Shown: in pieces, positions 1 through 64,000 of the stretch
How the letters are laid out: each line of letters begins with the position of its first letter
Numbering within the stretch: the first letter of the stretch is position 1
The notes under the pieces: generated by a model
What the model was told of the DNA's origin: nothing
The model's input: the letters and a program-made list of their open reading frames with translations, nothing else
The model's database searches: none
NCBI GenBank assembly: GCA_003222395.1
Contig: QHWB01000034.1
Span: forward strand, 1 to 64,000
Source of the DNA: Acidobacteriota bacterium
GTDB lineage: Bacteria; Acidobacteriota; Vicinamibacteria; Vicinamibacterales; CAVVIG01
Direction of reading: 5' to 3'
Length of the DNA: 64,000 bases
Made by a program: the position numbers and the translations under genes

Positions 1-190
1 TTACTCCGCGCGAAGCGCGTCCGCAGGATCGATCGTCGCGGCGCGCAGCGCGGGAAGATAGCTCGCGAGAACGGCGGCCGATACCAGGCCGGGCGCGACG
101 GCGGCAGACGTCGCCGGATCGGCCGGGCTGACGTCGAAGAGCAGCGACGCCATCAGCCGCGTCAGCGCGAACGCTACGCCGATCCGATCA
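1..190 (-). pseudogene. C-terminal fragment of an ADOP/MacB-type permease
   Basis: The minus strand encodes the typical last 60 residues of a duplicated FtsX/MacB-type permease: a last membrane helix, the phrase LLFDVSPADP, then a cytoplasmic tail ending in DPADALRAE. The stop codon is at 1-3. Going upstream, the resemblance to a permease stops near position 185-190. The frame stays open to 327, but its translation there is polar and unlike any permease, so the rest of the gene is missing rather than frameshifted. I read it as a dead fragment; a full gene would need about 2.4 kb. The junction lies against an open frame on the other strand. Confidence 0.6.
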
Positions 191-360
191 TCCCGACAGA
201 AGCCAGCCGGAGTCCCTGGCCGACGAACATCCGGGATCAAAGGTTCGTCCTCGCCTGCCTCGTCGCGGCGTTCGCCGCCGGCTACGGCGCGTTCGGGCTG
301 ATCCGACGCTGGCGGTTCGAGTTCCACCGCGATGACTGGGTCGTGCTGCGAAGCAAATGA
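191..360 (+). pseudogene. possible C-terminal remnant of a membrane protein
   Basis: A plus-strand frame without a usable start ends at a TGA at 358-360. Its last 40 residues look like genuine protein: a hydrophobic helix (VLACLVAAFAAGYGAFGL) followed by a basic, aromatic tail ending WVVLRSK. Upstream of about 185 the same frame is only the antisense of the permease fragment. I infer a second gene remnant joined to the first. I do not recognise the family, and chance coding in GC-rich DNA remains possible. Confidence 0.3.
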
Positions 361-365
361 ACGTT

Positions 366-480
366 GAAATTGCTGATTTCTGATTGCTGATTTCTGATTG
401 ATTTCTGATTGTGATTGCTGAATGGATCACCGATCAATCGGCAATCAATGAGCAATCTGCAATCAACAATCAGCAATTTC
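366..480. repeat. heptanucleotide inverted-repeat array (TTGCTGA/TTTCTGA units)
   Basis: The left part is built from 7-nt units TTGCTGA and TTTCTGA with a few indels. The right part uses the complementary units CAATCAG, CAATCAA, CAATCTG and CAATCGG. The outermost 13 bases pair perfectly (366-378 GAAATTGCTGATT with 468-480), so the whole stretch can fold as one long imperfect hairpin. It is AT-rich in GC-rich surroundings and ends 13 nt before the GTG of the next gene. Confidence 0.85.
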
Positions 481-493
481 ATGACTGGAGATC

Positions 494-1294
494 GTGCATG
501 ATTACTCCGTGACGAAAGTGGCGATCACGCGCGAGGTCAGCCCGGCGCTGGCCGACTGCGAGCTGACGCACCTGACGCGCGTGCCGATCGACGTCGACGC
601 CGCTCGCGCGCAGCACCGCGCATACGAACAGGCGCTCGCCGACGCGGGATATACGATTGAGCGGCTGTCATGCGGTGCCGACATGCCGGACGCCGTATTC
701 GTGGAGGATATCGCGGTTGTCTTCGATGAGCTCGCGATCATCACGCGCCCTGGCGCCGAGTCGCGGCGGAGTGAAACACCAACTGTAGCTGCCGTGCTCG
801 AGCGATACCGGCCGCTCCACTTCGTCTGCGCCCCCGCGACATTGGACGGCGGAGATGTCCTCTCCGTTGGGAAGCGCGTGTTCGTCGGCGTTTCGAGGCG
901 CACCAATGCTGAGGCCGTCGCGCAGATGCGGCGCATTCTGGCGCCGCACGGATACACGGTGCGCGAGGTCGCCGTCCGCGGCTGCCTGCATTTGAAATCC
1001 GCGGTCACCGCGCTGGCCGACGATCTCCTCCTCCTCAACGAGGAGTGGGCGCCGCCGGCGGCCTTTTCGGAATTCGATCTCGTCTCGGTCCATCCGAACG
1101 AGCCTTCGGCAGCCAATGCGCTGCGTCTCGACGACCGGATCATTTTCCCGATGGCGTTTCCAGGAACCGCGGCGCGTCTCGGGCAGCGCGGATTACGGGT
1201 CGTCGGCGTCGACGCGAGCGAGCTGGCGAAAGCGGAGGGCGCGGTGACGTGCTGTAGCTTGCTGATTCACGACAGTCAACGCAGAGACCGCTGA
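494..1294 (+). CDS. dimethylarginine dimethylaminohydrolase-like amidinohydrolase
   Basis: A 266-residue protein of the pentein fold, most like DDAH, which hydrolyses N-omega-methylated arginines to citrulline and methylamines. The conserved parts are in order: an acidic PDAVFVED motif near residues 65-72, a DGGDVL loop near 117, the catalytic His166 in GCLHLKS and the nucleophile Cys253 in AVTCCS. The length fits bacterial DDAH. The GTG at 494 follows a GGAG at 487-490; the in-frame GTG at 509 (MTKVAITR...) matches the usual family N-terminus and may be the true start. It could use other guanidino substrates. It stands alone, 26 nt before a DinB-like gene. Confidence 0.85.
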   Translation: MHDYSVTKVAITREVSPALADCELTHLTRVPIDVDAARAQHRAYEQALADAGYTIERLSCGADMPDAVFVEDIAVVFDELAIITRPGAESRRSETPTVAAVLERYRPLHFVCAPATLDGGDVLSVGKRVFVGVSRRTNAEAVAQMRRILAPHGYTVREVAVRGCLHLKSAVTALADDLLLLNEEWAPPAAFSEFDLVSVHPNEPSAANALRLDDRIIFPMAFPGTAARLGQRGLRVVGVDASELAKAEGAVTCCSLLIHDSQRRDR

Positions 1295-1320
1295 GCGCGG
1301 AGAAATGTTTTGAGCCAGTT

Positions 1321-1809
1321 ATGTCTGACAAGCGCGACCTCCTCAGACACACCGTTGCGACCGTCGCGTACCGCGGCGCGAAGGCCGTGCGCGGCGCGCC
1401 GGCCAGCTTTGCGACGTACGCCACGCCCGGGGCATCGTCCACTACGGGGCGCACGCCGGCGAAGATCGTCGCGCACATCGGCGACCTCTTCGACTGGGGC
1501 TTGTCGATCGCCAAAGGCGCGCAGGCGTGGCACGATTCGACGCCGCTGCCTTGGGACAAGGAAGTTGCGCGCTTCTTCACGGCGCTCGAGCGCTTCGACG
1601 AGTACCTCGCATCGGAGGCGCCGCTGGCGTGCGAGCCCGAGCAGTTGTTTCAGGGCCCAATCGCCGACGCGCTGACGCACATCGGGCAGCTCGCGATGCT
1701 GCGGCGGTTGTCCGGTGCGCCGATTCGCGGCGAAAACTATTACAAAGCGGAGATCGTCAGCGGACGGGTGGGCGCCGAACAAACGCCGCCCCGGCGGGAG
1801 TTCGAGTAG
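1321..1809 (+). CDS. DinB-like four-helix protein
   Basis: A 162-residue protein resembling the DinB/YfiT metal-binding four-helix superfamily. Histidines that could bind metal lie in the VAHIGDLFDW helix (about residue 51) and in ALTHIGQLAMLRRL (about residue 119), the usual DinB pattern. The ending, with GENYYKAEI near 140, is also typical of the group. Members include bacillithiol or mycothiol transferases and many proteins of unknown role, so the substrate is not assigned. The preceding spacer contains ACGCAGAGACCGC, a phrase that recurs near 19131. Confidence 0.65.
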   Translation: MSDKRDLLRHTVATVAYRGAKAVRGAPASFATYATPGASSTTGRTPAKIVAHIGDLFDWGLSIAKGAQAWHDSTPLPWDKEVARFFTALERFDEYLASEAPLACEPEQLFQGPIADALTHIGQLAMLRRLSGAPIRGENYYKAEIVSGRVGAEQTPPRREFE

Positions 1810-1884
1810 CAGCGGCCGACCAGAAACGTAATCGCACTGTAGAAAAACGGAACGTCTGAGGGGGCCGCGGACGGGTCTGAGGCG

Positions 1885-1910
1885 CTTTCCAGCCCGGCCG
1901 AGCTGGAAAG
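1885..1910 (+). terminator. 9-bp hairpin downstream of the DinB-like gene
   Basis: Perfect 9-bp arms CTTTCCAGC (1885-1893) and GCTGGAAAG (1902-1910) enclose an 8-nt GC loop. It lies between two same-strand genes, 75 nt after the DinB-like stop. No T-run follows, so it is a weak terminator candidate; an mRNA stabiliser or leader structure for the next gene is equally possible. Confidence 0.4.
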
Positions 1911-1934
1911 ATTCTTGCGAATCCGACCGCCGGA

Positions 1935-2375
1935 ATGAGCTCCCGGGAAGCCTTTGGTCCCAATCTGCGCCGCATCCGCGTCCAGCACGGAATTTCCCTC
2001 GAACAGATTGCCGCGCAGACCAAAGTGAGCGTCGCTCTGTGGTCCGGCCTCGAGCGCAACGATATGTCGCGGTGGCCGACCGGCATCTTCGCGCGGTCGT
2101 ACGTCCGCGAGTACGCGAGGATCGTCGGCGCCGATCCCGAGGCGACCGTCGACGAATTCTGCCGCTGCTTTCCGCAGGGCGATCGCCGCGCCGAGCGGTT
2201 GATTCGCGGTCAGGCGGAAATCGTCGGACATCCAATCGAGTACGACGAGAAGGTTCCGGCCGAACGCGATCGCCGGAACGGTTCACCTCCGGCGCCGAAG
2301 AAGCCGCAGCCGACCGGCGTGCGCCGTCTGCTCGACGCGCTGTGGGGCAAGACGTCGACACAAGGCAGCTCGTAA
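1935..2375 (+). CDS. RodZ-type helix-turn-helix protein
   Basis: A 146-residue protein. Residues 5-75 form a Cro/XRE-like helix-turn-helix of the RodZ N-terminal type (FGPNLRRIRVQHGISLEQIA, then a long second helical part with RSYVREYARIVG). The rest is a charged, Pro-rich tail with no membrane segment or periplasmic domain, unlike true RodZ. It is therefore a soluble DNA-binding protein or cytoskeletal adaptor. ATG at 1935 begins the family motif directly. The gene lies before a DNA ligase gene. Confidence 0.75.
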   Translation: MSSREAFGPNLRRIRVQHGISLEQIAAQTKVSVALWSGLERNDMSRWPTGIFARSYVREYARIVGADPEATVDEFCRCFPQGDRRAERLIRGQAEIVGHPIEYDEKVPAERDRRNGSPPAPKKPQPTGVRRLLDALWGKTSTQGSS

Positions 2376-2376
2376 T

Positions 2377-2420
2377 CAGCAACCAGCAACCAGCCTCTAG
2401 CCACCAGCAACCAGCACCAA
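2377..2420. repeat. one-armed heptamer repeat (CAGCAAC units)
   Basis: After the HTH stop codon come imperfect 7-nt units CAGCAAC, CAGCAAC, CAGCCTC, CAGCAAC and CAGCACC. The reverse complement of this unit (GTTGCTG) fills spacers near 31170, 60530 and 62946. No complementary arm is present here, so it does not form the long hairpin seen elsewhere. Confidence 0.7.
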
Positions 2421-2432
2421 TACGATCGCAGC

Positions 2433-3974
2433 ATGCGGTTCGCCGAGCTCGTTGCCGTCTCTCGCGCCGTTGCGGAGACGAGCGGACGGCTGGAGAAAAT
2501 CGGTCATCTTGCGGCGCTGCTCGCGCGCGTTCCACCGGCTGAACTCGCCATCGTCATCCCGTTCCTGAGCGGCGGCACGCGTCAGGGGCGCATCGGCATC
2601 GGCGGCGCGCTGCTGTCGGAGATGCGCGACGTGCCTCCCGCAGCGGTTCCACGGCTCGACATCAGCGATGTTGACGCGGCAATCGATCGCCTCGCGGCGC
2701 TCTCCGGCGCCGGTTCGACGGCCGCGCGCGCGCAGACGCTGCGGGAGCTGCTCGGCCGCGCAACGCGCGACGAACAGGACTTTCTCATTCGGCTGATGTT
2801 CGGCGAGCTGCGGCAGGGCGCACTCGAGGGGGTGCTGATGGACGCCGTCGCGCGTGCGTCAGGCATCGCTCCGGCGCGCGTCCGGCGCGCGGCCATGCTG
2901 GCCGGCGATCTCGCGCCCGTCGCGCAGGCCGCGATCGTCGAGGGGGATCAGGCGCTCTCGCGGTTCATCCTGCGGCCGTTTCAACCGGTGCAGCCGATGC
3001 TCGCCGATTCAGCGGGCGATGTCGCCGATGCGCTCGACATGCTCGGCAGCGCTTCGCTCGAGTACAAGCTCGATGGCGCGCGCATCCAGCTGCACAAAGT
3101 CGGCGACGAGGTGCGCGTGTACACGCGCAACCTCCGCGACGTCACGCCCGCGGTTCCGGAAGCCGTGACGATCGCACGCGCGATGCCGGCTCACGAGATC
3201 GTGCTCGACGGCGAAGCGATCGCCCTCCATGACGATGGGTCGCCGCGGCCGTTCCAGGAAACGATGCGGCGGTTCGGACGAAAGCTGGAGGTGGAGCGGT
3301 TGTGCGGCGAGCTGCCGATCACGCCGTTCTTCTTCGATGCGTTGTATCTGGACGGCGCGCCGCTCGTCGACGAGCCGCTCGCGCGCCGCGTCGCCGTGCT
3401 CGACGAGCAGGTGGCGGCGTCGAACCTGGTGCCGCGCCTCGTGACGTCCAACCGCGACGAGGCGGCCGCGTTTGCGGCGCAGGCTCGCGCCACCGGGCAC
3501 GAAGGCGTGATGGCGAAGGGCGTCGACGGACTCTACGCGGCCGGCCGCCGCGGTCAGGCGTGGCTGAAAGTGAAGCAGGCGAGGGCGCTCGATCTCGTCA
3601 TCCTCGCCGCGGAGTGGGGCAGCGGCAGGCGCCGCGGCACGTTGAGCAACCTGCATCTGGGCGCGCGCGACGCCGAACGCGGCGGATTCGTGATGCTCGG
3701 CAAGACGTTCAAGGGACTGACCGACGAGATGCTCGCCTGGCAGACCAAGAAATTCCTCGAGATCGAGATCGGACGCGACGACTACACCGTGTACGTCCGC
3801 CCCGAGGTCGTCGCCGAAGTCGCGTTCAACGAGATACAAGCGAGCTCGCAGTACCCGGGCGGCGTCACGCTTCGCTTCGCGCGCGTGAAGGCCTACCGCA
3901 GCGACAAGGCCGCCGCCGACGCCGATACCATCGGAACCATTCAGGCGCTCTACCGCGGTCAGACCGGGGTCTGA
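2433..3974 (+). CDS. lig: ATP-dependent DNA ligase
   Basis: A 513-residue ligase of the archaeal/eukaryal ATP-dependent type. It seals nicks through an enzyme-AMP intermediate. Order: an alpha-helical DNA-binding domain (1-190), a nucleotidyltransferase domain with the adenylated lysine K212 in motif I (EYKLDGAR), motif III (IVLDGEAI), motif IV (GHEGVMAKG) and motif V (WLKVK), then an OB-fold (380-510). Bacteria carry this as an addition to NAD-dependent LigA, usually for repair. No Ku or polymerase-primase gene lies beside it. The ATG at 2433 falls directly after the CAGCAAC repeat. Confidence 0.93.
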   Translation: MRFAELVAVSRAVAETSGRLEKIGHLAALLARVPPAELAIVIPFLSGGTRQGRIGIGGALLSEMRDVPPAAVPRLDISDVDAAIDRLAALSGAGSTAARAQTLRELLGRATRDEQDFLIRLMFGELRQGALEGVLMDAVARASGIAPARVRRAAMLAGDLAPVAQAAIVEGDQALSRFILRPFQPVQPMLADSAGDVADALDMLGSASLEYKLDGARIQLHKVGDEVRVYTRNLRDVTPAVPEAVTIARAMPAHEIVLDGEAIALHDDGSPRPFQETMRRFGRKLEVERLCGELPITPFFFDALYLDGAPLVDEPLARRVAVLDEQVAASNLVPRLVTSNRDEAAAFAAQARATGHEGVMAKGVDGLYAAGRRGQAWLKVKQARALDLVILAAEWGSGRRRGTLSNLHLGARDAERGGFVMLGKTFKGLTDEMLAWQTKKFLEIEIGRDDYTVYVRPEVVAEVAFNEIQASSQYPGGVTLRFARVKAYRSDKAAADADTIGTIQALYRGQTGV

Positions 3975-3975
3975 C
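3958..3975 (+). terminator. 8-bp palindrome spanning the ligase stop codon
   Basis: GTCAGACC (3958-3965) and GGTCTGAC (3968-3975) pair perfectly around a 2-nt loop and include the ligase TGA at 3972-3974. The following DNA repeats CCGACTC/ACACCGACT words. No T-run is present, so intrinsic termination is doubtful. A structure at the stop codon could affect termination or mRNA decay. Confidence 0.35.
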
Positions 3976-4038
3976 GCGGACTCCGACCCCACTCTGACAC
4001 CGACACCGACTCTAACCCGGCGGTCCACAGGGCCGAGG

Positions 4039-4044
4039 TAGAAT
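4039..4044 (+). promoter_or_regulatory. possible -10 box, nearly leaderless start
   Basis: TAGAAT lies 11 nt before the ATG of the permease gene. No good -35 box or Shine-Dalgarno sequence accompanies it. If used, transcription would begin only a few bases before the start codon. A similar TACAAT stands at 57760-57765 before the outer-membrane-type gene. Confidence 0.3.
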
Positions 4045-4054
4045 CCGCGCGCGC

Positions 4055-5476
4055 ATGGCATCCAGGCTCGAGAGATCGATCGGACTCCTGCAGGCGACCG
4101 CGATGGTCGTCGGCACGATCGTGGGCGCGTCGATCTTCGTGCAGCCGTCGGAAGTGAGCCGCGCGGTTCCGAGCCTCGCCGGGATGCTGCTGGTGTGGCT
4201 GGCGGCCGGCGCGCTGACCTGGTTCGGCGCGAGCATCTGCGCCGAGCTGTCGTCGGCGATGCCGCGCACCGGTGGCGTGTACGTGTTCCTGCGCGAGATG
4301 TTCTCGCCGGCGTGCGGATTTCTGTGGGGCTGGGCGATGTTCTGGAGCATGCACTCGGGCATCATCGCGGCGATCGCGATGGTGTTCGGCCGCTACGCCG
4401 CGACGATCGTACCGCTGGGCGATCTCGGCGTCCGTCTCGTCGCCGTCGCGGGCATTCTGGTGCTGTCGGCGATCAACTACGTCGGCGTGCGGCCCGGCAG
4501 CGCGGTGCAGACGGGGCTGACGATCGCGAAAATCGCCGCCATTGCCGTGCTCGTCGTCATCCTGTTCGGCATCGGCACGCTGCGCGCGCCGGCCGCCGGA
4601 GGCGCCATCGAGACGCGCAGCTTTTTGCGTGCACTCGTCGCCGGTCTGTTCGCCTTCGGCGGCTGGCACATGGTGACCTATGCCGCCGAGGAAACGCGCG
4701 ACCCGGAGCGCACGATTCCGCGAGCGCTGATGCTCGGCACGGCGTTCGTCGTCGTCATCTACCTGGCGCTGAATGCGGCGTATCTTCTCGTGCTGCCGCT
4801 CGACCGCGTGCTGACCTCGACGCACATCGCGTTCGACGCGATGTCGGCGACGGGAGGACCGTCGGCGGCGTCTGCCATTTCGGTGCTGGTGCTCATCTCG
4901 GCATTCGGCGGGATGAGCGGGATCGTCCTGTCCGGTCCGCGCGTGTACTACGCGATGGCCGAGGACGGCCTGCTGTTCTCATCGATGGGCCTCGTGCATC
5001 CGCGCTTTCGCACGCCCTACGTGGCGGTGATCGCGCAGGCGATCTGGTCGTCGGTGCTCGTGTCAACCGGCACCTACGGCGCCATCGTGTCGCGCGTGGT
5101 CTACACCGAATGGATTTTCTTCGGCGCGCTCGCGCTCGGCACGATGCGCCTTCGGCGGCGGCCCGGCTACGCGGCCGCGTTTCGCGCGTGGGGGTTTCCG
5201 ATCGTGCCGGCGGTCTTCGCGCTCGTATGCCTCGCGATCGTCGCTAATCAGGTCGTCAGCGATCCCTGGGAAAGCCTCACCGGCCTCGGCCTCGTATTGG
5301 CTGGTCTGCCAATCTATTACCTGTGGCGACGCTCTGTTCTGGATACACGCGAGCGCCGCGCCGGCGGCTCGAGCGAGCGCGAATGCGCGAGCGAGACGAG
5401 CGGGGGTGGGTCCCCGCGAGCGCTGGAAAATGACGCGAGCCTGTCTGCGAGCGGCGGTGTGACCCCGCGGCGGTAA
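4055..5476 (+). CDS. APC-family amino acid permease
   Basis: A 473-residue inner-membrane transporter with about 12 hydrophobic helices. The first helix carries the APC signature (VVGTIVGASIF) near residue 20, and the TGGVYVFLREMF segment follows helix 2. The family moves amino acids or polyamines by proton symport or exchange; the substrate cannot be told here. The last 50 residues are not family-like. They are the translation of a dispersed non-coding element (5325-5479) and give a low-complexity Arg/Ser/Gly tail, so the original stop was probably lost. The next start codon lies 3 nt downstream. Confidence 0.88.
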   Translation: MASRLERSIGLLQATAMVVGTIVGASIFVQPSEVSRAVPSLAGMLLVWLAAGALTWFGASICAELSSAMPRTGGVYVFLREMFSPACGFLWGWAMFWSMHSGIIAAIAMVFGRYAATIVPLGDLGVRLVAVAGILVLSAINYVGVRPGSAVQTGLTIAKIAAIAVLVVILFGIGTLRAPAAGGAIETRSFLRALVAGLFAFGGWHMVTYAAEETRDPERTIPRALMLGTAFVVVIYLALNAAYLLVLPLDRVLTSTHIAFDAMSATGGPSAASAISVLVLISAFGGMSGIVLSGPRVYYAMAEDGLLFSSMGLVHPRFRTPYVAVIAQAIWSSVLVSTGTYGAIVSRVVYTEWIFFGALALGTMRLRRRPGYAAAFRAWGFPIVPAVFALVCLAIVANQVVSDPWESLTGLGLVLAGLPIYYLWRRSVLDTRERRAGGSSERECASETSGGGSPRALENDASLSASGGVTPRR

Positions 5477-5479
5477 AGA
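5325..5479 (+). repeat. dispersed start-site element, copy 1 (overlaps permease 3' end)
   Basis: It begins GCGACGCTCTGTTCTGGATAC and contains GAGCGGGGGTGGGTCCCCGCGAG. It ends with GCGGTAAAGA just before ATG at 5480. The same order of parts recurs before rplC, rplP, rpsN, rplO and, on the minus strand, the histidine kinase gene. Here its front part is read as the tail of the permease. Confidence 0.75.
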
Positions 5480-6469
5480 ATGCCCATTATCGATTTCCAC
5501 AACCATTATTACCCGCCGAAGTACATGCAGGCGCTCCAGTCGGGAGCGAGCAGCATCAAGGTGACCGTTGACTCCGAAGGCAATCCCGTTCTGCACTACC
5601 CGGGCGACTACAACGTCGCCGTGCGCGGCCACCGCGATCTCGCGTACCGGCAGGAGGTGCTCGACTCGCACGGCGTCAGCCTGCAGGTGCTGACGCTGAC
5701 GACGCCGGGGACGCACGTCGAGTCGCCGGCGACGGCCGTGAAGCTCGCCTCGCTCGTCAACGACGAGTTCAAGGAAGCGATGGACACGCGCGGGCATCAC
5801 TTCACGGCGCTCGCGACGCTGCCGTTGAACGATCCCGCGGCGGCGGTGAAGGAGCTCGATCGCGCGATCGCTCAGCTCGGCATGCGTGGCGCGATGCTGT
5901 TCAGCAACGTGAACGGCGTCGCGCTGAGCGACCGCCGCTTCTGGCCGATGTACGAGCTCGCGAACGATCGCGGCGCTGTGCTCTACATCCATCCCGAACA
6001 TCCGGTCGGCGTCGAAGCGATGATGGATTACTGGCTGATGCCGCTGGTGGGCTTTCTCTTCGACACGACGCTCGCGGCGGCATCGCTCGTCTTCAGCGGC
6101 GTCGTCGAGCGCTTTCCGCGCATTCGGTGGGCGCTCTGTCATCTCGGCGGCGCCATTCCGTATCTGGCCGAGCGGCTCGATCGCGGCTTCCACGCGTTCA
6201 AGGACTGCCGCGCGCACATCCAGCGTCCGCCGAGCACATATCTGCGCGATTTCTATTACGACACGGTCAATTTCAATCTGGCCGCGCTGCAGCTCGCCGT
6301 CTCGTTCGCGGGACCGGAACATATTCTGGCGGGCAGCGATTATCCGCATCAGATCGGCAGCATCCCGTCGATGCTCGATGCGATCGGCAGGCTGCCGGTG
6401 AGCGATGACGAGCGGGCGGGAATCTACGGTCTCAACGCCGCGCGATTATTGGGATTGACGGTCTCCTGA
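5480..6469 (+). CDS. ACMSD-type amidohydrolase (amidohydrolase_2 family)
   Basis: A 329-residue TIM-barrel metal-dependent hydrolase/decarboxylase. The N-terminal DFHNHYYP holds the HxH metal ligands. Further ligands are His in YIHPEHP near 172, His in CHLGGAIP near 222 and Asp in AGSDYPHQ near 290. Relatives are 2-amino-3-carboxymuconate semialdehyde decarboxylase and benzoate-type decarboxylases, acting without oxygen on acidic aromatic or enol substrates. The substrate is unknown and the neighbours give no pathway. The start follows copy 1 of the dispersed start-site element. Confidence 0.85.
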   Translation: MPIIDFHNHYYPPKYMQALQSGASSIKVTVDSEGNPVLHYPGDYNVAVRGHRDLAYRQEVLDSHGVSLQVLTLTTPGTHVESPATAVKLASLVNDEFKEAMDTRGHHFTALATLPLNDPAAAVKELDRAIAQLGMRGAMLFSNVNGVALSDRRFWPMYELANDRGAVLYIHPEHPVGVEAMMDYWLMPLVGFLFDTTLAAASLVFSGVVERFPRIRWALCHLGGAIPYLAERLDRGFHAFKDCRAHIQRPPSTYLRDFYYDTVNFNLAALQLAVSFAGPEHILAGSDYPHQIGSIPSMLDAIGRLPVSDDERAGIYGLNAARLLGLTVS

Positions 6470-6496
6470 TCGGCGGGATCGGCAGGAGCGGCCTGG

Positions 6497-6586
6497 ATGG
6501 GCAGGAGGGGCTGGATGGGCGGGAGGGGCTGGATGGGCGGGAGGGGCTGGATGGGCAGGAGTTGCTGGATGGGCAGGAAGCGGCTC
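6497..6586 (+). repeat. five 18-bp tandem units each carrying SD and ATG
   Basis: Five copies of an 18-bp unit run ATGGGC-RGGAGG-GGCTGG with small changes (the last copies drift to AGGAGTTGC and AGGAAGCGG). In the first three junctions a GGAGG stands 6-7 nt before the next in-frame ATG, an ideal start-site layout. Read through, they would give MGGRGW peptide repeats before the signal peptide of the cupin gene. Confidence 0.85.
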
Positions 6587-6925
6587 GTCATCGTCTGCGC
6601 TCTTGCGGCATCCGCATCAGCGCAACCGAAACCTCAGATGCAGCGCATCGCGCAGTTCGAGAACGATCGCGCCGTGTCGTGGAAGAGCGTCATCCCTCCG
6701 CACACCGAATCGACATTCCATCGACACGATCGCTACCGCACGATCGTCGCGATAGCCGGCGGCGATTTGAAAACGATCACGCCGGACGGCCGAGTCACAG
6801 TCACGCATTACGAATCAGGAAAGGCCTACTGGTTCGCGCCGATGCCGACCGGCGAGACGCACAAGGACGTCAACGACAGCAATCGGACGATCGAAGTGAT
6901 CACGGTCGAGGTGAAGAATCAATGA
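6569..6925 (+). CDS. small secreted cupin-domain protein
   Basis: From ATG 6569 the product is 118 residues: a signal peptide (MGRKRLVIVCALAASASAQ), then one small beta-barrel domain with cupin features (SWKSVIPPHTESTFHRHDRYRT; later GKAYWFAPMPTGETHKD). His residues in HRHDRYR and ETHKD could hold a metal. Four further in-frame ATGs lie upstream in the 18-bp repeats; starting there would bury the signal peptide behind MGGRGW repeats, so 6569 is preferred. Its function is unknown. It converges on the kinase gene with only 3 nt between. Confidence 0.65.
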   Translation: MGRKRLVIVCALAASASAQPKPQMQRIAQFENDRAVSWKSVIPPHTESTFHRHDRYRTIVAIAGGDLKTITPDGRVTVTHYESGKAYWFAPMPTGETHKDVNDSNRTIEVITVEVKNQ

Positions 6926-6928
6926 CGA

Positions 6929-8704
6929 CTAACGACGACCAGGGTTTTCCACGGTCAGTTGTCTTACCCACAACCCGCGCGCGGTTTCTTCCTCGTCGCC
7001 GAGCGGCGTCGTGAACACCGTCGCCAGCCGCGCGCTCGACGCAGAGGCAGGCGCTGCAGCGAGGCCTCCGACGCTCCGCAGCCGGCTGGTCGTCTGCGAT
7101 GGAAGCTTCGCGCTCTCGACCCGTCTGCCGAGCACCGGACGGGGAAGGGTCGCGAAGATCTCTTCGAACGCCTGCAGGCGTTCCGGGCTCGCGAAGATGA
7201 GGAAGTGCTCGCGTCCGCCCGCGCTGGTGATCTGCCAGCTCAGGTCCGCGTCGCGCATGCCCGGAATGCGGACGGGCGTTCCGGGCGCGACCGGGTTCTC
7301 GACTGCCTGGCCCTGCAACGGAAACAGGAGAAATGTTTCGCCGTCGTCGTCCTCGTTGACGATGTACACGTACGCGGGCATCGAGACGCGAAGCTTCGCA
7401 AAGAGTTGATCGCCTGGCGCGACGCGATCGCCGGAGTGCAGCCGCGTCTCTGCGGCGCCGCGTTGCCGGTAGAGCGCGGTATCGATCTGGTACGTCGAAG
7501 CGGCGGCAGATGTCGCGCCCGACGGCGCCGCTTCAGTGTTGACCGTCACCGGCGGATTGGTTTTCTGCGATCGGACGTCGACCCAGTATGTCGCTGCGCC
7601 GAGGCCTGCAAGCGCGACGATGGCCGCGGCCGCGGTCCACATTTTCGGCGGCGCCGGCGCAGGCAAGGCGGCCGGGGGACGTCCGAGAAACTGCGCGAGC
7701 GCCGCTTCGAAGGCGCCGATGCTTTGAAAGCGCGCCGCCGGATCGGCATCGATTGCCCGCTCCACGGCGCCGACGAAATCGGCGGGCAGATCGGGTCGCG
7801 CATCGCGCAGGGGCGTCCGTCTCCCGCGGAGATGCGCCTCTTCGACTTCCTGCTGCGTGCGCCCCTCGACCGGATAGACGCTGGTGACGAGGTGGTAGAG
7901 CAGGACGCCGAGGCTGTAGATGTCGGTCCGCGAGGACCGCGGCGCGCCGTGGAACACCTCCGGCGCGAGATACAGCGGCGTGCCGGCGATATCGTGGCCG
8001 GTGCCGACGGCCCGAATGCGAAGATCCTTACCGGTCCCGAAATCCATCAGCACGGTTCGGCCGCCGGCCGCGCGCATCACGTTGCGCGCCTTCACGTCGC
8101 CGTGTACGAGCCCGGCTGCGTGCACCGCAGCGAGCGCCTGGCACAGATCGCCGCCAATCAGCGCGGCTTCGCGCGCGCCGAACGGTCCCTGTTCGCGCAG
8201 CACCGCGGCCAGTGTTCGCCCGTCGATGAACTCCATCCAGATGCCGACGCGTCCGTCGATGACGTCCGCCCCGTACACCGAAACGACGTTGATGTGGCGG
8301 ACGCGCGCGAGCAGGCGCGCTTCTTTCAGCGCGCGGGACAGGTTCACCGTGCGATCCGCGGGCAGCGGAATCAGCTTCAGCGCGACGCTGGTCTGCAGCC
8401 TCGTGTCGCGGGCGCGGTAGACGGAGCCGAAGGATCCCTCGCCGATCGTCTCGAGCGACGTGAAATGACCCCAGCGGCCGAGCGGAGCGGCGTCGCGGTG
8501 CTCGCTGCGCTCGGCGGTCGGCGTGTCAGCCGGCTCGGCAGCGCGATGGAATGCGGCGATCTGTTCGAGCGCGTGCAGTTCGCGGAGCACGCTGCTCGTG
8601 GCGGCGTCGCCCGCCTGCTCTCGAATACCGTCCCAGTTGACGCCGTCGCCATCGGAAATCGCGCCGGCGACGTTCAGCAGTCTGACGTCTTCAGGCTCGC
8701 CCAC
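6929..8704 (-). CDS. transmembrane Ser/Thr protein kinase with DUF4384 sensor domain
   Basis: A 591-residue Hanks-type kinase. An N-terminal region of about 78 residues precedes a kinase domain with P-loop GEGSFGSVY (88-96), K110, catalytic loop HGDVKARN (D203, N208) and DFG at 221-223. The usual HRD is HGD. A membrane helix follows at about 356-374, then an outer domain of DUF4384 type (about 400-530). It probably senses something outside the cytoplasm and phosphorylates cytoplasmic targets. The GTG start overlaps the end of the sigma-factor gene by 14 nt, so the two are translationally coupled. The C11/CHAT genes diverge from this pair. Confidence 0.9.
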   Translation of the reverse strand: MGEPEDVRLLNVAGAISDGDGVNWDGIREQAGDAATSSVLRELHALEQIAAFHRAAEPADTPTAERSEHRDAAPLGRWGHFTSLETIGEGSFGSVYRARDTRLQTSVALKLIPLPADRTVNLSRALKEARLLARVRHINVVSVYGADVIDGRVGIWMEFIDGRTLAAVLREQGPFGAREAALIGGDLCQALAAVHAAGLVHGDVKARNVMRAAGGRTVLMDFGTGKDLRIRAVGTGHDIAGTPLYLAPEVFHGAPRSSRTDIYSLGVLLYHLVTSVYPVEGRTQQEVEEAHLRGRRTPLRDARPDLPADFVGAVERAIDADPAARFQSIGAFEAALAQFLGRPPAALPAPAPPKMWTAAAAIVALAGLGAATYWVDVRSQKTNPPVTVNTEAAPSGATSAAASTYQIDTALYRQRGAAETRLHSGDRVAPGDQLFAKLRVSMPAYVYIVNEDDDGETFLLFPLQGQAVENPVAPGTPVRIPGMRDADLSWQITSAGGREHFLIFASPERLQAFEEIFATLPRPVLGRRVESAKLPSQTTSRLRSVGGLAAAPASASSARLATVFTTPLGDEEETARGLWVRQLTVENPGRR

Positions 8705-9314
8705 GCGACATCTCCTCGGCGAGCCGTACCAGCGCGCGGCTGACGGCCATCTGAGCGGCGGCGACGCTCGGCTTGCCGAGCGCCTCCCTGATCTCCTCGT
8801 ACTTGCAATCGAGCTCGATCCGCATGATCACCGCGAGGCGGTCGCCGTCGCGGAGCCGCTCGAGCGCCGCCTCGTAGCATTCCAGCGTCTCCTGACCGAT
8901 GGCCTCTTCGAGCGGCGACGGCTGCGAAGCCGGCCTCTCGGCATCGAGCGGCTGCGCCGGACCACGGCGCGCCACGCGGCGGATTTCGTCCTTGACGCGA
9001 TTGTTCAACGTGATGCGCAGGTAGCCCTGAAACGCTCCGGGATGACGCGCCTCGAATCGGTCGAGCCGCTGCAGCACCTGGAAGAAGGTGTCCTGCACCA
9101 GATCGACGGTGTCGAGCGCGCCGCGCGCCGATGTCGGCAGCCGGCCATGAGCCCACCGATGGAGGCGGGGCAGATAGCGCGCACACAGTTCTTCCCGGGC
9201 AGCCACGTCCCCTTCGTGGGCACGACGAATCAGCGTGAACGACGACTCGGCTCCCACGCGCACCCCTCCCGGAAGGGCATTCGGCGTGGCGACGGGTAAC
9301 GAAGGCTTGGCCAT
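8691..9314 (-). CDS. ECF-type RNA polymerase sigma factor
   Basis: From ATG 9314 the product has 207 residues. Region 2 is clear (CARYLPRLHRWAHGRLP, then DTVDLVQDTFFQVLQRLDRF). Region 4 contains a helix-turn-helix (LDCKYEEIREALGKPSVAA). The alternative ATG at 9356 adds MIGTLPLTLGPIPA, but that ATG overlaps a TATGAT that looks like a -10 box, so 9314 is more likely. It starts a two-gene operon with a Ser/Thr kinase, an arrangement in which phosphorylation often replaces an anti-sigma factor. It may also drive the divergent protease genes (inference). Confidence 0.88.
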   Translation of the reverse strand: MAKPSLPVATPNALPGGVRVGAESSFTLIRRAHEGDVAAREELCARYLPRLHRWAHGRLPTSARGALDTVDLVQDTFFQVLQRLDRFEARHPGAFQGYLRITLNNRVKDEIRRVARRGPAQPLDAERPASQPSPLEEAIGQETLECYEAALERLRDGDRLAVIMRIELDCKYEEIREALGKPSVAAAQMAVSRALVRLAEEMSRGRA

Positions 9315-9553
9315 CGCGGGAATCGGACCGAGTGTCAGGGGGAGCGTGCCTATCATACGCGTTCTGAGTGATAACGACAGCGTGCGGGGTTTCTAACCGT
9401 GGCCGGCGCGAACTGTTCGGTGAGCCCGCTTTCGTCGTTGATCCCTGTGAACGGTCCGGTCGCCGCGCGAATGCGTGTGCTAGACTCCGCGCTCAACCCG
9501 CACACGTCCATTGGTTGTCCGCGCAGCGATCCGCCGCTGATTGCGAGGGTTTT
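9315..9553. promoter_or_regulatory. divergent control region between sigma/kinase and C11/CHAT genes
   Basis: A non-coding stretch of about 240 nt. On the minus strand TATGAT (9358-9353) could be a -10 for the sigma gene. On the plus strand TGC-TAGACT (TAGACT at 9481-9486) looks like an extended -10 for the C11 gene, giving a leader of about 60 nt. Between them CGAAC-T-GTTCG (9409-9419) is a perfect 5-bp palindrome that could be an operator. I found no convincing -35 for either direction. Confidence 0.4.
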
Positions 9554-11371
9554 ATGTCATCGAAGTGGCTGATCATGTTCTACCTGGGCGGCGACAACAA
9601 CTTGAGCAGCGAAATGATCCGCGCGATTGACGACATCGCGGCGGTTGGCGTGCCCGACGATGTCGCGATCACGATTCAATACGACCCACTGTCGCCGAGT
9701 TCGCCCCCGCTGCGTTTCGAGCTGCTGCCCGGAACGCACCTGGTTTCCAACGAAGAGCGGCGGCACGGACCGATCATCCCACTGCTGAACGTCGAACCTC
9801 GTGCGAAGATCAAAATCATTCCGAAAGGTGAGAATTCCGCGAATCCTGTGGTGCTGAGCCACTTCATCTTTTCCAGCATCAGGAGGTTTCAGCCGAGCGA
9901 GTACCCGAACCGCATGCTGGTGCTCGCTGGACACGGTAGCGGAGCAGCGGGCGACTTCCTCAATGACGATCACGCGAAGAACGGGCAACCCGGGTCGCTG
10001 ACGATTCCGCGATTGCGGGAGGCGCTCGAGAAGGCGAAGACGAGTCTGTACGAACGGACGCTGTACGGCGCTCCGGCGCCGCTGATCAATCGCGGCACGA
10101 AGCTCCTACAGATCCTGGGTATGGACAGCTGTCTAATGAGTATGGCGGAAGTCGCCTTCGAAGTTGAAAGAGAAGTGGAATATCTGGTGGCTTCCGAGGG
10201 CTTCGTTCCTGAGGCGGGTTGGCCATACAAGATGTTTCTTGAGAGTCTCACAAAGACGATCAAGGAGGCGAAGCGCAATGCCAGTGACGAAGCATTGAAG
10301 CCAGAGGCCGTCAGCGCTTGCCTCGTCCGCGATTACCTGAAGTTCTACACGGATTACTTGACGGCCGGTGTGTCGGTCGAAATCGCTGCGTGCGATTTAG
10401 CGCGGCTCGGTCCGCTGCGGAAGGCGGTCGAGGGGCTCGCAAGCGCCTTGGTCGGCAAAGACGGCAATCGTCTGAAGGATGACGAGACGCTTCGCAAGCA
10501 GGTCGTTTACGCGCATTGGCGCGCGCAATCGTTCAAATTTGACCAGCACATTGATTTGTGGGACTTCTGTCACATTCTTGGTAGCGAGCTTGACGAGCAT
10601 GCGAAGCCAGCGCGTGCCCTTGCAGGCGCTCTCTTAACGCCTCTCGCCGAATCGCAGCCCGCGCTACCGAAATCGATCGAGGCAATCGTCCATCACCTCC
10701 ACCGAGCGCGAACCGCTGCGGATGACGTGTGTGGCGCCTGTGCGGAAGTCAAAGAAAGCATCAATGCACTCGTGGGACGAACAAAAACTTGTGCTGGTCG
10801 GCAAGGATATTCAGGCGTCGACTTCCAGTACGCTCAGGGCGTCGCCGTTTACTTCCCTTGGCGGCTGCCGATCGTCCCTGGACCAGAAGACCGGATCCTC
10901 GGGCTCGAGCCGTATGATGGTCTTCAGTTTGCCGTCACGGGCTGGAACCGATTCCTGAGATGCTACCTGCGCGACACAGTGCGGCCTGCACGATCGCTCG
11001 ACAACACAAATCGCCGCGTTGGACTCGCTTTGCCGGAAGCGATCAAGCAAACAATTTCAGCCAGTGCTGGAGCGCCGGAGCTGCGAGATCACCCCGACAC
11101 GTTCCGGTTCAAGAACTTCAATCGGTTCGCCGACTTTGGACGATTTGCAGACTTCGGACGAATTGCCGATTTCGGGCGGTTTGCCGATTTCGGCCGATTT
11201 GCGGACTTCGGCCGGTTTGCGGACTTCGGCCGATTCGCGGATTTCGGAAGGTTCCTAATCCAGAAAGTGGGCAACACGTTGCCGTGGAGCACCACGAACC
11301 CACCGCAGGAGGTGAAGTTGTTCGACGTCCCTTCGCAAGAGGACGAACGGCGACCGGTGGCGAACCGCTGA
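9554..11371 (+). CDS. C11 clostripain-family peptidase with FADFGR repeat tail
   Basis: A 605-residue clan CD cysteine peptidase. The clostripain core is plain: KWLIMFYLGGDNNLSSEM at the start, catalytic His127 in LAGHGSG, catalytic Cys193 in GMDSCLMSMAEV, then EGFVPEAGWPY. These enzymes cut after Arg or Lys. There is no signal peptide, so it is probably cytoplasmic, unlike many secreted C11 enzymes. Near the C-terminus (525-566) are seven FADFGR hexapeptides followed by FLIQKVG. ATG 9554 is chosen because the family motif starts there and a purine-rich GCGAGG lies 5 nt upstream. The TPR-CHAT gene overlaps its 3' end. Base use is somewhat less GC-rich than in the neighbours. Confidence 0.88.
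   Translation: MSSKWLIMFYLGGDNNLSSEMIRAIDDIAAVGVPDDVAITIQYDPLSPSSPPLRFELLPGTHLVSNEERRHGPIIPLLNVEPRAKIKIIPKGENSANPVVLSHFIFSSIRRFQPSEYPNRMLVLAGHGSGAAGDFLNDDHAKNGQPGSLTIPRLREALEKAKTSLYERTLYGAPAPLINRGTKLLQILGMDSCLMSMAEVAFEVEREVEYLVASEGFVPEAGWPYKMFLESLTKTIKEAKRNASDEALKPEAVSACLVRDYLKFYTDYLTAGVSVEIAACDLARLGPLRKAVEGLASALVGKDGNRLKDDETLRKQVVYAHWRAQSFKFDQHIDLWDFCHILGSELDEHAKPARALAGALLTPLAESQPALPKSIEAIVHHLHRARTAADDVCGACAEVKESINALVGRTKTCAGRQGYSGVDFQYAQGVAVYFPWRLPIVPGPEDRILGLEPYDGLQFAVTGWNRFLRCYLRDTVRPARSLDNTNRRVGLALPEAIKQTISASAGAPELRDHPDTFRFKNFNRFADFGRFADFGRIADFGRFADFGRFADFGRFADFGRFADFGRFLIQKVGNTLPWSTTNPPQEVKLFDVPSQEDERRPVANR
11126..11251 (+). repeat. seven in-frame 18-bp repeats encoding FADFGR
   Basis: Seven uninterrupted 18-bp units encode FADFGR (one copy IADFGR). 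Third bases differ between copies (GCC, GCA, GCG; GAC, GAT; CGA, CGG) while the amino acids stay fixed. Selection has therefore kept the peptide rather than a recent DNA duplication making it. The period of 6 could form a beta-hairpin stack or a binding array, with alternating Phe, Asp and Arg. Confidence 0.95.
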
Positions 11372-14300
11372 ATCGGCGATTCCGCTATCGACGCATCAGC
11401 CGATGGTCGTTGGCCCTTCTGCTGCTTGTCTGTCCAGTTGGCGCGCCGACATCGCAGGCGCGCGGAGGGCAATGGCAAATCGAGTCAGTCCGCGAGGCGC
11501 TCGCCCGCGGGGCGTACGCCGAAGCCGAGCGTTACGCAACGGAACTTACTGCGAGCACTGAACAGCAGTACGGACCCGATTCGCTGGAGCTCGCACGCGC
11601 CCGTGACTTGCTGATTGAGGCACTGATCAAGAACGGTCGCGGCAACCTTCCAGCGACCCTTGAACTTGCAGAAGCCGCAGTACAACTCAAAGAGCGTTTG
11701 GTCGGACAGAACGACCTCGATACCGCTGTCTCGCTGCTCAACGTCGGTGCCGTCCGTGCTGAACGAGGCGAGTTCACGACTGCCGTCCCGATACATGAAC
11801 GTGCCCTGAGGATCCGTCAAGCACGGCTGCCGGCGACGGATCCGGCGATCGCCGAGAGCCTCGAGCTCGAAGCAGCCGCCCTCATTCGAAGCGAACGGTT
11901 CGACGAAGCCCGCCGCGCCTTGATGCAGTCACAGGCTATTCGCGAACCACGATCGGATGTTGACCCGATCGGACTGGCGCGAACGTTGGAACTGCTCGGG
12001 TGGCTGGAGCGATACTCTGGTAACTACACGGCCGCGGTGCCGCTGGTCCAGCGTGCGCTCGCGATTCGGCAGCTGCGCAATCCAGAACATCCTGACATCA
12101 CGACGACCTTCGAGCTGCGGGGAGATCTCATGTGGCTGCGAGGGGATCTTCACGGAGCGCGCACCGCGTGGGACGACGCCCTGGTATTCGTGATACGAAC
12201 GCTCGGACCGGAGCACCCAATCGCAGGGGGACTGGAACGTAAGGTCGCTATGGCGGCGTACGCGTTCGGCGACCAACGCGAGGCCCGCCGCGCGCGCGAG
12301 CACGCGCTGCAGGTCGCGGAGCGTGCCCTGGCGCCGTGCCACCCCGAGGTTCCCAAGCTGCTCAACGATCTCGCAGTCTCGTTCGAAGACGACGGCGAGT
12401 ACCCCGCGGCACACCAGATGTTTCAGCGCGCCGAGACGACGTATGCGAAATGCCTTGGAAGCGGTCATTCATTGGTTGCCGCGGTCGTGAACAACGAGGC
12501 TGAACTCGCCGAATCAATGGGTGACTTCCGGGAAGCCGAGCGCCTGCACGCGCGTGCGGTGACGATGTGGTCTGCTGCGCTCGGTCCCAACCATCCTTTT
12601 GTGGCGAACGGACTCGATGCAATCGCCGGCAGCGTCGCACTCCGGGGGCAGCGTGCGCGCGCACGCGCTCTTTACCGAAGAGCCCTCGATATACGACAGC
12701 GGGCTCAGGGGTCGGATCATCCCGACGTCGCGTGGACATTGGGCAATCTCGCCCGAACGCAAATCGACTCGGGCCTTCTTTCAGCGGCACTTGCGAATCT
12801 CGAGCGGGCGATCGGTATTTATCGTCGCGCGGGAGCATCGGACCAGCCCGATCATCTGGCCCGCCTCCTCGAGTTACGAGCGGAAATCGAAGCGCGCTTG
12901 GGAGATTACAACGCGGCGCGATCCACTCTCGCAGAGACGCTCGCAATCCGTGAGCGCACGTTTGGCAAGACGCATCCGCTCGCAGCTCAGACTCGCGTCA
13001 TCCTCGCATCGAGAGACTTTGCTGTGGGCGACGGCGCCTTGGCCTTCGAATCGGCGCTCCAAGGAGAGCGAGACGGGCGGGATCACTTTCGATACACGAT
13101 CCGATACCTGCCCGAACGCCAGGCCATGCTGTACTCGAACAAACATCCGCGCGGACTCGATCTGGCACTATCGATTCTGGCCGCTGGCCAAGTTCGCGAT
13201 TCGTCGCGCCTGTTCGACGCCGTCATTCAATCGCGCGGCGTTATTTTGGACGAACTCGCCGCGCGCGCTCAATTCTCGACCGGCGCGGCGGCGGGCGCGG
13301 CACCGTTGGCGGCACTACTGACCGTCGCCCGCGAACGCTTTGCAAACCTTGTGCTGCGCAGCCTTCAGGCCGACGAATCGGTACCTCGGGCGTTGCTCGA
13401 CGAAGTCCGGCAACAGAAAGAAGATGCCGAACGGACGATGGCCGAACGCAGCGCGGCAGCGCGTACGGATCTGGCTCGCGCGCGCGCGGGTCTCGACGAT
13501 GTCCGCCAGGCTCTGCCGTCGCAATCGGTGCTCGTGTCGTTCACGCGGTACGACCGTTCGATCGTGGCTCGAGCACCAACGCACACGAGGCTCCAAACGA
13601 TTCCGTCGTACATCGCCTTCGTGATCCGATCCGACGTGACTGATATCGTCGCGGTGCCGCTCGGGGCTGCAAGCGCGATCGAACGGGCTGTGGCTGCGTG
13701 GCGTGACCAGACTGCCGGCGGATCGCTTGCGGAGGCTGCCGACGCGCGGCAGGCCGAAGCAGCGTACCGTAACGCCGGCGCGGCACTTCGACGCCGGATC
13801 TGGGATCCAATCGCAATCCATCTTGGCGATGCCACGCACGTGTTCATCGTGCCAGACGGCGGGCTCAACCTCGTGAGCTTCGCGGCGTTGCCGACCGGAG
13901 CGCGCGGTTACCTCGCCGAATCCCCGCGAACGGTTCATTACCTGTCGACCGAACGGGACGTGTTGCCGGGCGGCCCGCGAGCGGCGACCGGCGGACTGTT
14001 GGCGGTCGGCGGTGCAGCCTTCGACACGAAGCAACGGACCGGGAATGTGCCGACCTCACGAACGAGTGGCGTTCGGCGATCGGGTTGCGGTTCGCTTGCC
14101 TCAGTTCGTTTCGAAGACCTGCCAGGCTCGAGAGATGAAGTGGCCGACATCGCACGCGTCTGGTCGTCGAACGCTGGCGATAGCCTGACAGTCCTGACCG
14201 GATCGCGCGCGACTGAAACAGCAGTGAAGCAGGCGATCAGCGGACGGCAGATCGTTCACCTCGCAACGCACGGTTTCTTTCTCGGATCCGGATGCGAGAG

Positions 14301-14808
14301 CGCGCCAGCCGGCACGCGCGCAGTCGGCGGATTGGCATCGTCGAAACGCTCTTCCTCGAGTGCCCAGTTGGAGAACCCGCTCCTGCTGTCGGGGATAGCG
14401 CTCTCCGGTGCCAACAATCATGTCGCCGCGACAACTGGAGAGGACGATGGGATTCTCACCGCGGAGGAAGTCGCATCGTTGAATCTGCAGTCGACTGATT
14501 GGGCTGTACTTTCGGCGTGCGACACCGGCGTCGGCGAAGTGAAAGTCGGCGAAGGTGTGTTTGGTCTTCGTCGGGCGTTCCAGATCGCGGGTGCCCGGAC
14601 CGTTATCATGAGCCTGTGGTCCGTCGACGATCAGGCTGCGCGGCAATGGATGCACGCGTTATATCGCGATCGTCTCGAGCAACGCATGACCACCGCCGAC
14701 GCCGTGCACGACGCGACGCTTAGCGTGCTACGCGCGCGGCGCGCGAAAGGACTGAGTACGCATCCGTTCTACTGGGGCGGATTCGTGGGAGCCGGCGACT
14801 GGCGATGA
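11284..14808 (+). CDS. secreted or membrane-anchored TPR-CHAT caspase-like protein
   Basis: About 1174 residues. A basic stretch (RRFRYRRISRW) and hydrophobic segment (SLALLLLVCPVGAP) form a signal peptide or anchor. Next come about ten tetratricopeptide repeats in kinesin-light-chain style (EHPDI, PDVAWTLGNLA), then a C-terminal CHAT protease domain with catalytic His996 in HLATHGFF and Cys1079 in SACDTGVGEV. The family cuts proteins when the TPR part is triggered, or serves as a scaffold. No ATG start is available: GTG 11284 (overlapping the C11 gene by 88 nt), CTG 11368 at the upstream stop (CTGA) and TTG 11413 are the options. I prefer 11284. Co-transcription with the C11 peptidase is very likely. 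Confidence 0.85.
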   Translation: MEHHEPTAGGEVVRRPFARGRTATGGEPLNRRFRYRRISRWSLALLLLVCPVGAPTSQARGGQWQIESVREALARGAYAEAERYATELTASTEQQYGPDSLELARARDLLIEALIKNGRGNLPATLELAEAAVQLKERLVGQNDLDTAVSLLNVGAVRAERGEFTTAVPIHERALRIRQARLPATDPAIAESLELEAAALIRSERFDEARRALMQSQAIREPRSDVDPIGLARTLELLGWLERYSGNYTAAVPLVQRALAIRQLRNPEHPDITTTFELRGDLMWLRGDLHGARTAWDDALVFVIRTLGPEHPIAGGLERKVAMAAYAFGDQREARRAREHALQVAERALAPCHPEVPKLLNDLAVSFEDDGEYPAAHQMFQRAETTYAKCLGSGHSLVAAVVNNEAELAESMGDFREAERLHARAVTMWSAALGPNHPFVANGLDAIAGSVALRGQRARARALYRRALDIRQRAQGSDHPDVAWTLGNLARTQIDSGLLSAALANLERAIGIYRRAGASDQPDHLARLLELRAEIEARLGDYNAARSTLAETLAIRERTFGKTHPLAAQTRVILASRDFAVGDGALAFESALQGERDGRDHFRYTIRYLPERQAMLYSNKHPRGLDLALSILAAGQVRDSSRLFDAVIQSRGVILDELAARAQFSTGAAAGAAPLAALLTVARERFANLVLRSLQADESVPRALLDEVRQQKEDAERTMAERSAAARTDLARARAGLDDVRQALPSQSVLVSFTRYDRSIVARAPTHTRLQTIPSYIAFVIRSDVTDIVAVPLGAASAIERAVAAWRDQTAGGSLAEAADARQAEAAYRNAGAALRRRIWDPIAIHLGDATHVFIVPDGGLNLVSFAALPTGARGYLAESPRTVHYLSTERDVLPGGPRAATGGLLAVGGAAFDTKQRTGNVPTSRTSGVRRSGCGSLASVRFEDLPGSRDEVADIARVWSSNAGDSLTVLTGSRATETAVKQAISGRQIVHLATHGFFLGSGCESAPAGTRAVGGLASSKRSSSSAQLENPLLLSGIALSGANNHVAATTGEDDGILTAEEVASLNLQSTDWAVLSACDTGVGEVKVGEGVFGLRRAFQIAGARTVIMSLWSVDDQAARQWMHALYRDRLEQRMTTADAVHDATLSVLRARRAKGLSTHPFYWGGFVGAGDWR

Positions 14809-14838
14809 GGCCCGCGGAGCATCGGCTCGCCGGCCTCA
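14806..14838 (+). terminator. hairpin at the end of the CHAT gene
   Basis: TGAGGCC (14806-14812, starting at the stop codon) pairs with GGCCTCA (14832-14838). Inside, GAGC and GCTC can extend the stem. The region lies between converging genes, so a terminator is expected, but no strong T-run follows. The rest of the 146-nt gap shows nothing clear. Confidence 0.4.
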
Positions 14839-14954
14839 TTCGCACCGTTCACCGCGTCTTCTCTAGAGGAACTCATATCCGCGCGACTTACCGATCGGAA
14901 TGATCCGACCTCTCTCTAATACCGACGTCGAAGGAGGCCAGAATTAACGAATCG

Positions 14955-15449
14955 TTACTTCGCCTGGCGCTGATAGGTGCCGACGAGTTCGGCGGTACCG
15001 ACGACATGTCCCTGCATCGCCTTGTCCACGTCCGCCTTCGTCGCATCTGCCTTCAGCCCGAGCGTCGGCACGTCGAGCGCCGACAACATGAAGTGATAGT
15101 GATGCGATCCCGACGGCGGACATGGACCGCCATATCCGCCGCGCCTGAATCCGCTGTTGCCTGACACGCCCACCGATCCGGCCTGAAAACCTTCCGGCAG
15201 CTGCTTCGTCGTCGCCGGAATGTCGAAGAGCACCCAGTGGGTGAAGCCGCCCGCCATCGGCGCATCGGGGTCGTGCATGATCAGCACGAACGACTTCGTG
15301 TTCGCCGGCGCGTCCGTCCATGCGAGCGCGGGTGAAGGATTCGTCTGGCCTGCGTCGCAGGTGTACTTGCTCGGAATCGATCCACCTTCTTTGAAGGCTG
15401 GACTCGTCAGGCTGAAGGCTGCTGCTGCGATCAACACTCCTGCGATCAT
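14955..15449 (-). CDS. YbhB/YbcL-family PEBP protein
   Basis: A 164-residue phosphatidylethanolamine-binding-like protein (Raf-kinase-inhibitor-like family). A short hydrophobic N-terminus (MIAGVLIAAAAFSL) suggests export. The family signatures are present: NPSPALAW near 37, SFVLIMHDPDAP near 53, THWVLFDIP near 70 and GYGGPCPPSGSHHYHF near 105. The bacterial proteins bind small ligands in a conserved pocket, with a role not settled. It follows the long permease gene by 15 nt on the same strand. Confidence 0.9.
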   Translation of the reverse strand: MIAGVLIAAAAFSLTSPAFKEGGSIPSKYTCDAGQTNPSPALAWTDAPANTKSFVLIMHDPDAPMAGGFTHWVLFDIPATTKQLPEGFQAGSVGVSGNSGFRRGGYGGPCPPSGSHHYHFMLSALDVPTLGLKADATKADVDKAMQGHVVGTAELVGTYQRQAK

Positions 15450-15464
15450 GACGCGGCTCCTCGT

Positions 15465-18020
15465 TCATTCCCATTGGAGCGCGCGAGTCGGATCGACCGC
15501 CGCCGCGCGCCGTGCCGGGATGACGCTCGCCACGAGCGCCACGCCGACGAGTGTGATGACGACGGCCGCGATCGTCAAGGGGTCGGTCGGACTGACGTTG
15601 AACAACTGACTGCTGAGCAGGCGGCTCGCGCCGAGCGCAGCCGCCACGCCGACACCGGCGCCGAGCGCGACCGGCCGCATCGCCTCGCGCAGCACGAGCC
15701 GCACGACGGCGCCGGACGATGCGCCGAGCGCGATGCGGACGCCAATCTCCCGAGTCCGCTGGCTCACGAAGTACGCGATGACGCCGTAGATGCCGCTGGC
15801 GGCGAGCAGCAGTCCCACCACGCCGAGGAGCGACAGCAACAGCGTGTTGAACCTCGCCGTCGCCAGCGTCGCCGTGAGCCGCTGATCCATCTGTCGCACG
15901 TCGAACAGCGGGAGGTCCGGATCGATCCGGGCGAGCGCGGCGCGCAGCGGGGGGGCGAGCGCCTGCGGATCGCCGTCGGTCCGCGCGACGACGTACATGG
16001 TGCGTCCGATCCAGTCCCACGCGGCATCCGGCGCCTGCGTCAGCGGGAGGTAGAACTCCGGCTTGGGCGGCGTCGCCGGACCGCGCGATCGCACGTCGCC
16101 CGCGACGCCGACGACCACCTTGTAGCTCGGCGTCCCGTCGGCGCCCTGCTCGCAGCAGCCGATCCGCTTGCCGATCGGGTTCTGGCCCGGGAACGCGCGC
16201 GCAGCGAGCGTCTCGCTCACGATCATCACGTTGAGCCCGCCACGGCGATCGTCGGCCGTGAATGCGCGGCCCTTCACGATTGGAATCCGCATCGCGGCGA
16301 AGAAATCGGACGTGATGATGCGGAGCTGACTCTGAATCAGCTTCCGGAGATCGAAGGCGCCGGCGTCTTCCGTCAGCAGCCCGTTGCTGCCGCCACCCGG
16401 GCCCATCGCGGCGTACGAGGTGACCGCCGAATGCGCGACGCCCGGCGCGTGCGCGACGTCGTCCGCGAGGCGCTGGAACGTGTCGCGCGCGTGTGCGGGA
16501 TCACCGTAGGACGTCTGCGGCAGCGCGATTCTCGCGCTGAGCACGCCGTGCGGATCGAAGCCGGGGTTCACCTGCTGCAGCGCGAGCGCGCTGCGAATCA
16601 GCAGTCCGGCGCCGACGAGCAGCAGCAGCGACAGCGCGACTTCGGCGGCGATCAGGCTTGCGCGCAGCCGATCGCGAAAGCCGCCGCGCGTTGATCCGCG
16701 GCCGCCTTCGCGCAGTCCCGTCTGGATCGCGCTGCGCGCGAGGCGAAGCGCGGGCGCGAGGCCGCACAGAATGCTGCATGCGATCGCGATCGCGAGCGCG
16801 AATCCGAGCGCGACGGGATCGACGCGCGCCTGCTCGAGCCGCGGCACGCCCGGCGGGCTCGCCGCGACGACCCCGGTGATGAACCACTGCGCCAGCACGA
16901 GGCCGGCGGCCGCCGCCGTCAGCGCCAGCACCGTGCTTTCGGTCAGCAGCTGGCGCACGATGCGGCCGCGGCCGGCGCCGAGCGCCGTGCGGACGGCGAT
17001 TTCGCGTCCACGGGCGGCGCCGCGCGCGAGCAGCAGGTTCGCGACGTTGCCGCACGCGATCAGGAGCACGAGCCCGACGGCGCCAAGCAGGATGAACAGA
17101 CGCGATCGATAGCTGCCGACGAACTGCTCGCGAAACGACTGCATCGAGTAGCGGAGCTCGCCGGCGTCGCGCGGGAAGTCGTGGCGCAGCCGCACGGCGA
17201 CGGCCTCGAGCTGCTGCAGCGCCTGCTGGATCGAGGCGCCGCGCGCGAGCCGGCCGTACACCGACAGGTAGTGCTCGTCGTGCATCGCCTTGCGTTCGGC
17301 CGTGAACGCGATCGGGACCCAGAGCTCCTCGCCGTCGCTCGTCAGATCGAACGCGGCCGTCATCACGCCCGACACGACCGAGTTGCGGCCGTTGATTCGA
17401 ATCGATGCGCCGACGATCGGGCGTCCGCCGAAGCGGCGCACCCATAACCGGTGGCTGAGGACGACGACGAGGTCGCGGCCCGGCTGATCCTCGTCCGGCG
17501 TGAACACGCGACCGGCGAGCGGTCGCGCGCCGAGCACGTCGAAGTAGTTCGCCGTCACGCGCCCGCCGATCACTCGCTCCGCGCTGCCCGCGTCGGACAA
17601 ATTGAAGTTCGCGAACTGCTCGGCGGCGAGCCCTTCGAACGCGGTGACGCCGGCGTTCGCGTCGACGTAGTTGCCGACCGACATGCTCGACGGCAAGCCC
17701 TGGAACGTTTCGCCGACGACGAAGAGGCGCTCCGGCTCGAAGAGCGGAATCGGCCGCAGCACCACGGCGTACACGGCGCTGAAAATGGCGGTGGTCCCGC
17801 CGATCCCGAGCGCCAGCGTGAGGACCGCGATCGCCGCAAAACCGGGATTTTTCAGAAGCTGACGAATGGTGAAGCCGATGTCCTGCCGGAGCTCGTTCAG
17901 ATGTTGCGCGCGCTGCATGTGGCGGTTCCTTCCTGTTCCGAGGCGTCGCAGGGTCGTGCGGATGCGCGCGCGATCGCCGAGGCGACGTTCGGCCTCGCGG
18001 CGCGCCGCGTCGACGGTCAT
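15465..18020 (-). CDS. duplicated orphan ABC permease (ADOP/MacB-FtsX type)
   Basis: An 851-residue inner-membrane protein with the duplicated permease architecture common in Acidobacteriota: an N-terminal helix ([16 protein letters not shown]), a periplasmic MacB-type domain, three FtsX helices, a second copy of both, and the ending DPTRALQWE. No ATPase gene is near. The family N-terminus is cut: intact members have about 50 more residues before the motif that here forms the start ([16 protein letters not shown]). The codons just upstream still read LRDRG in frame, fitting a deletion that joined it to a padR fragment. Function is probably export or envelope stress but is unproven. Confidence 0.88.
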
Positions 18021-18103
18021 GCCGCGATCGCGTAGCCATGCCGACGGCCGCCGGCGAGCGTCTTGAGGATCAGCGCGTCGAGCGTGCCGTGCAGCAATTC
18101 CGT
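18017..18103 (-). pseudogene. N-terminal remnant of a PadR-family regulator
   Basis: The minus strand encodes [16 protein letters not shown], then HGYAIAA and a stop. This is the first helix-turn-helix half of a PadR repressor, which normally runs on for some 80 residues. It stops inside the wing helix at the ATGA where the permease begins. The expected ATG is ACG (18103-18101), though TTG two codons later could still start. padR genes commonly precede ADOP permeases, so an internal deletion fused the two. The shared GCGATCGCGGC at the joint could have been the microhomology. Confidence 0.7.
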
Positions 18104-18126
18104 GGATGGGGGGAGCGTTCGGTCTA

Positions 18127-18145
18127 TACCTAGATCATCAAGGTA
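18127..18145. promoter_or_regulatory. TACCT-N9-AGGTA inverted repeat, possible PadR operator
   Basis: TACCT (18127-18131) and AGGTA (18141-18145) form an inverted repeat with a 9-nt AT-rich spacer, 24 nt upstream of the padR remnant. PadR repressors usually bind such sites in their own promoters. With PadR truncated the site may be unregulated or read by a paralogue. Confidence 0.4.
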
Positions 18146-18240
18146 AAGGCTTAGACGATCGCTCGGATGCAATGGTTTACAAAGATTCGCGTTGAAATCG
18201 AATCCGATTCGGCGCTACCCTCTGCCCTGCCGGGCGGGGT

Positions 18241-18269
18241 CCCCACCGCGCGGACTGTGCGCGGTGGGG
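18241..18269. repeat. 11-bp perfect GC hairpin in a leader
   Basis: CCCCACCGCGC (18241-18251) pairs perfectly with GCGCGGTGGGG (18259-18269) around a 7-nt loop. It ends 6 nt before the AGGAGGTG ribosome binding site of the HD-like gene. It belongs to the same class as the leader hairpins near 19207 and 45862. Its closeness to the SD could modulate translation. Confidence 0.8.
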
Positions 18270-18286
18270 TGCTTCAGGAGGTGCGC

Positions 18287-19111
18287 ATGGAAGTTGATCG
18301 CAGAGCCTTCATCGCGAGCATTGGCGGCGCCGCCGCCGTCGCGACGATGGACCACGAGGCGAAGGCCGAAGCGTTAGAGCATTACATGGAGGAGCAGCTC
18401 GACGCGCAGGTCGCCGCGCAGCAGGGCGGGCAGCCCGAGAAATTCCCCACCGTCGCCGAGATCGAGGCGCAGATCGAGACCCGGCCTTACCGGCGCGGCG
18501 CCGGATCCGTGTTCGTCGGCCAACGCGGCGAGAACGTCAAGAAACTGCAGCCGATGACCGCGAAGCCGACGTTGAAGGACTTCTTCGAGCTGCGGTTCGC
18601 GCCGGCCAACCACGTGCTCCAGAGCGCGACGCGCGCGCTCAAGACGGGCATGTCGGAGGAAGTGATCCTTGCGTGCCTGCTGCACGACTGCGTGCTGTCG
18701 CTCATCAAGCCGGATCATGGCTGGTGGGGCGCGCAGCTGTTCGAGCCGTACATCCCGGAGAAGAGCGCGTTCGCCATCCGCTATCATCAGACGCTGCGCT
18801 TCTATCCGGATCCGGAAGCCGGCTACGAGTACCCCGATCAGTACTATCGGATCTTCGGCCACGACTATCAGCCCCCGCAGTACATCGCCGACACGTACAA
18901 GTGGCTGAAGAACCACAAGTGGTACATGGAGCCGCGGCTCGTGACGGTCAACGATCTGTACGCGTTCGATCCGAACGCGAAGGTGTCGATCGAGCCGTTC
19001 ATGGACATCGTCGGCCGCCACTTCAAGCAGCCGAAGGAAGGGCTCGGCTTCGACAACAGTCCGAGCGCGCACATGTGGCGCACGCTGGCGAGGCCGGATT
19101 CGCCGCTGTAA
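18287..19111 (+). CDS. Tat-type exported HD-like protein
   Basis: From ATG 18287 the product has 274 residues. It starts MEVDRRAFIASIGGAAAVA, a twin-arginine-like signal. The body has an HD-type helical arrangement (NHVLQSATRALKTG, then LLHDCVLSLIKPDHGWWGAQLFEPY, then YHQTLRFYPD), whose His and Asp residues could bind metal. HD proteins are usually phosphohydrolases, and similar helical folds include oxygenases. The region after 200 is rich in Tyr, Trp and Pro (EYPDQYYRIFGHDYQPPQY). A strong AGGAGGTG lies 5 nt upstream; the longer frame from 18167 would hide the signal and the hairpin, so it is rejected. Substrate unknown. Confidence 0.65.
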   Translation: MEVDRRAFIASIGGAAAVATMDHEAKAEALEHYMEEQLDAQVAAQQGGQPEKFPTVAEIEAQIETRPYRRGAGSVFVGQRGENVKKLQPMTAKPTLKDFFELRFAPANHVLQSATRALKTGMSEEVILACLLHDCVLSLIKPDHGWWGAQLFEPYIPEKSAFAIRYHQTLRFYPDPEAGYEYPDQYYRIFGHDYQPPQYIADTYKWLKNHKWYMEPRLVTVNDLYAFDPNAKVSIEPFMDIVGRHFKQPKEGLGFDNSPSAHMWRTLARPDSPL

Positions 19112-19129
19112 ACCCGCGCGTGTGAATCA

Positions 19130-19254
19130 GAACGCAGAGCTCGCCGAGCACGGAGGGAAACGTTTTCTCCGCGGATCCCGGCGGTCTCTGCGTTCATTGT
19201 TTGAAGGCGCGGCATTGAGCCGCGCGGGCCTCGCGGGGACCCCTGAAGCCCCGC
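19130..19254. repeat. cluster of three inverted repeats upstream of a secreted-protein gene
   Basis: GAACGCAGAG (19130-19139) pairs with CTCTGCGTTC (19186-19195). GCGCGGC and GCCGCGC form a 7-bp stem with loop ATTGA (19207-19225). GCGGGG (19233-19238) pairs with CCCCGC (19249-19254). They fill the 163-nt gap almost completely and stop 9 nt before the GGAGG of the next gene. The ACGCAGAG phrase also occurs near 1278. Confidence 0.75.
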
Positions 19255-19274
19255 TCGGCTCTTGGAGGATCTCT

Positions 19275-19706
19275 GTGACACGGACGGTGACGGTCGGCGC
19301 CCTGGTCGTCGGAATCGCTGCGGCATTGGCGGCGCAGGCCGGGAAGTCGGCGACCGTCAAGAACCTGCAGATGACGGTCACCGCGGTTGAACGCGCCGAA
19401 AAAGCCTCGCTCAGGGACTGCCCGCCCGGCACGAACACGGTCAACGCCATGGCGAGGACGGGGGAGCAGTACTCCAACGTGACGGTCGCGTTCAAGGTCC
19501 TGCCCGGCTTCTCTCCCGCTCCGATGAAGCGGCCGCTGGTGACGGCCGCCGACGGGAAGACCTACAACACCTCTGTGCAGTTCGTCGACGTCGGCTCGGT
19601 GCCTGAATTCTCGTGCACGTTCGCTTTTCGCGTGCCTGAAGGCACGAAGCTGAAGAACATTCAGATCGAAGGCGCCACGCTCGACGTGTCCGGCCTCGAA
19701 AAGTAG
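19275..19706 (+). CDS. small secreted protein of unknown function
   Basis: From GTG 19275, with GGAGG at 19264-19268, the product is 143 residues. It has a signal peptide (TVTVGALVVGIAAALAAQA), then a beta-rich domain of about 120 residues with two Cys (RDCPPG; FSCTFAF) that could form a disulfide. The pattern VTVAFKVLPGF...VPEGTKLKNIQIEG resembles the immunoglobulin-like DUF4352 group, but I do not claim membership. The longer frame starting at 19122 reads through the hairpin cluster and is not used. Confidence 0.6.
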   Translation: MTRTVTVGALVVGIAAALAAQAGKSATVKNLQMTVTAVERAEKASLRDCPPGTNTVNAMARTGEQYSNVTVAFKVLPGFSPAPMKRPLVTAADGKTYNTSVQFVDVGSVPEFSCTFAFRVPEGTKLKNIQIEGATLDVSGLEK

Positions 19707-19736
19707 CTAAGGCCCGCCCCGCACGCGCCGATATCA

Positions 19737-20597
19737 ATGGTCGTGCTGCGTGCATTCGGCTTCACCGACAAGGGCCGGATCCGGCCCACGAACGAGGATT
19801 GCTTCGCCGTCGATGCCACGCTCGGCCTGTGCGTCGTCGCCGACGGCCTGGGCGGCCACAACGCCGGCGAAGTCGCCGCGCGCATCGCGGTCGATACGAT
19901 CGTCGAATTCTGTGGCGCGGCCCTTTCAGGGCCGCGATCCGATGGCGGGCCTGAAGGGCCCGCCGCACAACCGCGCTTCCCGTTCGGCTACGACCATTCG
20001 CTGTCGGCGGATGCAAACGTTCTGCGAACGGCAATTCAGCTCGCAAACCTTCAGATCCTCGAGGCGGCCATCACGACCAATGCCTACGCCGGCATGGGCA
20101 CGACGATCGTCGCCGCGCGCGTTGCGGCCGGCCGCCTCGCCGTGGCGCACGCCGGCGACAGCCGTCTGTATCTGCTGAATCGGAACGGCCTGCGCCAGAT
20201 CACGAGCGACGATTCGTGGGTTGCGGAGATGCTCGCAAATGATCCAACCGCCGATCGCCTGCTGCTCATGCACCATCCGATGGTCAACGCGCTGACCAAC
20301 GTCGTTGGAACGTGCGCGCGGACCGACGCGCACGTGGTCGAGGAGACATTGACGGGCGGCGAGCTGTTGCTGTTGACCACCGACGGCGTTCACGGCGTGA
20401 TGGACGACCGTCGCATTCGCGAACTGCTGACCGAGCACGAGGATCCGGATGCTGCTGCCGCGCGCATCGTGGCCGCGGCGATGGCGCGCGGCAGTCAGGA
20501 TAACTGCACGGCGATCGTCGCGCGCTATGTTCCTGATGAACGCTCCACCACGGCGGACGCGGAGGACACCTCCGTGCCGTCCGTGGTGGCGAGCTAG
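19737..20597 (+). CDS. PP2C-family Ser/Thr protein phosphatase
   Basis: A 286-residue metal-dependent phosphatase. PP2C motifs in order: TDKGRIRPTNEDCF (8-21), ADGLGGHNAGEVA (36-48), GMGTTIVAA near 120, VAHAGDSRLYLL near 136, LLTTDGVHGVMDD near 211 and GSQDNCTAIVARY near 258. It should reverse Hanks-type kinase phosphorylation, perhaps by the kinase at 6929-8704, though that gene is 11 kb away. Residues of about 60-78 (ALSGPRSDGGPEGPAA) are an insertion encoded by two perfect hairpins (19917-19965). No membrane segment or forkhead domain is present. Confidence 0.9.
   Translation: MVVLRAFGFTDKGRIRPTNEDCFAVDATLGLCVVADGLGGHNAGEVAARIAVDTIVEFCGAALSGPRSDGGPEGPAAQPRFPFGYDHSLSADANVLRTAIQLANLQILEAAITTNAYAGMGTTIVAARVAAGRLAVAHAGDSRLYLLNRNGLRQITSDDSWVAEMLANDPTADRLLLMHHPMVNALTNVVGTCARTDAHVVEETLTGGELLLLTTDGVHGVMDDRRIRELLTEHEDPDAAAARIVAAAMARGSQDNCTAIVARYVPDERSTTADAEDTSVPSVVAS
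19917..19965. repeat. two 8-bp GC hairpins inserted in the PP2C gene
   Basis: Hairpin one pairs CGCGGCCC (19917-19924) with GGGCCGCG (19930-19937) around loop TTTCA. Hairpin two pairs GGCGGGCC (19945-19952) with GGCCCGCC (19958-19965) around loop TGAAG. The loops are near complements of each other, so the two hairpins look like inverted copies of one element. They keep the reading frame open and add about 17 residues. Confidence 0.85.
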
Positions 20598-20611
20598 ATC
20601 TGGCGGGGAGC

Positions 20612-21295
20612 TCAACCGACGAATTTATATCCTGCGCCGTGCACAGTCAGGATGTGCTCCGGCTCGTGCGGCGTCTTCTCGATCTTCTGCCGCAGCTTCG
20701 CGACGAAATTATCGATCGTCCGCGTCGTCGGCGATTCCTCGTAGCCCCACACCTGATTGAGGATCTGCTCGCGCGTCACGACCTGGCCGGTGTGCGCGAC
20801 GAGATACCGGAGCAGATCGAATTCGCGCGCCGTGAAATCGATCCGCTGGCCGCCGCGGTGCGCCTGGTGCGTGCGGAAATCGATCTCGATGTCGCCGATG
20901 CGGCACGTCTCGAGGCCTGACGGCCGTCCGCCGGCGCGCCGCAGGACGGCGCGTACGCGCGCCAGCACCTCCGTGATGCTGAACGGCTTGGTGATGTAGT
21001 CGTCGGCGCCGAGCTCGAGGCCGAGCACCTTCTCGGTTTCCTGCGACCGCGCGGTGAGCATCACGACCGGCGTCGGATTCGCGCGCGCGCGCAGCTCGCG
21101 GCAGACCTCGAACCCGTTCTTGCGCGGCAGCGTGATGTCGAGGACAACGAGATCCGGCGCCGCCGAAATGGCTTTCGCGAGGCCCTCCTCGCCGTCGCTC
21201 GCCGTGATCACCTCGTAGCCTTCGAGCTCGAGGTTGTCACGCAGACCGAGCAACATCTGCGGCTCGTCCTCGATCACCAGAATCCGTTTCGTCAC
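20612..21295 (-). CDS. OmpR/PhoB-type response regulator
   Basis: A 227-residue regulator. The receiver domain (1-120) starts MTKRILVIEDEPQ with the phospho-acceptor Asp in LVVLDITLPRKNG near 53. The winged-helix DNA-binding domain (130-225) has REQILNQVWGYE and ends GAGYKFVG. The start is GTG. It overlaps the end of the sensor kinase gene by 59 nt, so the pair is tightly coupled. Its targets are unknown. Confidence 0.94.
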   Translation of the reverse strand: MTKRILVIEDEPQMLLGLRDNLELEGYEVITASDGEEGLAKAISAAPDLVVLDITLPRKNGFEVCRELRARANPTPVVMLTARSQETEKVLGLELGADDYITKPFSITEVLARVRAVLRRAGGRPSGLETCRIGDIEIDFRTHQAHRGGQRIDFTAREFDLLRYLVAHTGQVVTREQILNQVWGYEESPTTRTIDNFVAKLRQKIEKTPHEPEHILTVHGAGYKFVG

Positions 21296-22952
21296 CGTGG
21301 GTCTCTCCTGCGTACAGCGGGAAATGGAGCGAGAAGGTGCTCCCTGTGCCGGGCTCGCTCCGCACGCGCACGAACCCGCCGTGGCCCCGCATGATGTGGT
21401 CGACGATGGCGAGCCCCAGACCGGTGCCCTGCGGCCCGGAGCCGGCGTCGGTCTGCACGCGGTAGAACTTGCGGAAGATCTTGCGGTGCAACCGCGCCGG
21501 AATGCCGACGCCCCGGTCCGTCACGCGCACGACGCCGTAGTCGTCCTCGCGTCCGACGTCGACGTCGATCTCGCGGTTGTCGGGCGAATACTTCATCGCG
21601 TTCGACAACAGGTTCTCGAGCGCCTGGTCCGCCGCCTCCGGATCGATCAGCACCGGCACGTCGCCGTCGGCGTGGAGCGTGATCGAGAACTGATTGTGCT
21701 TGAACTGGCTCTCGAGCGAATCGAGCACGCGCCGCGTCAGCTCGCCGAGATTCCCCGGCTCGCGGCGGTAGCGCCGCAGCCCCGCCTCGATTCTGGAGAA
21801 ATCGAGCAGGTTGTTGATCAACCGCGTGAGCTTGCGCGCCTCGCTGTTGATGATGCGGTAGTACTCGTGCGCGCGCTCGGTGTTCTTGAGGCGACCCAGC
21901 TCCAGCGTCTCGGCGAACAGCTGAATCAGCGCGAGCGGCGTCTTGAGATCGTGCGACACGCTCGACACGAACGTCGACTTCATCTCCGCCACGCGCACCT
22001 CGCGCGCCGCCGCGCGCACGACGAAGAAGACGCCGAGCGCCAGCACGCCTGCGAGCATCGCCATCAGCGCGCGCTGCGGGCGTTCGCGCGCCGCGACGAT
22101 GTCGGGAATCGTCTGGTTGTCGTAGCCGGTGCGCAGGCGCCACATCTCCGGCTTGTGGCCTTCCGGCGCGATGAACCGCTGCAGCTCGGGATCGAAGAAC
22201 ACCAGCGCGAACGTCCGCTCGTCGACGTAGCGCGTCGGCGGCGGTCCTCCGTACGGATAGACGACGCGGCCGCCGGCGTCGACGACGGTCACGGTGAGCG
22301 GCGGAAATCCGGTGGGACCGTCGACGTGGTTGAAATGCGACGCGATGAACGCCGGAAAGAACTCGCGGCGCAGCCGTTCCGCGTCGACGCGCAGCGCCAC
22401 GAAGCTGGTCAGCTTGTCGCGCGCGGGGAAGCGGAAGCGCAGCTGCGCCTGAAAATACGTGAGCCGGCCGTCGATGGTCGTCTCGAAGAGCGAGATGGCG
22501 TGCTTCTGGGGCGCGAGCTCCTTGAAGCGCGTTACCAGCATCGCGGCCTCCGGCACGTCGGTCGTGAAGTCGCGATGCTCGCGGTCGTAGGCGAGCACCT
22601 CGTCGCGGTGCTCGACCGTCAGGTCGGACCACACGTAGTAGCGATCGACGAACGGCTGGGCGTTCAGGCCTTCATCGAGCGCCGGCGCGATGAGCGAGAG
22701 ATCGAGGGGTTCGGTCTGCGCCTGCGACACGCGCAGCAGCACGTTGATGTAGGGCGCCTTGAGCGCGTCCTGCAGGCTCTGCGTGATGCCGTTGGCAGTC
22801 TCCTGACTCAACTGGCGCAGGACGACGGCCGACGACTGGCTCAGCGCGGAGATCGAGCGGAACTGAAAGTAGAAGAGGCCGGCAACAGGAATCGCAATCG
22901 CGACGGCCAACGTCGCTGCGAGCCGGGCGCTGCGATCACCGAGTAGTTCCAT
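21237..22952 (-). CDS. membrane sensor histidine kinase
   Basis: A 571-residue kinase. Helix one is at about 10-30 (LAATLAVAIAIPVAGLFYF) and a sensor region of about 260 residues lies outside. Helix two lies near 300 (ALMAMLAGVLALGVFFVV), then HisKA with the phospho-acceptor in SSVSHDLKTPL, and HATPase_c with ENLLSNAMKYS, DRGVGIP and GTGLGLAIV. The sensor part is not a recognised PAS or CHASE domain to my eye. It phosphorylates the overlapping OmpR-type regulator. Copy 6 of the dispersed start-site element lies in its leader, followed by a mini-ORF (ATG...TAA) 6 nt before AAAG-ATG. Confidence 0.92.
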   Translation of the reverse strand: MELLGDRSARLAATLAVAIAIPVAGLFYFQFRSISALSQSSAVVLRQLSQETANGITQSLQDALKAPYINVLLRVSQAQTEPLDLSLIAPALDEGLNAQPFVDRYYVWSDLTVEHRDEVLAYDREHRDFTTDVPEAAMLVTRFKELAPQKHAISLFETTIDGRLTYFQAQLRFRFPARDKLTSFVALRVDAERLRREFFPAFIASHFNHVDGPTGFPPLTVTVVDAGGRVVYPYGGPPPTRYVDERTFALVFFDPELQRFIAPEGHKPEMWRLRTGYDNQTIPDIVAARERPQRALMAMLAGVLALGVFFVVRAAAREVRVAEMKSTFVSSVSHDLKTPLALIQLFAETLELGRLKNTERAHEYYRIINSEARKLTRLINNLLDFSRIEAGLRRYRREPGNLGELTRRVLDSLESQFKHNQFSITLHADGDVPVLIDPEAADQALENLLSNAMKYSPDNREIDVDVGREDDYGVVRVTDRGVGIPARLHRKIFRKFYRVQTDAGSGPQGTGLGLAIVDHIMRGHGGFVRVRSEPGTGSTFSLHFPLYAGETHGDETDSGDRGRAADVARSA

Positions 22953-22977
22953 CTTTATCCGCTGCGCATGTCGACAT

Positions 22978-23050
22978 TGTTTATTTTCTCGCGGGCCCCA
23001 CCCCCGCTCGCTGATGCCTTGCCCGCAACGCTTGAAAACGCGTTGCGGGC
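22978..23050 (-). repeat. dispersed start-site element, copy 6 (minus strand) with 11-bp hairpin
   Basis: Read on the minus strand it contains GCGAGCGGGGGTGGGGCCCGCGAGAAAATAAACA followed by ATG, the same core and ending as the copies before rplC, rplP and rpsN. Upstream of the core GCCCGCAACGC and GCGTTGCGGGC (23021-23050) form a perfect 11-bp hairpin. It lies 26 nt before the histidine kinase ATG. The ATG that follows directly opens only a short frame ending in TAA. Confidence 0.75.
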
Positions 23051-23070
23051 GGGCATGGCCGCAGGCGCTC

Positions 23071-24030
23071 CTACGGCTGCGCCGTCGTCTTCGTCTGGTT
23101 CGCGAGGAAGCCCTGGATCTGCTTCACCGCGTAATCAATCTTGATATCGAACGCCATCTTGCCGAGCGCGGCCGTCGATTTCCGCGCGTCGCCGCTGATG
23201 CCGTTGTTCTTGCGCGGCGCGGGGTTCCCCAACGCGGCAGGCGCGTTGGGGTCGCTCGGCGCGCTTGGATCGTTTGCGCGTCCGCGTCCGCGCTGACCCG
23301 GTTCCGGCACCGGATCGCCCTCGGCGGTCGGAATCAGCTCTTTCCGTACCCATCCCTTGTCGCCGCCGAGATACAGCATCGTCGAGGTGTCGGGAATGCC
23401 GGCATGCGAGCTGCGCGGATAGCCGTGCGCGACGAGCCACGCATCGAAATCGTCCTGCGCCTTCTTGTAGACCTCGTCGCAGAAATACACGTGGGCCTTC
23501 GGCGCGTACTTCGCCTCGAGCTTCGTGGCGACCGTGCGGTACGCGTCGGGCTGACCGCCGCCGTGATCGCCCATGATGATCACGTTCTTGAATCCCGTGG
23601 CGATGGCCTGCTCGGAGACGCGCTCGAGAATCGCGCTGAGAAGCTCCGGCGTCAGGCCGATGGTGCCGGGCAGATCCGCGCTCGCGTTGTTCGGCGTGTA
23701 CGGAAGAACGGGCATCGCGATCGCGTTGCCGAGCCGCAGCGCGATGGCCTTCACGATGGCGCGGCCCATCAGCGTATGACCGCCGTTCACGTTCTGCGGT
23801 CCGCGCTGCTCGGTGCCGCCGGTGTAGAAGAGCGCCGTCGTCTTCCCCTCGGCGATCGCCTGCTTCACCTCGGGCCACGTCATCATGTCGAATTCGACGA
23901 GGGGCTGCTTGCCGGCGGACGTCGTTCGCGTGGTTTGTTTTACGGCAACGGGCTTCGCGGCCGGCGCCTGCGCGAAGGCAGAGCCGGCGGCGAAAACGAG
24001 CGCGGCGACAGTACTCAGGATGCGCATCAT
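23071..24030 (-). CDS. exported creatininase-family amidohydrolase
   Basis: From ATG 24030 the product has 319 residues: a signal peptide (MMRILSTVAALVFAAGSAFAQA), then a creatininase-like fold. The metal-site region reads TGGTEQRGPQNVNGGHTL, where most family members have GSTEQHGPHLPLGTD, so the usual His residues are shifted. IIMGDHGGGQPD near 150 is intact. A Pro/Gly/Asn-rich low-complexity insert (about 245-275) precedes the last helix. Relatives hydrolyse creatinine or formamides in cofactor pathways; the substrate here is unknown. GGGAG lies upstream. The gene starts 6 nt after the cytochrome gene's stop. Confidence 0.8.
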   Translation of the reverse strand: MMRILSTVAALVFAAGSAFAQAPAAKPVAVKQTTRTTSAGKQPLVEFDMMTWPEVKQAIAEGKTTALFYTGGTEQRGPQNVNGGHTLMGRAIVKAIALRLGNAIAMPVLPYTPNNASADLPGTIGLTPELLSAILERVSEQAIATGFKNVIIMGDHGGGQPDAYRTVATKLEAKYAPKAHVYFCDEVYKKAQDDFDAWLVAHGYPRSSHAGIPDTSTMLYLGGDKGWVRKELIPTAEGDPVPEPGQRGRGRANDPSAPSDPNAPAALGNPAPRKNNGISGDARKSTAALGKMAFDIKIDYAVKQIQGFLANQTKTTAQP

Positions 24031-24035
24031 GTCTG

Positions 24036-24824
24036 TTACTCCCCGGTTGGTCCTTTGAGCTGATCGAGCTGACGCTTCAGGCCGGCGTTCTGCGGATCGA
24101 GCGCGGCGGCCTTCTCCAGATCCTTGATCGCCTGCTCCTTGTCGTTCTTCTTCATGTGCGCCTGCGACATCGCGGCGTAGCTGCGCGAGGAGTTGGGATA
24201 GAACTGCGCGTTGATCTCGAGCAGCTTCAGCGCGGCGTCGGGCTTGTCGCTCGTCAGGCGCGTCGCCGCCGCAATCAGGCTCGGCTCGCCGAAGTCGTAC
24301 GCGGCGCGGCCGAAGAAATTCTTTCGGAGGTCCCAGTACTGCGCGATCGCCGCGTCGATCCCCTCGTCCTTCTCGGTGTCGGTGAGGATGTCGGCGAGAG
24401 CCCTCGGAATCGGCACGCCCCGGTGGCACGTGGCACAGCTCACGCGGGTCGCCTCCTCGGCGGGCTTGTTCACCGCGGCCGGCAGCTTCTGGTTGATGTC
24501 GCGCGCGAGCACGATCATCTGCCGCGCCGCGAGCTTGGTCCGCTTCTCGTCGGACGCCATGTCGGTGCGGCCGCCGCCTCCTTCCTGCACGTGACAATAG
24601 CTGCACTGCACACCGAGCGCCTGCGTGAACGCCTGCATGGTCTGGAGCAACTGCTCGCGCGTCGTGTCCTTCGGCAGGATCTGCAGGTTCTGCGGCGGTG
24701 GTTGTTGTTGTTGCTGCGACTGTGGTTCTGGCGGTGACGGTATTTGCGCGGCGGTGAACGACGCGACCATCAGCATCGCTCCGAACGCGAAGCAAGAACA
24801 TTTCATCGTCTTTCGTGAGCTCAT
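24036..24824 (-). CDS. exported di-haem c-type cytochrome with TPR tail
   Basis: From ATG 24824 the product has 262 residues; ATG 24806 (MKCSCF...) is the alternative. A signal peptide is followed by a Gln/Pro stretch, then two haem-binding motifs: CSYCH near 85 and CATCH near 140. The spacing is like the photosynthetic reaction-centre cytochrome subunit family found in non-phototrophic Acidobacteriota. A TPR-like helical end follows (SRSYAAMSQAHMKKNDKEQAIKDLEKAAALDPQN). It probably carries electrons in the periplasm. It forms an operon with ilvE upstream and the creatininase gene downstream. Confidence 0.85.
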   Translation of the reverse strand: MSSRKTMKCSCFAFGAMLMVASFTAAQIPSPPEPQSQQQQQPPPQNLQILPKDTTREQLLQTMQAFTQALGVQCSYCHVQEGGGGRTDMASDEKRTKLAARQMIVLARDINQKLPAAVNKPAEEATRVSCATCHRGVPIPRALADILTDTEKDEGIDAAIAQYWDLRKNFFGRAAYDFGEPSLIAAATRLTSDKPDAALKLLEINAQFYPNSSRSYAAMSQAHMKKNDKEQAIKDLEKAAALDPQNAGLKRQLDQLKGPTGE

Positions 24825-24829
24825 ATCAA

Positions 24830-25762
24830 CTAGGAAATCACCGTCTGCCGCGCGAAAGCGAGCCAGCGGCGATATTGCGGCAGCTCTCCCCGAACTGCCT
24901 GGTTGAACGTTTCCTGAATGCGCCGCGTCACCGGTCCCGGTTTGCCTTCGCTGATGACGTGGCCGTCGACTTCGCGGATTGCCGTCACTTCGACGGCGGT
25001 GCCCGTGAAGAACAGCTCGTCGGCACCCAGCACGTCCTCCACGGAAATCGGCGCGACGCGCTTCGGGATCCCGAGGTCGCCGGCGATTTCGAGGATCGAC
25101 GCGCGCGTGACGCCCATGAGGATGCTGGCGTCGATGTCGTTGGTCACGATCTCGCCGTTTCTGACGAGGAACAGATTCTCGCCCGAGCCTTCGGCGATCT
25201 GGCCGTGCGAGTTGAGCAGGAGCGCCTCGTCGAAGCCGCGCCGCTGCGCTTCCTGCACGGCGCGCACCGAGTTGATGTACTGCCCGCACGCTTTTCCCCA
25301 CGCGGGGATCGCGGCGCTGTCGAACTTCCGGATCGACGACACCGTCACGCGTACGCCTTTGTCGGCGCCGGCGAGGTACTGTCCGGTCGCAAACGCGGCT
25401 ATCGCGACTTCAACCGGACATTCGCTCGTCCACACGCTCAACGTCGCGGCGCCGAAAAACGCAATCGGCCGGATGTAGGCCGAGTCGAGCTTGTTGGCGC
25501 GAATCACGTCGAGCGTCGCTTCCGCGAGCGTGTCCTGCGAATACGGAATCCTCAGCTCGTACAACTCGGCCGACTTGACCATCCGTTCGAGGTGTGCATC
25601 GAGGCGGAACACGGCCGGCCCTTCCGGCGTCGCGTAGCAGCGCATCCCTTCGAACACGCCGGTTCCGTACTGAAGCGCGTGCGTCAGAACGTGCACCTTC
25701 GCGTCGCCCCATGCCACCAGCTTGCCGTTGAACCAAATCTTTTCGGTCGGTGTGAATCCCAT
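24830..25762 (-). CDS. ilvE: branched-chain amino acid aminotransferase
   Basis: A 310-residue class IV PLP enzyme that makes Leu, Ile and Val from their keto acids with glutamate. Family segments: WFNGKLVAWGDAKVHVLTHALQYG (9-32), the PLP-lysine region WGKACGQYINS near 157, and the EGSGENLF phosphate-binding loop near 198. The length fits. It heads a three-gene minus-strand operon with cytochrome and creatininase genes, an unexpected partnership. A plus-strand gene diverges 50 nt away, and TATATT (about 12 nt before the ATG on the minus strand) could be the -10 box. Confidence 0.93.
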   Translation of the reverse strand: MGFTPTEKIWFNGKLVAWGDAKVHVLTHALQYGTGVFEGMRCYATPEGPAVFRLDAHLERMVKSAELYELRIPYSQDTLAEATLDVIRANKLDSAYIRPIAFFGAATLSVWTSECPVEVAIAAFATGQYLAGADKGVRVTVSSIRKFDSAAIPAWGKACGQYINSVRAVQEAQRRGFDEALLLNSHGQIAEGSGENLFLVRNGEIVTNDIDASILMGVTRASILEIAGDLGIPKRVAPISVEDVLGADELFFTGTAVEVTAIREVDGHVISEGKPGPVTRRIQETFNQAVRGELPQYRRWLAFARQTVIS

Positions 25763-25812
25763 GGCGGATCAATATATCAAGTTGACGGCGTTTTCGGCCG
25801 ATAGACGAAGGA

Positions 25813-26292
25813 ATGTCACAGTTTCGGGTGGAAAAACGCCGGGCCGAGGCCGAAGTGACGCTCGCCACCGGCGCTTCCGTCCGCGGGTCGTTTTTCCTGG
25901 CCGGATCGAGCGCCGGCCACGTCGGCCCGGAGCGCGTCGCCGATCTGCTGAACGCGGAAACGGGCTTTTTTCCCTTCGAGCCGGTGGGCGCGGACGTCAG
26001 CGAGACCGTCATGATCAACCGCGCGCACGTCGTGTCGGTCAGGCTGCTCGAACGAAACCGCGAACCGCAACTCGATCCCGGGTACCTCGTCGCCACCGAG
26101 CGGCGCGTCGCCATGCTGCTGTCGACGGGCGCTCGGATCATTGGCGCCGTCCGTGTGTACCGACCGCAGGGGCGCGACCGCCTCAGCGACTACGCGCGAT
26201 CGAGCGACGCGTTCCGCTACGTCGAAAACCGCGACGGCACTTTCGTCGTCAACAGCGCGCACATCGTCGAACTACGGGAGAGCTTGTCGTGA
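25813..26292 (+). CDS. conserved protein of unknown function linked to pilT
   Basis: A 159-residue soluble protein. It appears to contain two similar beta-rich halves (AEVTLATGASVRGSFFL...; RRVAMLLSTGARIIGAVRV...), each ending with a phrase about Asn and His (MINRAHVVSVRL; VVNSAHIVELRE), so an internal duplication is likely. I do not recognise a named domain with confidence; DUF6812 is a possibility. Its stop overlaps the pilT GTG (GTGA), which ties it to twitching motility. Confidence 0.75.
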   Translation: MSQFRVEKRRAEAEVTLATGASVRGSFFLAGSSAGHVGPERVADLLNAETGFFPFEPVGADVSETVMINRAHVVSVRLLERNREPQLDPGYLVATERRVAMLLSTGARIIGAVRVYRPQGRDRLSDYARSSDAFRYVENRDGTFVVNSAHIVELRESLS

Positions 26293-27401
26293 AACCCATT
26301 GATTCGTTGTTCATGGCCATGTGCACCGCAGGCGCGTCGGACCTGCACCTGTCGTGCGGGATGCCGCCGCTCGTGCGGAAGGACGGCGCGATGCAGCCGC
26401 TCGACCCGTCCGCGACGCCGCTCACACCTGAAGCGATGACCGGCCTGCTCGATCCGATCATGCCGGACAAGAACCGGAAGGAATTCGCCGAGCGGCACGA
26501 CTCCGACTTCGCGTACGAGATCACCGGGCTCGCAAGGTTCCGCGCCAACATCTTCATGGACAGGAGGGGTCCTGGCGCGGTCTTCCGCATCATCCCGGCC
26601 AGCATCCTCACCGCCGAACAGCTCGGGCTGTCGCCGGCGATCCTCCAGATGTGCAAGCTGCACAAGGGGCTCGTGCTCGTCACCGGTCCGACCGGATCGG
26701 GAAAATCGACCACGCTCTGCGCCATGGTCGACTACATCAACAAGAACCGTGATGATCATTTGATCACGATTGAAGATCCGATCGAGTTCGTACACGAGAA
26801 CAAGCGGTGCCTCATCAACCAGCGCGAGGTGCACACCCACACCGAAGGGTTCAAGCATGCGCTGCGCGCCGCGTTGCGCGAAGACCCGGACATCGTGCTC
26901 GTCGGCGAGATGCGGGATCTCGAGACGGTCGCCATCGCGATCGAGACGGCCGAAACCGGACACCTCGTCTTCGGCACGCTGCACACGACGACCGCCGCGT
27001 CGACGGTGGACCGCATCATCGATCAGTTTCCGACCGACCGTCAGGCGCAGATCCGTGTGATGCTCTCCGAATCGCTGCGCGGCGTCATCGCGCAGAACCT
27101 CTGCAAGAAGACCGGCGGCGGCCGCGCGGCGGCGCTCGAGGTGCTCATCGTCACGCCGGCGGTGGCAAACCTCATCCGCGAGGCGAAGACCTTCCAGATC
27201 CCGTCGATGATGCAGGTGGGGAAGGCAGTCGGCATGGTCATGTTGAATGACGCCCTCTTCGACCTCGTTCAGAAGAGGCTCGTGGCTCCCGAGGAGGCGT
27301 ACTCGAAAGCGGTCGATAAGGCCGGGTTCGAGGTGCTGCTCAAGCGCGCGAACATCATCCTCAAGACCGCAAGCGCCACCCCGGTTCCGGCCGGCGCGTA
27401 G
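26289..27401 (+). CDS. pilT: type IV pilus retraction ATPase PilT (first copy)
   Basis: A 370-residue secretion ATPase that powers pilus disassembly. An N-terminal PAS-like half (MKPIDSLFMAMCTAGASDLHLSCG) is followed by Walker A GPTGSGKS with K139, the Asp box DPDIVLVGEMRD and the His box GHLVFGTLHTTTAAST. GTG 26289 overlaps the upstream stop; a much longer open frame from 25722 is antisense read-through and was not used. A second PilT lies at 60587-61723 and is only partly similar, so the two may differ in role (PilT and PilU, for example). Confidence 0.92.
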   Translation: MKPIDSLFMAMCTAGASDLHLSCGMPPLVRKDGAMQPLDPSATPLTPEAMTGLLDPIMPDKNRKEFAERHDSDFAYEITGLARFRANIFMDRRGPGAVFRIIPASILTAEQLGLSPAILQMCKLHKGLVLVTGPTGSGKSTTLCAMVDYINKNRDDHLITIEDPIEFVHENKRCLINQREVHTHTEGFKHALRAALREDPDIVLVGEMRDLETVAIAIETAETGHLVFGTLHTTTAASTVDRIIDQFPTDRQAQIRVMLSESLRGVIAQNLCKKTGGGRAAALEVLIVTPAVANLIREAKTFQIPSMMQVGKAVGMVMLNDALFDLVQKRLVAPEEAYSKAVDKAGFEVLLKRANIILKTASATPVPAGA

Positions 27402-27402
27402 G

Positions 27403-27432
27403 TTGCGTGCGGAAGAGTGCACGTGTTATATT
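27403..27432 (+). promoter_or_regulatory. sigma-70-type promoter of the ribosomal supercluster
   Basis: TTGCGT (27403-27408) and TATATT (27427-27432) are separated by 18 nt, directly after the pilT stop. Transcription would start near 27439 and give an rpsL leader of about 210 nt. It is the best promoter visible before a cluster of some 30 genes. Confidence 0.6.
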
Positions 27433-27445
27433 CGTCAGGTTCTGT

Positions 27446-27565
27446 CGGGGCTGGGACACCCTATCTAGCCCCGCCACTTAGGAATAGCGACGTTCCGTCG
27501 CGATTAACTCGAACCTAGGGTCAGTAGGGTTTTCAGGCGCCAAGCTTCGGCTTCTAGGCCTGAAA
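27446..27565 (+). promoter_or_regulatory. structured rpsL leader with three hairpins
   Basis: Hairpin one: CGGGGCT/AGCCCCG (27446-27473). Hairpin two: GCGACG-TTC-CGTCGC (27487-27501). Hairpin three: TTTCAGGC (27531-27538) with GCCTGAAA (27558-27565), enclosing AAGC-TTCG-GCTT, a classic C-UUCG-G tetraloop. Such a leader could bind a ribosomal protein for feedback control, but I cannot name which. Confidence 0.55.
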
Positions 27566-27569
27566 CACG

Positions 27570-27637
27570 GAAGTATGAAGTTGGAAGTCTGAAGTCTGAA
27601 GCGACTTCGCACTTCGAACCTCGTACTTCTGACTTTT
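27570..27637 (+). repeat. heptamer inverted repeat (GAAGTCT units) followed by T5
   Basis: Left arm units GAAGTAT, GAAGTTG, GAAGTCT, GAAGTCT and GAAGCGA face right-arm units ACTTCGC, ACTTCGA and ACTTCTG. TTTTT follows immediately (27633-27637), 12 nt before the rpsL ATG. Hairpin plus T-run resembles an intrinsic attenuator at the mouth of the cluster. Confidence 0.85.
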
Positions 27638-27648
27638 TGAGAACAAAA

Positions 27649-28026
27649 ATGCCGACCATCAGTCAGCTCGTGCGCGCGGGACGCAAGAAAATCGTCAGCA
27701 AGACCAAGAGTCCGGCGTTGCAGAACAGCCCGCAGAAGCGCGGCGTCTGCGTTCGCGTCTTCACCCAGACGCCGAAGAAGCCGAACTCGGCGCTCCGCAA
27801 GGTCGCGCGCGTCCGGCTGACCAACGGCATCGAGGTGACGACCTACATCCCCGGCGTCGGCCACAACCTGCAGGAGCACTCGCTGGTGCTGATTCGCGGC
27901 GGCCGCGTGAAGGACCTGCCGGGCGTCCGCTATCACGTCGTCCGCGGAACGCTCGATGCGGTCGGCGTGCAGGGACGAATGCAAGGACGTTCGAAGTACG
28001 GGGCGAAGCGCCCGAAAAAAGCGTAG
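27649..28026 (+). CDS. rpsL: 30S ribosomal protein S12
   Basis: A 125-residue protein of the decoding centre, of normal length. The conserved loops [15 protein letters not shown] (from 41) and [11 protein letters not shown] (near 86) are unchanged, so no streptomycin-resistance substitution is seen. [11 protein letters not shown] fixes the start at 27649; an in-frame ATG 12 nt earlier would add only MRTK. It opens the str part of the cluster, and rpsG follows after a heptamer repeat. Confidence 0.98.
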
Positions 28027-28048
28027 GGATTCGGGATTAGGGATTAGC
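28027..28048 (+). repeat. one-armed GGGATTA repeat between rpsL and rpsG
   Basis: Three units GGGATTC, GGGATTA and GGGATTA fill the 23-nt gap up to the rpsG ATG. The same unit builds the large hairpin after rpsG. Confidence 0.75.
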
Positions 28049-28049
28049 C

Positions 28050-28523
28050 ATGCCAAGACGCCGAGAGATTCCGAAGCGCGATATTCTCGCGGATCCGCTC
28101 TATCAGAGCCCGCTCGTCAGCAAGTTCATCAACTGCGTGATGCACGACGGCAAGCGGAGCACGGCCGAGCGCATCCTGTATGAAAGCTTCGACATCATCA
28201 AAGAGAAGACCGGCGATGATCCCGTCAAGACTTTCAAGAAGGCGATCGACAACGTCAAGCCGAGCCTCGAAGTGAAATCGCGCCGCGTCGGCGGCAGCAA
28301 CTATCAGGTGCCGGTGGAAGTGAACCCCAACCGCCGCCTCTCGCTCAGCATCCGGTGGCTGGTCGGCTACGCGCGGGCGCGCGGCGACGGCAAGACGATG
28401 CAGGAGAAGCTGGCCAACGAGTTCATGGACGCGGCGAACCTTCGCGGCGGCGCGGTGAAGAAGCGCGAGGACACGCACCGCATGGCCGAAGCGAACAAGG
28501 CGTTCGCTCATTATCGGTGGTAG
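28050..28523 (+). CDS. rpsG: 30S ribosomal protein S7
   Basis: A 157-residue primary binder of the 16S rRNA 3' domain, one residue from the usual 156. [18 protein letters not shown] at the start and the conserved LMNVLM-type region ([22 protein letters not shown]) are clear. No Shine-Dalgarno motif other than the AGGGATTAG repeat lies before the ATG, so the repeat itself may serve as the ribosome site. Confidence 0.98.
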
Positions 28524-28529
28524 GGAGAC

Positions 28530-28610
28530 GGGATTAGGGATTAGGGATTTGGGATTAGGGATTTGGGATTCGCCGGGCTTCGTTCGAATCCCGAATCCCT
28601 AATCCCTAAT
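28530..28610 (+). repeat. GGGATTA heptamer hairpin between rpsG and fusA
   Basis: The left arm (28530-28572) has six 7-nt units GGGATTA or GGGATTT. The right arm (28587-28610) has AATCCCG, AATCCCT and AATCCCT. The transcript can form either a long hairpin or, using the six GGG runs spaced by 4 nt, a G-quadruplex. It ends 17 nt before the fusA ATG. Confidence 0.9.
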
Positions 28611-28627
28611 CACGACGAGAAACACCA

Positions 28628-30736
<2,109 letters not shown>

Positions 30737-30742
30737 TTCACG

Positions 30743-30814
30743 TAGGGCATAGGGCATAGGGCATAGGGCATAGGGTATAGACGCGGTGCCCTTTGCCCTC
30801 TGCCCTTTGCCCTG
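30743..30814 (+). repeat. GGGCATA heptamer hairpin between fusA and rpsJ
   Basis: Five 7-nt units GGGCATA (last GGGTATA) at 30743-30780 face GCCCTTT, GCCCTCT, GCCCTTT and GCCCTGA at 30787-30814, separated by only a few bases. Five GGG runs with CATA loops also allow a G-quadruplex. The array occupies the place where tuf would normally be. Confidence 0.9.
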
Positions 30815-30830
30815 ACAAGAGACACCAATC

Positions 30831-31166
30831 ATGGCCAGTCCGTTCAGCGACAAGATTCGAATCCGCCTGAAGGCGTACGACTACCGCGTGCTCGATCAGT
30901 CGACGACGGAGATCGTCGACACCGCCAAGCGCACCGGCGCGCGGCTGGCGGGACCGATTCCGCTGCCGACCGCGAAGAACAAGTGGACGGTGCTGCGCTC
31001 GCCGCACGTGGACAAGAAGAGCCGCGAGCAGTTCGAGATCCGCACGCACAAGCGCCTGATCGACATCTTCGAGCCGACGCCGCAGACCGTCGACGCCCTG
31101 ATGAAGCTCGATCTTCCCGCGGGTGTTGATGTGGAGATCAAGGCGTTTGGGAAGGAACACAAATAG
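30831..31166 (+). CDS. rpsJ: 30S ribosomal protein S10
   Basis: A 111-residue protein of the 30S head that also serves as NusE in antitermination. It is a few residues longer than usual at both ends. Typical segments: [53 protein letters not shown] and the C-terminal [13 protein letters not shown]. It starts the S10 part of the cluster. Confidence 0.98.
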
Positions 31167-31168
31167 AG

Positions 31169-31205
31169 GCTGGTTGCTGGGGGCTGGTTGCTAGTGGTTG
31201 CTGGG
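31169..31205 (+). repeat. one-armed GCTGGTT heptamer repeat
   Basis: Units GCTGGTT, GCTGGGG, GCTGGTT, GCTAGTG and GTTGCTG follow the rpsJ stop. They run into copy 2 of the dispersed start-site element. The same words occur after the pilB and pilC genes. Confidence 0.75.
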
Positions 31206-31232
31206 GCCGGGGAGTCGTGAGTCGCCTGGTCC

Positions 31233-31344
31233 GCTGCGACGTTCTGTTCTAGAAACGCGCGAGCACAACGGTGCGAGCGCGTCTGCGCCGGGGGTGGGGG
31301 CCCCGGCGTGTGAGAAAAGTCGGGCCCCGCGACAGAGTAAAAAA
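31233..31344 (+). repeat. dispersed start-site element, copy 2 (before rplC)
   Basis: It begins GCTGCGACGTTCTGTTCTAG, passes GAGCGCGTCTGC and GGGGGTGGGGGCCCCGG, and ends GGGCCCCGCGACAGAGTAAAAAA directly before the rplC ATG. Compared with copy 3 (35494-35581) the order of parts is identical. Confidence 0.85.
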
Positions 31345-32025
31345 ATGATTACGGGAATCATTGGCAAAAAAGTCGGCATGACCCAGGTCTTCGATCCTGA
31401 CGGGACGGTGCATCCCGCCACCGTGATCAAGGCGGGACCGTGCGTCATCGTGCAGGCGAAGAACGCGCAGGCCGACGGTTACGAAGCGGTGCAGCTCGGC
31501 CTCGTCGAGGAGACGCCCGCGAAGGCGAACAAGCCGACGATCGGTCATTTCAAGAAGGCCAACGTGCCGGCGACACGCATGCGCCGCGAAGTGAAGCTCG
31601 CCCCGGGTGGCGACGCGGTGAAGACCGGCGATCAGGTTCTGGTCTCGATCTTCAACAACGGCGATCGCGTCGACGTCGTCGGCACCGGGCGCGGCAAGGG
31701 ATTCCAGGGCGTCGTCAAGCGCCACCACTTCGGTGGCGGCGCGGCGACGCACGGATCGATGTTTCATCGCGCGCCCGGATCGATCGGCGCGTCTTCCTTT
31801 CCGTCGCGCGTTGTCAAGGGAATGCGCGGCGCGGGACGGATGGGCGGCGGCCGCGTGACGATCCGCAACCTGAAAGTGCTGCGCGTCGACGCCGACAACC
31901 ACCTGCTCCTCGTCGAAGGCGGCATCCCGGGCGCGCCGTCCGGCTACGTCATCGTCCGCAAGGCGATCGCCCCGCACAAGGTGAAGGTCGCGCAGGTCGA
32001 GAAGCCGAAGAAGGGTAAGAAGTAG
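31345..32025 (+). CDS. rplC: 50S ribosomal protein L3
   Basis: A 226-residue early-assembly protein near the peptidyl-transferase centre. [16 protein letters not shown] marks the true start at 31345. The extended loop [18 protein letters not shown] near 115-132 and the [23 protein letters not shown] stretch are conserved. An upstream open frame to 31198 only reads the repeat element and is not protein. Confidence 0.97.
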
Positions 32026-32048
32026 GGGCAGCCCCCTCGAAATTCAGT

Positions 32049-32669
32049 ATGCAGCTAGACGTTCTCAACGCTCAAAACCAGCAGGTCGGCACCATCGAGG
32101 TGCGCGACGACGTGTTCGCCGGCCGCGTGAACACCGACTTGATGTGGGAGTCGGTTGTCCACGCGAATGCCGCGGACCGGCGCGGCACGCACCAGACGAA
32201 GAACCGCGCCAATGTGAGCGGCAGCGGCAAGAAGCCGTGGCGGCAGAAGGGGACGGGCCGCGCCCGCGTCGGCGAGATTCGAAATCCGCTGTGGCGCAAG
32301 GGCGGCACGGTGTTCGGGCCGCAGCCGCGCAGCTACGACTACGCGCTGCCGAAGAAAGTCGAGCGCGGCGCGCTGCGTGCGGCGCTCGCCGACAAGCTGC
32401 AGCAGGGCGATCTCATCGTCGTCGACGCGCTGGCCGTGGACACGGTGAAAACGAAGGCGGCCGTGGAGCTGCTGCAGCGGCTCAACGTCAGCGGCAAGGC
32501 GGTGCTGGTCGACGTCGCCGTCGACGAGAAGCTGTCGAAGTCGGTCCGCAACATTCCCGGCGTTTCGCTCGTGGCGAGCGGACGCGTCAGCGCGCGCGAC
32601 GTCATCGGCGCGCAACGCGTCGTCGTCACCAGGACGGCGCTGGAGAAGCTACAGGACGCGCTCGCCTGA
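32049..32669 (+). CDS. rplD: 50S ribosomal protein L4
   Basis: A 206-residue protein lining the exit tunnel. RRGTHQTKNRANVSGSGKKPWRQKGTGRARVG (about 45-76) is the tunnel loop, and GPQPRSYDYALPKK follows. In some bacteria L4 represses its own operon; no matching leader site is evident here. It starts 23 nt after rplC. Confidence 0.97.
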   Translation: MQLDVLNAQNQQVGTIEVRDDVFAGRVNTDLMWESVVHANAADRRGTHQTKNRANVSGSGKKPWRQKGTGRARVGEIRNPLWRKGGTVFGPQPRSYDYALPKKVERGALRAALADKLQQGDLIVVDALAVDTVKTKAAVELLQRLNVSGKAVLVDVAVDEKLSKSVRNIPGVSLVASGRVSARDVIGAQRVVVTRTALEKLQDALA

Positions 32670-32691
32670 AAGGCTCGCGCTACAGGTACTT

Positions 32692-32985
32692 ATGTTGAAA
32701 CTGACTGACGTTATCCGCCGCCCGCTGATCACCGAGAAGACGTCGATTCTCCGCGAGGATGGACGAACGATCGTGTTCCACGTGGCATCGAGCGCGAACA
32801 AGACGCAGATCAAGCGGGCGATCGAACAGCTGCTCGGATCGAAGGTCGACAGCATCCGGACGAGCATCGCGCACGGCAAGATGAAGCGGCAGGGACGCTA
32901 CGCCGGCCGGCGCCCGGACTGGAAGAAGGCGTACGTGAAGCTCCGCGAAGGCGCGAAGATGCCGGAGTTCTTGGAAGGAGCGTAG
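32692..32985 (+). CDS. rplW: 50S ribosomal protein L23
   Basis: A 97-residue protein at the tunnel exit, where trigger factor and SRP dock. Starts [17 protein letters not shown]; the C-terminal [16 protein letters not shown] is typical. Unusually, no clear Shine-Dalgarno is seen before this ATG (the upstream bases are ACAGGTACTT). Confidence 0.97.
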
Positions 32986-32995
32986 AAAGCACCAA

Positions 32996-33820
32996 ATGCC
33001 TATTCGCAAATTCAATCCGACGTCGCCCGGCAGCCGGTTCCAGACGGTGCAGGTGTTCGACGAGATCACCACGCAGGAACCGTACAAGCCGCTGGTCGAG
33101 CCGCTGCACGAATCGGGCGGCCGGAACAACCGCGGTCAGCTCACGTCGTGGTGGCGCGGCGGCGGCCACAAGCGGATGTATCGCGTCATCGACTTCAAGC
33201 GCGACAAGCGCGACATCCCGGCGACGGTGTCGACGATCGAGTACGACCCGAACCGCTCGGCGCGCATCGCGCTGCTGACGTATGCCGACGGCGAGAAGCG
33301 CTACATCCTGCAGCCCAACGGCCTGAAGGTCGGCGACACGATCGTCGCCGGACAGAACGTCGACATCCTGCCGGGCAATTCGCTGCCGCTCAAGAACATT
33401 CCGCTCGGCACGCTGCTCCACAACGTGGAGCTCAAGCCGGGCAAGGGCGGACAGATCGCGCGCAGCGCCGGATCGGCGGTGCAGCTGGTCGCCAAGGAAG
33501 GCGACTACGCGTCGGTGAAGATGCCGTCGGGCGAGATTCGCAAGATCAACATGGAATGCTTCGCGACGATCGGCCAGGTCGGCAACCTCGATCACGAGAA
33601 CGTGTCGATCGGCAAGGCGGGGCGCAGCCGCTGGCTCGGTCAGCGGCCGCACGTGCGCGGCGTCGCGATGAACCCGGTCGACCATCCGCTCGGCGGCGGC
33701 GAGGGCAAGACGTCCGGTGGACGCCACCCGGTATCTCCGTGGGGTTTGCCGACCAAGGGCTACAAGACGCGGAATCGCAAGGCCACCGACAAGTTCATCG
33801 TTCAGCGGAGACAAAAATAG
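32996..33820 (+). CDS. rplB: 50S ribosomal protein L2
   Basis: A 274-residue protein needed for peptidyl-transferase assembly. [18 protein letters not shown] at the start and the C-terminal [17 protein letters not shown] loop with its essential His are intact. It begins 10 nt after rplW. Its stop codon lies inside an 8-bp hairpin (AGCTTTCG-GAA-CGAAAGCT, 33819-33837). Confidence 0.98.
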
Positions 33821-33888
33821 CTTTCGGAACGAAAGCTGAGAGCCGAGAGCCGAGAGCCGAGAGCCGAGAGCCGAAAGCTGAAAGCTGG
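33819..33888 (+). repeat. hairpin plus GCCGAGA heptamer array between rplB and rpsS
   Basis: After the 8-bp hairpin at the rplB stop come eight strict 7-nt units: GCTGAGA, four GCCGAGA, GCCGAAA, GCTGAAA and GCTGGTT, ending just before the rpsS ATG at 33891. There is no second arm, so this is a direct-repeat form. Confidence 0.9.
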
Positions 33889-33890
33889 TT

Positions 33891-34274
33891 ATGGGACGTT
33901 CACTGAAGAAAGGCCCGTTCGTCGATCTACACCTGCTCGAGAAGATCGAGGTGATGAATCGCGCGGGCGGCGACAAGAAAGTCATCAAGACGTGGTCGCG
34001 CCGATCGACCGTGGTGCCCGAGATGGTCGGCCACACGCTCGCCGTGCACAACGGGAAGAAGTTCATTCCGGTGTACGTGACGGAAAACATGGTCGGCCAC
34101 AAGCTCGGCGAGTTCGCCCCGACGCGGATCTTCAAGGGGCATACGACGAAGGTGGCGGAGAAGGCTGCAGCGGCGGCTGTGGGCGGGGCGCCCGGGGCAC
34201 CGGCGCCGGCCGGCGGTGGCGGCGCAGGCGCGGGCGCCGGCGGCGGCGCCAGACCGGCGGGAGCGGGGAGCTAG
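33891..34274 (+). CDS. rpsS: 30S ribosomal protein S19 with Gly/Ala/Pro extension
   Basis: 127 residues, against about 92 usually. Residues 1-90 are standard ([57 protein letters not shown]). The last 35 are a low-complexity tail of Ala, Gly and Pro ([16 protein letters not shown]) not found in common S19. It may be disordered and extend from the 30S head. The next gene follows after 3 nt. Confidence 0.96.
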
Positions 34275-34277
34275 GCG

Positions 34278-34751
34278 ATGGCGATTGCAGCTCAGGCGAC
34301 GGCGCGCTATGTGCGGACGTCGGCCCAGAAGGCCGGGCTCGTGCTCGCGCTCATTCGCGGCAAGAACGTCGATCAAGCGCTGGCGACGCTGAGATTCACG
34401 CGCAAGGGCATCGCCGACGACATCGCGAAAGTGCTGCGCTCGGCGATCGCGAACGCGCAGAACAAGGACGGCTTCAGCGGCGACGTCGATCGACTCTACG
34501 TCTCGGCGGCGTTCGCGAACCAGGGACCGTCCGCCAAACGCGTGCGTCCGGCGCCGATGGGACGCGCGTTCCGCGTGCTGAAGCGCACAGCGCATCTCAC
34601 CGTGCAGGTGACAGAGCGCCCGGAAAAGATCGTCGCGGTCGCGGCGACCGAGGGGAGCGCGCCGAAGCGCGCGCGTACGCCGAAGAAACCGGCGGCGCCG
34701 CGGGCGGCCGGGTCGCGCCGTAAACAAACTCAGGCGAAGGCGAAGGAGTAG
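34278..34751 (+). CDS. rplV: 50S ribosomal protein L22 with basic C-terminal extension
   Basis: 157 residues, against about 110 usually. The core has [21 protein letters not shown] and the tunnel loop with [18 protein letters not shown]. The extra 45 residues are a Lys/Ala/Pro-rich tail ([18 protein letters not shown]). The loop that confers macrolide sensitivity shows no obvious deletion. Confidence 0.96.
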
Positions 34752-34753
34752 TC

Positions 34754-35443
34754 GTGGGCCAGAAGGTTCACCCGTTCGGATTCCGGCTCGGGTTCAACAA
34801 GACGTGGCGGTCGCGATGGTACTCGAACCGCGATTACGCGAAGCTGCTGCACGAGGATCTGGCGCTGCGCCAGAGCCTGAAGAAGCGCTTCGCGCACGCC
34901 GGCGTCGCGAAGATCGAGACCGAGCGCGCCGTCAACCGCTTGAAGATCGACATCTACACATCGCGCCCCGGCATCATCATCGGCCGCAAGGGGACGGAAG
35001 TCGACAAGCTGAAGCAGGAAATCCAGAAGCGCACGAACCGCGAGGTCTTCATCAACATCCAGGAGATCCAGAAGCCCGAGCTCGACGCGCAGCTGATTGC
35101 CGAATCGGTCGCGATGCAGCTCGAGAAGCGCGTTGCGTTTCGCCGCGCGATGCGCAAGGCGGTGGAGTCGGCGCTGCGCTTCGGCGCGCGCGGCATCAAG
35201 GTGCGCGTCTCGGGACGTCTGAACGGCGCTGAAATCGCGCGGTCGGAGTGGTATCTGCACGGCCAGCTGCCGCTGCAGACGCTGCGCGCCGACATCGACT
35301 ACGGCTTCGCGGAAGCGAACACGACCTACGGCCAGATCGGCATCAAGGTGTGGCTGTACAAGGGCGAACGCCTGGTTCCGCAGCGAGGCCGCGAAGAGGA
35401 GTATCGCGAGCGTGCCCCGCGCAGACCGGCGGCGCGGGCGTAG
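34754..35443 (+). CDS. rpsC: 30S ribosomal protein S3
   Basis: A 229-residue protein at the mRNA entry channel. GTG start at 34754, 2 nt after rplV. It begins [22 protein letters not shown], and the KH domain carries [16 protein letters not shown] near 72-87. The normal start in most bacteria is ATG. The C-terminus ends in an Arg-rich [11 protein letters not shown]. Confidence 0.98.
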
Positions 35444-35493
35444 CGTCAGGCTGGACTACGGTCCGGACGCATCAGCGTGTCGCGGCGAGCGGC

Positions 35494-35581
35494 CGCTGCG
35501 ACGTTCTGTTCTGGATACGCCCGAGCGCTGCGGCGCGAGAGCGTCAGCGAGCGGGGGTGGGGCCCCGCGAGAGATTAAAAG
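35494..35581 (+). repeat. dispersed start-site element, copy 3 (before rplP)
   Basis: GCTGCGACGTTCTGTTCTGG at 35494-35513 matches copy 2 almost base for base. GAGCGGGGGTGGGGCCCCGC follows, then GAGAGATTAAAAG up to the ATG at 35582. The 138-nt gap after rpsC is nearly all this element. Confidence 0.88.
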
Positions 35582-36007
35582 ATGTTGATGCCGAAGAAAG
35601 TGAAGTACCGCAAACAGCAGCGCGGCCGCATGGCCGGCAAAGCGTGGCGCGGATCCGACGTGTCGTTCGGCGACTTCGGTCTGAAAGCGCTCGAGCCGTG
35701 CTGGCTGACCGATCGCCAGATCGAAGCGGCGCGCGTCGCGATGACGCGGTTCGTCGCGCGCGGCGGCAAGGTGTGGGTGCGCGTGTTCCCCGACAAACCG
35801 ATCACCAAGAAGCCGCAGGAAACGCGCATGGGCAAGGGCAAGGGCGCGCCCGAGCAGTGGGTGGCCGTCATCCGTCCGGGCAAGATTCTGTTCGAGATGG
35901 AAGGCGTGACTGAAAAGGAAGCGCGCGAAGCGATGAAGCTGGCGGCGGCCAAGATTCCGATCCGGACCAAGTTCGCGACCCGCTTCGCGCAGGAGACGGT
36001 GCAATGA
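35582..36007 (+). CDS. rplP: 50S ribosomal protein L16
   Basis: A 141-residue protein close to the A-site tRNA. It begins [24 protein letters not shown], the family norm, and contains [19 protein letters not shown] near 78. The stop overlaps the rpmC ATG (ATGA). The ribosome site is within or replaced by the AGATTAAAAG end of the repeat element. Confidence 0.98.
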
Positions 36008-36195
36008 AGGCGGCGGAATTGCGCGACCTGGCGGTCGACGAGCTCTCGGTGCGCGAACGCGACCTGACCGATCAGCTCTTCCGCATGCGGATTCAGAAAT
36101 CGATGGGACAGCTCGAGGCGCCGGACAAGATGCGCACGGTGCGCCGCGATCTCGCCCGAATCAAGACCGTGTTGAGACAGAAGAGAGCTGGATAG
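36004..36195 (+). CDS. rpmC: 50S ribosomal protein L29
   Basis: A 63-residue two-helix protein at the tunnel exit. [29 protein letters not shown] and the C-terminal [15 protein letters not shown] are typical. Start overlaps the rplP stop by 4 nt. Confidence 0.97.
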
Positions 36196-36216
36196 GCAGG
36201 AAGGGCAGTATTACTG

Positions 36217-36471
36217 ATGTCGCACAAGGCAGAAAAGTTCGGCGTCGTCGTCAGCAACAAGATGCAGAAGAGCATTGTCGTCGCCGTCGAACGCCAGGTG
36301 CGCGACGGTCTGTACGGCAAGACCACGCGGCTGACGTCGAAGTTCATGGTGCACGACGAGAAGAACGAAGCGAAGCCCGGCGACACCGTCGCCATCGTCG
36401 AGACGCGCCCGCAGAGCCGCCGCAAGCGCTGGAATCTCGTGCGCGTCGTGCGGAAGGCGGCGGTCGTCTAG
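36217..36471 (+). CDS. rpsQ: 30S ribosomal protein S17
   Basis: An 84-residue OB-fold protein. [22 protein letters not shown] and [27 protein letters not shown] are the usual signature. Upstream AGGAAGGGC serves as ribosome site. Confidence 0.98.
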
Positions 36472-36486
36472 GCCTGGAGACCACCA

Positions 36487-36855
36487 ATGATCCAGATGCG
36501 ATCGATCCTCGACGTGGCCGACAATTCCGGCGCGCGCAAGATCGCCGTCATCAACCCGATTGGCGGATCGACCGGCCGCTACGCGCGGCTCGGCGACATC
36601 GTCACGGCGTCGGTGAAGGAGGCGACGCCCGAGAGCAACGTCAAGAAGGGGCAGGTCGTCAAGGCGGTCATCGTGCGCACCGTGAAGGAGCAGCGGCGCC
36701 GCGACGGCAGCTACATCCGGTTCGACCGCAACGCCGCCGTGCTCATCAACGATCAGGGCGAGCCGATTGGCACGCGCGTGTTCGGCCCGGTCGCGCGCGA
36801 GCTGCGCGAGCGCCGGTTCATGAAGATCATTTCGTTGGCCCCCGAGGTTCTGTAA
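36487..36855 (+). CDS. rplN: 50S ribosomal protein L14
   Basis: A 122-residue, standard-length protein at the subunit interface. [22 protein letters not shown] and the C-terminal [24 protein letters not shown] are unmistakable. Its last base is the first base of the rplX ATG (TAATG). Confidence 0.98.
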
Positions 36856-37199
36856 TGAGTCGTCTGGCGAGTCCTATTCGGAAAAACGACAACGTGCTGG
36901 TCATCAGCGGCAAGGATCGCGGCAAGCGGGGACGCGTGCTGAAGGTTCTGCCCGGCGACGAGCGCGCCAAGCTGCGCCTCATCGTCGAAGGCGTGAACAT
37001 GATCAAGCGCCATACGAAGCCGAATCCCGGCAAGAACATCAAGGGCGGCATCGTCGAGCGCGAAGCGTCGCTCCACGCGTCGAACGTGCAGCTGGTGTGC
37101 CCCGAATGCGGCGCGCAGACGCGCGTCGGCCGCAAGATTCTCGGCGACGGCCGCAAAGTCCGGATCTGCCGCAAGTGCGAGGGAGTCGTCGACAAATGA
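36855..37199 (+). CDS. rplX: 50S ribosomal protein L24
   Basis: A 114-residue assembly-starting protein with a KOW motif ([22 protein letters not shown]). A C-terminal zinc-like knuckle is visible ([11 protein letters not shown], later CRKCEG), a four-Cys arrangement common in many bacterial L24. The stop overlaps the rplE ATG (ATGA). Confidence 0.97.
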
Positions 37200-37741
37200 G
37201 CGCCCGGCTGAAAGAGAAGTACACCAAGGACGTCGTCCCGGCCCTGAAGAAGGAGTTCGGGTACAAAAACGTGATGGCCGTGCCGAAGGTCCACAAGATC
37301 GTCGTGAACATGGGCCTCGGCGAGGCGACCTCGAACGCGAAGATCGTCGACACCGGCGCCGACGAGCTCGCGCGCATCACGGGGCAGAAGCCGGTGGTGC
37401 GCCGCGCGAAGAAATCGATCGCGGCGTTCAAGGTCAGAAAAGGGATGCCGATCGGCACGATGGTCACGCTCCGCGGCGAGCGCATGTGGGAGTTCCTCGA
37501 TCGGCTGATGACCATCGCGCTGCCGCGCGTGCGCGACTTCAAGGGCGTGTCGCCGCGCGGGTTCGACGGCCGCGGCAACTACACGCTCGGCCTGCGCGAC
37601 CAGCTGCTGTTCCCCGAGATCGACTACATGAAGGTCGACAAGGCGCGCGGCATGAACGTCTCGGTCGTCACGACGGCGAAGACCGACGAAGAGGCGAGGA
37701 AGCTGTTGCAATTCATCGGCATGCCGTTCCGAGCCTCGTAG
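37196..37741 (+). CDS. rplE: 50S ribosomal protein L5 with altered C-terminus
   Basis: 181 residues from ATG 37196, close to the usual 179. Core: [44 protein letters not shown] and [29 protein letters not shown]. The end reads GMPFRAS. Just downstream a second copy of its last 41 nt (37757-37797) continues into CGTCAGAGTTAA, giving GMPFRQS in frame. The second copy is probably the original end, displaced by a 66-nt tandem duplication. Confidence 0.96.
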
Positions 37742-37797
37742 TCCTGAGGAGAAGCCGAGGCGAGGAAGCTGTTGCAATTCATCGGCATGCCGTTCCG
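37691..37797 (+). repeat. 41-bp direct duplication of the rplE 3' end
   Basis: 37691-37731 is repeated without mismatch at 37757-37797, 66 nt apart. The 25 nt between hold the new stop (TAG) of rplE. The second copy keeps the alternative ending plus TAA at 37805-37807. Perfect identity suggests a recent event. Confidence 0.95.
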
Positions 37798-37807
37798 TCA
37801 GAGTTAA

Positions 37808-37896
37808 CGGCGCCTGCGGCCCTGCCAGCGGCCGCAAGCGCGCAGCGGGCGCGAGGCATCAGCGAGTGGGGGTGGGGCCCCGCGAGAAAGTAATAG
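37808..37896 (+). repeat. dispersed start-site element, copy 4 (before rpsN)
   Basis: It has a hairpin TGCGGCC/GGCCGCA (37815-37836), then GCATCAGCGAGTGGGGGTGGGG and CCCCGCGAGAAAGTAATAG, ending at the rpsN ATG. The front GCGACGTTCTG part seen in copies 2 and 3 is missing. Confidence 0.85.
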
Positions 37897-38082
37897 ATGG
37901 CCACTACTGCAAAGATCGCGAAGGAACAGAAGACGCCGAAGTACAAGACCCGGCTCCGCAACCGCTGCCGCCTGTGTGGCCGCCCACGCGCCTACATGCG
38001 GAAGTTCGCCCTCTGCCGCCTCTGCTTCCGCAAGCTGGCGCTCGAGGGCGACGTGACGGGCGTGACGAAGAGCAGCTGGTAG
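37897..38082 (+). CDS. rpsN: 30S ribosomal protein S14, zinc-binding type
   Basis: A 61-residue S14 of the short, zinc-ribbon type, with CRLCG and CRLC pairs (Cys near 24, 27, 40 and 43). This type needs zinc, unlike the longer zinc-free form induced in starvation. It ends VTGVTKSSW, the normal end. Confidence 0.97.
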
Positions 38083-38086
38083 GAAT

Positions 38087-38166
38087 AGCTATCAGCTATC
38101 AGCTCTCGGCTCTCAGCTGTCAGCTGCGAGCCGGAAGCTGAAAGCCGATAGCTGAAAGCTGAGAGC
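38087..38166 (+). repeat. GCTNTCA/GCTGAAA heptamer hairpin before rpsH
   Basis: Strict 7-nt units: GCTATCA twice, GCTCTCG, GCTCTCA, GCTGTCA, GCTGCGA, GCCGGAA, GCTGAAA, GCCGATA, GCTGAAA, GCTGAGA. The first half (TCAGCT type) is complementary to the second half (AGCTGA type), forming a long stem. It ends 8 nt before the rpsH ATG. Confidence 0.9.
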
Positions 38167-38174
38167 GAACCAAG

Positions 38175-38573
38175 ATGACAGATCCAATCGCAGACATGCT
38201 CACGCGGATCCGCAACGCGGTGACCGCCAAGCACACTCGCGTCGACATGCCCGGCTCGCGCCTCAAGGCCGAGATCGCGCGCATCCTGCAGGACGAAGGC
38301 TATATCCAGGGGTTCAAGCTCCTCGACGACGCCGCGTTGCCGACCAAGACGCTGCGTGTGTTCCTGAAGTACGGACCGCACGGCGAGAAGCTGATCACCG
38401 GCGTCGAGCGCATCAGCCGTCCCGGCCGCCGCGTCTACTTCGGACGCGACGACGTGCCGGAGGTCCTCGGCGGACTGGGCACGGCGATTCTCACGACGTC
38501 GCGTGGCGTGATGACCGGCCGCGAAGCGGTGAAAGCCGGCGTCGGCGGCGAAGTGCTCTGCAATATCTGGTGA
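38175..38573 (+). CDS. rpsH: 30S ribosomal protein S8
   Basis: A 132-residue protein binding the centre of 16S r[23 protein letters not shown] and the C-terminal [26 protein letters not shown] are standard. In some bacteria it represses the spc operon. No obvious target beyond the upstream repeat hairpin is seen. Confidence 0.98.
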
Positions 38574-38576
38574 CCA

Positions 38577-38620
38577 TTCAGCTGAAAGCCGAGAGCCGAC
38601 AGCTGATAACCAAGAGCTAA
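38577..38620 (+). repeat. one-armed GCTGAAA/GCCGAGA repeat before rplF
   Basis: Units GCTGAAA, GCCGAGA, GCCGACA, GCTGATA follow the rpsH stop and lead into AAGAGCTAAAGAT before the rplF ATG. They match the right arm of the preceding spacer, as if only half of a hairpin is present. Confidence 0.75.
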
Positions 38621-38624
38621 AGAT

Positions 38625-39164
38625 ATGTCGAGAATTGGAAAGAAACTGATTACGGTGCCGAAGGGCGTGACCGTCAAGGTCGTCGACGGCGCGGTCGAAG
38701 TGCAGGGCCCCAAGGGCAAGATGCGCCAGGCGTTTCCTTCGGGGATTAATTTCGAGCTGACCGACGGTCACCTCGTCGCGAAGACGGTGTCGGCGGAACC
38801 CGAGCTCGGCAAGTTCCACGGCCTCGCCCGCAGTCTCGTCGCGAACGCCGTCGCCGGCGTCACCAATGGCTACAAGAAAGAGCTCGACATCGTCGGCGTC
38901 GGCTACCGCGCGGAGGTCAAAGGCAAGCAGGTCATCTTCGCGCTCGGCTACTCGCATCCGGTCGTCTTCGACATCCCGCAGGGGATCGACATCGCGATCG
39001 ACAAGCAGACGCACATCACCGTGACCGGCGTCGACCGCCAGCTCGTGGGTCAGGTCGCCGCCAACATCCGCCGGATGCGCAAGCCGGATCCGTACAAGCA
39101 GAAGGGCGTTCGGTACACCGGCGAACAGTTGAAGAAGAAGGCTGGAAAGACAGGCGCCAAGTAG
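38625..39164 (+). CDS. rplF: 50S ribosomal protein L6
   Basis: A 179-residue two-domain protein near the factor-binding site. [22 protein letters not shown] at the start. The C-terminal [28 protein letters not shown], involved in EF-G contact, is intact. Confidence 0.98.
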
Positions 39165-39186
39165 GGATTGGGACTCGGGATTCGGT
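39165..39186 (+). repeat. short GGGATTC repeat between rplF and rplR
   Basis: GGGATTG, GGACTCG and GGGATTCGG fill the 23-nt gap. It is a degenerate single arm of the GGGATTN family placed directly before the rplR ATG. Confidence 0.6.
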
Positions 39187-39187
39187 T

Positions 39188-39562
39188 ATGAAGATCACGA
39201 CGAAAGACGATCGCCGGCATCGGATTCAGTTGCGTCAGCGCAAGCGGATCATGGGAACGAAGGAGCGCCCTCGTCTGAGCGTGTTCCGCAGCGTGTCGCA
39301 CATCTACGCGCAGGTCATCGACGACCTCAGCGGACAGACGCTCGTATCGGCCTCCAGCATCGACCCGAAGGTGAAAGGGTCGCTCGGCAAGGGCGTGACC
39401 GGCGGAAACCTGAAAGGCGCCGAAGCGATCGGCAGAACGATCGCCGAGCGTTCGATCGAAAAGGGCATCAAGCGCGTCGTCTTCGACCGCAGCGGATTTC
39501 TGTATCACGGCCGCATACGCGCCGTGGCCGACGCGGCCCGCAAGGGTGGATTGGAATTCTGA
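39188..39562 (+). CDS. rplR: 50S ribosomal protein L18
   Basis: A 124-residue 5S rRNA binder. The conserved [22 protein letters not shown] stretch and the ending [26 protein letters not shown] are clear. rpsE follows after 2 nt. Confidence 0.98.
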
Positions 39563-39564
39563 TT

Positions 39565-40083
39565 ATGCGCACTCGTGAACGCATCGACCCGTCGCAGCTC
39601 GACATCAAGGACACGGTCGTCTCGATCAACCGCGTGACGAAGGTCGTCAAGGGCGGCAAGAACCTGAGCTTCAGCGCGCTCGTCGTCGTCGGCGACGGAC
39701 ACGGCGTCGTCGGCTTCGGCATCGGCAAGGCGAAGGAAGTCCCGTCGGCAATCAAGAAGGGCATCGAGGCGGCGAAGAAGAATCTCGTCCGCGTGCCGCT
39801 GCAGGGGACGACGATTCCGCACACGATCACCGGATGTTTCGGAGCGGGGCGCGTGCTGCTGAAGCCGGCGCCCGACGGCACGGGCATCATCGCCGGCGGC
39901 GCGGTGCGCGCGGTCGTGGAGTCGGCCGGCATCACGAACATCCTGACGAAGTCGCTCGGATCGGCAAACCCGCACAACGTCGTGCGCGCGACCTTCGCGG
40001 GCCTCTCGACGCTGAAGGATCCGGTGTCGATCGCGCGGCTGCGGGGAAAGGAATTGGAGTCGCTCGCGCGCGCGCGCGCGTAG
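39565..40083 (+). CDS. rpsE: 30S ribosomal protein S5
   Basis: A 172-residue protein of the mRNA entry and decoding region. The dsRNA-binding fold has [29 protein letters not shown] and the [19 protein letters not shown] helix. It ends in an Ala-Arg run (LARARA). Confidence 0.98.
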
Positions 40084-40101
40084 ACGCGAGCGAGAACGGT
40101 C

Positions 40102-40302
40102 ATGGCGAATCATAGAACCGACACGAAGGGCGCCACGGTGAAGGTGACGCTCGTCAAGAGCCCGATCGGATTCGATCGGAAACAGGCGACGACCGTGCGC
40201 GGCCTGGGCCTTCGCCGCATCCGCCACACCGTGGAGCTGAAGGACACGCCGTCGACGCGCGGCATGATTCACAAGGTGCGGCACCTCGTCGAGGTGGAAT
40301 AG
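40102..40302 (+). CDS. rpmD: 50S ribosomal protein L30
   Basis: A 66-residue small L30. [37 protein letters not shown] is the family signature. It starts 18 nt after rpsE. Confidence 0.97.
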
Positions 40303-40349
40303 CGAGCGGGGGCGGTCCCGCGAGAGAGTAAACCGCGAGAGAGTAAAGA
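40303..40349 (+). repeat. dispersed start-site element, copy 5 (before rplO)
   Basis: A shortened copy: GCGAGCGGGGGCGGTCCCGCG, then AGAGAGTAAACCGCGAGAGAGTAAAGA. Here the last 15 bases (CCGCGAGAGAGTAAA) are repeated in tandem, showing that the start-proximal part can duplicate alone. The ATG at 40350 follows at once. Confidence 0.85.
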
Positions 40350-40792
40350 ATGTCACTCAGCAATCTCCGTCCCCCGAAGGGGATGAAGCACGCCAAGAAG
40401 CGGATCGGCCGCGGGCAGGGATCCGGTCAGGGCAAGACCGCCGGCCGCGGACACAAAGGCGCGAAGTCGCGTTCGGGCTTCAAGTTCAAGCGCGGCTTCG
40501 AAGGCGGCCAGATGCCGCTGCATCGCCGCGTGCCGAAGCGCGGTTTCCACAATCCGTTTCGCGTCGAGTATGCGGTCGTCAACCTCGATACCCTCGACCT
40601 GAAGTTCGACGCCGGCGCCGTCGTGACGCCGGAGCTGCTGCGCGAGCACGGGCTCGTCGCGGCCGGCGATCAGAAGGTCAAGGTTCTGGCTCGCGGTGAG
40701 GTCGGCAAGGCGCTCACCGTGCGCGCGCACAAGTTCAGTGGGAAGGCGGCGGAAAAGATTGCCGCAGCGGGCGGCGCCACGGAGCAACTCGC

Positions 40793-40796
<4 letters not shown>
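40350..40796 (+). CDS. rplO: 50S ribosomal protein L15
   Basis: A 148-residue late-assembly protein. [36 protein letters not shown] is typical of its basic N-terminal arm. The stop TGA overlaps the secY GTG (GTGA). Confidence 0.98.
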
Positions 40797-42178
<1,382 letters not shown>

Positions 42179-42186
42179 GAAGCATC

Positions 42187-42260
42187 AAGTTCGAAGTTTG
42201 AAGTCTGAAGTTTGAAGTTCCAACTTCCACTTCCGACTTCGAACTTCAGACTTCAGACTT
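42187..42260 (+). repeat. GAAGTTT heptamer hairpin between secY and adk
   Basis: Left arm units AAGTTCG, AAGTTTG, AAGTCTG, AAGTTTG, AAGTTC (42187-42220) face right arm units ACTTCCA, CTTCCGA, CTTCGAA, CTTCAGA and CTTCAGA (42221-42260). The ATG of adk follows 4 nt later. No other ribosome binding site exists in the gap. Confidence 0.92.
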
Positions 42261-42263
42261 GAA

Positions 42264-43004
42264 ATGGCCTTGAACCTCATCATGCTCGGCCCGCCCGGGG
42301 CGGGCAAGGGCACGCAGGCCGAGCGCTTCGCGCGGAGTCGGGGGATTCCGAAGATTTCGACCGGCGACATCCTCCGCGAGGCCGTGCAGACGGGCACCGA
42401 CGTCGGCAGACGCGCCACGGCGATCATGGATCGCGGGGAACTGATCAGCGACGACGTGATGATCGGCATCGTGCGCGAACGCCTCGACAGGGACGACGCC
42501 CGAAGCGGGTTCGTGCTCGACGGTTTTCCGCGGACGGTTGCGCAGGCAGAAGCGCTCGACACGATCATGAAGGGCCGCGATCCGCTGATCGTGGTCAACA
42601 TCGTCGTGCCTCTGGCGGAGCTGGTGCGGCGCCTGGCGTCGCGGCTGATCTGCGAGGACTGCGGCGCGAACGCCGCCGTTCGCGAGACGCAGGTCGCAGC
42701 GGCCGACAAAGTGGTGATGCCGACCGCGGGCGGCGCGGCGGCCGAAACGGCGGCCGCCGTGCTCGCGCAGACCGAGCCGCTGCGCTGCCGGCGTTGCGGC
42801 GGACGGCTCGTGCAGCGAACCGACGACAGTGCCGGCGTCGTGCTGGAGCGTCTGAAAGTGTACGACCTGAACACGAAGCCGCTCGTGGAGTTCTACCGGC
42901 GGCGTCCGACGTTCCGCACGATTGACGGCGCGCAGCCGCCCGACGACGTCGCAGCCCAACTCGCGGCGGCGATCGAGGCGGCGGGCAACGGAGGCCGGCG
43001 GTGA
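42264..43004 (+). CDS. adk: adenylate kinase with zinc LID and LID insertion
   Basis: 246 residues, against about 215 for the common long form. It keeps ADP, ATP and AMP in balance. P-loop GPPGAGKGTQ (8-17), AMP site ISTGDILREAV and the GFPRTVAQAEALD segment are normal. The LID holds two Cys pairs (CEDC near 130, CRRC near 172) as in zinc adenylate kinases. Between them is an insert of about 35 Ala-rich residues (AADKVVMPTAGGAAAETAAA) that normal LIDs lack. Confidence 0.96.
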   Translation: MALNLIMLGPPGAGKGTQAERFARSRGIPKISTGDILREAVQTGTDVGRRATAIMDRGELISDDVMIGIVRERLDRDDARSGFVLDGFPRTVAQAEALDTIMKGRDPLIVVNIVVPLAELVRRLASRLICEDCGANAAVRETQVAAADKVVMPTAGGAAAETAAAVLAQTEPLRCRRCGGRLVQRTDDSAGVVLERLKVYDLNTKPLVEFYRRRPTFRTIDGAQPPDDVAAQLAAAIEAAGNGGRR

Positions 43005-43771
43005 TCGTCTGCCGTTCGGCATCCGAGCTCGAGCGGATGCGCGACGCCGGCCGGCTCGTTGCGGAGGTGCTGACCGAGCTCGCCGCTCATGTGGCGCCGG
43101 GCGTGACAACGGCCGATCTCGACGCGCTGGCCGAGAAACGGATCGAGAACGCGGGCGCGACCGCCGCGTTCAAGGGGTATCACGGCTATCCGGCGACGAT
43201 TTGCGCGTCGATCAACGAAGAGGTCATCCACGGCATCCCGTCGGGACGCCGCGTGCTGAACGAAGGCGACGTCATCTCGATCGACGTCGGCGCCGCGCTC
43301 GGCGGGTACTACGGCGACAGCGCGATCACGCTGCCGGTCGGACAGGTGTCGGAGCAGGCGGCGCTCCTGCTCAGGGCGACGGAAGAGGCGCTCTATAAGG
43401 CGATCGAGGTCGTGCGGCCCGGCCGCCGCATCTCGGACATCGGGCACGCCGTGCAGAAGCACGTCGAGGCCTACGGGTTTTCCGTCGTGCGCGAGTTCGT
43501 CGGCCACGGCATCGGCCAGCGGATGCACGAGGAACCGCAGGTGCCCAACTACGGGGACCCGGGACGAGGTCCACGACTCGCCGAGGGCATGGTGCTCGCG
43601 ATCGAGCCGATGGTGAATGCGGGAAAGCCGGCGGTGAAAGTGCTGGCCGACGGGTGGACGGCGGTGACGCGCGACACGAGCTTGTCGGCGCACTTCGAGC
43701 ACACGGTCGCGGTGACAGCGGACGGTCCATGGATTCTGACCGCGAGAGAAGTTCCGGTGCCGGTCAGATAG
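43001..43771 (+). CDS. map: methionine aminopeptidase type I
   Basis: A 256-residue di-metal enzyme removing the initiator Met. The substrate His lies in KGYHGYPATIC. The metal ligands are two Asp (ISIDVGAALGGYYGDSAI), His in VGHGIGQRMHEEP, Glu in AIEPMV and Glu in FEHTVAVT. GTG start overlaps adk by 4 nt. Its last 43 nt overlap the infA start. Confidence 0.97.
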   Translation: MIVCRSASELERMRDAGRLVAEVLTELAAHVAPGVTTADLDALAEKRIENAGATAAFKGYHGYPATICASINEEVIHGIPSGRRVLNEGDVISIDVGAALGGYYGDSAITLPVGQVSEQAALLLRATEEALYKAIEVVRPGRRISDIGHAVQKHVEAYGFSVVREFVGHGIGQRMHEEPQVPNYGDPGRGPRLAEGMVLAIEPMVNAGKPAVKVLADGWTAVTRDTSLSAHFEHTVAVTADGPWILTAREVPVPVR

Positions 43772-43956
43772 GGACCGTAACGGAGCAGCTGCCAAGCGCC
43801 TTGTATCGCGTGCGGCTCGAGCAGGGATCGTTCGTAACCGCACATATCGCGGATCGGATGGATCGCAATTTCGTGCGCATCCTGGTCGGCGATCGCGTCC
43901 GCGTGGAGCTGTCGCCGGTCGACGTGACGCGAGGACGAATCGTTGAACGGCTGTAG
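43729..43956 (+). CDS. infA: translation initiation factor IF-1
   Basis: A 75-residue OB-fold factor that blocks the A site during initiation. The core [37 protein letters not shown] and [23 protein letters not shown] is normal. The N-terminus is different: ATG 43729 lies inside map and adds [14 protein letters not shown] in place of the usual MAKEE-type start. No start codon exists between the map stop and the core, so overlap is required. Confidence 0.9.
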
Positions 43957-43986
43957 CGCAAGGCTTTCAGCCGAGCGAAAGGGTTT

Positions 43987-44100
43987 ATGAAGGTTCGAGC
44001 ATCGGTCAAACGGATTTGCGACAAATGCAAGATCGTCCGCCGCCGCGGCGTGGTACGGGTGATCTGCCCGAATCAGAAACACAAGCAGCGGCAGGGATAG
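43987..44100 (+). CDS. rpmJ: 50S ribosomal protein L36
   Basis: A 37-residue protein, too short for most gene searches. It starts [21 protein letters not shown] and ends [11 protein letters not shown]. The zinc-ribbon ligands are C-x2-C (11, 14), Cys27 and His32, the zinc-dependent form. It sits 30 nt after infA and 41 nt before rpsM. Confidence 0.97.
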
Positions 44101-44141
44101 GTCGGATACACCAGACCCACCGGAGCTGGAGAGAACGGAAT

Positions 44142-44516
44142 ATGGCACGTATAGCAGGCGTTGATCTTCCGCGCACCAAGCGCGTCGAGATCGGACTGAC
44201 GTACATCTACGGTATCGGGCGCGTCCGCTCGAACAACATCCTGAAGGACGCCGGCGTCAGTCCCGACGTCCGCGTCAAGGATCTGTCCGAGGACGACGTG
44301 CGGAAGATCAGCCGCGTCATCGAGGAGCAGGGCGGCGTCGAGGGGGACCTTCGGAAAGAGATCTCGATGAACATCAAGCGGCTGATGGAAATCGGCTGCT
44401 ACCGCGGCATGCGGCATCGGCGCGCGCTGCCGGTCCGCGGCCAGCGCACGCGCACCAACGCGCGTACGCGCAAGGGTCCGCGCAAAGGCGCGATCGCTAA
44501 GAAAAAGGTCGTGTAG
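44142..44516 (+). CDS. rpsM: 30S ribosomal protein S13
   Basis: A 124-residue head protein making subunit bridges. [26 protein letters not shown] sets the start at 44142; an upstream in-frame ATG at 44016 is inside rpmJ. The C-terminus [23 protein letters not shown] is standard. Confidence 0.98.
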
Positions 44517-44550
44517 ATTCGGGATTCGGGATTCGGGAATCGGGATTAGG
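44517..44550 (+). repeat. one-armed GGGATTC repeat before rpsK
   Basis: Units GGGATTC, GGGATTC, GGGAATC and GGGATTA follow the rpsM stop. AGGAAGACGGTTAACGTT then leads to the rpsK ATG at 44566, giving one of the few clear ribosome sites (AGGAAG) after a repeat. Confidence 0.8.
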
Positions 44551-44565
44551 AAGACGGTTAACGTT

Positions 44566-45018
44566 ATGGCGAAAAGCGAAGCGGCAGCGACCCCTGAAGG
44601 CGCAACACCTGAGAAAAAGGAAGGCGCCGGAAAGCGGAAGAAGACCTTCAAGAAGCGCGGCGAGAAGCGCATCGTCCACCACGGGCTCGCCCACATCCAG
44701 GCGTCGTTCAACAACACCGTGGTCACCATCACCGATACCGAAGGCAACGTGGTCGCGTGGTCGAGCGCCGGCGGGATCGGCTTCAAGGGATCGCGCAAAG
44801 GGACGCCGTTCGCCGCGACGCAGGCGGCGCTCAATGCCGGCAACGCCGCGAAGACGGTCGGCATGCGCTCACTCGACGTCCGCGTGAAGGGACCCGGATC
44901 CGGACGCGAATCGGCGATCCGTGCGCTCCAGACGGTGGGTTTGGAAGTGAAATCGATTCGGGACGTGACGCCCATCCCTCACAACGGATGCCGTCCACCC
45001 AAGCGGCGGCGTGTTTGA
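44566..45018 (+). CDS. rpsK: 30S ribosomal protein S11 with N-terminal extension
   Basis: 150 residues, against about 128. The first 25 are a Lys/Ala/Glu-rich extension ([20 protein letters not shown]). The standard core follows: [34 protein letters not shown] and the end [14 protein letters not shown]11 lines the mRNA exit with S7. Confidence 0.97.
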
Positions 45019-45025
45019 GATTTTG

Positions 45026-45134
45026 AAATTGGATAATCGGGTAATTGGGTAATCGGGTAATTGGAAAATGAGCGCTGGTCGCGACAATCCGCAAATCCCA
45101 ATTGGTCGATTTCCCGATTTATCCAATTCCCGAT
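45026..45134 (+). repeat. octamer-period inverted repeat (GGGTAATT units) before rpsD
   Basis: Left arm: GGATAATC, GGGTAATT, GGGTAATC, GGGTAATT, GG (45030-45064). Right arm: CAAATCCC, AATTGGTC, GATTTCCC, GATTTATCC, AATTCCC (45091-45133). The period is 8 rather than 7, so this is a variant of the same architecture. The rpsD ATG is 17 nt on. Confidence 0.85.
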
Positions 45135-45150
45135 GCATGAAAGGTGATTG

Positions 45151-45780
45151 ATGGCTCGTTACATCGGACCCGTTTGCCGTCTCTGTCGCCGCGAGGCGAT
45201 GAAGCTGTTCCTCAAGGGGGAACGCTGCTACACGGAGAAGTGCGCCATCGAGAAGCGCAACTTCCCGCCGGGGCAGCACGGCAAGACGCGGAAGGCGAAG
45301 CTCGCCGGCTACGGCCTGCAGCTCCGCGAGAAGCAGAAAGTGAAGCGCATCTACGGCGTGCTGGAGGATCAGTTCCGCCGGTACTTCGAGGCGGCCGAGC
45401 GGACGCGCGGCATCACCGGCGTCACGCTGCTGCAGCTCCTCGAGCGGCGGCTCGACAACGTCGTTTATCGACTCGGCCTCGCGACGTCTCGCCCGCAGGC
45501 GCGACAGCTCGTGCGCCACGGACATTTTCTCGTGAACGGCAAGAAGGTCGACATCCCGTCGTACTCGGTGAGAGAAGGGGACGTGATCACGGTGCTCGGC
45601 CGCACGCAGAAGAACCCGACGGTCGAGCACGCCATGGAGGAAGTCAAAGGGCGCGGCATCCCCGAGTGGCTGTCGTTCGACGCGAACACTATCAGCGGTC
45701 GCGTCAACTCGATGCCGACGCGCGAACAGATCAACCTGCCCGTGCAGGAGCAACTGATCGTGGAGTTGTACTCGAAATAA
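45151..45780 (+). CDS. rpsD: 30S ribosomal protein S4, zinc-binding type
   Basis: A 209-residue early-assembly protein and, in some bacteria, translational repressor of the alpha operon. The N-terminus has C-x2-C (PVCRLCRRE) and Cys pair (CYTEKCAIE), the zinc form. The S4 RNA-binding domain has [42 protein letters not shown] 45151 follows AAAGGTGATTG; a TTG three bases earlier is less likely. Confidence 0.98.
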
Positions 45781-45788
45781 GTAAGCAT

Positions 45789-45856
45789 GAAGTACGAAGT
45801 CGGAAGTACGAAGTGCGGCCGCTGACGGACTTCATACTTCGAACTTCCTACTTCGA
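45789..45856 (+). repeat. GAAGTAC heptamer hairpin before rpoA
   Basis: Left arm GAAGTAC, GAAGTCG, GAAGTAC, GAAGTGC (45789-45816), loop GGCCGCTGACGG, right arm ACTTCAT, ACTTCGA, ACTTCCT, ACTTCGA (45829-45856). Four exact units each side. It is followed by three more perfect hairpins before rpoA. Confidence 0.92.
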
Positions 45857-45861
45857 ATTTT

Positions 45862-45985
45862 CGGTTGGCGAAGCCAACCGTCGACCCGCAGCCTTACACG
45901 GACCTGCGGCGGGAGGTCGGCGGTCACTTGCAGGTCCGGAGGCCCGTCTGCGGGCCCGTTGGCGAATCCGGGGCGTCGACCCCGG
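45862..45985 (+). repeat. three perfect GC hairpins in the rpoA leader
   Basis: CGGTTGGC-GAA-GCCAACCG (45862-45880), GGCCCG-TCTG-CGGGCC (45941-45956) and CCGGGG-CGTCGA-CCCCGG (45968-45985). With the preceding heptamer hairpin they occupy the whole 224-nt gap between rpsD and rpoA. AAAGGA then lies before the rpoA ATG at 46005. Confidence 0.85.
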
Positions 45986-46004
45986 ATAAGAAAGGACACG
46001 CGCA

Positions 46005-46991
46005 ATGCTGTGGAAAGGTTTTCAACGTCCCAAGCGGCTCGAGGTCGAGCGCGATACGCTCACCGATCGGTTCGGACGGTTCTACGCGCAGCCGTTCGAG
46101 CGCGGCTTCGGCACGACAATTGGCAACGCGATGCGGCGCGTGCTGCTCTCGTCGATTGAGGGCGCGGCGATTACCGCGGTGAAGATCGACGGCGTCCTCC
46201 ACGAGTTCTCGCCGATTCCGGGCGTCGTCGAGGACGCGACCGACATCATCCTCAACCTGAAGCAGATTCCGCTGAAGCTGCACGTCGATCACACGAAGAC
46301 GCTCACGCTGCGCGTCGACAAGCCCGGCGAGGTGCGCGCGCGCGACATCCAGGCGGATGCGGACGTCGAGATTCTCGAGCCAGACGCCCACATCGCGACC
46401 GTCGCCGAGCACGGCAAGCTCCACATGGAGATGCGCATGAAGCGCGGCCGCGGCTACGTGTCGGCCGACAAGAACTTCGACGAAGATCTCGGCATCGGCT
46501 GGATTCCGATCGATTCGGTCCATTCGCCGATCAAGAAGGTGAACTACCTCGTCGAAGCGGCGCGTCTCGGACAGACGACCGACTACGACAAGCTCACCGT
46601 CGACGTGTGGACGAACGGATCGGTCAACTCGCGCGACGCGGTGTCGCTCGCGGCGAAGCTGATTCGCGATCACCTGAACATCTTCATCAACCTCGAGGAA
46701 GGCGCCGAGCAGCAGACCGAGGCCGCGGCCGATCAGCCGCGCGCGGGGGCGACCAACGAGAACCTCGATAAGAGCGTCGAAGAGCTCGAGCTGTCCGTGC
46801 GGTCGTACAACTGCCTGAAGAACGCGAACATCCGGACCATTCGCGAGCTCGTGCAGAAGTCCGAAGCCGAGATGCTGAAGACGAAGAACTTCGGGCGCAA
46901 GAGCCTGAACGAGATCAAGGAAATCCTGCACACGATGGGCCTGAGCCTCGGCATGCGCGTCGACCAGCCGACGGCGGCTTCGCAGGACTGA
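46005..46991 (+). CDS. rpoA: RNA polymerase subunit alpha
   Basis: A 328-residue subunit that dimerises to start polymerase assembly. The N-terminal domain (1-235) has [33 protein letters not shown]. The linker holds [13 protein letters not shown]. The C-terminal domain (255-320) with [23 protein letters not shown] binds UP elements and activators. Longest leader in the cluster, suggesting a control point. Confidence 0.98.
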
Positions 46992-46995
46992 GGAC

Positions 46996-47092
46996 CGGGA
47001 TTTGGGGTTCGGGATTCGTAGGGATTTGTAGCGACTCGGGATTCGTTGGGACTGTGCCCGGCAAATCCCAAATCCCAAATCCCAAGTCCCGA
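46996..47092 (+). repeat. GGGATTC/AAATCCC heptamer hairpin between rpoA and rplQ
   Basis: The left arm is degenerate (GGGATTT, GGGGTTC, GGGATTC, GGGATTT, GGGATTC, GGGACT). The right arm is clean: AAATCCC three times, then AAGTCCC (47063-47090). The rplQ ATG at 47106 follows. Confidence 0.88.
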
Positions 47093-47105
47093 CAGGATCA
47101 CATCC

Positions 47106-47750
47106 ATGAGACACCGAGTCGCACATCGAAAGCTGGGCCGCGTCACGGAGCATCGCATCGCGATGCTCCGCAACCAGGCGACATCCCTCCTTCGCTACGA
47201 GCATTTGACGACGACCGTGCCGCGCGCCAAGGAGCTGCGGCCGTTCGTCGAGCGGCTGATCACGATCGCCAAGCGCGGCGTGGCCGGCAGCCAGGGGGCT
47301 GAGGCCCCTGCAAAGGGCAATGCCGGGAACGGCCACCTGCTGAACGCGCGGCGGCGGGTCATGCAGGACCTGCAGGATCGAGAAGTCGTCACGAAGCTGT
47401 TCGACACCATCGCGCCGCGCTTCGCGACGCGGCCTGGCGGCTACACACGCCTGCTGCGGATCGGGTTCCGCAAAGGCGACAGCGCCGAGGTCGCGCAGGT
47501 GGAGCTCGTCGGAAGCGAGTTCAACCCGCGGGCAAAGGCCGAGACCGACGCCAGAGCGGGGGACACCGCCAAGAAGAAGGGCGGCGTCGGCGGACGACTG
47601 CGAGCCGCTGCCGAACGGCTGCGCGGCGGCCGCAAGGACGAGGCCGCCGAGCATGAGTCTGCGTCGGCGGTCGAAGCGAAAGCCGCCAAGCGCGCCTCGA
47701 AGAAAGGTACCACCGGACGCAAGATGGGCGGTTCTTCGAAAGGCAAGTAA
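47106..47750 (+). CDS. rplQ: 50S ribosomal protein L17 with internal insertion and long tail
   Basis: 214 residues, against about 120. [37 protein letters not shown] is normal. After KRGVAG an insertion of about 15 residues ([15 protein letters not shown]) is encoded around a perfect hairpin GGGGC-TGAG-GCCCC (47295-47308). The core ends near [16 protein letters not shown] tail of about 75 Ala/Lys/Gly-rich residues follows. It closes the supercluster. Confidence 0.96.
47295..47308. repeat. GC hairpin inside rplQ
   Basis: GGGGC-TGAG-GCCCC is a perfect 5-bp stem with tetraloop, extended by a G-T pair. It stands exactly where L17 has residues absent from other L17 proteins, so it appears inserted. 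The loop resembles the TGAAG loop in the PP2C gene. Confidence 0.7.
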
Positions 47751-47802
47751 CGTCCTTCCAAACCAGGCGATCTCTGACGACGCGCCGCGCGGTCAGCGCT
47801 GG

Positions 47803-49365
47803 ATGGCCGGCGCGGCGGTCGTCGTCCTCGTGGTCGCGGTCCTCTACGTGCTGCGCCTCGATCGCGTCGCCGGACTGGTCGTCGACGACGCGTGGTACAT
47901 CCTGCTCGGGCAGGCACTGTCGCAGGGGCACGGCTTTCGCCTGACGAGCTCCGCGGTTGCGGAGATCCTGCCGAACGTTCCACCGGGCTTTCCGTTCATT
48001 CTGTCGGTCCTGTTTCGATTGAAGCCGCACTTCCCGGAAAACGTGCTGCTTCTCAAGAGCGTCTCGATCGTTGCGATGGGGGGAGTCGGCCTCGCGTCGT
48101 TCTGGTACGCCGTCGGATGCCGCCGCCTGCCGTCGCAACTGGCGGCAGCCATTGCCGTCGCGATCGTCATCACGCCGGCGTTCGTCTTCCTGGCGACCTC
48201 AACGGTGATGGCCGAATGCGTCTTCACGCTCGTGCAGCTTGCGGCCGTGATCGTCCTCGACCGCGCGTGCGCGGCCGATCGTGATCCTCGGCGGCGCGAC
48301 ATCATCCTCGGCGCGGCGATCGCGGCGGCGGCGATGCTCGTCCGGTCGACCGGCATCGCGTTGATTGCGGCCGGCGTGCTGTATCTGCTGAACCAGCGGC
48401 GGTGGCGGGACGCGCTGTTGTTCGGCGCGACGCTGCTGGTGCTGCTCGCGCCGTGGCTTCTGTACGCGCGCGCCCACGCGCCCACGACCGCCCAACGACT
48501 CGAACACGGAGGGTCGATCGCATACGCGTACGCCGATTCGATGCGGCTGAGGGCCGCCGGAACGCCTTCATCGGGGCAGGCGACGCCGGCGGATGTACGC
48601 GCCCGCGTTGCGGAGAATTTGACGAACGTGTTCGGCCGCGACATGGCAGGAATGTTCGCGCCGGCGTTTCTTCGCGGTCCCGGCGAGAGCGGCGAAGAAG
48701 TCGTCTCGATCGGCGGCACGGTCGGCGTGCAGGCAGGCAGTATGGGCAACGCGACGTCGACCATGGCCATCTCGTTCGTGTTGAGCCTCATCGCGATCGT
48801 CGGATATGTCCGGACCGTGCGCGAGCGAGCGGGCGTGCCCGAGCTGCTGGTTCCCCTCACCATCGCGATGGCGGTTCTCGTCCCGTTCTGGACGTTTCGC
48901 TATGTGTTGCCGGTCGCGCCGTTCATCGCGGTGTACGTGGTGCAGGGATTGCGGACGACGGCGTCGGATCGCTGGCGACTCGCTCGCATGCTCATCCTCC
49001 TCGTCATCGGGTTCGACGCGTACGATCACGTCCGCTACGTTCTCGATCTGCGCGGCCGGGCGAGCGGGGACGCAGTGGAATGGGTTGCCGACGGCCGCGA
49101 AGTCGACGAAGTCCTCGCGTGGATGAAAGACACCCTCGTGGACGAAGGCGCGGTCGCTGCGTCGAATCCGGCTCTCGTGTACTTGAGGACCGGACGCAAA
49201 GGCGTCGCAATGGACGACTGGCGGGCCAAATGGACCGCGTGGAAGGCGCACGGTATCCGTTATCTCGTCGCGCTGAGTCCCCTGGATCTGCCTGACGCAT
49301 CCGCGGCGCCGTACCGCCTGCTGTATCGAACCGCCCGGCACAAGCTGTGGGTCATCGAAATCTGA
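47803..49365 (+). CDS. ArnT/PMT-like membrane glycosyltransferase (GT39/GT83 type)
   Basis: From ATG 47803, 520 residues with about ten membrane helices. The first outer loop has GLVVDDAWYILLGQALSQGHGF, the acidic pair typical of catalytic Asp in lipid-linked sugar transferases. A soluble outer domain closes the protein (about 420-520). Such enzymes move sugars from polyprenyl phosphate to lipids or proteins. An in-frame ATG at 47653 lies inside rplQ and would add a basic leader, so 47803 is preferred. Donor and acceptor are unknown. Its end is 6 nt from the converging EF-G paralogue. Confidence 0.82.
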   Translation: MAGAAVVVLVVAVLYVLRLDRVAGLVVDDAWYILLGQALSQGHGFRLTSSAVAEILPNVPPGFPFILSVLFRLKPHFPENVLLLKSVSIVAMGGVGLASFWYAVGCRRLPSQLAAAIAVAIVITPAFVFLATSTVMAECVFTLVQLAAVIVLDRACAADRDPRRRDIILGAAIAAAAMLVRSTGIALIAAGVLYLLNQRRWRDALLFGATLLVLLAPWLLYARAHAPTTAQRLEHGGSIAYAYADSMRLRAAGTPSSGQATPADVRARVAENLTNVFGRDMAGMFAPAFLRGPGESGEEVVSIGGTVGVQAGSMGNATSTMAISFVLSLIAIVGYVRTVRERAGVPELLVPLTIAMAVLVPFWTFRYVLPVAPFIAVYVVQGLRTTASDRWRLARMLILLVIGFDAYDHVRYVLDLRGRASGDAVEWVADGREVDEVLAWMKDTLVDEGAVAASNPALVYLRTGRKGVAMDDWRAKWTAWKAHGIRYLVALSPLDLPDASAAPYRLLYRTARHKLWVIEI

Positions 49366-49371
49366 CGGCGC

Positions 49372-51468
49372 CTAAACCTCCTCGACCTCCACGCCGGTGC
49401 GCTCGGCCTTCGACGCCGCGATGATCTTCGTCTGCAGCTGGGCGGGCACTTCGTCGTAGTGCGAGTACTCCATGTGATACGACCCGCGGCCGCCGGTCGC
49501 CGACGTGAGGTGCTGTTCGTAGGTGAGCATCTCCGACATCGGCACCTGCGCCTTGATGATCGTCATCGAGCCGCGCGTGTCCATGCCGCTGATGCGTCCT
49601 CGGCGTCCGTTCAGGTCGCCCATCAGATCGCCGGCGAAGTCCGACGGCGTGTACACTTCGACGTTCATGATCGGCTCGAGGATCGTCGGGCGCGCGCGGG
49701 TCATTGCGTCCTTGAAGGCGAGCGATCCGGCCAGCTTGAACGACAGCTCGTTGGAATCGACGTCGTGGTAGGCGCCGTCGATGACGGTGACGCGGAAATC
49801 GACCATCGGGTACCCGGCGAGGTAGCCGCGCGTGCGCGCGTCCTGGATGCCCTTTTCGACCGCGGGCACGAACTGCCGCGGGATCGCGCCGCCGAAGATG
49901 TCGTCGACGAACTCGAAGTCGGCGCCACGCGGCAGCGGCTCCACTTTGATCTTGCAGTCGCCGAACTGCCCGTGACCTCCCGTCTGTTTCTTGTGACGCC
50001 CATGCGCTTCGGTCGCCGACTTGATCGTCTCGCGGTACGGGATGCGCGGCGGTTTGAGGTTGACGTCGACGCCGAATCGCCGCTTCAGCTTCGCGACGGT
50101 CACCTCGATGTGCAGCTGGCCCTGTCCTGAGAGGAGCAGCTCCTTGGTCTGCGCGTCGCGGCTGTATTTGATCGACGGATCTTCCTCCTCGAGCCGGTGC
50201 ATCGACGAGCTGATCTTGTCCTCGTCGCCGCGGCTCTTCGGCTCGATCGCGTACGACAGGACCGGCTCGGGAAACTTCACGGGCGGGAAGACGATCGCAT
50301 CGCTTTTGTCGCCGAGAGTGTCGTTGGTCAGCGTGTCCTTCAGCTTCGCCACGGCGCCGAGATCGCCGGCTTTGATCTCCGGCATGCTCGTCTGGGTCTT
50401 TCCCTGCAGCAGCAGCAGATGGCCGAAGCGCTCCGCGGTGTCGCGCGTCTTGTTGTGGCAGTTCGAGTCGGCCTTGAGCGAGCCGGACACGACGCGGAAC
50501 ATCGTGATGCGCCCGGCGAACGGATCGGCGATCGTCTTCCACACGAATGCCGCCGCGGGCAGTTTTTCGTCGGCGGCGCGCGTCGTGTCGCTGCCGTCCT
50601 TGGTGATTGCCCTGAACGGGCGATCGGCCGGCGAGGGGAGATAGCTCACGATTGCGTCGAGCAGCTGGGGCACGCCGACGTTGAGCATCGCCGACGTGCA
50701 GAGGAGCGGAAAGATCTTCGCGTTGAGCGTCGCCGTCCGCAGGCCGGCAGTCAGCTCGGCGTCGGTCAGCGTGCCGGCTTCGAAGAACTTCTCCATCAGC
50801 TTCTCGTCGTTCTCGGCGACCATCTCGATGAGCGCCTCGCGCGCCGTGTCGACCGCCGCGGCCATGTCGGCAGGCACCGCCGCTTCGCTGAACCTGCCGC
50901 TTGCATCGGTCTGGAAGACGAACGCCTTCTTCGAGATGAGATCGACGACGCCCTTGAAGTTCTTCTCCTCGCCAATCGGCAGCTGGATCGGGATCACCGT
51001 CCGATTGCACGCTTCGCGGAGCGATTGAAGCGATCGATCGAGACTCGCGCGCTCGCGATCGAGGCGGTTCAGCACGACCAGGCGTGGCAGCCCGAGCTCC
51101 TCCGCAGCGTTCCACACTTTTTCGGTCTGCACCATGACGCCGGCAACGGCGTCGACGACGACCAGCGCCGCGTCGGCGACCTGCAGCGCCGCGCGCGTGT
51201 CGGCGAAGAAGTTGCCCATCCCGGGCGTGTCGAGGAGATTGATCTTCTGCTTGTTCCACTCGGCGTAGGCGAGGCTGGCGGAGAGCGTGTGCTTGCGGGC
51301 TATTTCCTCTTCGTCGAAGTCGGTGACCGTCGTGCCTTCATCGACCTTGCCGAAGCGATTGACTATGCCGCCGACTGAAAGGATGGCCGATGCGAGCTGC
51401 GTCTTCCCGGATCCGCCGTGACCGACGAGAGCGACATTTCTGATGCTGGCGGCCTCATAGACCTTCAT
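49372..51468 (-). CDS. EF-G-like GTPase (second paralogue)
   Basis: A 698-residue translational GTPase with all five EF-G domains. G1 is GHGGSGKT, G3 DTPGMGNF and G4 NRLD (NKxD is the rule). Domain IV carries TGGHGQFGDCKI and FGGAIPRQFV. In domain II-III there is DADSNCHNKTRD. Only about a third like the FusA at 28628-30736 by eye. Such paralogues are found in many phyla and may act in ribosome recycling or stress translation; no exact role is claimed. Its leader is 196 nt with no clear promoter. Confidence 0.9.
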   Translation of the reverse strand: MKVYEAASIRNVALVGHGGSGKTQLASAILSVGGIVNRFGKVDEGTTVTDFDEEEIARKHTLSASLAYAEWNKQKINLLDTPGMGNFFADTRAALQVADAALVVVDAVAGVMVQTEKVWNAAEELGLPRLVVLNRLDRERASLDRSLQSLREACNRTVIPIQLPIGEEKNFKGVVDLISKKAFVFQTDASGRFSEAAVPADMAAAVDTAREALIEMVAENDEKLMEKFFEAGTLTDAELTAGLRTATLNAKIFPLLCTSAMLNVGVPQLLDAIVSYLPSPADRPFRAITKDGSDTTRAADEKLPAAAFVWKTIADPFAGRITMFRVVSGSLKADSNCHNKTRDTAERFGHLLLLQGKTQTSMPEIKAGDLGAVAKLKDTLTNDTLGDKSDAIVFPPVKFPEPVLSYAIEPKSRGDEDKISSSMHRLEEEDPSIKYSRDAQTKELLLSGQGQLHIEVTVAKLKRRFGVDVNLKPPRIPYRETIKSATEAHGRHKKQTGGHGQFGDCKIKVEPLPRGADFEFVDDIFGGAIPRQFVPAVEKGIQDARTRGYLAGYPMVDFRVTVIDGAYHDVDSNELSFKLAGSLAFKDAMTRARPTILEPIMNVEVYTPSDFAGDLMGDLNGRRGRISGMDTRGSMTIIKAQVPMSEMLTYEQHLTSATGGRGSYHMEYSHYDEVPAQLQTKIIAASKAERTGVEVEEV

Positions 51469-51664
51469 AAACGGAGTCCCCCGGTTTGGAAGCGACGAAA
51501 GGATGGCGTCTACGGCGAATCATATTTCCGCCCGTCTGCCGCCGCAAGCAGGACTATCGATCGCGGATTATGGCGGAACCGGACAACTGAATCATTGTCA
51601 CGAAGTGCAGGAACGCGCGAGGAAGAAAAGTCGCTTCCACAAATGTGGAATGCGGGTGGCAGAT

Positions 51665-51898
51665 TCAGGAGCGGCGCGGGTTCGCGAGGTCTGGCAGGTT
51701 GCCGTCGCGGTCTTCGGGATCCCTGGCTCCGGCGCGCTCCTCGACGATGATCTCGATCGCGTTGCGTTTGTCCTGGTTCAGCCAGTCGTACATCGTTCCT
51801 GCCGCCGCCGTGCCGACGCCGCGCCGGCGCTGCCGCCGCCGCGTGCGAAACGCCGCGATCAGCAGCACGATCGCGATCAACCAGATGGCGGCCGTCAC
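51665..51898 (-). CDS. 77-aa membrane protein with acidic conserved tail
   Basis: A small protein from GTG 51898: one membrane helix (TAAIWLIAIVLLIAAF), a run of Arg (RTRRRQRRRG), then a tail YDWLNQDKRNAIEIIVEERAG followed by ARDPEDRDGNLPDL. I have the impression that this tail is a conserved short module in proteins near MacB-type permeases. It starts 2 nt after the permease stop, so it is the last gene of the efflux operon. It may be a cytoplasm-facing regulator or assembly factor. Confidence 0.65.
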   Translation of the reverse strand: MTAAIWLIAIVLLIAAFRTRRRQRRRGVGTAAAGTMYDWLNQDKRNAIEIIVEERAGARDPEDRDGNLPDLANPRRS

Positions 51899-51900
51899 GG

Positions 51901-53202
51901 CTACTCGTATCGCAGCGCTTCGATCGGATCCAGACGCGACGCCTTGAAGGCGGGATACATGCCGAAGAAGACTCCGACCGACGCGGAGAATCCGAGGCCG
52001 ATCGCGAACGACCACCACGGCAGCGAGATCGGAAACCCGGAGGCGAGGTGCACGGTCCACCCGATGCCGGCGCCGAGCGCGATGCCGATGATGCCGCCGA
52101 CCATCGTGAGGAACGCCGCTTCCATCAGGAACTGGAACAGAATCTCCGCACGCCGCGCGCCAAGCGCCTTGCGGACGCCGATCTCGCGCGTTCGTTCGGT
52201 GACCGAGATCGACATGATCGCCATCACGCCGATGCCGCCGACCATCAGCGCGATCGAGGAGATCACGACGAGCGCCAGGAACGTGCCCTGGCTGATCGAG
52301 TCCCACAGCTTGAGGAACGAATCCTGCGTGGTGAGGTCGAAGTCGTTCGGCTCGTCGAGCTTCAGCCCGTGGCGAATGCGCATGACGCGCTCGACGTCGG
52401 CCATCGCGGTCGCGCGTGAGACGCCCTGGCGCGGCAGCACGGAGATCATGATGTTGGTGATGGCGCCGTTCATGTTGCCGCGGCCGAACCGGCCGACGCG
52501 CAGCCCCCACACACGCGAATACGTGGTGTACGGCACGGCGACGAAGTCGTCCTGATTCAGGTTGAACCCGCCGGGCGACGGCCGCTTGTCGAAGACGCCG
52601 ACGACTTCGAACCGCTCGGCGCCGACGCGCACCATCTTGCCGATGGGATCGGTGCCCGACGGCTCGAAGAGCAGCTTGTAGGCCGTGTTCCCGAGCACGC
52701 AGACGTTCTTGCGGTATTGCACGTCCGTCCCGGTGAAATAGCGGCCGGTGAGGAACGGAATGCGCGTCCCTTCCGCGAAATTCTCGCCCGTGCCGAAGAC
52801 GATGAGCGACTTGGTCTTCAGGTCGTGGTAGAAGACGCGGCGCTGCGTCACCGGACCCGGTCCGGCGCCCAGTTCGAGATCGACGTACTGCAGCGTCGTC
52901 GTCTGCTGCTCGATCGCGCGCGCGTCGGAGAGCGTGAGGTCGGGGCGCTTCAGCAATTCGCGAAGGTTCGAGCCGAAGCTGCTGACGCCGAACCGCTGGA
53001 TGTAAATGATGTCGGGACCCGACTGCGAGATGAGCTCGCGCAGCGATTGATCGAAGCCGCGGATCAGCGCGGTCATCCCGACGATCGACGTGATCCCGAT
53101 CACCACGCCGAGCACGGTCAGCGCGGAGCGCATCTTGTTGGTGCGCACCGTGTCGGCCGCCATCGCGATGACTTCCCAGAAAAGCGCGAGCCTCAGAGCC
53201 AT
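51901..53202 (-). CDS. MacB/FtsX-type ABC permease (second of pair)
   Basis: A 433-residue permease with one N-terminal helix, a periplasmic MacB domain (about 60-270) and three C-terminal helices, ending DPIEALRYE. The phrase [19 protein letters not shown] is the cytoplasmic coupling loop that contacts an ATPase. It lies 2 nt after the other permease gene. No ATPase gene is in the operon. Confidence 0.93.
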   Translation of the reverse strand: MALRLALFWEVIAMAADTVRTNKMRSALTVLGVVIGITSIVGMTALIRGFDQSLRELISQSGPDIIYIQRFGVSSFGSNLRELLKRPDLTLSDARAIEQQTTTLQYVDLELGAGPGPVTQRRVFYHDLKTKSLIVFGTGENFAEGTRIPFLTGRYFTGTDVQYRKNVCVLGNTAYKLLFEPSGTDPIGKMVRVGAERFEVVGVFDKRPSPGGFNLNQDDFVAVPYTTYSRVWGLRVGRFGRGNMNGAITNIMISVLPRQGVSRATAMADVERVMRIRHGLKLDEPNDFDLTTQDSFLKLWDSISQGTFLALVVISSIALMVGGIGVMAIMSISVTERTREIGVRKALGARRAEILFQFLMEAAFLTMVGGIIGIALGAGIGWTVHLASGFPISLPWWSFAIGLGFSASVGVFFGMYPAFKASRLDPIEALRYE

Positions 53203-53204
53203 GG

Positions 53205-54430
<1,226 letters not shown>

Positions 54431-54431
<1 letters not shown>

Positions 54432-55774
54432 TACCTCTTTTTCGCGTTGTCCACCTTGACCGCGTCGCCGTCGGTCATCCCGCGGACGGAGTTGTACGGC
54501 CCCGTGATCACTTCATCGCCGTTCTTCAGCCCCGACAGCACCTCGAAGTACTTGTCGCCGGCGACTCCCATCTTGATCGGGAGGAATTCGGCCTTCGCGT
54601 CGCGGACCACGAACACGCCTTCGCTCTCTTTCCGCGTCTGGCCCGGCTTCAACTCCTCGGCCGACGCCACCGGCTCCACCGTCGGGCGGCGCTTCTTGTC
54701 GGTCCGCGGCTGCCGGACGACCTGGCCGTTCGCGTCGTACACCAGCTCGCGGACGGCGACCGCCGGAATCGGGACCGACACCACGTTCTTGCGCGTCGCG
54801 GTCGTAATGTCGGCGGTGCAGGTGAAGCCCGGACGAACTTCCGGCACCGGCTCGTCCAACACCACGACCACCTTGAAGTTCGTGGCCTGTGTGCCGGCGG
54901 CCACCTGGCCCGTTGTCGTCGATTGAATGGGACTGTTGCCGATTTCGGTGACGTGTCCCTTGAACGATCGATCGGGAATCGCGTCGATTGTGATCTTGGC
55001 AATCTGCCGGATCTGCACGTTCGGAACGTTCGTCTCGTCGACTTCGACCTCCGCCTGAATGACGGCCATGTCGGCGAGCGTCAGCAGCACCGTGCCCGCA
55101 TTGTTCATGGTGCCGACGACGGCGGTCTCGCCCTCTTGAATATTGCGGCGCGTGACGATGCCGTCGATCGGCGACTCGATGCGCACCTTGCTGAGGTCGT
55201 AGCGCGCGCTCTCGAGCACGGCACGCTCCTGTGCGATGCGGCTCTCCTGCGGCTTGATCTGTTTCTCGCGCTCCTGCACGTTCGACTCCGCGGCCCTCAC
55301 GTCGTTCACCACCTTGTCGAGCGCCTCGCGCGTCGTGAGCTGCTGGCGCCAGAGGTCCTGCTGGCGCGCCAGGTTCTGCTGGGCCTGCTGCAGCTGCACT
55401 TTCGCCGTCTCGATCGACTGCCGCATCTGATCGAGCGACTGTTCCGCCGCCTGCAGCGAGGCGGCGTTGCTGTCGACGCGGGTGCGCAGCGACTTCGGAT
55501 CGATCTGAAGCAGGAACTGCCCGACCTTGACGCGATCCCCTTCGTTCACGGCGAGGTTGACGACGCGGCCCGGCGTGTCGGCCGAGATCTGCACGAGACG
55601 CTTGGGCTGGATTTTGCCCGAGGCCGACACGACGGCTTCGAGGTCGCGAGACCTGATGGCCTCGGTCGTCACCGGAAGGCCCTTGTCTTTCTTGAAATAG
55701 AGATTTGCGCCGACGACTGCCCCGCCAATGAGGACAATCGCGACGCCGATGAGGATCTTCTTCTTGCGAGACAT
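54431..55774 (-). CDS. HlyD/MacA-type periplasmic adaptor
   Basis: A 447-residue membrane-fusion protein. A signal anchor (KILIGVAIVLIGGAVVGANLYF) is followed by a lipoyl-type half (LEAVVSASGKIQPKRLVQISADTPGRV), a long alpha-helical hairpin (about 95-180, Gln-rich LQQAQQNLARQQDL), then a beta-barrel domain (FTCTADITTATRKNVVSVPIPAVAV) with two Cys-free turns. It links the permease pair to an outer-membrane channel, which is absent from the window. Confidence 0.93.
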
Positions 55775-56509
55775 TTACGCTCCTGACAGCGCAGTCCGAA
55801 TCGCGGCGATGACGAGCGCGATGACCGCGTACACAACCAGCATCGTCGTGGCGATCGGGCCGGTCCGCTTTCTGTAGAGCACGCCCAGACCAATCGAGAG
55901 GCTGACGATCCACCAGATCTGAAATAGATCAATCGTGCCGAGGAACCGCGCGGCGAACGAGCTCTCGTCGAGGAACGGCAGGAACACCGCGAGGTTCGTC
56001 GCGCTCGACAGCGACTCGCGCGCGTACGCGAGCGGCAGGCCGAAGATCTGCGCGAGAGAAATCACGACGCCTGAATGACAGACCACGGCGAACACCTGCT
56101 TGAACTTCGCATCGCCGCCGAGCAGCGCGTTGAAGATGCCGAGGAGGATGCCGGCGATGATCGCCGCCGCCAGCGGCAGCGTAATCGCCTGTCCGATCGC
56201 GCCGGTATAGGGCGCCCGATTCATGCCCTGTTCGAGGCGGGCGTACTGCGCGTCGGTCAGCTTCATACCGAACGACTCCATCATGCGCACCTGCTGGTCG
56301 ATCGCAGCCGTCTTGCCGACGTCGGTCGACATCAGGGCGAAGACGCCGGTCGCGCCGATCAGCACGATGACGGCGAGCACGCCGAACCAGCGCGGATGCG
56401 CCGCGACGTTCGCGTACGTGTCGCGCGGAGAGATGATCACGCCGACGACGCGCGCCGCCAGGCTTTTCGGCGTGGAAGACGCCGCGTCTGCCGTTCTGGT
56501 TTCCGTCAC
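55775..56509 (-). CDS. Yip1-family membrane protein
   Basis: A 244-residue protein with five or six helices of the Yip1 type (SLAARVVGVIISPRDTYANVAAHPRWFGVLAVIVLIGATGV; ITLPLAAAIIAGILLGIFNALLGG). Bacterial Yip1 proteins often lie beside efflux operons of this kind; function is unknown. It immediately precedes the adaptor gene (no gap). Confidence 0.85.
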   Translation of the reverse strand: MTETRTADAASSTPKSLAARVVGVIISPRDTYANVAAHPRWFGVLAVIVLIGATGVFALMSTDVGKTAAIDQQVRMMESFGMKLTDAQYARLEQGMNRAPYTGAIGQAITLPLAAAIIAGILLGIFNALLGGDAKFKQVFAVVCHSGVVISLAQIFGLPLAYARESLSSATNLAVFLPFLDESSFAARFLGTIDLFQIWWIVSLSIGLGVLYRKRTGPIATTMLVVYAVIALVIAAIRTALSGA

Positions 56510-56549
56510 ATCAGCCTCGCTTCTTCATCCTGAATAGATACGCCAGCCG

Positions 56550-57023
56550 TTATCGCCGGTTCCGACGCCGGACGGCCGAAGCGGACGGCGCCGGTGTAAA
56601 CACTTTGCGAAGCACGCCGAGGCCGTTGTGAAGGCGGCGGCGCGACGGAACGTCGAGCGGCGCGAGCACCTCGGCCAGGTGCGATTCGGCCGAGCGCGCG
56701 ACGCGATCGAGCGCGGCCTTGCCCGATGCGGTGACTTCGACCATCACCATGCGACGATCGGCTTCGTCGGGCTGCGCGCGACGGACCCAGCCGCGCTCGA
56801 CCATCGCGCTGATCGAGTTCGACATCGTCGGAAGCGTGACGCCCTGACTGGATGCCAACTCGGTGAGCGTGCGCGATCGCTCGCTGAGCATCGACAGCAA
56901 GCCGAAATGCGCCGGCGCCGGCAGCTCGCCGGCCGATCGCAACTGCGCCGCGACGGCTCGCATGACGAGCGGAATGATTTGCAGAATATCGCGCGCGGCC
57001 TCCCGCGCCTGATCGCGAGTCAT
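56550..57023 (-). CDS. MarR-family transcriptional regulator
   Basis: A 157-residue winged-helix repressor. The DNA-binding part is RTLTELASSQGVTLPTMSNSISAMVERGWVRRAQPDEADRR (about 55-95), with dimerising helices at both ends. It heads the five-gene efflux operon. A perfect palindrome lies 2 nt before its ATG, downstream of a consensus TATAAT, indicating self-repression. Ligand unknown. Confidence 0.92.
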   Translation of the reverse strand: MTRDQAREAARDILQIIPLVMRAVAAQLRSAGELPAPAHFGLLSMLSERSRTLTELASSQGVTLPTMSNSISAMVERGWVRRAQPDEADRRMVMVEVTASGKAALDRVARSAESHLAEVLAPLDVPSRRRLHNGLGVLRKVFTPAPSASAVRRRNRR

Positions 57024-57025
57024 TT

Positions 57026-57040
57026 GTTAGGGGACCTAAC
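57026..57040. promoter_or_regulatory. MarR-type operator palindrome
   Basis: GTTAGG (57026-57031) and CCTAAC (57035-57040) enclose GGA. It abuts the marR start codon and lies between that start and its -10 box, where bound MarR would block transcription. Confidence 0.7.
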
Positions 57041-57041
57041 C

Positions 57042-57090
57042 ATTATACGCCCGTCAGTTCCTTGACAGTGAGAAACTTGCTGTTTACCAT
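57042..57090. promoter_or_regulatory. back-to-back promoters for marR (-) and the decarboxylase (+)
   Basis: Minus strand: a perfect TATAAT at 57047-57042, with a weak -35. Plus strand: TTGACA (57062-57067), 17-nt spacer, TACCAT (57085-57090), giving a start near 57098 and a leader of about 23 nt. The two overlap, so a repressor at the palindrome might also affect the plus-strand gene. Confidence 0.6.
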
Positions 57091-57120
57091 GCGTGGTCCC
57101 TTGCGACAAGGAGCGTGAGC

Positions 57121-57672
57121 GTGGTCGGATTCGTTCCCAAGGAGATGTTCTTTACAAAGGGCGTCGGGAAACACCGGGAAAAGCTGACCTCGTTCGAGCT
57201 CGCGCTTCGTTCCGCCGGCATCGCGGCGTGCAATCTCGTTCGCGTCTCCAGCATCTTTCCGCCGAAGTGCCGCATTCTGTCGCGCGGCCAGGGCATGAAG
57301 CGTCTCGAACCCGGCCAGGTCACGTTCGTTGTCATGTCGGAAGCCGCCACGCGAGAGCCCCACCGCCTGATCGCCGCCACTGTCGGCGTCGCGATTCCAC
57401 GCGATCGCGAGTTGTACGGTTATCTATCGGAGCATCACAGCTTCGGCGAGAGCGAAGATATCGCTGGCGACTACGCTGAAGAACTCGCCGCCGAGATGCT
57501 CGCGACGACGCTCGGTCTGGAGTTCGATCCGGACAAGAGCTGGGACGAGAAGAAAGAAGTCTATCGGCTCTCGAATCAGATCGTCCGCACGCAGAACGTC
57601 ACGCAGACCGCGGTCGGCGACAAGAAAGGCCTCTGGACGACAGTCGTCGCGGCGGCAGTCCTCGTCGGATAG
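57121..57672 (+). CDS. pyruvoyl-dependent arginine decarboxylase
   Basis: A 183-residue proenzyme of the PvlArgDC family that converts arginine to agmatine, for polyamines or acid resistance. NLVRVSSIFPPKC holds the self-cleavage site Ser43-Ser44, after which Ser44 becomes the pyruvoyl group. MVGFVPKEMFFTKGVGKH and EHHSFGE near 100 are family features. Two GTGs compete: 57121 lies 7 nt from AAGGAG (57108-57113) and is preferred over 57115. No agmatinase gene lies nearby. Confidence 0.9.
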   Translation: MVGFVPKEMFFTKGVGKHREKLTSFELALRSAGIAACNLVRVSSIFPPKCRILSRGQGMKRLEPGQVTFVVMSEAATREPHRLIAATVGVAIPRDRELYGYLSEHHSFGESEDIAGDYAEELAAEMLATTLGLEFDPDKSWDEKKEVYRLSNQIVRTQNVTQTAVGDKKGLWTTVVAAAVLVG

Positions 57673-57775
57673 CTGTCTCTCGCCCGGTTCGCCACCAACA
57701 TTCAACCCGCGCGCAGACCGACCGACGTCTCGGCCCGGGCCGACACGCGCGTCCGCCCCTACAATGACCTGCCAT

Positions 57776-58687
57776 ATGCGCAGAGTCTGTCTGACCTTCG
57801 TGTCCCTGGTGTCCTTTGCGTTGAGTTCGGTCCCGCAAGCGGCCAATGCGCAACTCTTTGAAAGTTTCGGCATCCGTGCGCAAGGGATGGGTGGCGCGTT
57901 CGTCGCCGTCGCCGACGACGCCAGCGCGACGTGGTGGAACCCGGCGGGCCTCGCCAGTGGCGCGTACTTCAACGTGCTGTTGGAGTACGACCGTTCCCGC
58001 GAGCCGCCGGAGGCAAGCTCGCAAGCATTCGCCTTCGGATTTCCGGGCCTGGGTCTCAGCTATTACCGCTTGCCCATCAGTCAAATGCAGCCCGATACCT
58101 CTACAGTACCAGACGGGCCGAGCCGACAAGATCAACGCCATCTTAGTCAGTTCGGCGCGACCGTCGGGCAGTCGGTCGGCAACCATCTCGTCGTTGCATC
58201 GACGTTGAAGTTGGTGCGCGCGGGAGAAACACATGGCGACCTCGATGTGGGCGCCATCGCAGCGATCGGCCACGTTCGCATCGGCGCGGTTCTTCGCAAC
58301 GTCCGCGAGTCGTCGTTCGCAGCCGAGGCCGGTACCGACGAAGAAGCGCTGATCCTCGCGCGGCAGGCCCGCGCAGGCATCGCTTTCACGGCGCGGAGTC
58401 CAGGCATCGTGAACGAGGTGACCATCGCGGCCGACGCGGATCTCACAAAGACGATGACCGTCGTCGGAGAGACCCGTCATATGACGGCCGGGGCTGAACT
58501 GTGGCTGTGGACGCGAAGTGTTGGAATTCGCGGCGGACTGAGCAAAGACACGGTCGTCGATCGTGGGTCGGCGAGCGTCGGTCTGAGCTTGGCTCTGCGG
58601 TCGGGCATCTACCTCGAAGGTCAGCTCACCGCAGGCTCTGACGCGAAACGTCGGAGTTGGGGGAGCGGACTTAGAGTGACGTTTTAA
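57776..58687 (+). CDS. outer-membrane beta-barrel-type protein (PorV/TraF-like)
   Basis: From ATG 57776, 303 residues with a signal peptide (RRVCLTFVSLVSFALSSVPQAANA). The mature start LFESFGIRAQGMGGAFVAVADDASATWWNPAGLA is the motif of FadL/PorV/UPF0164-type outer-membrane proteins, where it forms the inside hatch. Alternating strands follow to the final aromatic F. TACAAT at 57760-57765 may be a -10 box, leaving almost no leader. Role unknown; not evidently linked to the decarboxylase. Confidence 0.72.
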   Translation: MRRVCLTFVSLVSFALSSVPQAANAQLFESFGIRAQGMGGAFVAVADDASATWWNPAGLASGAYFNVLLEYDRSREPPEASSQAFAFGFPGLGLSYYRLPISQMQPDTSTVPDGPSRQDQRHLSQFGATVGQSVGNHLVVASTLKLVRAGETHGDLDVGAIAAIGHVRIGAVLRNVRESSFAAEAGTDEEALILARQARAGIAFTARSPGIVNEVTIAADADLTKTMTVVGETRHMTAGAELWLWTRSVGIRGGLSKDTVVDRGSASVGLSLALRSGIYLEGQLTAGSDAKRRSWGSGLRVTF

Positions 58688-58695
58688 GTCAGTTA

Positions 58696-58723
58696 TTGAC
58701 ATATTTTGTCAAGACCGTGTAAT
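58696..58723 (+). promoter_or_regulatory. pil operon promoter with overlapping palindrome
   Basis: TTGACA (58696-58701), 16-nt spacer, TGTAAT (58718-58723). TTGACA is also the left arm of TTGACA-TATTT-TGTCAA (58696-58712), a perfect 6-bp inverted repeat that covers the -35 box and half the spacer, an ideal repressor site. Transcription would start near 58730, 5 nt before the pilB ATG, with no ribosome site, so the mRNA is nearly leaderless. Confidence 0.65.
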
Positions 58724-58734
58724 CTCAACCGTTC

Positions 58735-60528
58735 ATGGCCGTTCGAATAGGCGAGCTCCTCCTCAAAGAGAAGCTGATCACTCCCGAGCAGCTGCAGCAG
58801 GCCTTAACTCAACAGAAGGCCAACGGGGGAAAGCTCGGCTTCAACCTCGTCAAGATGGGGTTCGTCAAGGACGACCAGATCACCGCTCTGCTCAGCAAGC
58901 AGTACGGCGTCCCCTCCATCAACCTCGCTCAATTCAAGCTCGACCCGACGATCATCAAGCTCGTTCCAAACGAAACCGCCCGGAAATATCAAATCATTCC
59001 GCTGAGCCGCTCGGGCAGCACGCTCACCATCGCGATGACGGATCCGACGAACGTCTTCGCCATGGACGACATCAAGTTCATGACCGGGTATACGGTCGAA
59101 CCGGTCGTCGCCTCCGAGATCGCGATCACCGAAGCGGTCGAAAAGTACTACCCCGCAGGCGGCAAGGGCGGCGGCGGAGCGGCGCAGGCCAAGGGGGGCA
59201 AGCCGGGCGCGGCGGGCTCGAGCGGCAGCACGCTCGAAATGGCGAGCAAGGGCCTCGAAGAGCTGCAGGCGACGCTCGGCGGCGACGCCGACGACGTCGA
59301 GGTTCTCGAGGAGCTGCAGGAGATCAGCGCCGAGGCGCTGGCGCGCCAGGGCGAGGAAGCGCCGGTCGTCCGGCTGGTCAATGTCGTGCTGATGTCGGCG
59401 ATTCAGAAGGGCGCCAGCGACATCCACATCGAGCCGTACGAGAAGGAGCTGCGCGTCCGGTACCGCATCGACGGGATTCTCTACAACATCATGAGCCCGC
59501 CGATGAAGTACCGCGACGCGATCTCGTCGCGCATCAAGATCATGTCGAAGCTGGACATCGCCGAGAAGCGGCTGCCGCAGGACGGCCGCATCAAGATTCG
59601 CTACAACGAAAGCGGCGAGCCCAAGGAGATCGATTTCCGCGTCTCGGTGCTGCCGACGCTGTTCGGCGAAAAAATCGTTCTCCGTCTCCTCGACAAAGAC
59701 AAGTTGATGCTCGACATGACGCGGCTCGGGTTCGAGCCGGAGTCGCTCGCCAAATTCGAATCGGCGATTGCGCGTCCCTGGGGCATGGTGCTCGTGACGG
59801 GACCGACAGGCAGCGGCAAGACCAACACGCTGTACTCCTCGATCGCGAAGATCAACACACCCGAGACGAACATCATGACCGCCGAGGACCCGGTCGAATT
59901 CAACTTGAGCGGCGTGAACCAGGTCCAGGTGAAGGAGAACATCGGCCTGAACTTCGCGGCGGCGCTCCGCTCCTTCCTCCGCCAGGATCCGAACATCATC
60001 CTCGTCGGCGAAATCCGCGACTTCGAGACGGCGGAAATCGCCGTCAAGGCGGCGCTCACCGGACACCTCGTGCTCTCGACGTTGCACACCAACGACGCGC
60101 CGAGCACGGTGAACCGGTTGATGAACATGGGCATCGAGCCGTTCCTCGTCGCGAGCTCGGTGCACCTCATCTGCGCGCAGCGTCTCGTGCGCCGCGTCTG
60201 TTCGAACTGCAAGGAGCCGAACCCGATGGCGCCCGAAGCGCTCATTCAGGCGGGCTACTCGCCCGAGGACGCGAACGAAGTGACGCCGATGAAAGGCGCC
60301 GGATGCGACCGGTGCAATCAGACCGGCTACAAGGGCCGCGTCGGTCTGTATGAAGTGATGGAGATCGCCGACGAGCTGCGCGAGCTGATTCTGGTCGGCG
60401 CGTCGTCGCTCGAGCTCCGGCGCAAAGCGGTCGACGAAGGGATGCTCACGCTGCGCGCCAGCGGGCTGCGCAAGGTGAAAGACACGGTGACGACGATCGA
60501 AGAGGTCGTTCGGGAGACGGTCAAGTAG
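58735..60528 (+). CDS. pilB: type IV pilus assembly ATPase PilB
   Basis: A 597-residue ATPase that powers pilus extension. MshEN-type N-terminal domain (1-140), a Gly/Ala linker (GGKGGGGAAQAKGGKPGAAG), Walker A GPTGSGKT with K362, Asp box and Walker B ILVGEIRDFETAEIA, His box GHLVLSTLHTNDAPST and a four-Cys zinc site (CSNC; CDRC). The MshEN-like domain suggests binding of cyclic di-GMP, but I did not check its key residues. First gene of the pilBTC-S operon. Confidence 0.95.
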   Translation: MAVRIGELLLKEKLITPEQLQQALTQQKANGGKLGFNLVKMGFVKDDQITALLSKQYGVPSINLAQFKLDPTIIKLVPNETARKYQIIPLSRSGSTLTIAMTDPTNVFAMDDIKFMTGYTVEPVVASEIAITEAVEKYYPAGGKGGGGAAQAKGGKPGAAGSSGSTLEMASKGLEELQATLGGDADDVEVLEELQEISAEALARQGEEAPVVRLVNVVLMSAIQKGASDIHIEPYEKELRVRYRIDGILYNIMSPPMKYRDAISSRIKIMSKLDIAEKRLPQDGRIKIRYNESGEPKEIDFRVSVLPTLFGEKIVLRLLDKDKLMLDMTRLGFEPESLAKFESAIARPWGMVLVTGPTGSGKTNTLYSSIAKINTPETNIMTAEDPVEFNLSGVNQVQVKENIGLNFAAALRSFLRQDPNIILVGEIRDFETAEIAVKAALTGHLVLSTLHTNDAPSTVNRLMNMGIEPFLVASSVHLICAQRLVRRVCSNCKEPNPMAPEALIQAGYSPEDANEVTPMKGAGCDRCNQTGYKGRVGLYEVMEIADELRELILVGASSLELRRKAVDEGMLTLRASGLRKVKDTVTTIEEVVRETVK

Positions 60529-60580
60529 GGATTGGTTGCTGGTTGCTGGGAACTCGGAACGAAGGACAAAGGACAGAGGA
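60529..60580 (+). repeat. GCTGGTT and AAAGGAC heptamer repeats between pilB and pilT
   Basis: TTGCTGG, TTGCTGG then GAAGGAC, AAAGGAC, AGAGGAC in 7-nt steps. The second set is purine-rich and could serve as ribosome site for ATG 60587. No inverted arm is present. Confidence 0.7.
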
Positions 60581-60586
60581 CCAAGA

Positions 60587-61723
60587 ATGGCTACGCTGCC
60601 TGAATTGTTGAAGACGCTCGTCGACATGGGCGGGTCGGACCTGCACCTCACCACAGACACGCCGCCGCAGATTCGTGTGCACGGACATCTCCAGCGGCTG
60701 CCGATGCCCGCGCTGACGCCGGCGGAGACGAAGAACCTGGCGTACAGCGTCCTGACCGACGAGCAGAAGAAGCGGTTCGAGCAGACCAAGGAGCTCGACT
60801 GTTCGTTCGGTCTGAAAAACATCGGCTCGCGTTTCCGCTGCAACGTCTTCAATCAGCGCGGCGCCGTCGGCGCCGTCTACCGCGTCATCCCTGAAAAGAT
60901 TCGCGCGTTCGGCGATCTGGGCCTGCCGGCGGTGCTCGCGACGCTCTCGGAGAAGCCGCGCGGCCTGGTGCTCGTCACCGGCCCGACCGGCAGCGGCAAG
61001 TCGACGACGCTGGCGGCGATGATCGACAAGATCAACGCCGAGCGCCACGATCACATCCTGACCATCGAGGACCCGATCGAGTTCGTGCATCAGCACAAGA
61101 ACTGTCTGGTGAACCAGCGCGAGGTGCACGGCGACACCGACAGCTTCGGCAACGCGCTCCGCGCGGCGCTCCGCGAGGACCCGGACATCGTGCTCATCGG
61201 CGAGATGCGCGATCTCGAGACGGTCGAATCGGCGCTCCGCATCGCCGAGACCGGCCACTTGACGTTCGGCACGCTGCACACGAACTCGGCGTCGCAGACG
61301 ATCAACCGCATCATCGACATCTTCCCCGCCGGACAGCAGGCGCAGATTCGGACGCAGCTGTCGCTCGTGCTCGAAGGGATCGTCACGCAGGCGCTGCTGC
61401 CGAAGGCGGACGGCACCGGACGCGTCTGCGCGCTGGAGATCATGGTGCCGAACTCGGCGATCCGGAATCTGATTCGCGACGACAAGATTCACCAGATCTA
61501 CGGCGCGATGCAGACGGGACAGGAAAAGCTCGGCATGCAGACGATGAATCAGTCGCTGGCAAGTTTGCACATGAAGCGTTCGATCACGCTCGAAACGGCG
61601 ATGTCGGCCTCGTCGAACCGCGACGAGCTGCAGGACATGATCAACCGCGGCGTTGGGGTCGTGGCGGGAGCGGGTCTGGGACGAACTCCTGGCACCACGA
61701 CTGCGCGTCCGGTGAGGAGCTAG
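60587..61723 (+). CDS. pilT: type IV pilus retraction ATPase PilT (second copy)
   Basis: A 378-residue PilT from ATG 60587 (MATLPELLKTLVDMGGSDLHLT). Walker A K138 in GPTGSGKS, Asp box DPDIVLIGEMRD, His box GHLTFGTLHTNSASQT, C-terminal AIRNLIRDDKIHQIYGAMQTG with the AIRNLIRE-like retraction motif. It is more like classic PilT than the copy at 26289-27401. It is placed between pilB and pilC as in many Proteobacteria. Confidence 0.95.
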   Translation: MATLPELLKTLVDMGGSDLHLTTDTPPQIRVHGHLQRLPMPALTPAETKNLAYSVLTDEQKKRFEQTKELDCSFGLKNIGSRFRCNVFNQRGAVGAVYRVIPEKIRAFGDLGLPAVLATLSEKPRGLVLVTGPTGSGKSTTLAAMIDKINAERHDHILTIEDPIEFVHQHKNCLVNQREVHGDTDSFGNALRAALREDPDIVLIGEMRDLETVESALRIAETGHLTFGTLHTNSASQTINRIIDIFPAGQQAQIRTQLSLVLEGIVTQALLPKADGTGRVCALEIMVPNSAIRNLIRDDKIHQIYGAMQTGQEKLGMQTMNQSLASLHMKRSITLETAMSASSNRDELQDMINRGVGVVAGAGLGRTPGTTTARPVRS

Positions 61724-61727
61724 GCGT

Positions 61728-62945
61728 ATGGCGACGTTTGCGTATTCGGGCCGCACGCGCGCGGGCCAGACGGTGTCGGGCGAACGCGTCGCCGACACCA
61801 TGGACGCCGCGACTGCAGCTCTCCGGCGCGAGCAGATCAATGTCACGAAGATCACGCCAGTTCAGGCCAAGGCGGACGCGAAGGCCGAGAAGAAGGGGAA
61901 GATCGGCAAGAAGGTCAGCGCGAAGAACCTCGCGGTGTTCACGCGGCAGTTCTCCGTCATGATCGACGCGGGCCTGCCGCTGGTTCAGTGTCTCGACATT
62001 CTGGGCACGCAGGAAGAGGACAAGAACTTCGCCGCGGTGATCCTGCAGACGCGGACCGACGTCGAATCGGGCGCGTCGCTGGCCGATGCGATGCGGCGCC
62101 ACCCGAAGACGTTCGATCCGTTGTTCACGAACATGATCGCGGCGGGCGAGGCGGGCGGCATCCTCGACACGATTCTCAAACGGCTCGCGACCTACATTGA
62201 AAAAGCGGTCAAGCTGGCGGGACAGGTCAAGTCGGCGATGGTGTATCCGATCGCCGTCATCTGCATCGCCGGCATCGTCGTCGGCGTGATTCTGTGGAAG
62301 GTCATTCCGACTTTTGCGGCGTTGTTCTCGGGCCTCGGCGCCGACCTGCCGCTGCCGACGCGCGTCGTCATCATGATGAGCGAGAACCTGGTCCGCTTCT
62401 TTCCCGTCCTACTGGTCCTCGGCGGCGCCGCCGCGTACGGGTTCAAGAGTTACTACTCTAGCGAAAACGGCCGGCGCGTGGTCGACAAAACGGTCCTGAA
62501 GGCGCCAATCCTCGGAAACATCATGCGGAAGATTGCCGTCGCGCGGTTCTGCCGCACTCTCTCGACTCTCATCAGTTCGGGCGTGCCAATTCTCGATGGT
62601 CTCGAGATTACGGCGAGAACCGCCGGCAACGCGATCGTCGAAGACGCGATCATGGTGACGCGCAAGAGCATCGAGCGCGGCGAGACGATCTCCGTGCCGT
62701 TGAAGGAGACGAAGGTGTTTCCACCGATGGTCACGCAGATGATCGGCGTCGGCGAAGCGACCGGCGCGCTCGACACGATGCTCGCGAAGATCGCCGACTT
62801 CTACGAAGAAGAAGTCGATACGGCGGTCGCCGGCCTGTTGACGCTGCTCGAACCGATCATGATCGCGCTCCTGGGCGGCGTCGTCGGCGGCATCGTCATC
62901 GCGATGTACATGCCGATCTTCGACTTGATCAGCAAGCTGACGTAA
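61728..62945 (+). CDS. pilC: type IV pilus inner-membrane platform protein PilC
   Basis: A 405-residue protein with two T2SS-F domains (about 65-190 and 270-390) and three membrane helices (AVICIAGIVVGVILWKVI; the last MIALLGGVVGGIVIAMYMPIF). It links PilB and PilT motions to pilin. It starts 4 nt after pilT; AGGAGCTAGGC includes the site. Confidence 0.95.
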   Translation: MATFAYSGRTRAGQTVSGERVADTMDAATAALRREQINVTKITPVQAKADAKAEKKGKIGKKVSAKNLAVFTRQFSVMIDAGLPLVQCLDILGTQEEDKNFAAVILQTRTDVESGASLADAMRRHPKTFDPLFTNMIAAGEAGGILDTILKRLATYIEKAVKLAGQVKSAMVYPIAVICIAGIVVGVILWKVIPTFAALFSGLGADLPLPTRVVIMMSENLVRFFPVLLVLGGAAAYGFKSYYSSENGRRVVDKTVLKAPILGNIMRKIAVARFCRTLSTLISSGVPILDGLEITARTAGNAIVEDAIMVTRKSIERGETISVPLKETKVFPPMVTQMIGVGEATGALDTMLAKIADFYEEEVDTAVAGLLTLLEPIMIALLGGVVGGIVIAMYMPIFDLISKLT

Positions 62946-62976
62946 CGGTTGCTGGCGACTGGGGGCTGGAGGCTAG
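62946..62976 (+). repeat. degenerate GCTGGNG repeat after pilC
   Basis: GGTTGCTGGCGACTGGGGGCTGGAGGCTAGAGGC is related to the GCTGGTT words near 31170 and 60530. Its purine-rich end (GGCTAGAGGC) lies 8 nt before the TTG start of pilS. Confidence 0.6.
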
Positions 62977-62984
62977 AGGCGATC

Positions 62985-64000
62985 TTGGATAGCGAACTGC
63001 GGAAAAAGGTGGCGCGGCTGATTCTGATCCGCGCCATCATCAGCACGATCCTGCTGGGGACGGCGACGTTCGCTCAAATCGCGGCGCCGGGTTCGCTGCC
63101 GGTCGATCCGTTCTTCATCCTCATCAGCCTCACCTTCGGCCTGACGATCGCTGGCGCGATCACGCTCCGGTTCGTCGAGAAGAACCGCTGGCTGGTCGAT
63201 GTCCAACTCGCCGGCGACGCGCTGATCGTCTCGGCGTTCATTTACGTGACGGGCGGGATCACGAGCTACTTTGCGTCGTTGTACGTTCTGCCGATCGTCG
63301 CGGCGAGCACGGTCCAGTTTCGCCGCGGCGGGCTGCTCGTGGCCGCTTTCAGCGCGCTCTTGTACGGCGGGCTCGTGCTCGCTCAGTACTTCGCGGCGTC
63401 GCACCTGCTGCCGCACGGCTGGCTGTTCGACGAGGACCTTGCGCTGCCGGCGCGGTCGTTCGCGCGGTATACGGTCGCGCTGAACGTCTTCGGCTTCTTC
63501 GCCGTTGCGCTGCTCAGCGGATCGCTGGCCAACAGCCTGCGATCCGCGGGCGCACGCCTCGAAGAGGCCTCGTCGGAAATCGCAGACCTGCAGGCGTTGA
63601 ATCAACATGTGATCGACAGCCTGCCGAGCGGGCTCGTCACGACCGATCCGGCGCACCGCATCCTGACGTTCAACCGCGGCGCGGAGATCATCACGGGCCT
63701 GACGGCGCGAGCGTGCGTCGGTCGGCCCATCGAGGAGATTCTGCAGTTTCCGGCGGCGGTCATCGAATCGGTCGGCGGCGATCCGAAGTCGCGCGGCGCG
63801 CGGCGGCACGAATTCAGGTACCGCACGGGCGACGGCCGCGGCGATCTCGAGATTGGCTTGACGGCGACGCATCTCGAAACGCCGCGCGGACGGGCCGGTC
63901 TGCTCTTTACGTTTCAGGACGTGACCAATATCCGGAAGCTGGAACGCGACTCCGCGATTCAGCAGCGGCTCGCCGCCGTCGGAGAGATGGCGGCCGGCAT
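62985..64000 (+). CDS. pilS: PilS-type sensor histidine kinase (cut by window edge)
   Basis: Partial, at least 338 residues. TTG start at 62985 gives MDSELRKKVARLILIRAII. Six hydrophobic helices (about 12-185) are followed by a PAS domain (205-320: VIDSLPSGLVTTDPAHRILTFNRGAEIITGL) and the beginning of HisKA (RLAAVGEMAAGI) at the end of the window. In PilS/PilR systems it controls pilin genes. Called here by order (pilB-T-C-S) and the many N-terminal helices. The ORF has no ATG start. Confidence 0.85.
   Translation, partial: MDSELRKKVARLILIRAIISTILLGTATFAQIAAPGSLPVDPFFILISLTFGLTIAGAITLRFVEKNRWLVDVQLAGDALIVSAFIYVTGGITSYFASLYVLPIVAASTVQFRRGGLLVAAFSALLYGGLVLAQYFAASHLLPHGWLFDEDLALPARSFARYTVALNVFGFFAVALLSGSLANSLRSAGARLEEASSEIADLQALNQHVIDSLPSGLVTTDPAHRILTFNRGAEIITGLTARACVGRPIEEILQFPAAVIESVGGDPKSRGARRHEFRYRTGDGRGDLEIGLTATHLETPRGRAGLLFTFQDVTNIRKLERDSAIQQRLAAVGEMAAG

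Follow-up and report, generated by a model that had tools for sequence, protein, structure and literature searches.

DdvS-DdvA of Myxococcus xanthus (PDB 8rot, 8rw5) comprises an ECF sigma factor and an anti-sigma factor in the membrane that carries a TPR superhelix on the outer side together with a CHAT domain in which the His and Cys motifs are present; it governs a CBASS-CRISPR defence island (PMC12288465). The type III-E system Craspase/CASP (Cas7-11, Csx29, Csx30 and CASP-sigma) has a TPR-CHAT protease, an ECF-sigma inhibitor and a sigma factor. Among peptidases of family C11, PmC11 and clostripain have an S1-pocket Asp (Asp177 and Asp229, respectively) for Arg/Lys specificity; the known enzymes prefer a basic P1 residue, cut after Arg or Lys, and stay inactive, blocked by a segment of their own chain, until they cut themselves at Lys/Arg (PMC4850288).

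Genes and proteins of the locus

The window, that is the whole stretch of 64,000 nucleotides analysed here (Acidobacteriota bacterium, contig QHWB01000034.1), carries the following features:

6929-8704, minus strand: STK, membrane Ser/Thr kinase with an outer DUF4384 domain (PF00069, 2.7e-40; PF14326, 1.3e-13)
8691-9356, minus strand: ECF sigma factor (PF04542, 2e-11; TIGR02937 above cut-off)
9554-11371, plus strand: C11 (clostripain-family) cysteine peptidase, 605 aa (PF03415, E 2e-20)
9932-9934, plus strand: C11 catalytic His127 (invariant in alignment A1)
10124-10126, plus strand: C11 Asp191, equivalent of the S1-pocket Asp (aligned to 3uws)
10130-10132, plus strand: C11 catalytic Cys193 (invariant in alignment A1)
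11126-11251, plus strand: peptide array FADFGR FADFGR IADFGR FADFGR FADFGR FADFGR FADFGR, 7 x 18 bp in frame
11294-11305, plus strand: TNPP after the array, counterpart of the tail motif [KR]NPP / KN[FIV]xxxW (motif scan)
11368-14808, plus strand: exported TPR-CHAT peptidase, start uncertain (PF12770, 1.5e-63; kinesin-light-chain-like TPRs; hydropathy of homologues)
14269-14271, plus strand: CHAT catalytic His954, numbered from 11410 (invariant in alignment A2)
14518-14520, plus strand: CHAT catalytic Cys1037, numbered from 11410 (invariant in alignment A2)

Domain searches found the kinase, the ECF sigma factor, the C11 and the TPR-CHAT peptidase, in agreement with the four genes that the earlier note had described. 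The STK protein consists of a kinase domain, one transmembrane segment and the outer DUF4384 domain, its gene overlaps that of the ECF sigma factor by 14 nt, and a promoter scan of the ECF-C11 intergenic region found nothing. Of the overlap claimed for the two peptidase genes, a short translational overlap is possible and nothing beyond that stood, as the TPR-CHAT start is ambiguous among GTG 11284, CTG 11368, which overlaps the C11 stop (CTGA), and TTG 11410. The CHAT dyad had been given as His996 and Cys1079, which is the count from GTG 11284 and equals His954 and Cys1037 from 11410.

The C11 protein combines a PF03415 domain with the His/Cys dyad and is classed as a C11 peptidase; both catalytic residues are invariant across the 23 C11s of alignment A1. 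In an alignment to 3uws, Asp191 is the counterpart of Asp177 of PmC11, which corresponds to Asp229 of clostripain, the residue of Arg/Lys specificity, and this S1 Asp is present in 35/37 long-tailed C11s, His taking its place in two, one of which (L056) still has a Lys array. Fold family, dyad and S1 Asp are thus those of clostripain and PmC11, but unlike these enzymes the C11 here is without signal peptide, has a long array-bearing tail and is linked to a sigma module. No export signal was found in the C11 proteins, and hydropathy of the window C11 revealed neither a transmembrane segment nor a signal peptide.

The second peptidase has a CHAT domain (E 1.5e-63) with the His and Cys, invariant across the 24 CHATs of alignment A2, and N-terminal TPRs, indicating that it is a TPR-CHAT peptidase. 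Its N-terminus is signal-like (RRFRYRRISRWSLALLLLVCPVGAPTSQA), and hydropathy of CHAT homologues (n=24) shows an N-terminal signal or anchor and often a C-terminal transmembrane segment. These topologies are in line with the two-compartment arrangement suggested before for the two proteases. The predicted TPR-CHAT structure was of low confidence (pLDDT 62). A sequence search of solved structures with the window CHAT domain alone gave no match, and profiles were needed: A6 and A7 match 8rot_B (DdvA) at 3.2e-6 and 3.8e-5, indicating that the CHAT domain is related to that of DdvA. The window CHAT is nevertheless not of the DdvA type, as its chain includes a signal sequence but lacks an anti-sigma domain.

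A C11-CHAT pair next to sigma genes in Acidobacteriota

Other genomes bore out that the two peptidases occur together as a conserved pair, that their catalytic residues are retained and that the pair is tied to sigma signalling. A CHAT gene lies directly downstream of C11 in 25 of the 37 long-tailed C11 loci of Acidobacteriota, a sigma gene lies at ≤6 kb in 26/37, and 11 or 12 long-tailed C11s have no adjacent CHAT. The arrangement was identical in loci outside the HMM training set that were added afterwards (L076, L078, L079, L081, L084 and L086). The sigma gene of the module is usually accompanied by a one-helix anti-sigma-like protein, which matches NF052375 at 1.8e-4 and whose AlphaFold model (mean pLDDT 85) consists of helices, a transmembrane segment and an outer beta sandwich; a fold search with this protein recovered the outer Ig-like domain and no match to an anti-sigma fold. 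Its assignment as an anti-sigma factor is based on the weak family hits, topology and linkage.

In eight loci (L181-L188), an anti-sigma region, a transmembrane segment and TPR-CHAT are fused in one chain beside a sigma gene; the fusions share the domain order of DdvA, and a search of solved structures with their CHATs gives DdvA as the best match. Given these DdvA-like fusions, the best-known relatives of the module are DdvS-DdvA and the sigma circuit of Craspase. Sequence similarity between DdvA and the module proteins is remote. In the C11 module, unlike in DdvS-DdvA, TPR-CHAT is a polypeptide of its own, the outer domain of the anti-sigma protein is Ig-like, and there is in addition a C11 peptidase whose tail bears a Lys/Arg peptide array. 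Family matches to the Craspase system are weak (Csx29, 7.9e-5; type III-E sigma, 1.8e-4), and the module differs from it in a CHAT that is exported rather than cytoplasmic and in the extra C11 peptidase; a CRISPR effector (Cas7-11) and Csx30 were found neither among recurring neighbour families nor among the ORFs beside the window pair.

The window has an array-bearing C11 directly upstream of an exported TPR-CHAT, as in the module; the module sigma (A4) and anti-sigma (A3) are absent beside the pair, with weak matches only elsewhere in the genome. We give a little under even odds to the window pair being the protease half of an Acidobacteriota sigma-factor signalling module. That the adjacent ECF-kinase pair stands in for the missing usual sigma/anti-sigma here is a more tentative proposal.

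Origin of the pair and its relation to the ECF-kinase genes

There is an even chance that C11 and CHAT arrived recently and merely happen to adjoin a resident ECF-kinase pair, in which case the four genes would not form a single system here. Of the window's longer genes, C11 and CHAT have the lowest GC3 (z -3.0 and -3.1, compared with -0.8 for ECF and STK), C11 was not found in the sampled genomes of the same family, and the order of the window genome is rich in close ECF-STK pairs without C11-CHAT. The C11-CHAT pair looks horizontally acquired in this genome. Against a chance association, ECF and STK flank array-bearing or long-tailed C11s, without CHAT, in other Acidobacteriota (L049, L088, L094 and L095), and a sigma factor adjoins most C11-CHAT modules. 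The window ECF and STK overlap and match the ECF-STK pairs of Acidobacteriota, which differ in occurring without C11-CHAT; such pairs also occur in Planctomycetes. The coupling of the proteases to this ECF-kinase pair was therefore not supported in the form that the earlier note gave it: the ECF-kinase pair is a common resident module of uncertain role in the C11-CHAT system, and the foreign-looking codon composition is that of C11-CHAT and not of ECF-STK. The four loci with ECF and STK beside C11 make a coupling possible.

An anti-phage defence or cell-death function, also raised at the outset, appears unlikely. It is suggested by the control of a CBASS-CRISPR island by the nearest studied relative, DdvS-DdvA (PMC12288465), by Csx29, the TPR-CHAT protease of type III-E CRISPR (PMC10028731), and by type I restriction genes adjoining the array-bearing C11 of L055. 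The neighbourhoods have no recurrent gene for a toxin, nuclease or pore, however, and PADLOC had no match for C11, CHAT or sigma, recognizing a generic kinase domain only; a plain defence assignment was rejected.

The peptide array of the C11 tail

The FADFGR tail, which had been regarded only as a partner of the TPR domain, turned out to be the most informative part of the locus. It is a genuine 18-bp tandem repeat with seven in-frame copies and one of 28 arrays among the 37 long-tailed C11s, compared with a handful in ~1,250 other called genes. In about seven of the long tails an array is not clearly recognizable (L044, L045, L074, L075, L078, L080 and L088), arrays were not found in short-tailed C11s of other phyla, and the motif [KR]NPP / KN[FIV]xxxW was matched in 30/37 tails. 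FADFGR-tail matches in other genomes (L034-L042) were rejected as relatives, being unrelated low-complexity repeats.

The unit is 5 to 10 residues long and changes in nearly every genome or species, its non-basic part being wholly different even between close relatives. Lys/Arg, by comparison, is present in 28/28 units, exactly once in 27/28, and is retained in 181/182 copies, with Lys and Arg exchanging inside 6 arrays. With units merged into families, 21/22 have exactly one Lys/Arg where 8.5 would be expected (tail 2.8e-8). The units SRYAR and TTKYGR have two basic residues each, and in none of the units surveyed did Pro directly follow the basic residue. Array copies are under strong purifying selection (pN/pS 0.07; between copies of the window array, pS 0.76 versus pN 0.021), retaining identity at the protein level despite near-saturated synonymous sites.

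Near-identical units that vary between species and each contain a single cutting site of the type proper to the family give the tail the look of a bacterial multi-copy peptide precursor joined to the enzyme that cuts it. Yeast alpha-factor and neuropeptide precursors hold several identical short peptides with basic cleavage sites between them; the C11 tail differs in that the presumed cutter is in the same polypeptide as the array and in that the site is a single Lys/Arg. Judging from these sequence features, we consider it probable (roughly 0.6) that C11 cleaves every unit behind its Lys/Arg, in its own or other C11 molecules, so that the tail is broken up into multiple copies of a single short peptide. 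CHAT is an improbable cutter of the array because C11 and CHAT occupy opposite compartments. Radical-SAM cyclophane precursors, with a three-residue aromatic-x-basic motif, were rejected as a model: nine units would fit, many others do not conform, and the neighbourhoods offer no recurrent third gene family as a candidate maturase.

Less probably, the array serves as a built-in decoy or timer: its repeated Lys/Arg sites would block the C11 active site for other substrates until they have been consumed or a partner has pulled the tail off, with no peptide signal. Such a device would match the autoinhibition of known C11 enzymes by an internal segment, which is relieved when they cut themselves at Lys/Arg (PMC4850288), would explain a pseudo-substrate-like sequence with fixed Lys/Arg and otherwise free to differ between species, and would require no membrane transport; it has no need, though, of identical copies, which selection maintains. 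An uncut tail of spaced charges, or one for multivalent binding to the TPR domain, the membrane or another partner, is somewhat less probable again: the regular spacing, several aromatic-small-basic units, the conserved motif after the array and the binding of short unstructured peptides by kinesin-light-chain-type TPRs would suit it, but a variable unit length, interchangeable Lys and Arg and a remainder that changes completely between close relatives would not, and the protease family of the host protein has exactly Lys/Arg specificity. Neutral tandem duplication in a disordered tail is very improbable, for although the repeat has a perfect period and similar low-complexity GR repeats arise elsewhere by chance, the purifying selection, the concentration of arrays in long-tailed C11s and the one Lys/Arg per unit all speak against it.

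A possible mechanism

Self-processing of the tail can be placed in a scheme that starts from gene linkage, topology signals, intact active sites and a Lys/Arg-bearing tandem array under purifying selection, as read from the sequence. The usual module comprises four genes, which encode an ECF-like sigma factor, a protein that crosses the membrane once and combines an N-terminal helical domain resembling anti-sigma factors with an Ig-like domain on the outside, a TPR-CHAT peptidase presumably anchored in the membrane on its outer face, and a C11 peptidase that is probably cytoplasmic. C11 would process its tail after each Lys/Arg, yielding identical short peptides, and the partner TPR protein might sense these peptides once they are set free, or else the missing tail, a step we regard as doubtful and, as to a peptide signal, speculative. 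TPR-CHAT would act on or through the membrane anti-sigma factor so that the sigma factor is freed; the natural fusions of the two suggest this step, for and against which we see the odds as balanced. Since the membrane separates C11 from CHAT and C11-CHAT loci have no conserved exporter gene nearby, peptides made in the cytoplasm have no evident route to the outer TPR. The fullest form of the scheme, in which precursor and cutter are one polypeptide whose identical, species-specific, Lys/Arg-ended peptides are released on demand and read by the TPR-CHAT peptidase or a TPR kinase controlling the ECF sigma factor, is correspondingly unlikely.

If self-processing is correct, the tail of C11 would hold a rapidly changing peptide code processed by the very enzyme that carries it, a design of which an incomplete literature search found no description. 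Each C11 would yield its own penta- to decapeptide, which would make synthetic peptides directly testable. If the module works as proposed, the poorly understood CHAT-anti-sigma systems of the DdvA and Craspase type would have a relative on Acidobacteriota chromosomes that contains a further protease, and activation of such sigma factors would become testable.

Conservation of the C11-CHAT pair

Examining the window locus, we found that the four genes described in the earlier note are real, with the C11 tail carrying a tandem array of short peptide units.

6929-8704, minus strand: membrane Ser/Thr kinase with an outer DUF4384 domain, overlapping the ECF sigma gene by 14 nt
8691-9356, minus strand: ECF sigma factor
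9554-11371, plus strand: C11 peptidase (clostripain family), dyad His127/Cys193
11126-11251, within the C11 tail: FADFGR array, seven copies, one of them IADFGR
ending at 14808, plus strand: TPR-CHAT peptidase

Just before the kinase gene, an 18-bp repeat (6468-6578) that reads as the GWMGGR-like N-terminus of a small cupin-like ORF is possibly a non-coding repeat.

C11 relatives were drawn from 396 genomes of the phylum and a scan of 84,980 species, mostly metagenome assemblies, with genes called by a home-made caller. The C11 gene is sporadic (32/396 phylum genomes at E 1e-20), and within the window's own family it was absent from every other genome sampled. The catalytic dyads of C11 and of CHAT are each invariant across homologues. 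In 25 of the 37 long-tailed C11 loci a TPR-CHAT gene lies directly downstream on the same strand, frequently overlapping, as annotated by HMMs built partly from these same loci; the order C11 then CHAT recurs in loci outside HMM training (e.g. L076, L078, L079, L081, L084, L086). Two tandem C11 proteins of ~1,400 aa with a C-terminal C11 domain were seen at L068:4033-12699.

Hydropathy, rather than a signal-peptide predictor, was used to read topology. CHAT proteins begin with a signal or anchor sequence, and many also have a second TM near the C-terminus, whereas C11 proteins have neither an N-terminal signal or anchor nor a C-terminal TM, the scan showing two isolated internal exceptions. 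This most likely places C11 in the cytoplasm and CHAT beyond the inner membrane.

Peptide arrays in C11 tails

Inspection, and then a larger set, revealed that C11 tails carry tandem repeats built on a unit that holds one Lys or Arg and is different in nearly every genome. Of the 28 arrays measured (unit length 5-10), none has a unit without Lys/Arg, and in 27 the unit holds a single such residue; across 182 copies the basic position is Lys/Arg in 181, with Lys and Arg exchanging within six arrays. After merging close variants, 21 of 22 unit families have exactly one basic residue versus 8.5 expected from tail composition (exact tail probability 2.8e-8 on the assumption, true only approximately, that families are independent). 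A small control set of 1,293 called genes held only a handful of unrelated arrays. No unit begins with Pro, which makes up 12% of other positions, and most tails carry a short post-array motif, [KR]NPP or KN[FIV]xxxW.

Between copies, mean pS is 0.58, near saturation, and pN 0.041 (ratio 0.07); in the window array the values are 0.76 and 0.021. Since synonymous sites are nearly saturated and replacements rare, the copies are old, and selection on the peptide has kept them identical; the unit itself changes between species: near neighbours in one clade of the C11 tree carry DNPHWNK, NNPPWSK, SNPSASR and DGLPFTK. In one C11 (L191:7440-9188) an array, NVDLGFKKP in four to five copies, lies inside the catalytic region; another C11, with an LAGTQDSK array (L055:1829-5388), sits beside type I restriction-modification genes (HsdS-like, N6 methylase).

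PmC11 and clostripain prefer a basic P1 and self-process at Lys/Arg, a preference ascribed to S1 Asp177 and Asp229, respectively (PMC4850288). Window Asp191 aligns with PmC11 Asp177, and the S1 Asp is present in 35/37 long-tailed C11s, L056 and L075 having His instead. Given the retained Asp and the known preference, the simplest reading is that every array unit ends in a putative C11 cleavage site.

Sigma and putative anti-sigma partners

Two more families turn up repeatedly next to the pair. The first comprises divergent ECF-like sigma factors (TIGR02937). Members of the second are 250-370 aa long and have a single TM, with a helical domain at the N-terminus and an Ig-like one on the outer side (AlphaFold model of mean pLDDT 85). 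In this second family the N-terminal domain gives weak hits to models of anti-sigma factors (NF052375, 1.8e-4; zf-HC2 in some). Searched with the same two HMMs only, short-tailed C11s, mostly of other phyla, showed no such sigma linkage. Searching the phylum with the anti-sigma-like family yielded eight fusions (L181-L188) in which the N-terminal part and TM of that family are joined straight to TPR-CHAT, every fused gene adjoining the same sigma family. Being fused here and neighbours elsewhere, the anti-sigma-like protein and TPR-CHAT probably act together, for which the fusions are good evidence. Sigma, anti-sigma-like and CHAT genes also occur without C11 (L189, L192, L197, L198, L200). 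The fused genes are followed by a conserved 240-290 aa gene with no Pfam family and no array (e.g. L181:2372-3250, minus strand).

In a second locus class, long-tailed C11s lack an adjacent CHAT, and several have a one-TM Ser/Thr kinase instead (L049, L052, L083, L085, L088, L094, L095; ECF sigma in four). The L049 kinase has C-terminal TPRs, so that a TPR protein may be common to both classes, although TPRs are frequent in general. We propose, most confidently, that C11 would cut its own array; less so, that CHAT would control the anti-sigma factor; and, least confidently, that released peptides or tail loss would be the message to the TPR partner. A peptide message to outer TPRs would need a route out of the cytoplasm.

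Origin of the window pair and relation to known systems

GC3 z-scores are -3.0 for C11 and -3.1 for CHAT versus -0.8 for the ECF and kinase genes; the usual module sigma and anti-sigma genes are absent beside the window pair, with weak matches only elsewhere in the genome; and relatives without C11-CHAT carry similar ECF-kinase pairs. The window pair thus looks acquired and set beside a resident ECF-kinase module, which may or may not have taken over its control. Two more CHAT genes of this genome, unpaired with C11, lie at G000:C118:347094-347963 and G000:C115:58379-59119 (L070, L071).

The CHAT profile from the fused proteins has as its best solved-structure match DdvA (8rot), the Myxococcus xanthus anti-sigma factor, whose CHAT domain keeps the His and Cys motifs; DdvS governs an island of antiphage defences that includes CBASS and CRISPR-Cas (PMC12288465). 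The low-confidence model of the window TPR-CHAT also finds DdvA; the window protein itself has no anti-sigma domain. Craspase contains a TPR-CHAT protease, Csx29, whose substrate Csx30 inhibits CASP-sigma (PMC10028731). The module weakly matches Csx29 and the type III-E sigma, yet no CRISPR effector was seen for the window proteins and hence no sign of Craspase identity. They share a general setting with DdvA and Craspase, yet are not DdvA.

The earlier note had proposed the two peptidases and the opposing ECF sigma and kinase as a candidate signalling or defence system; this holds in part, in that the protease pair, judged from its gene neighbourhoods, is part of a conserved module linked to sigma factors, a variant on the DdvA/Craspase theme. 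The putative self-cut peptide array is the feature that a specialist would not expect.
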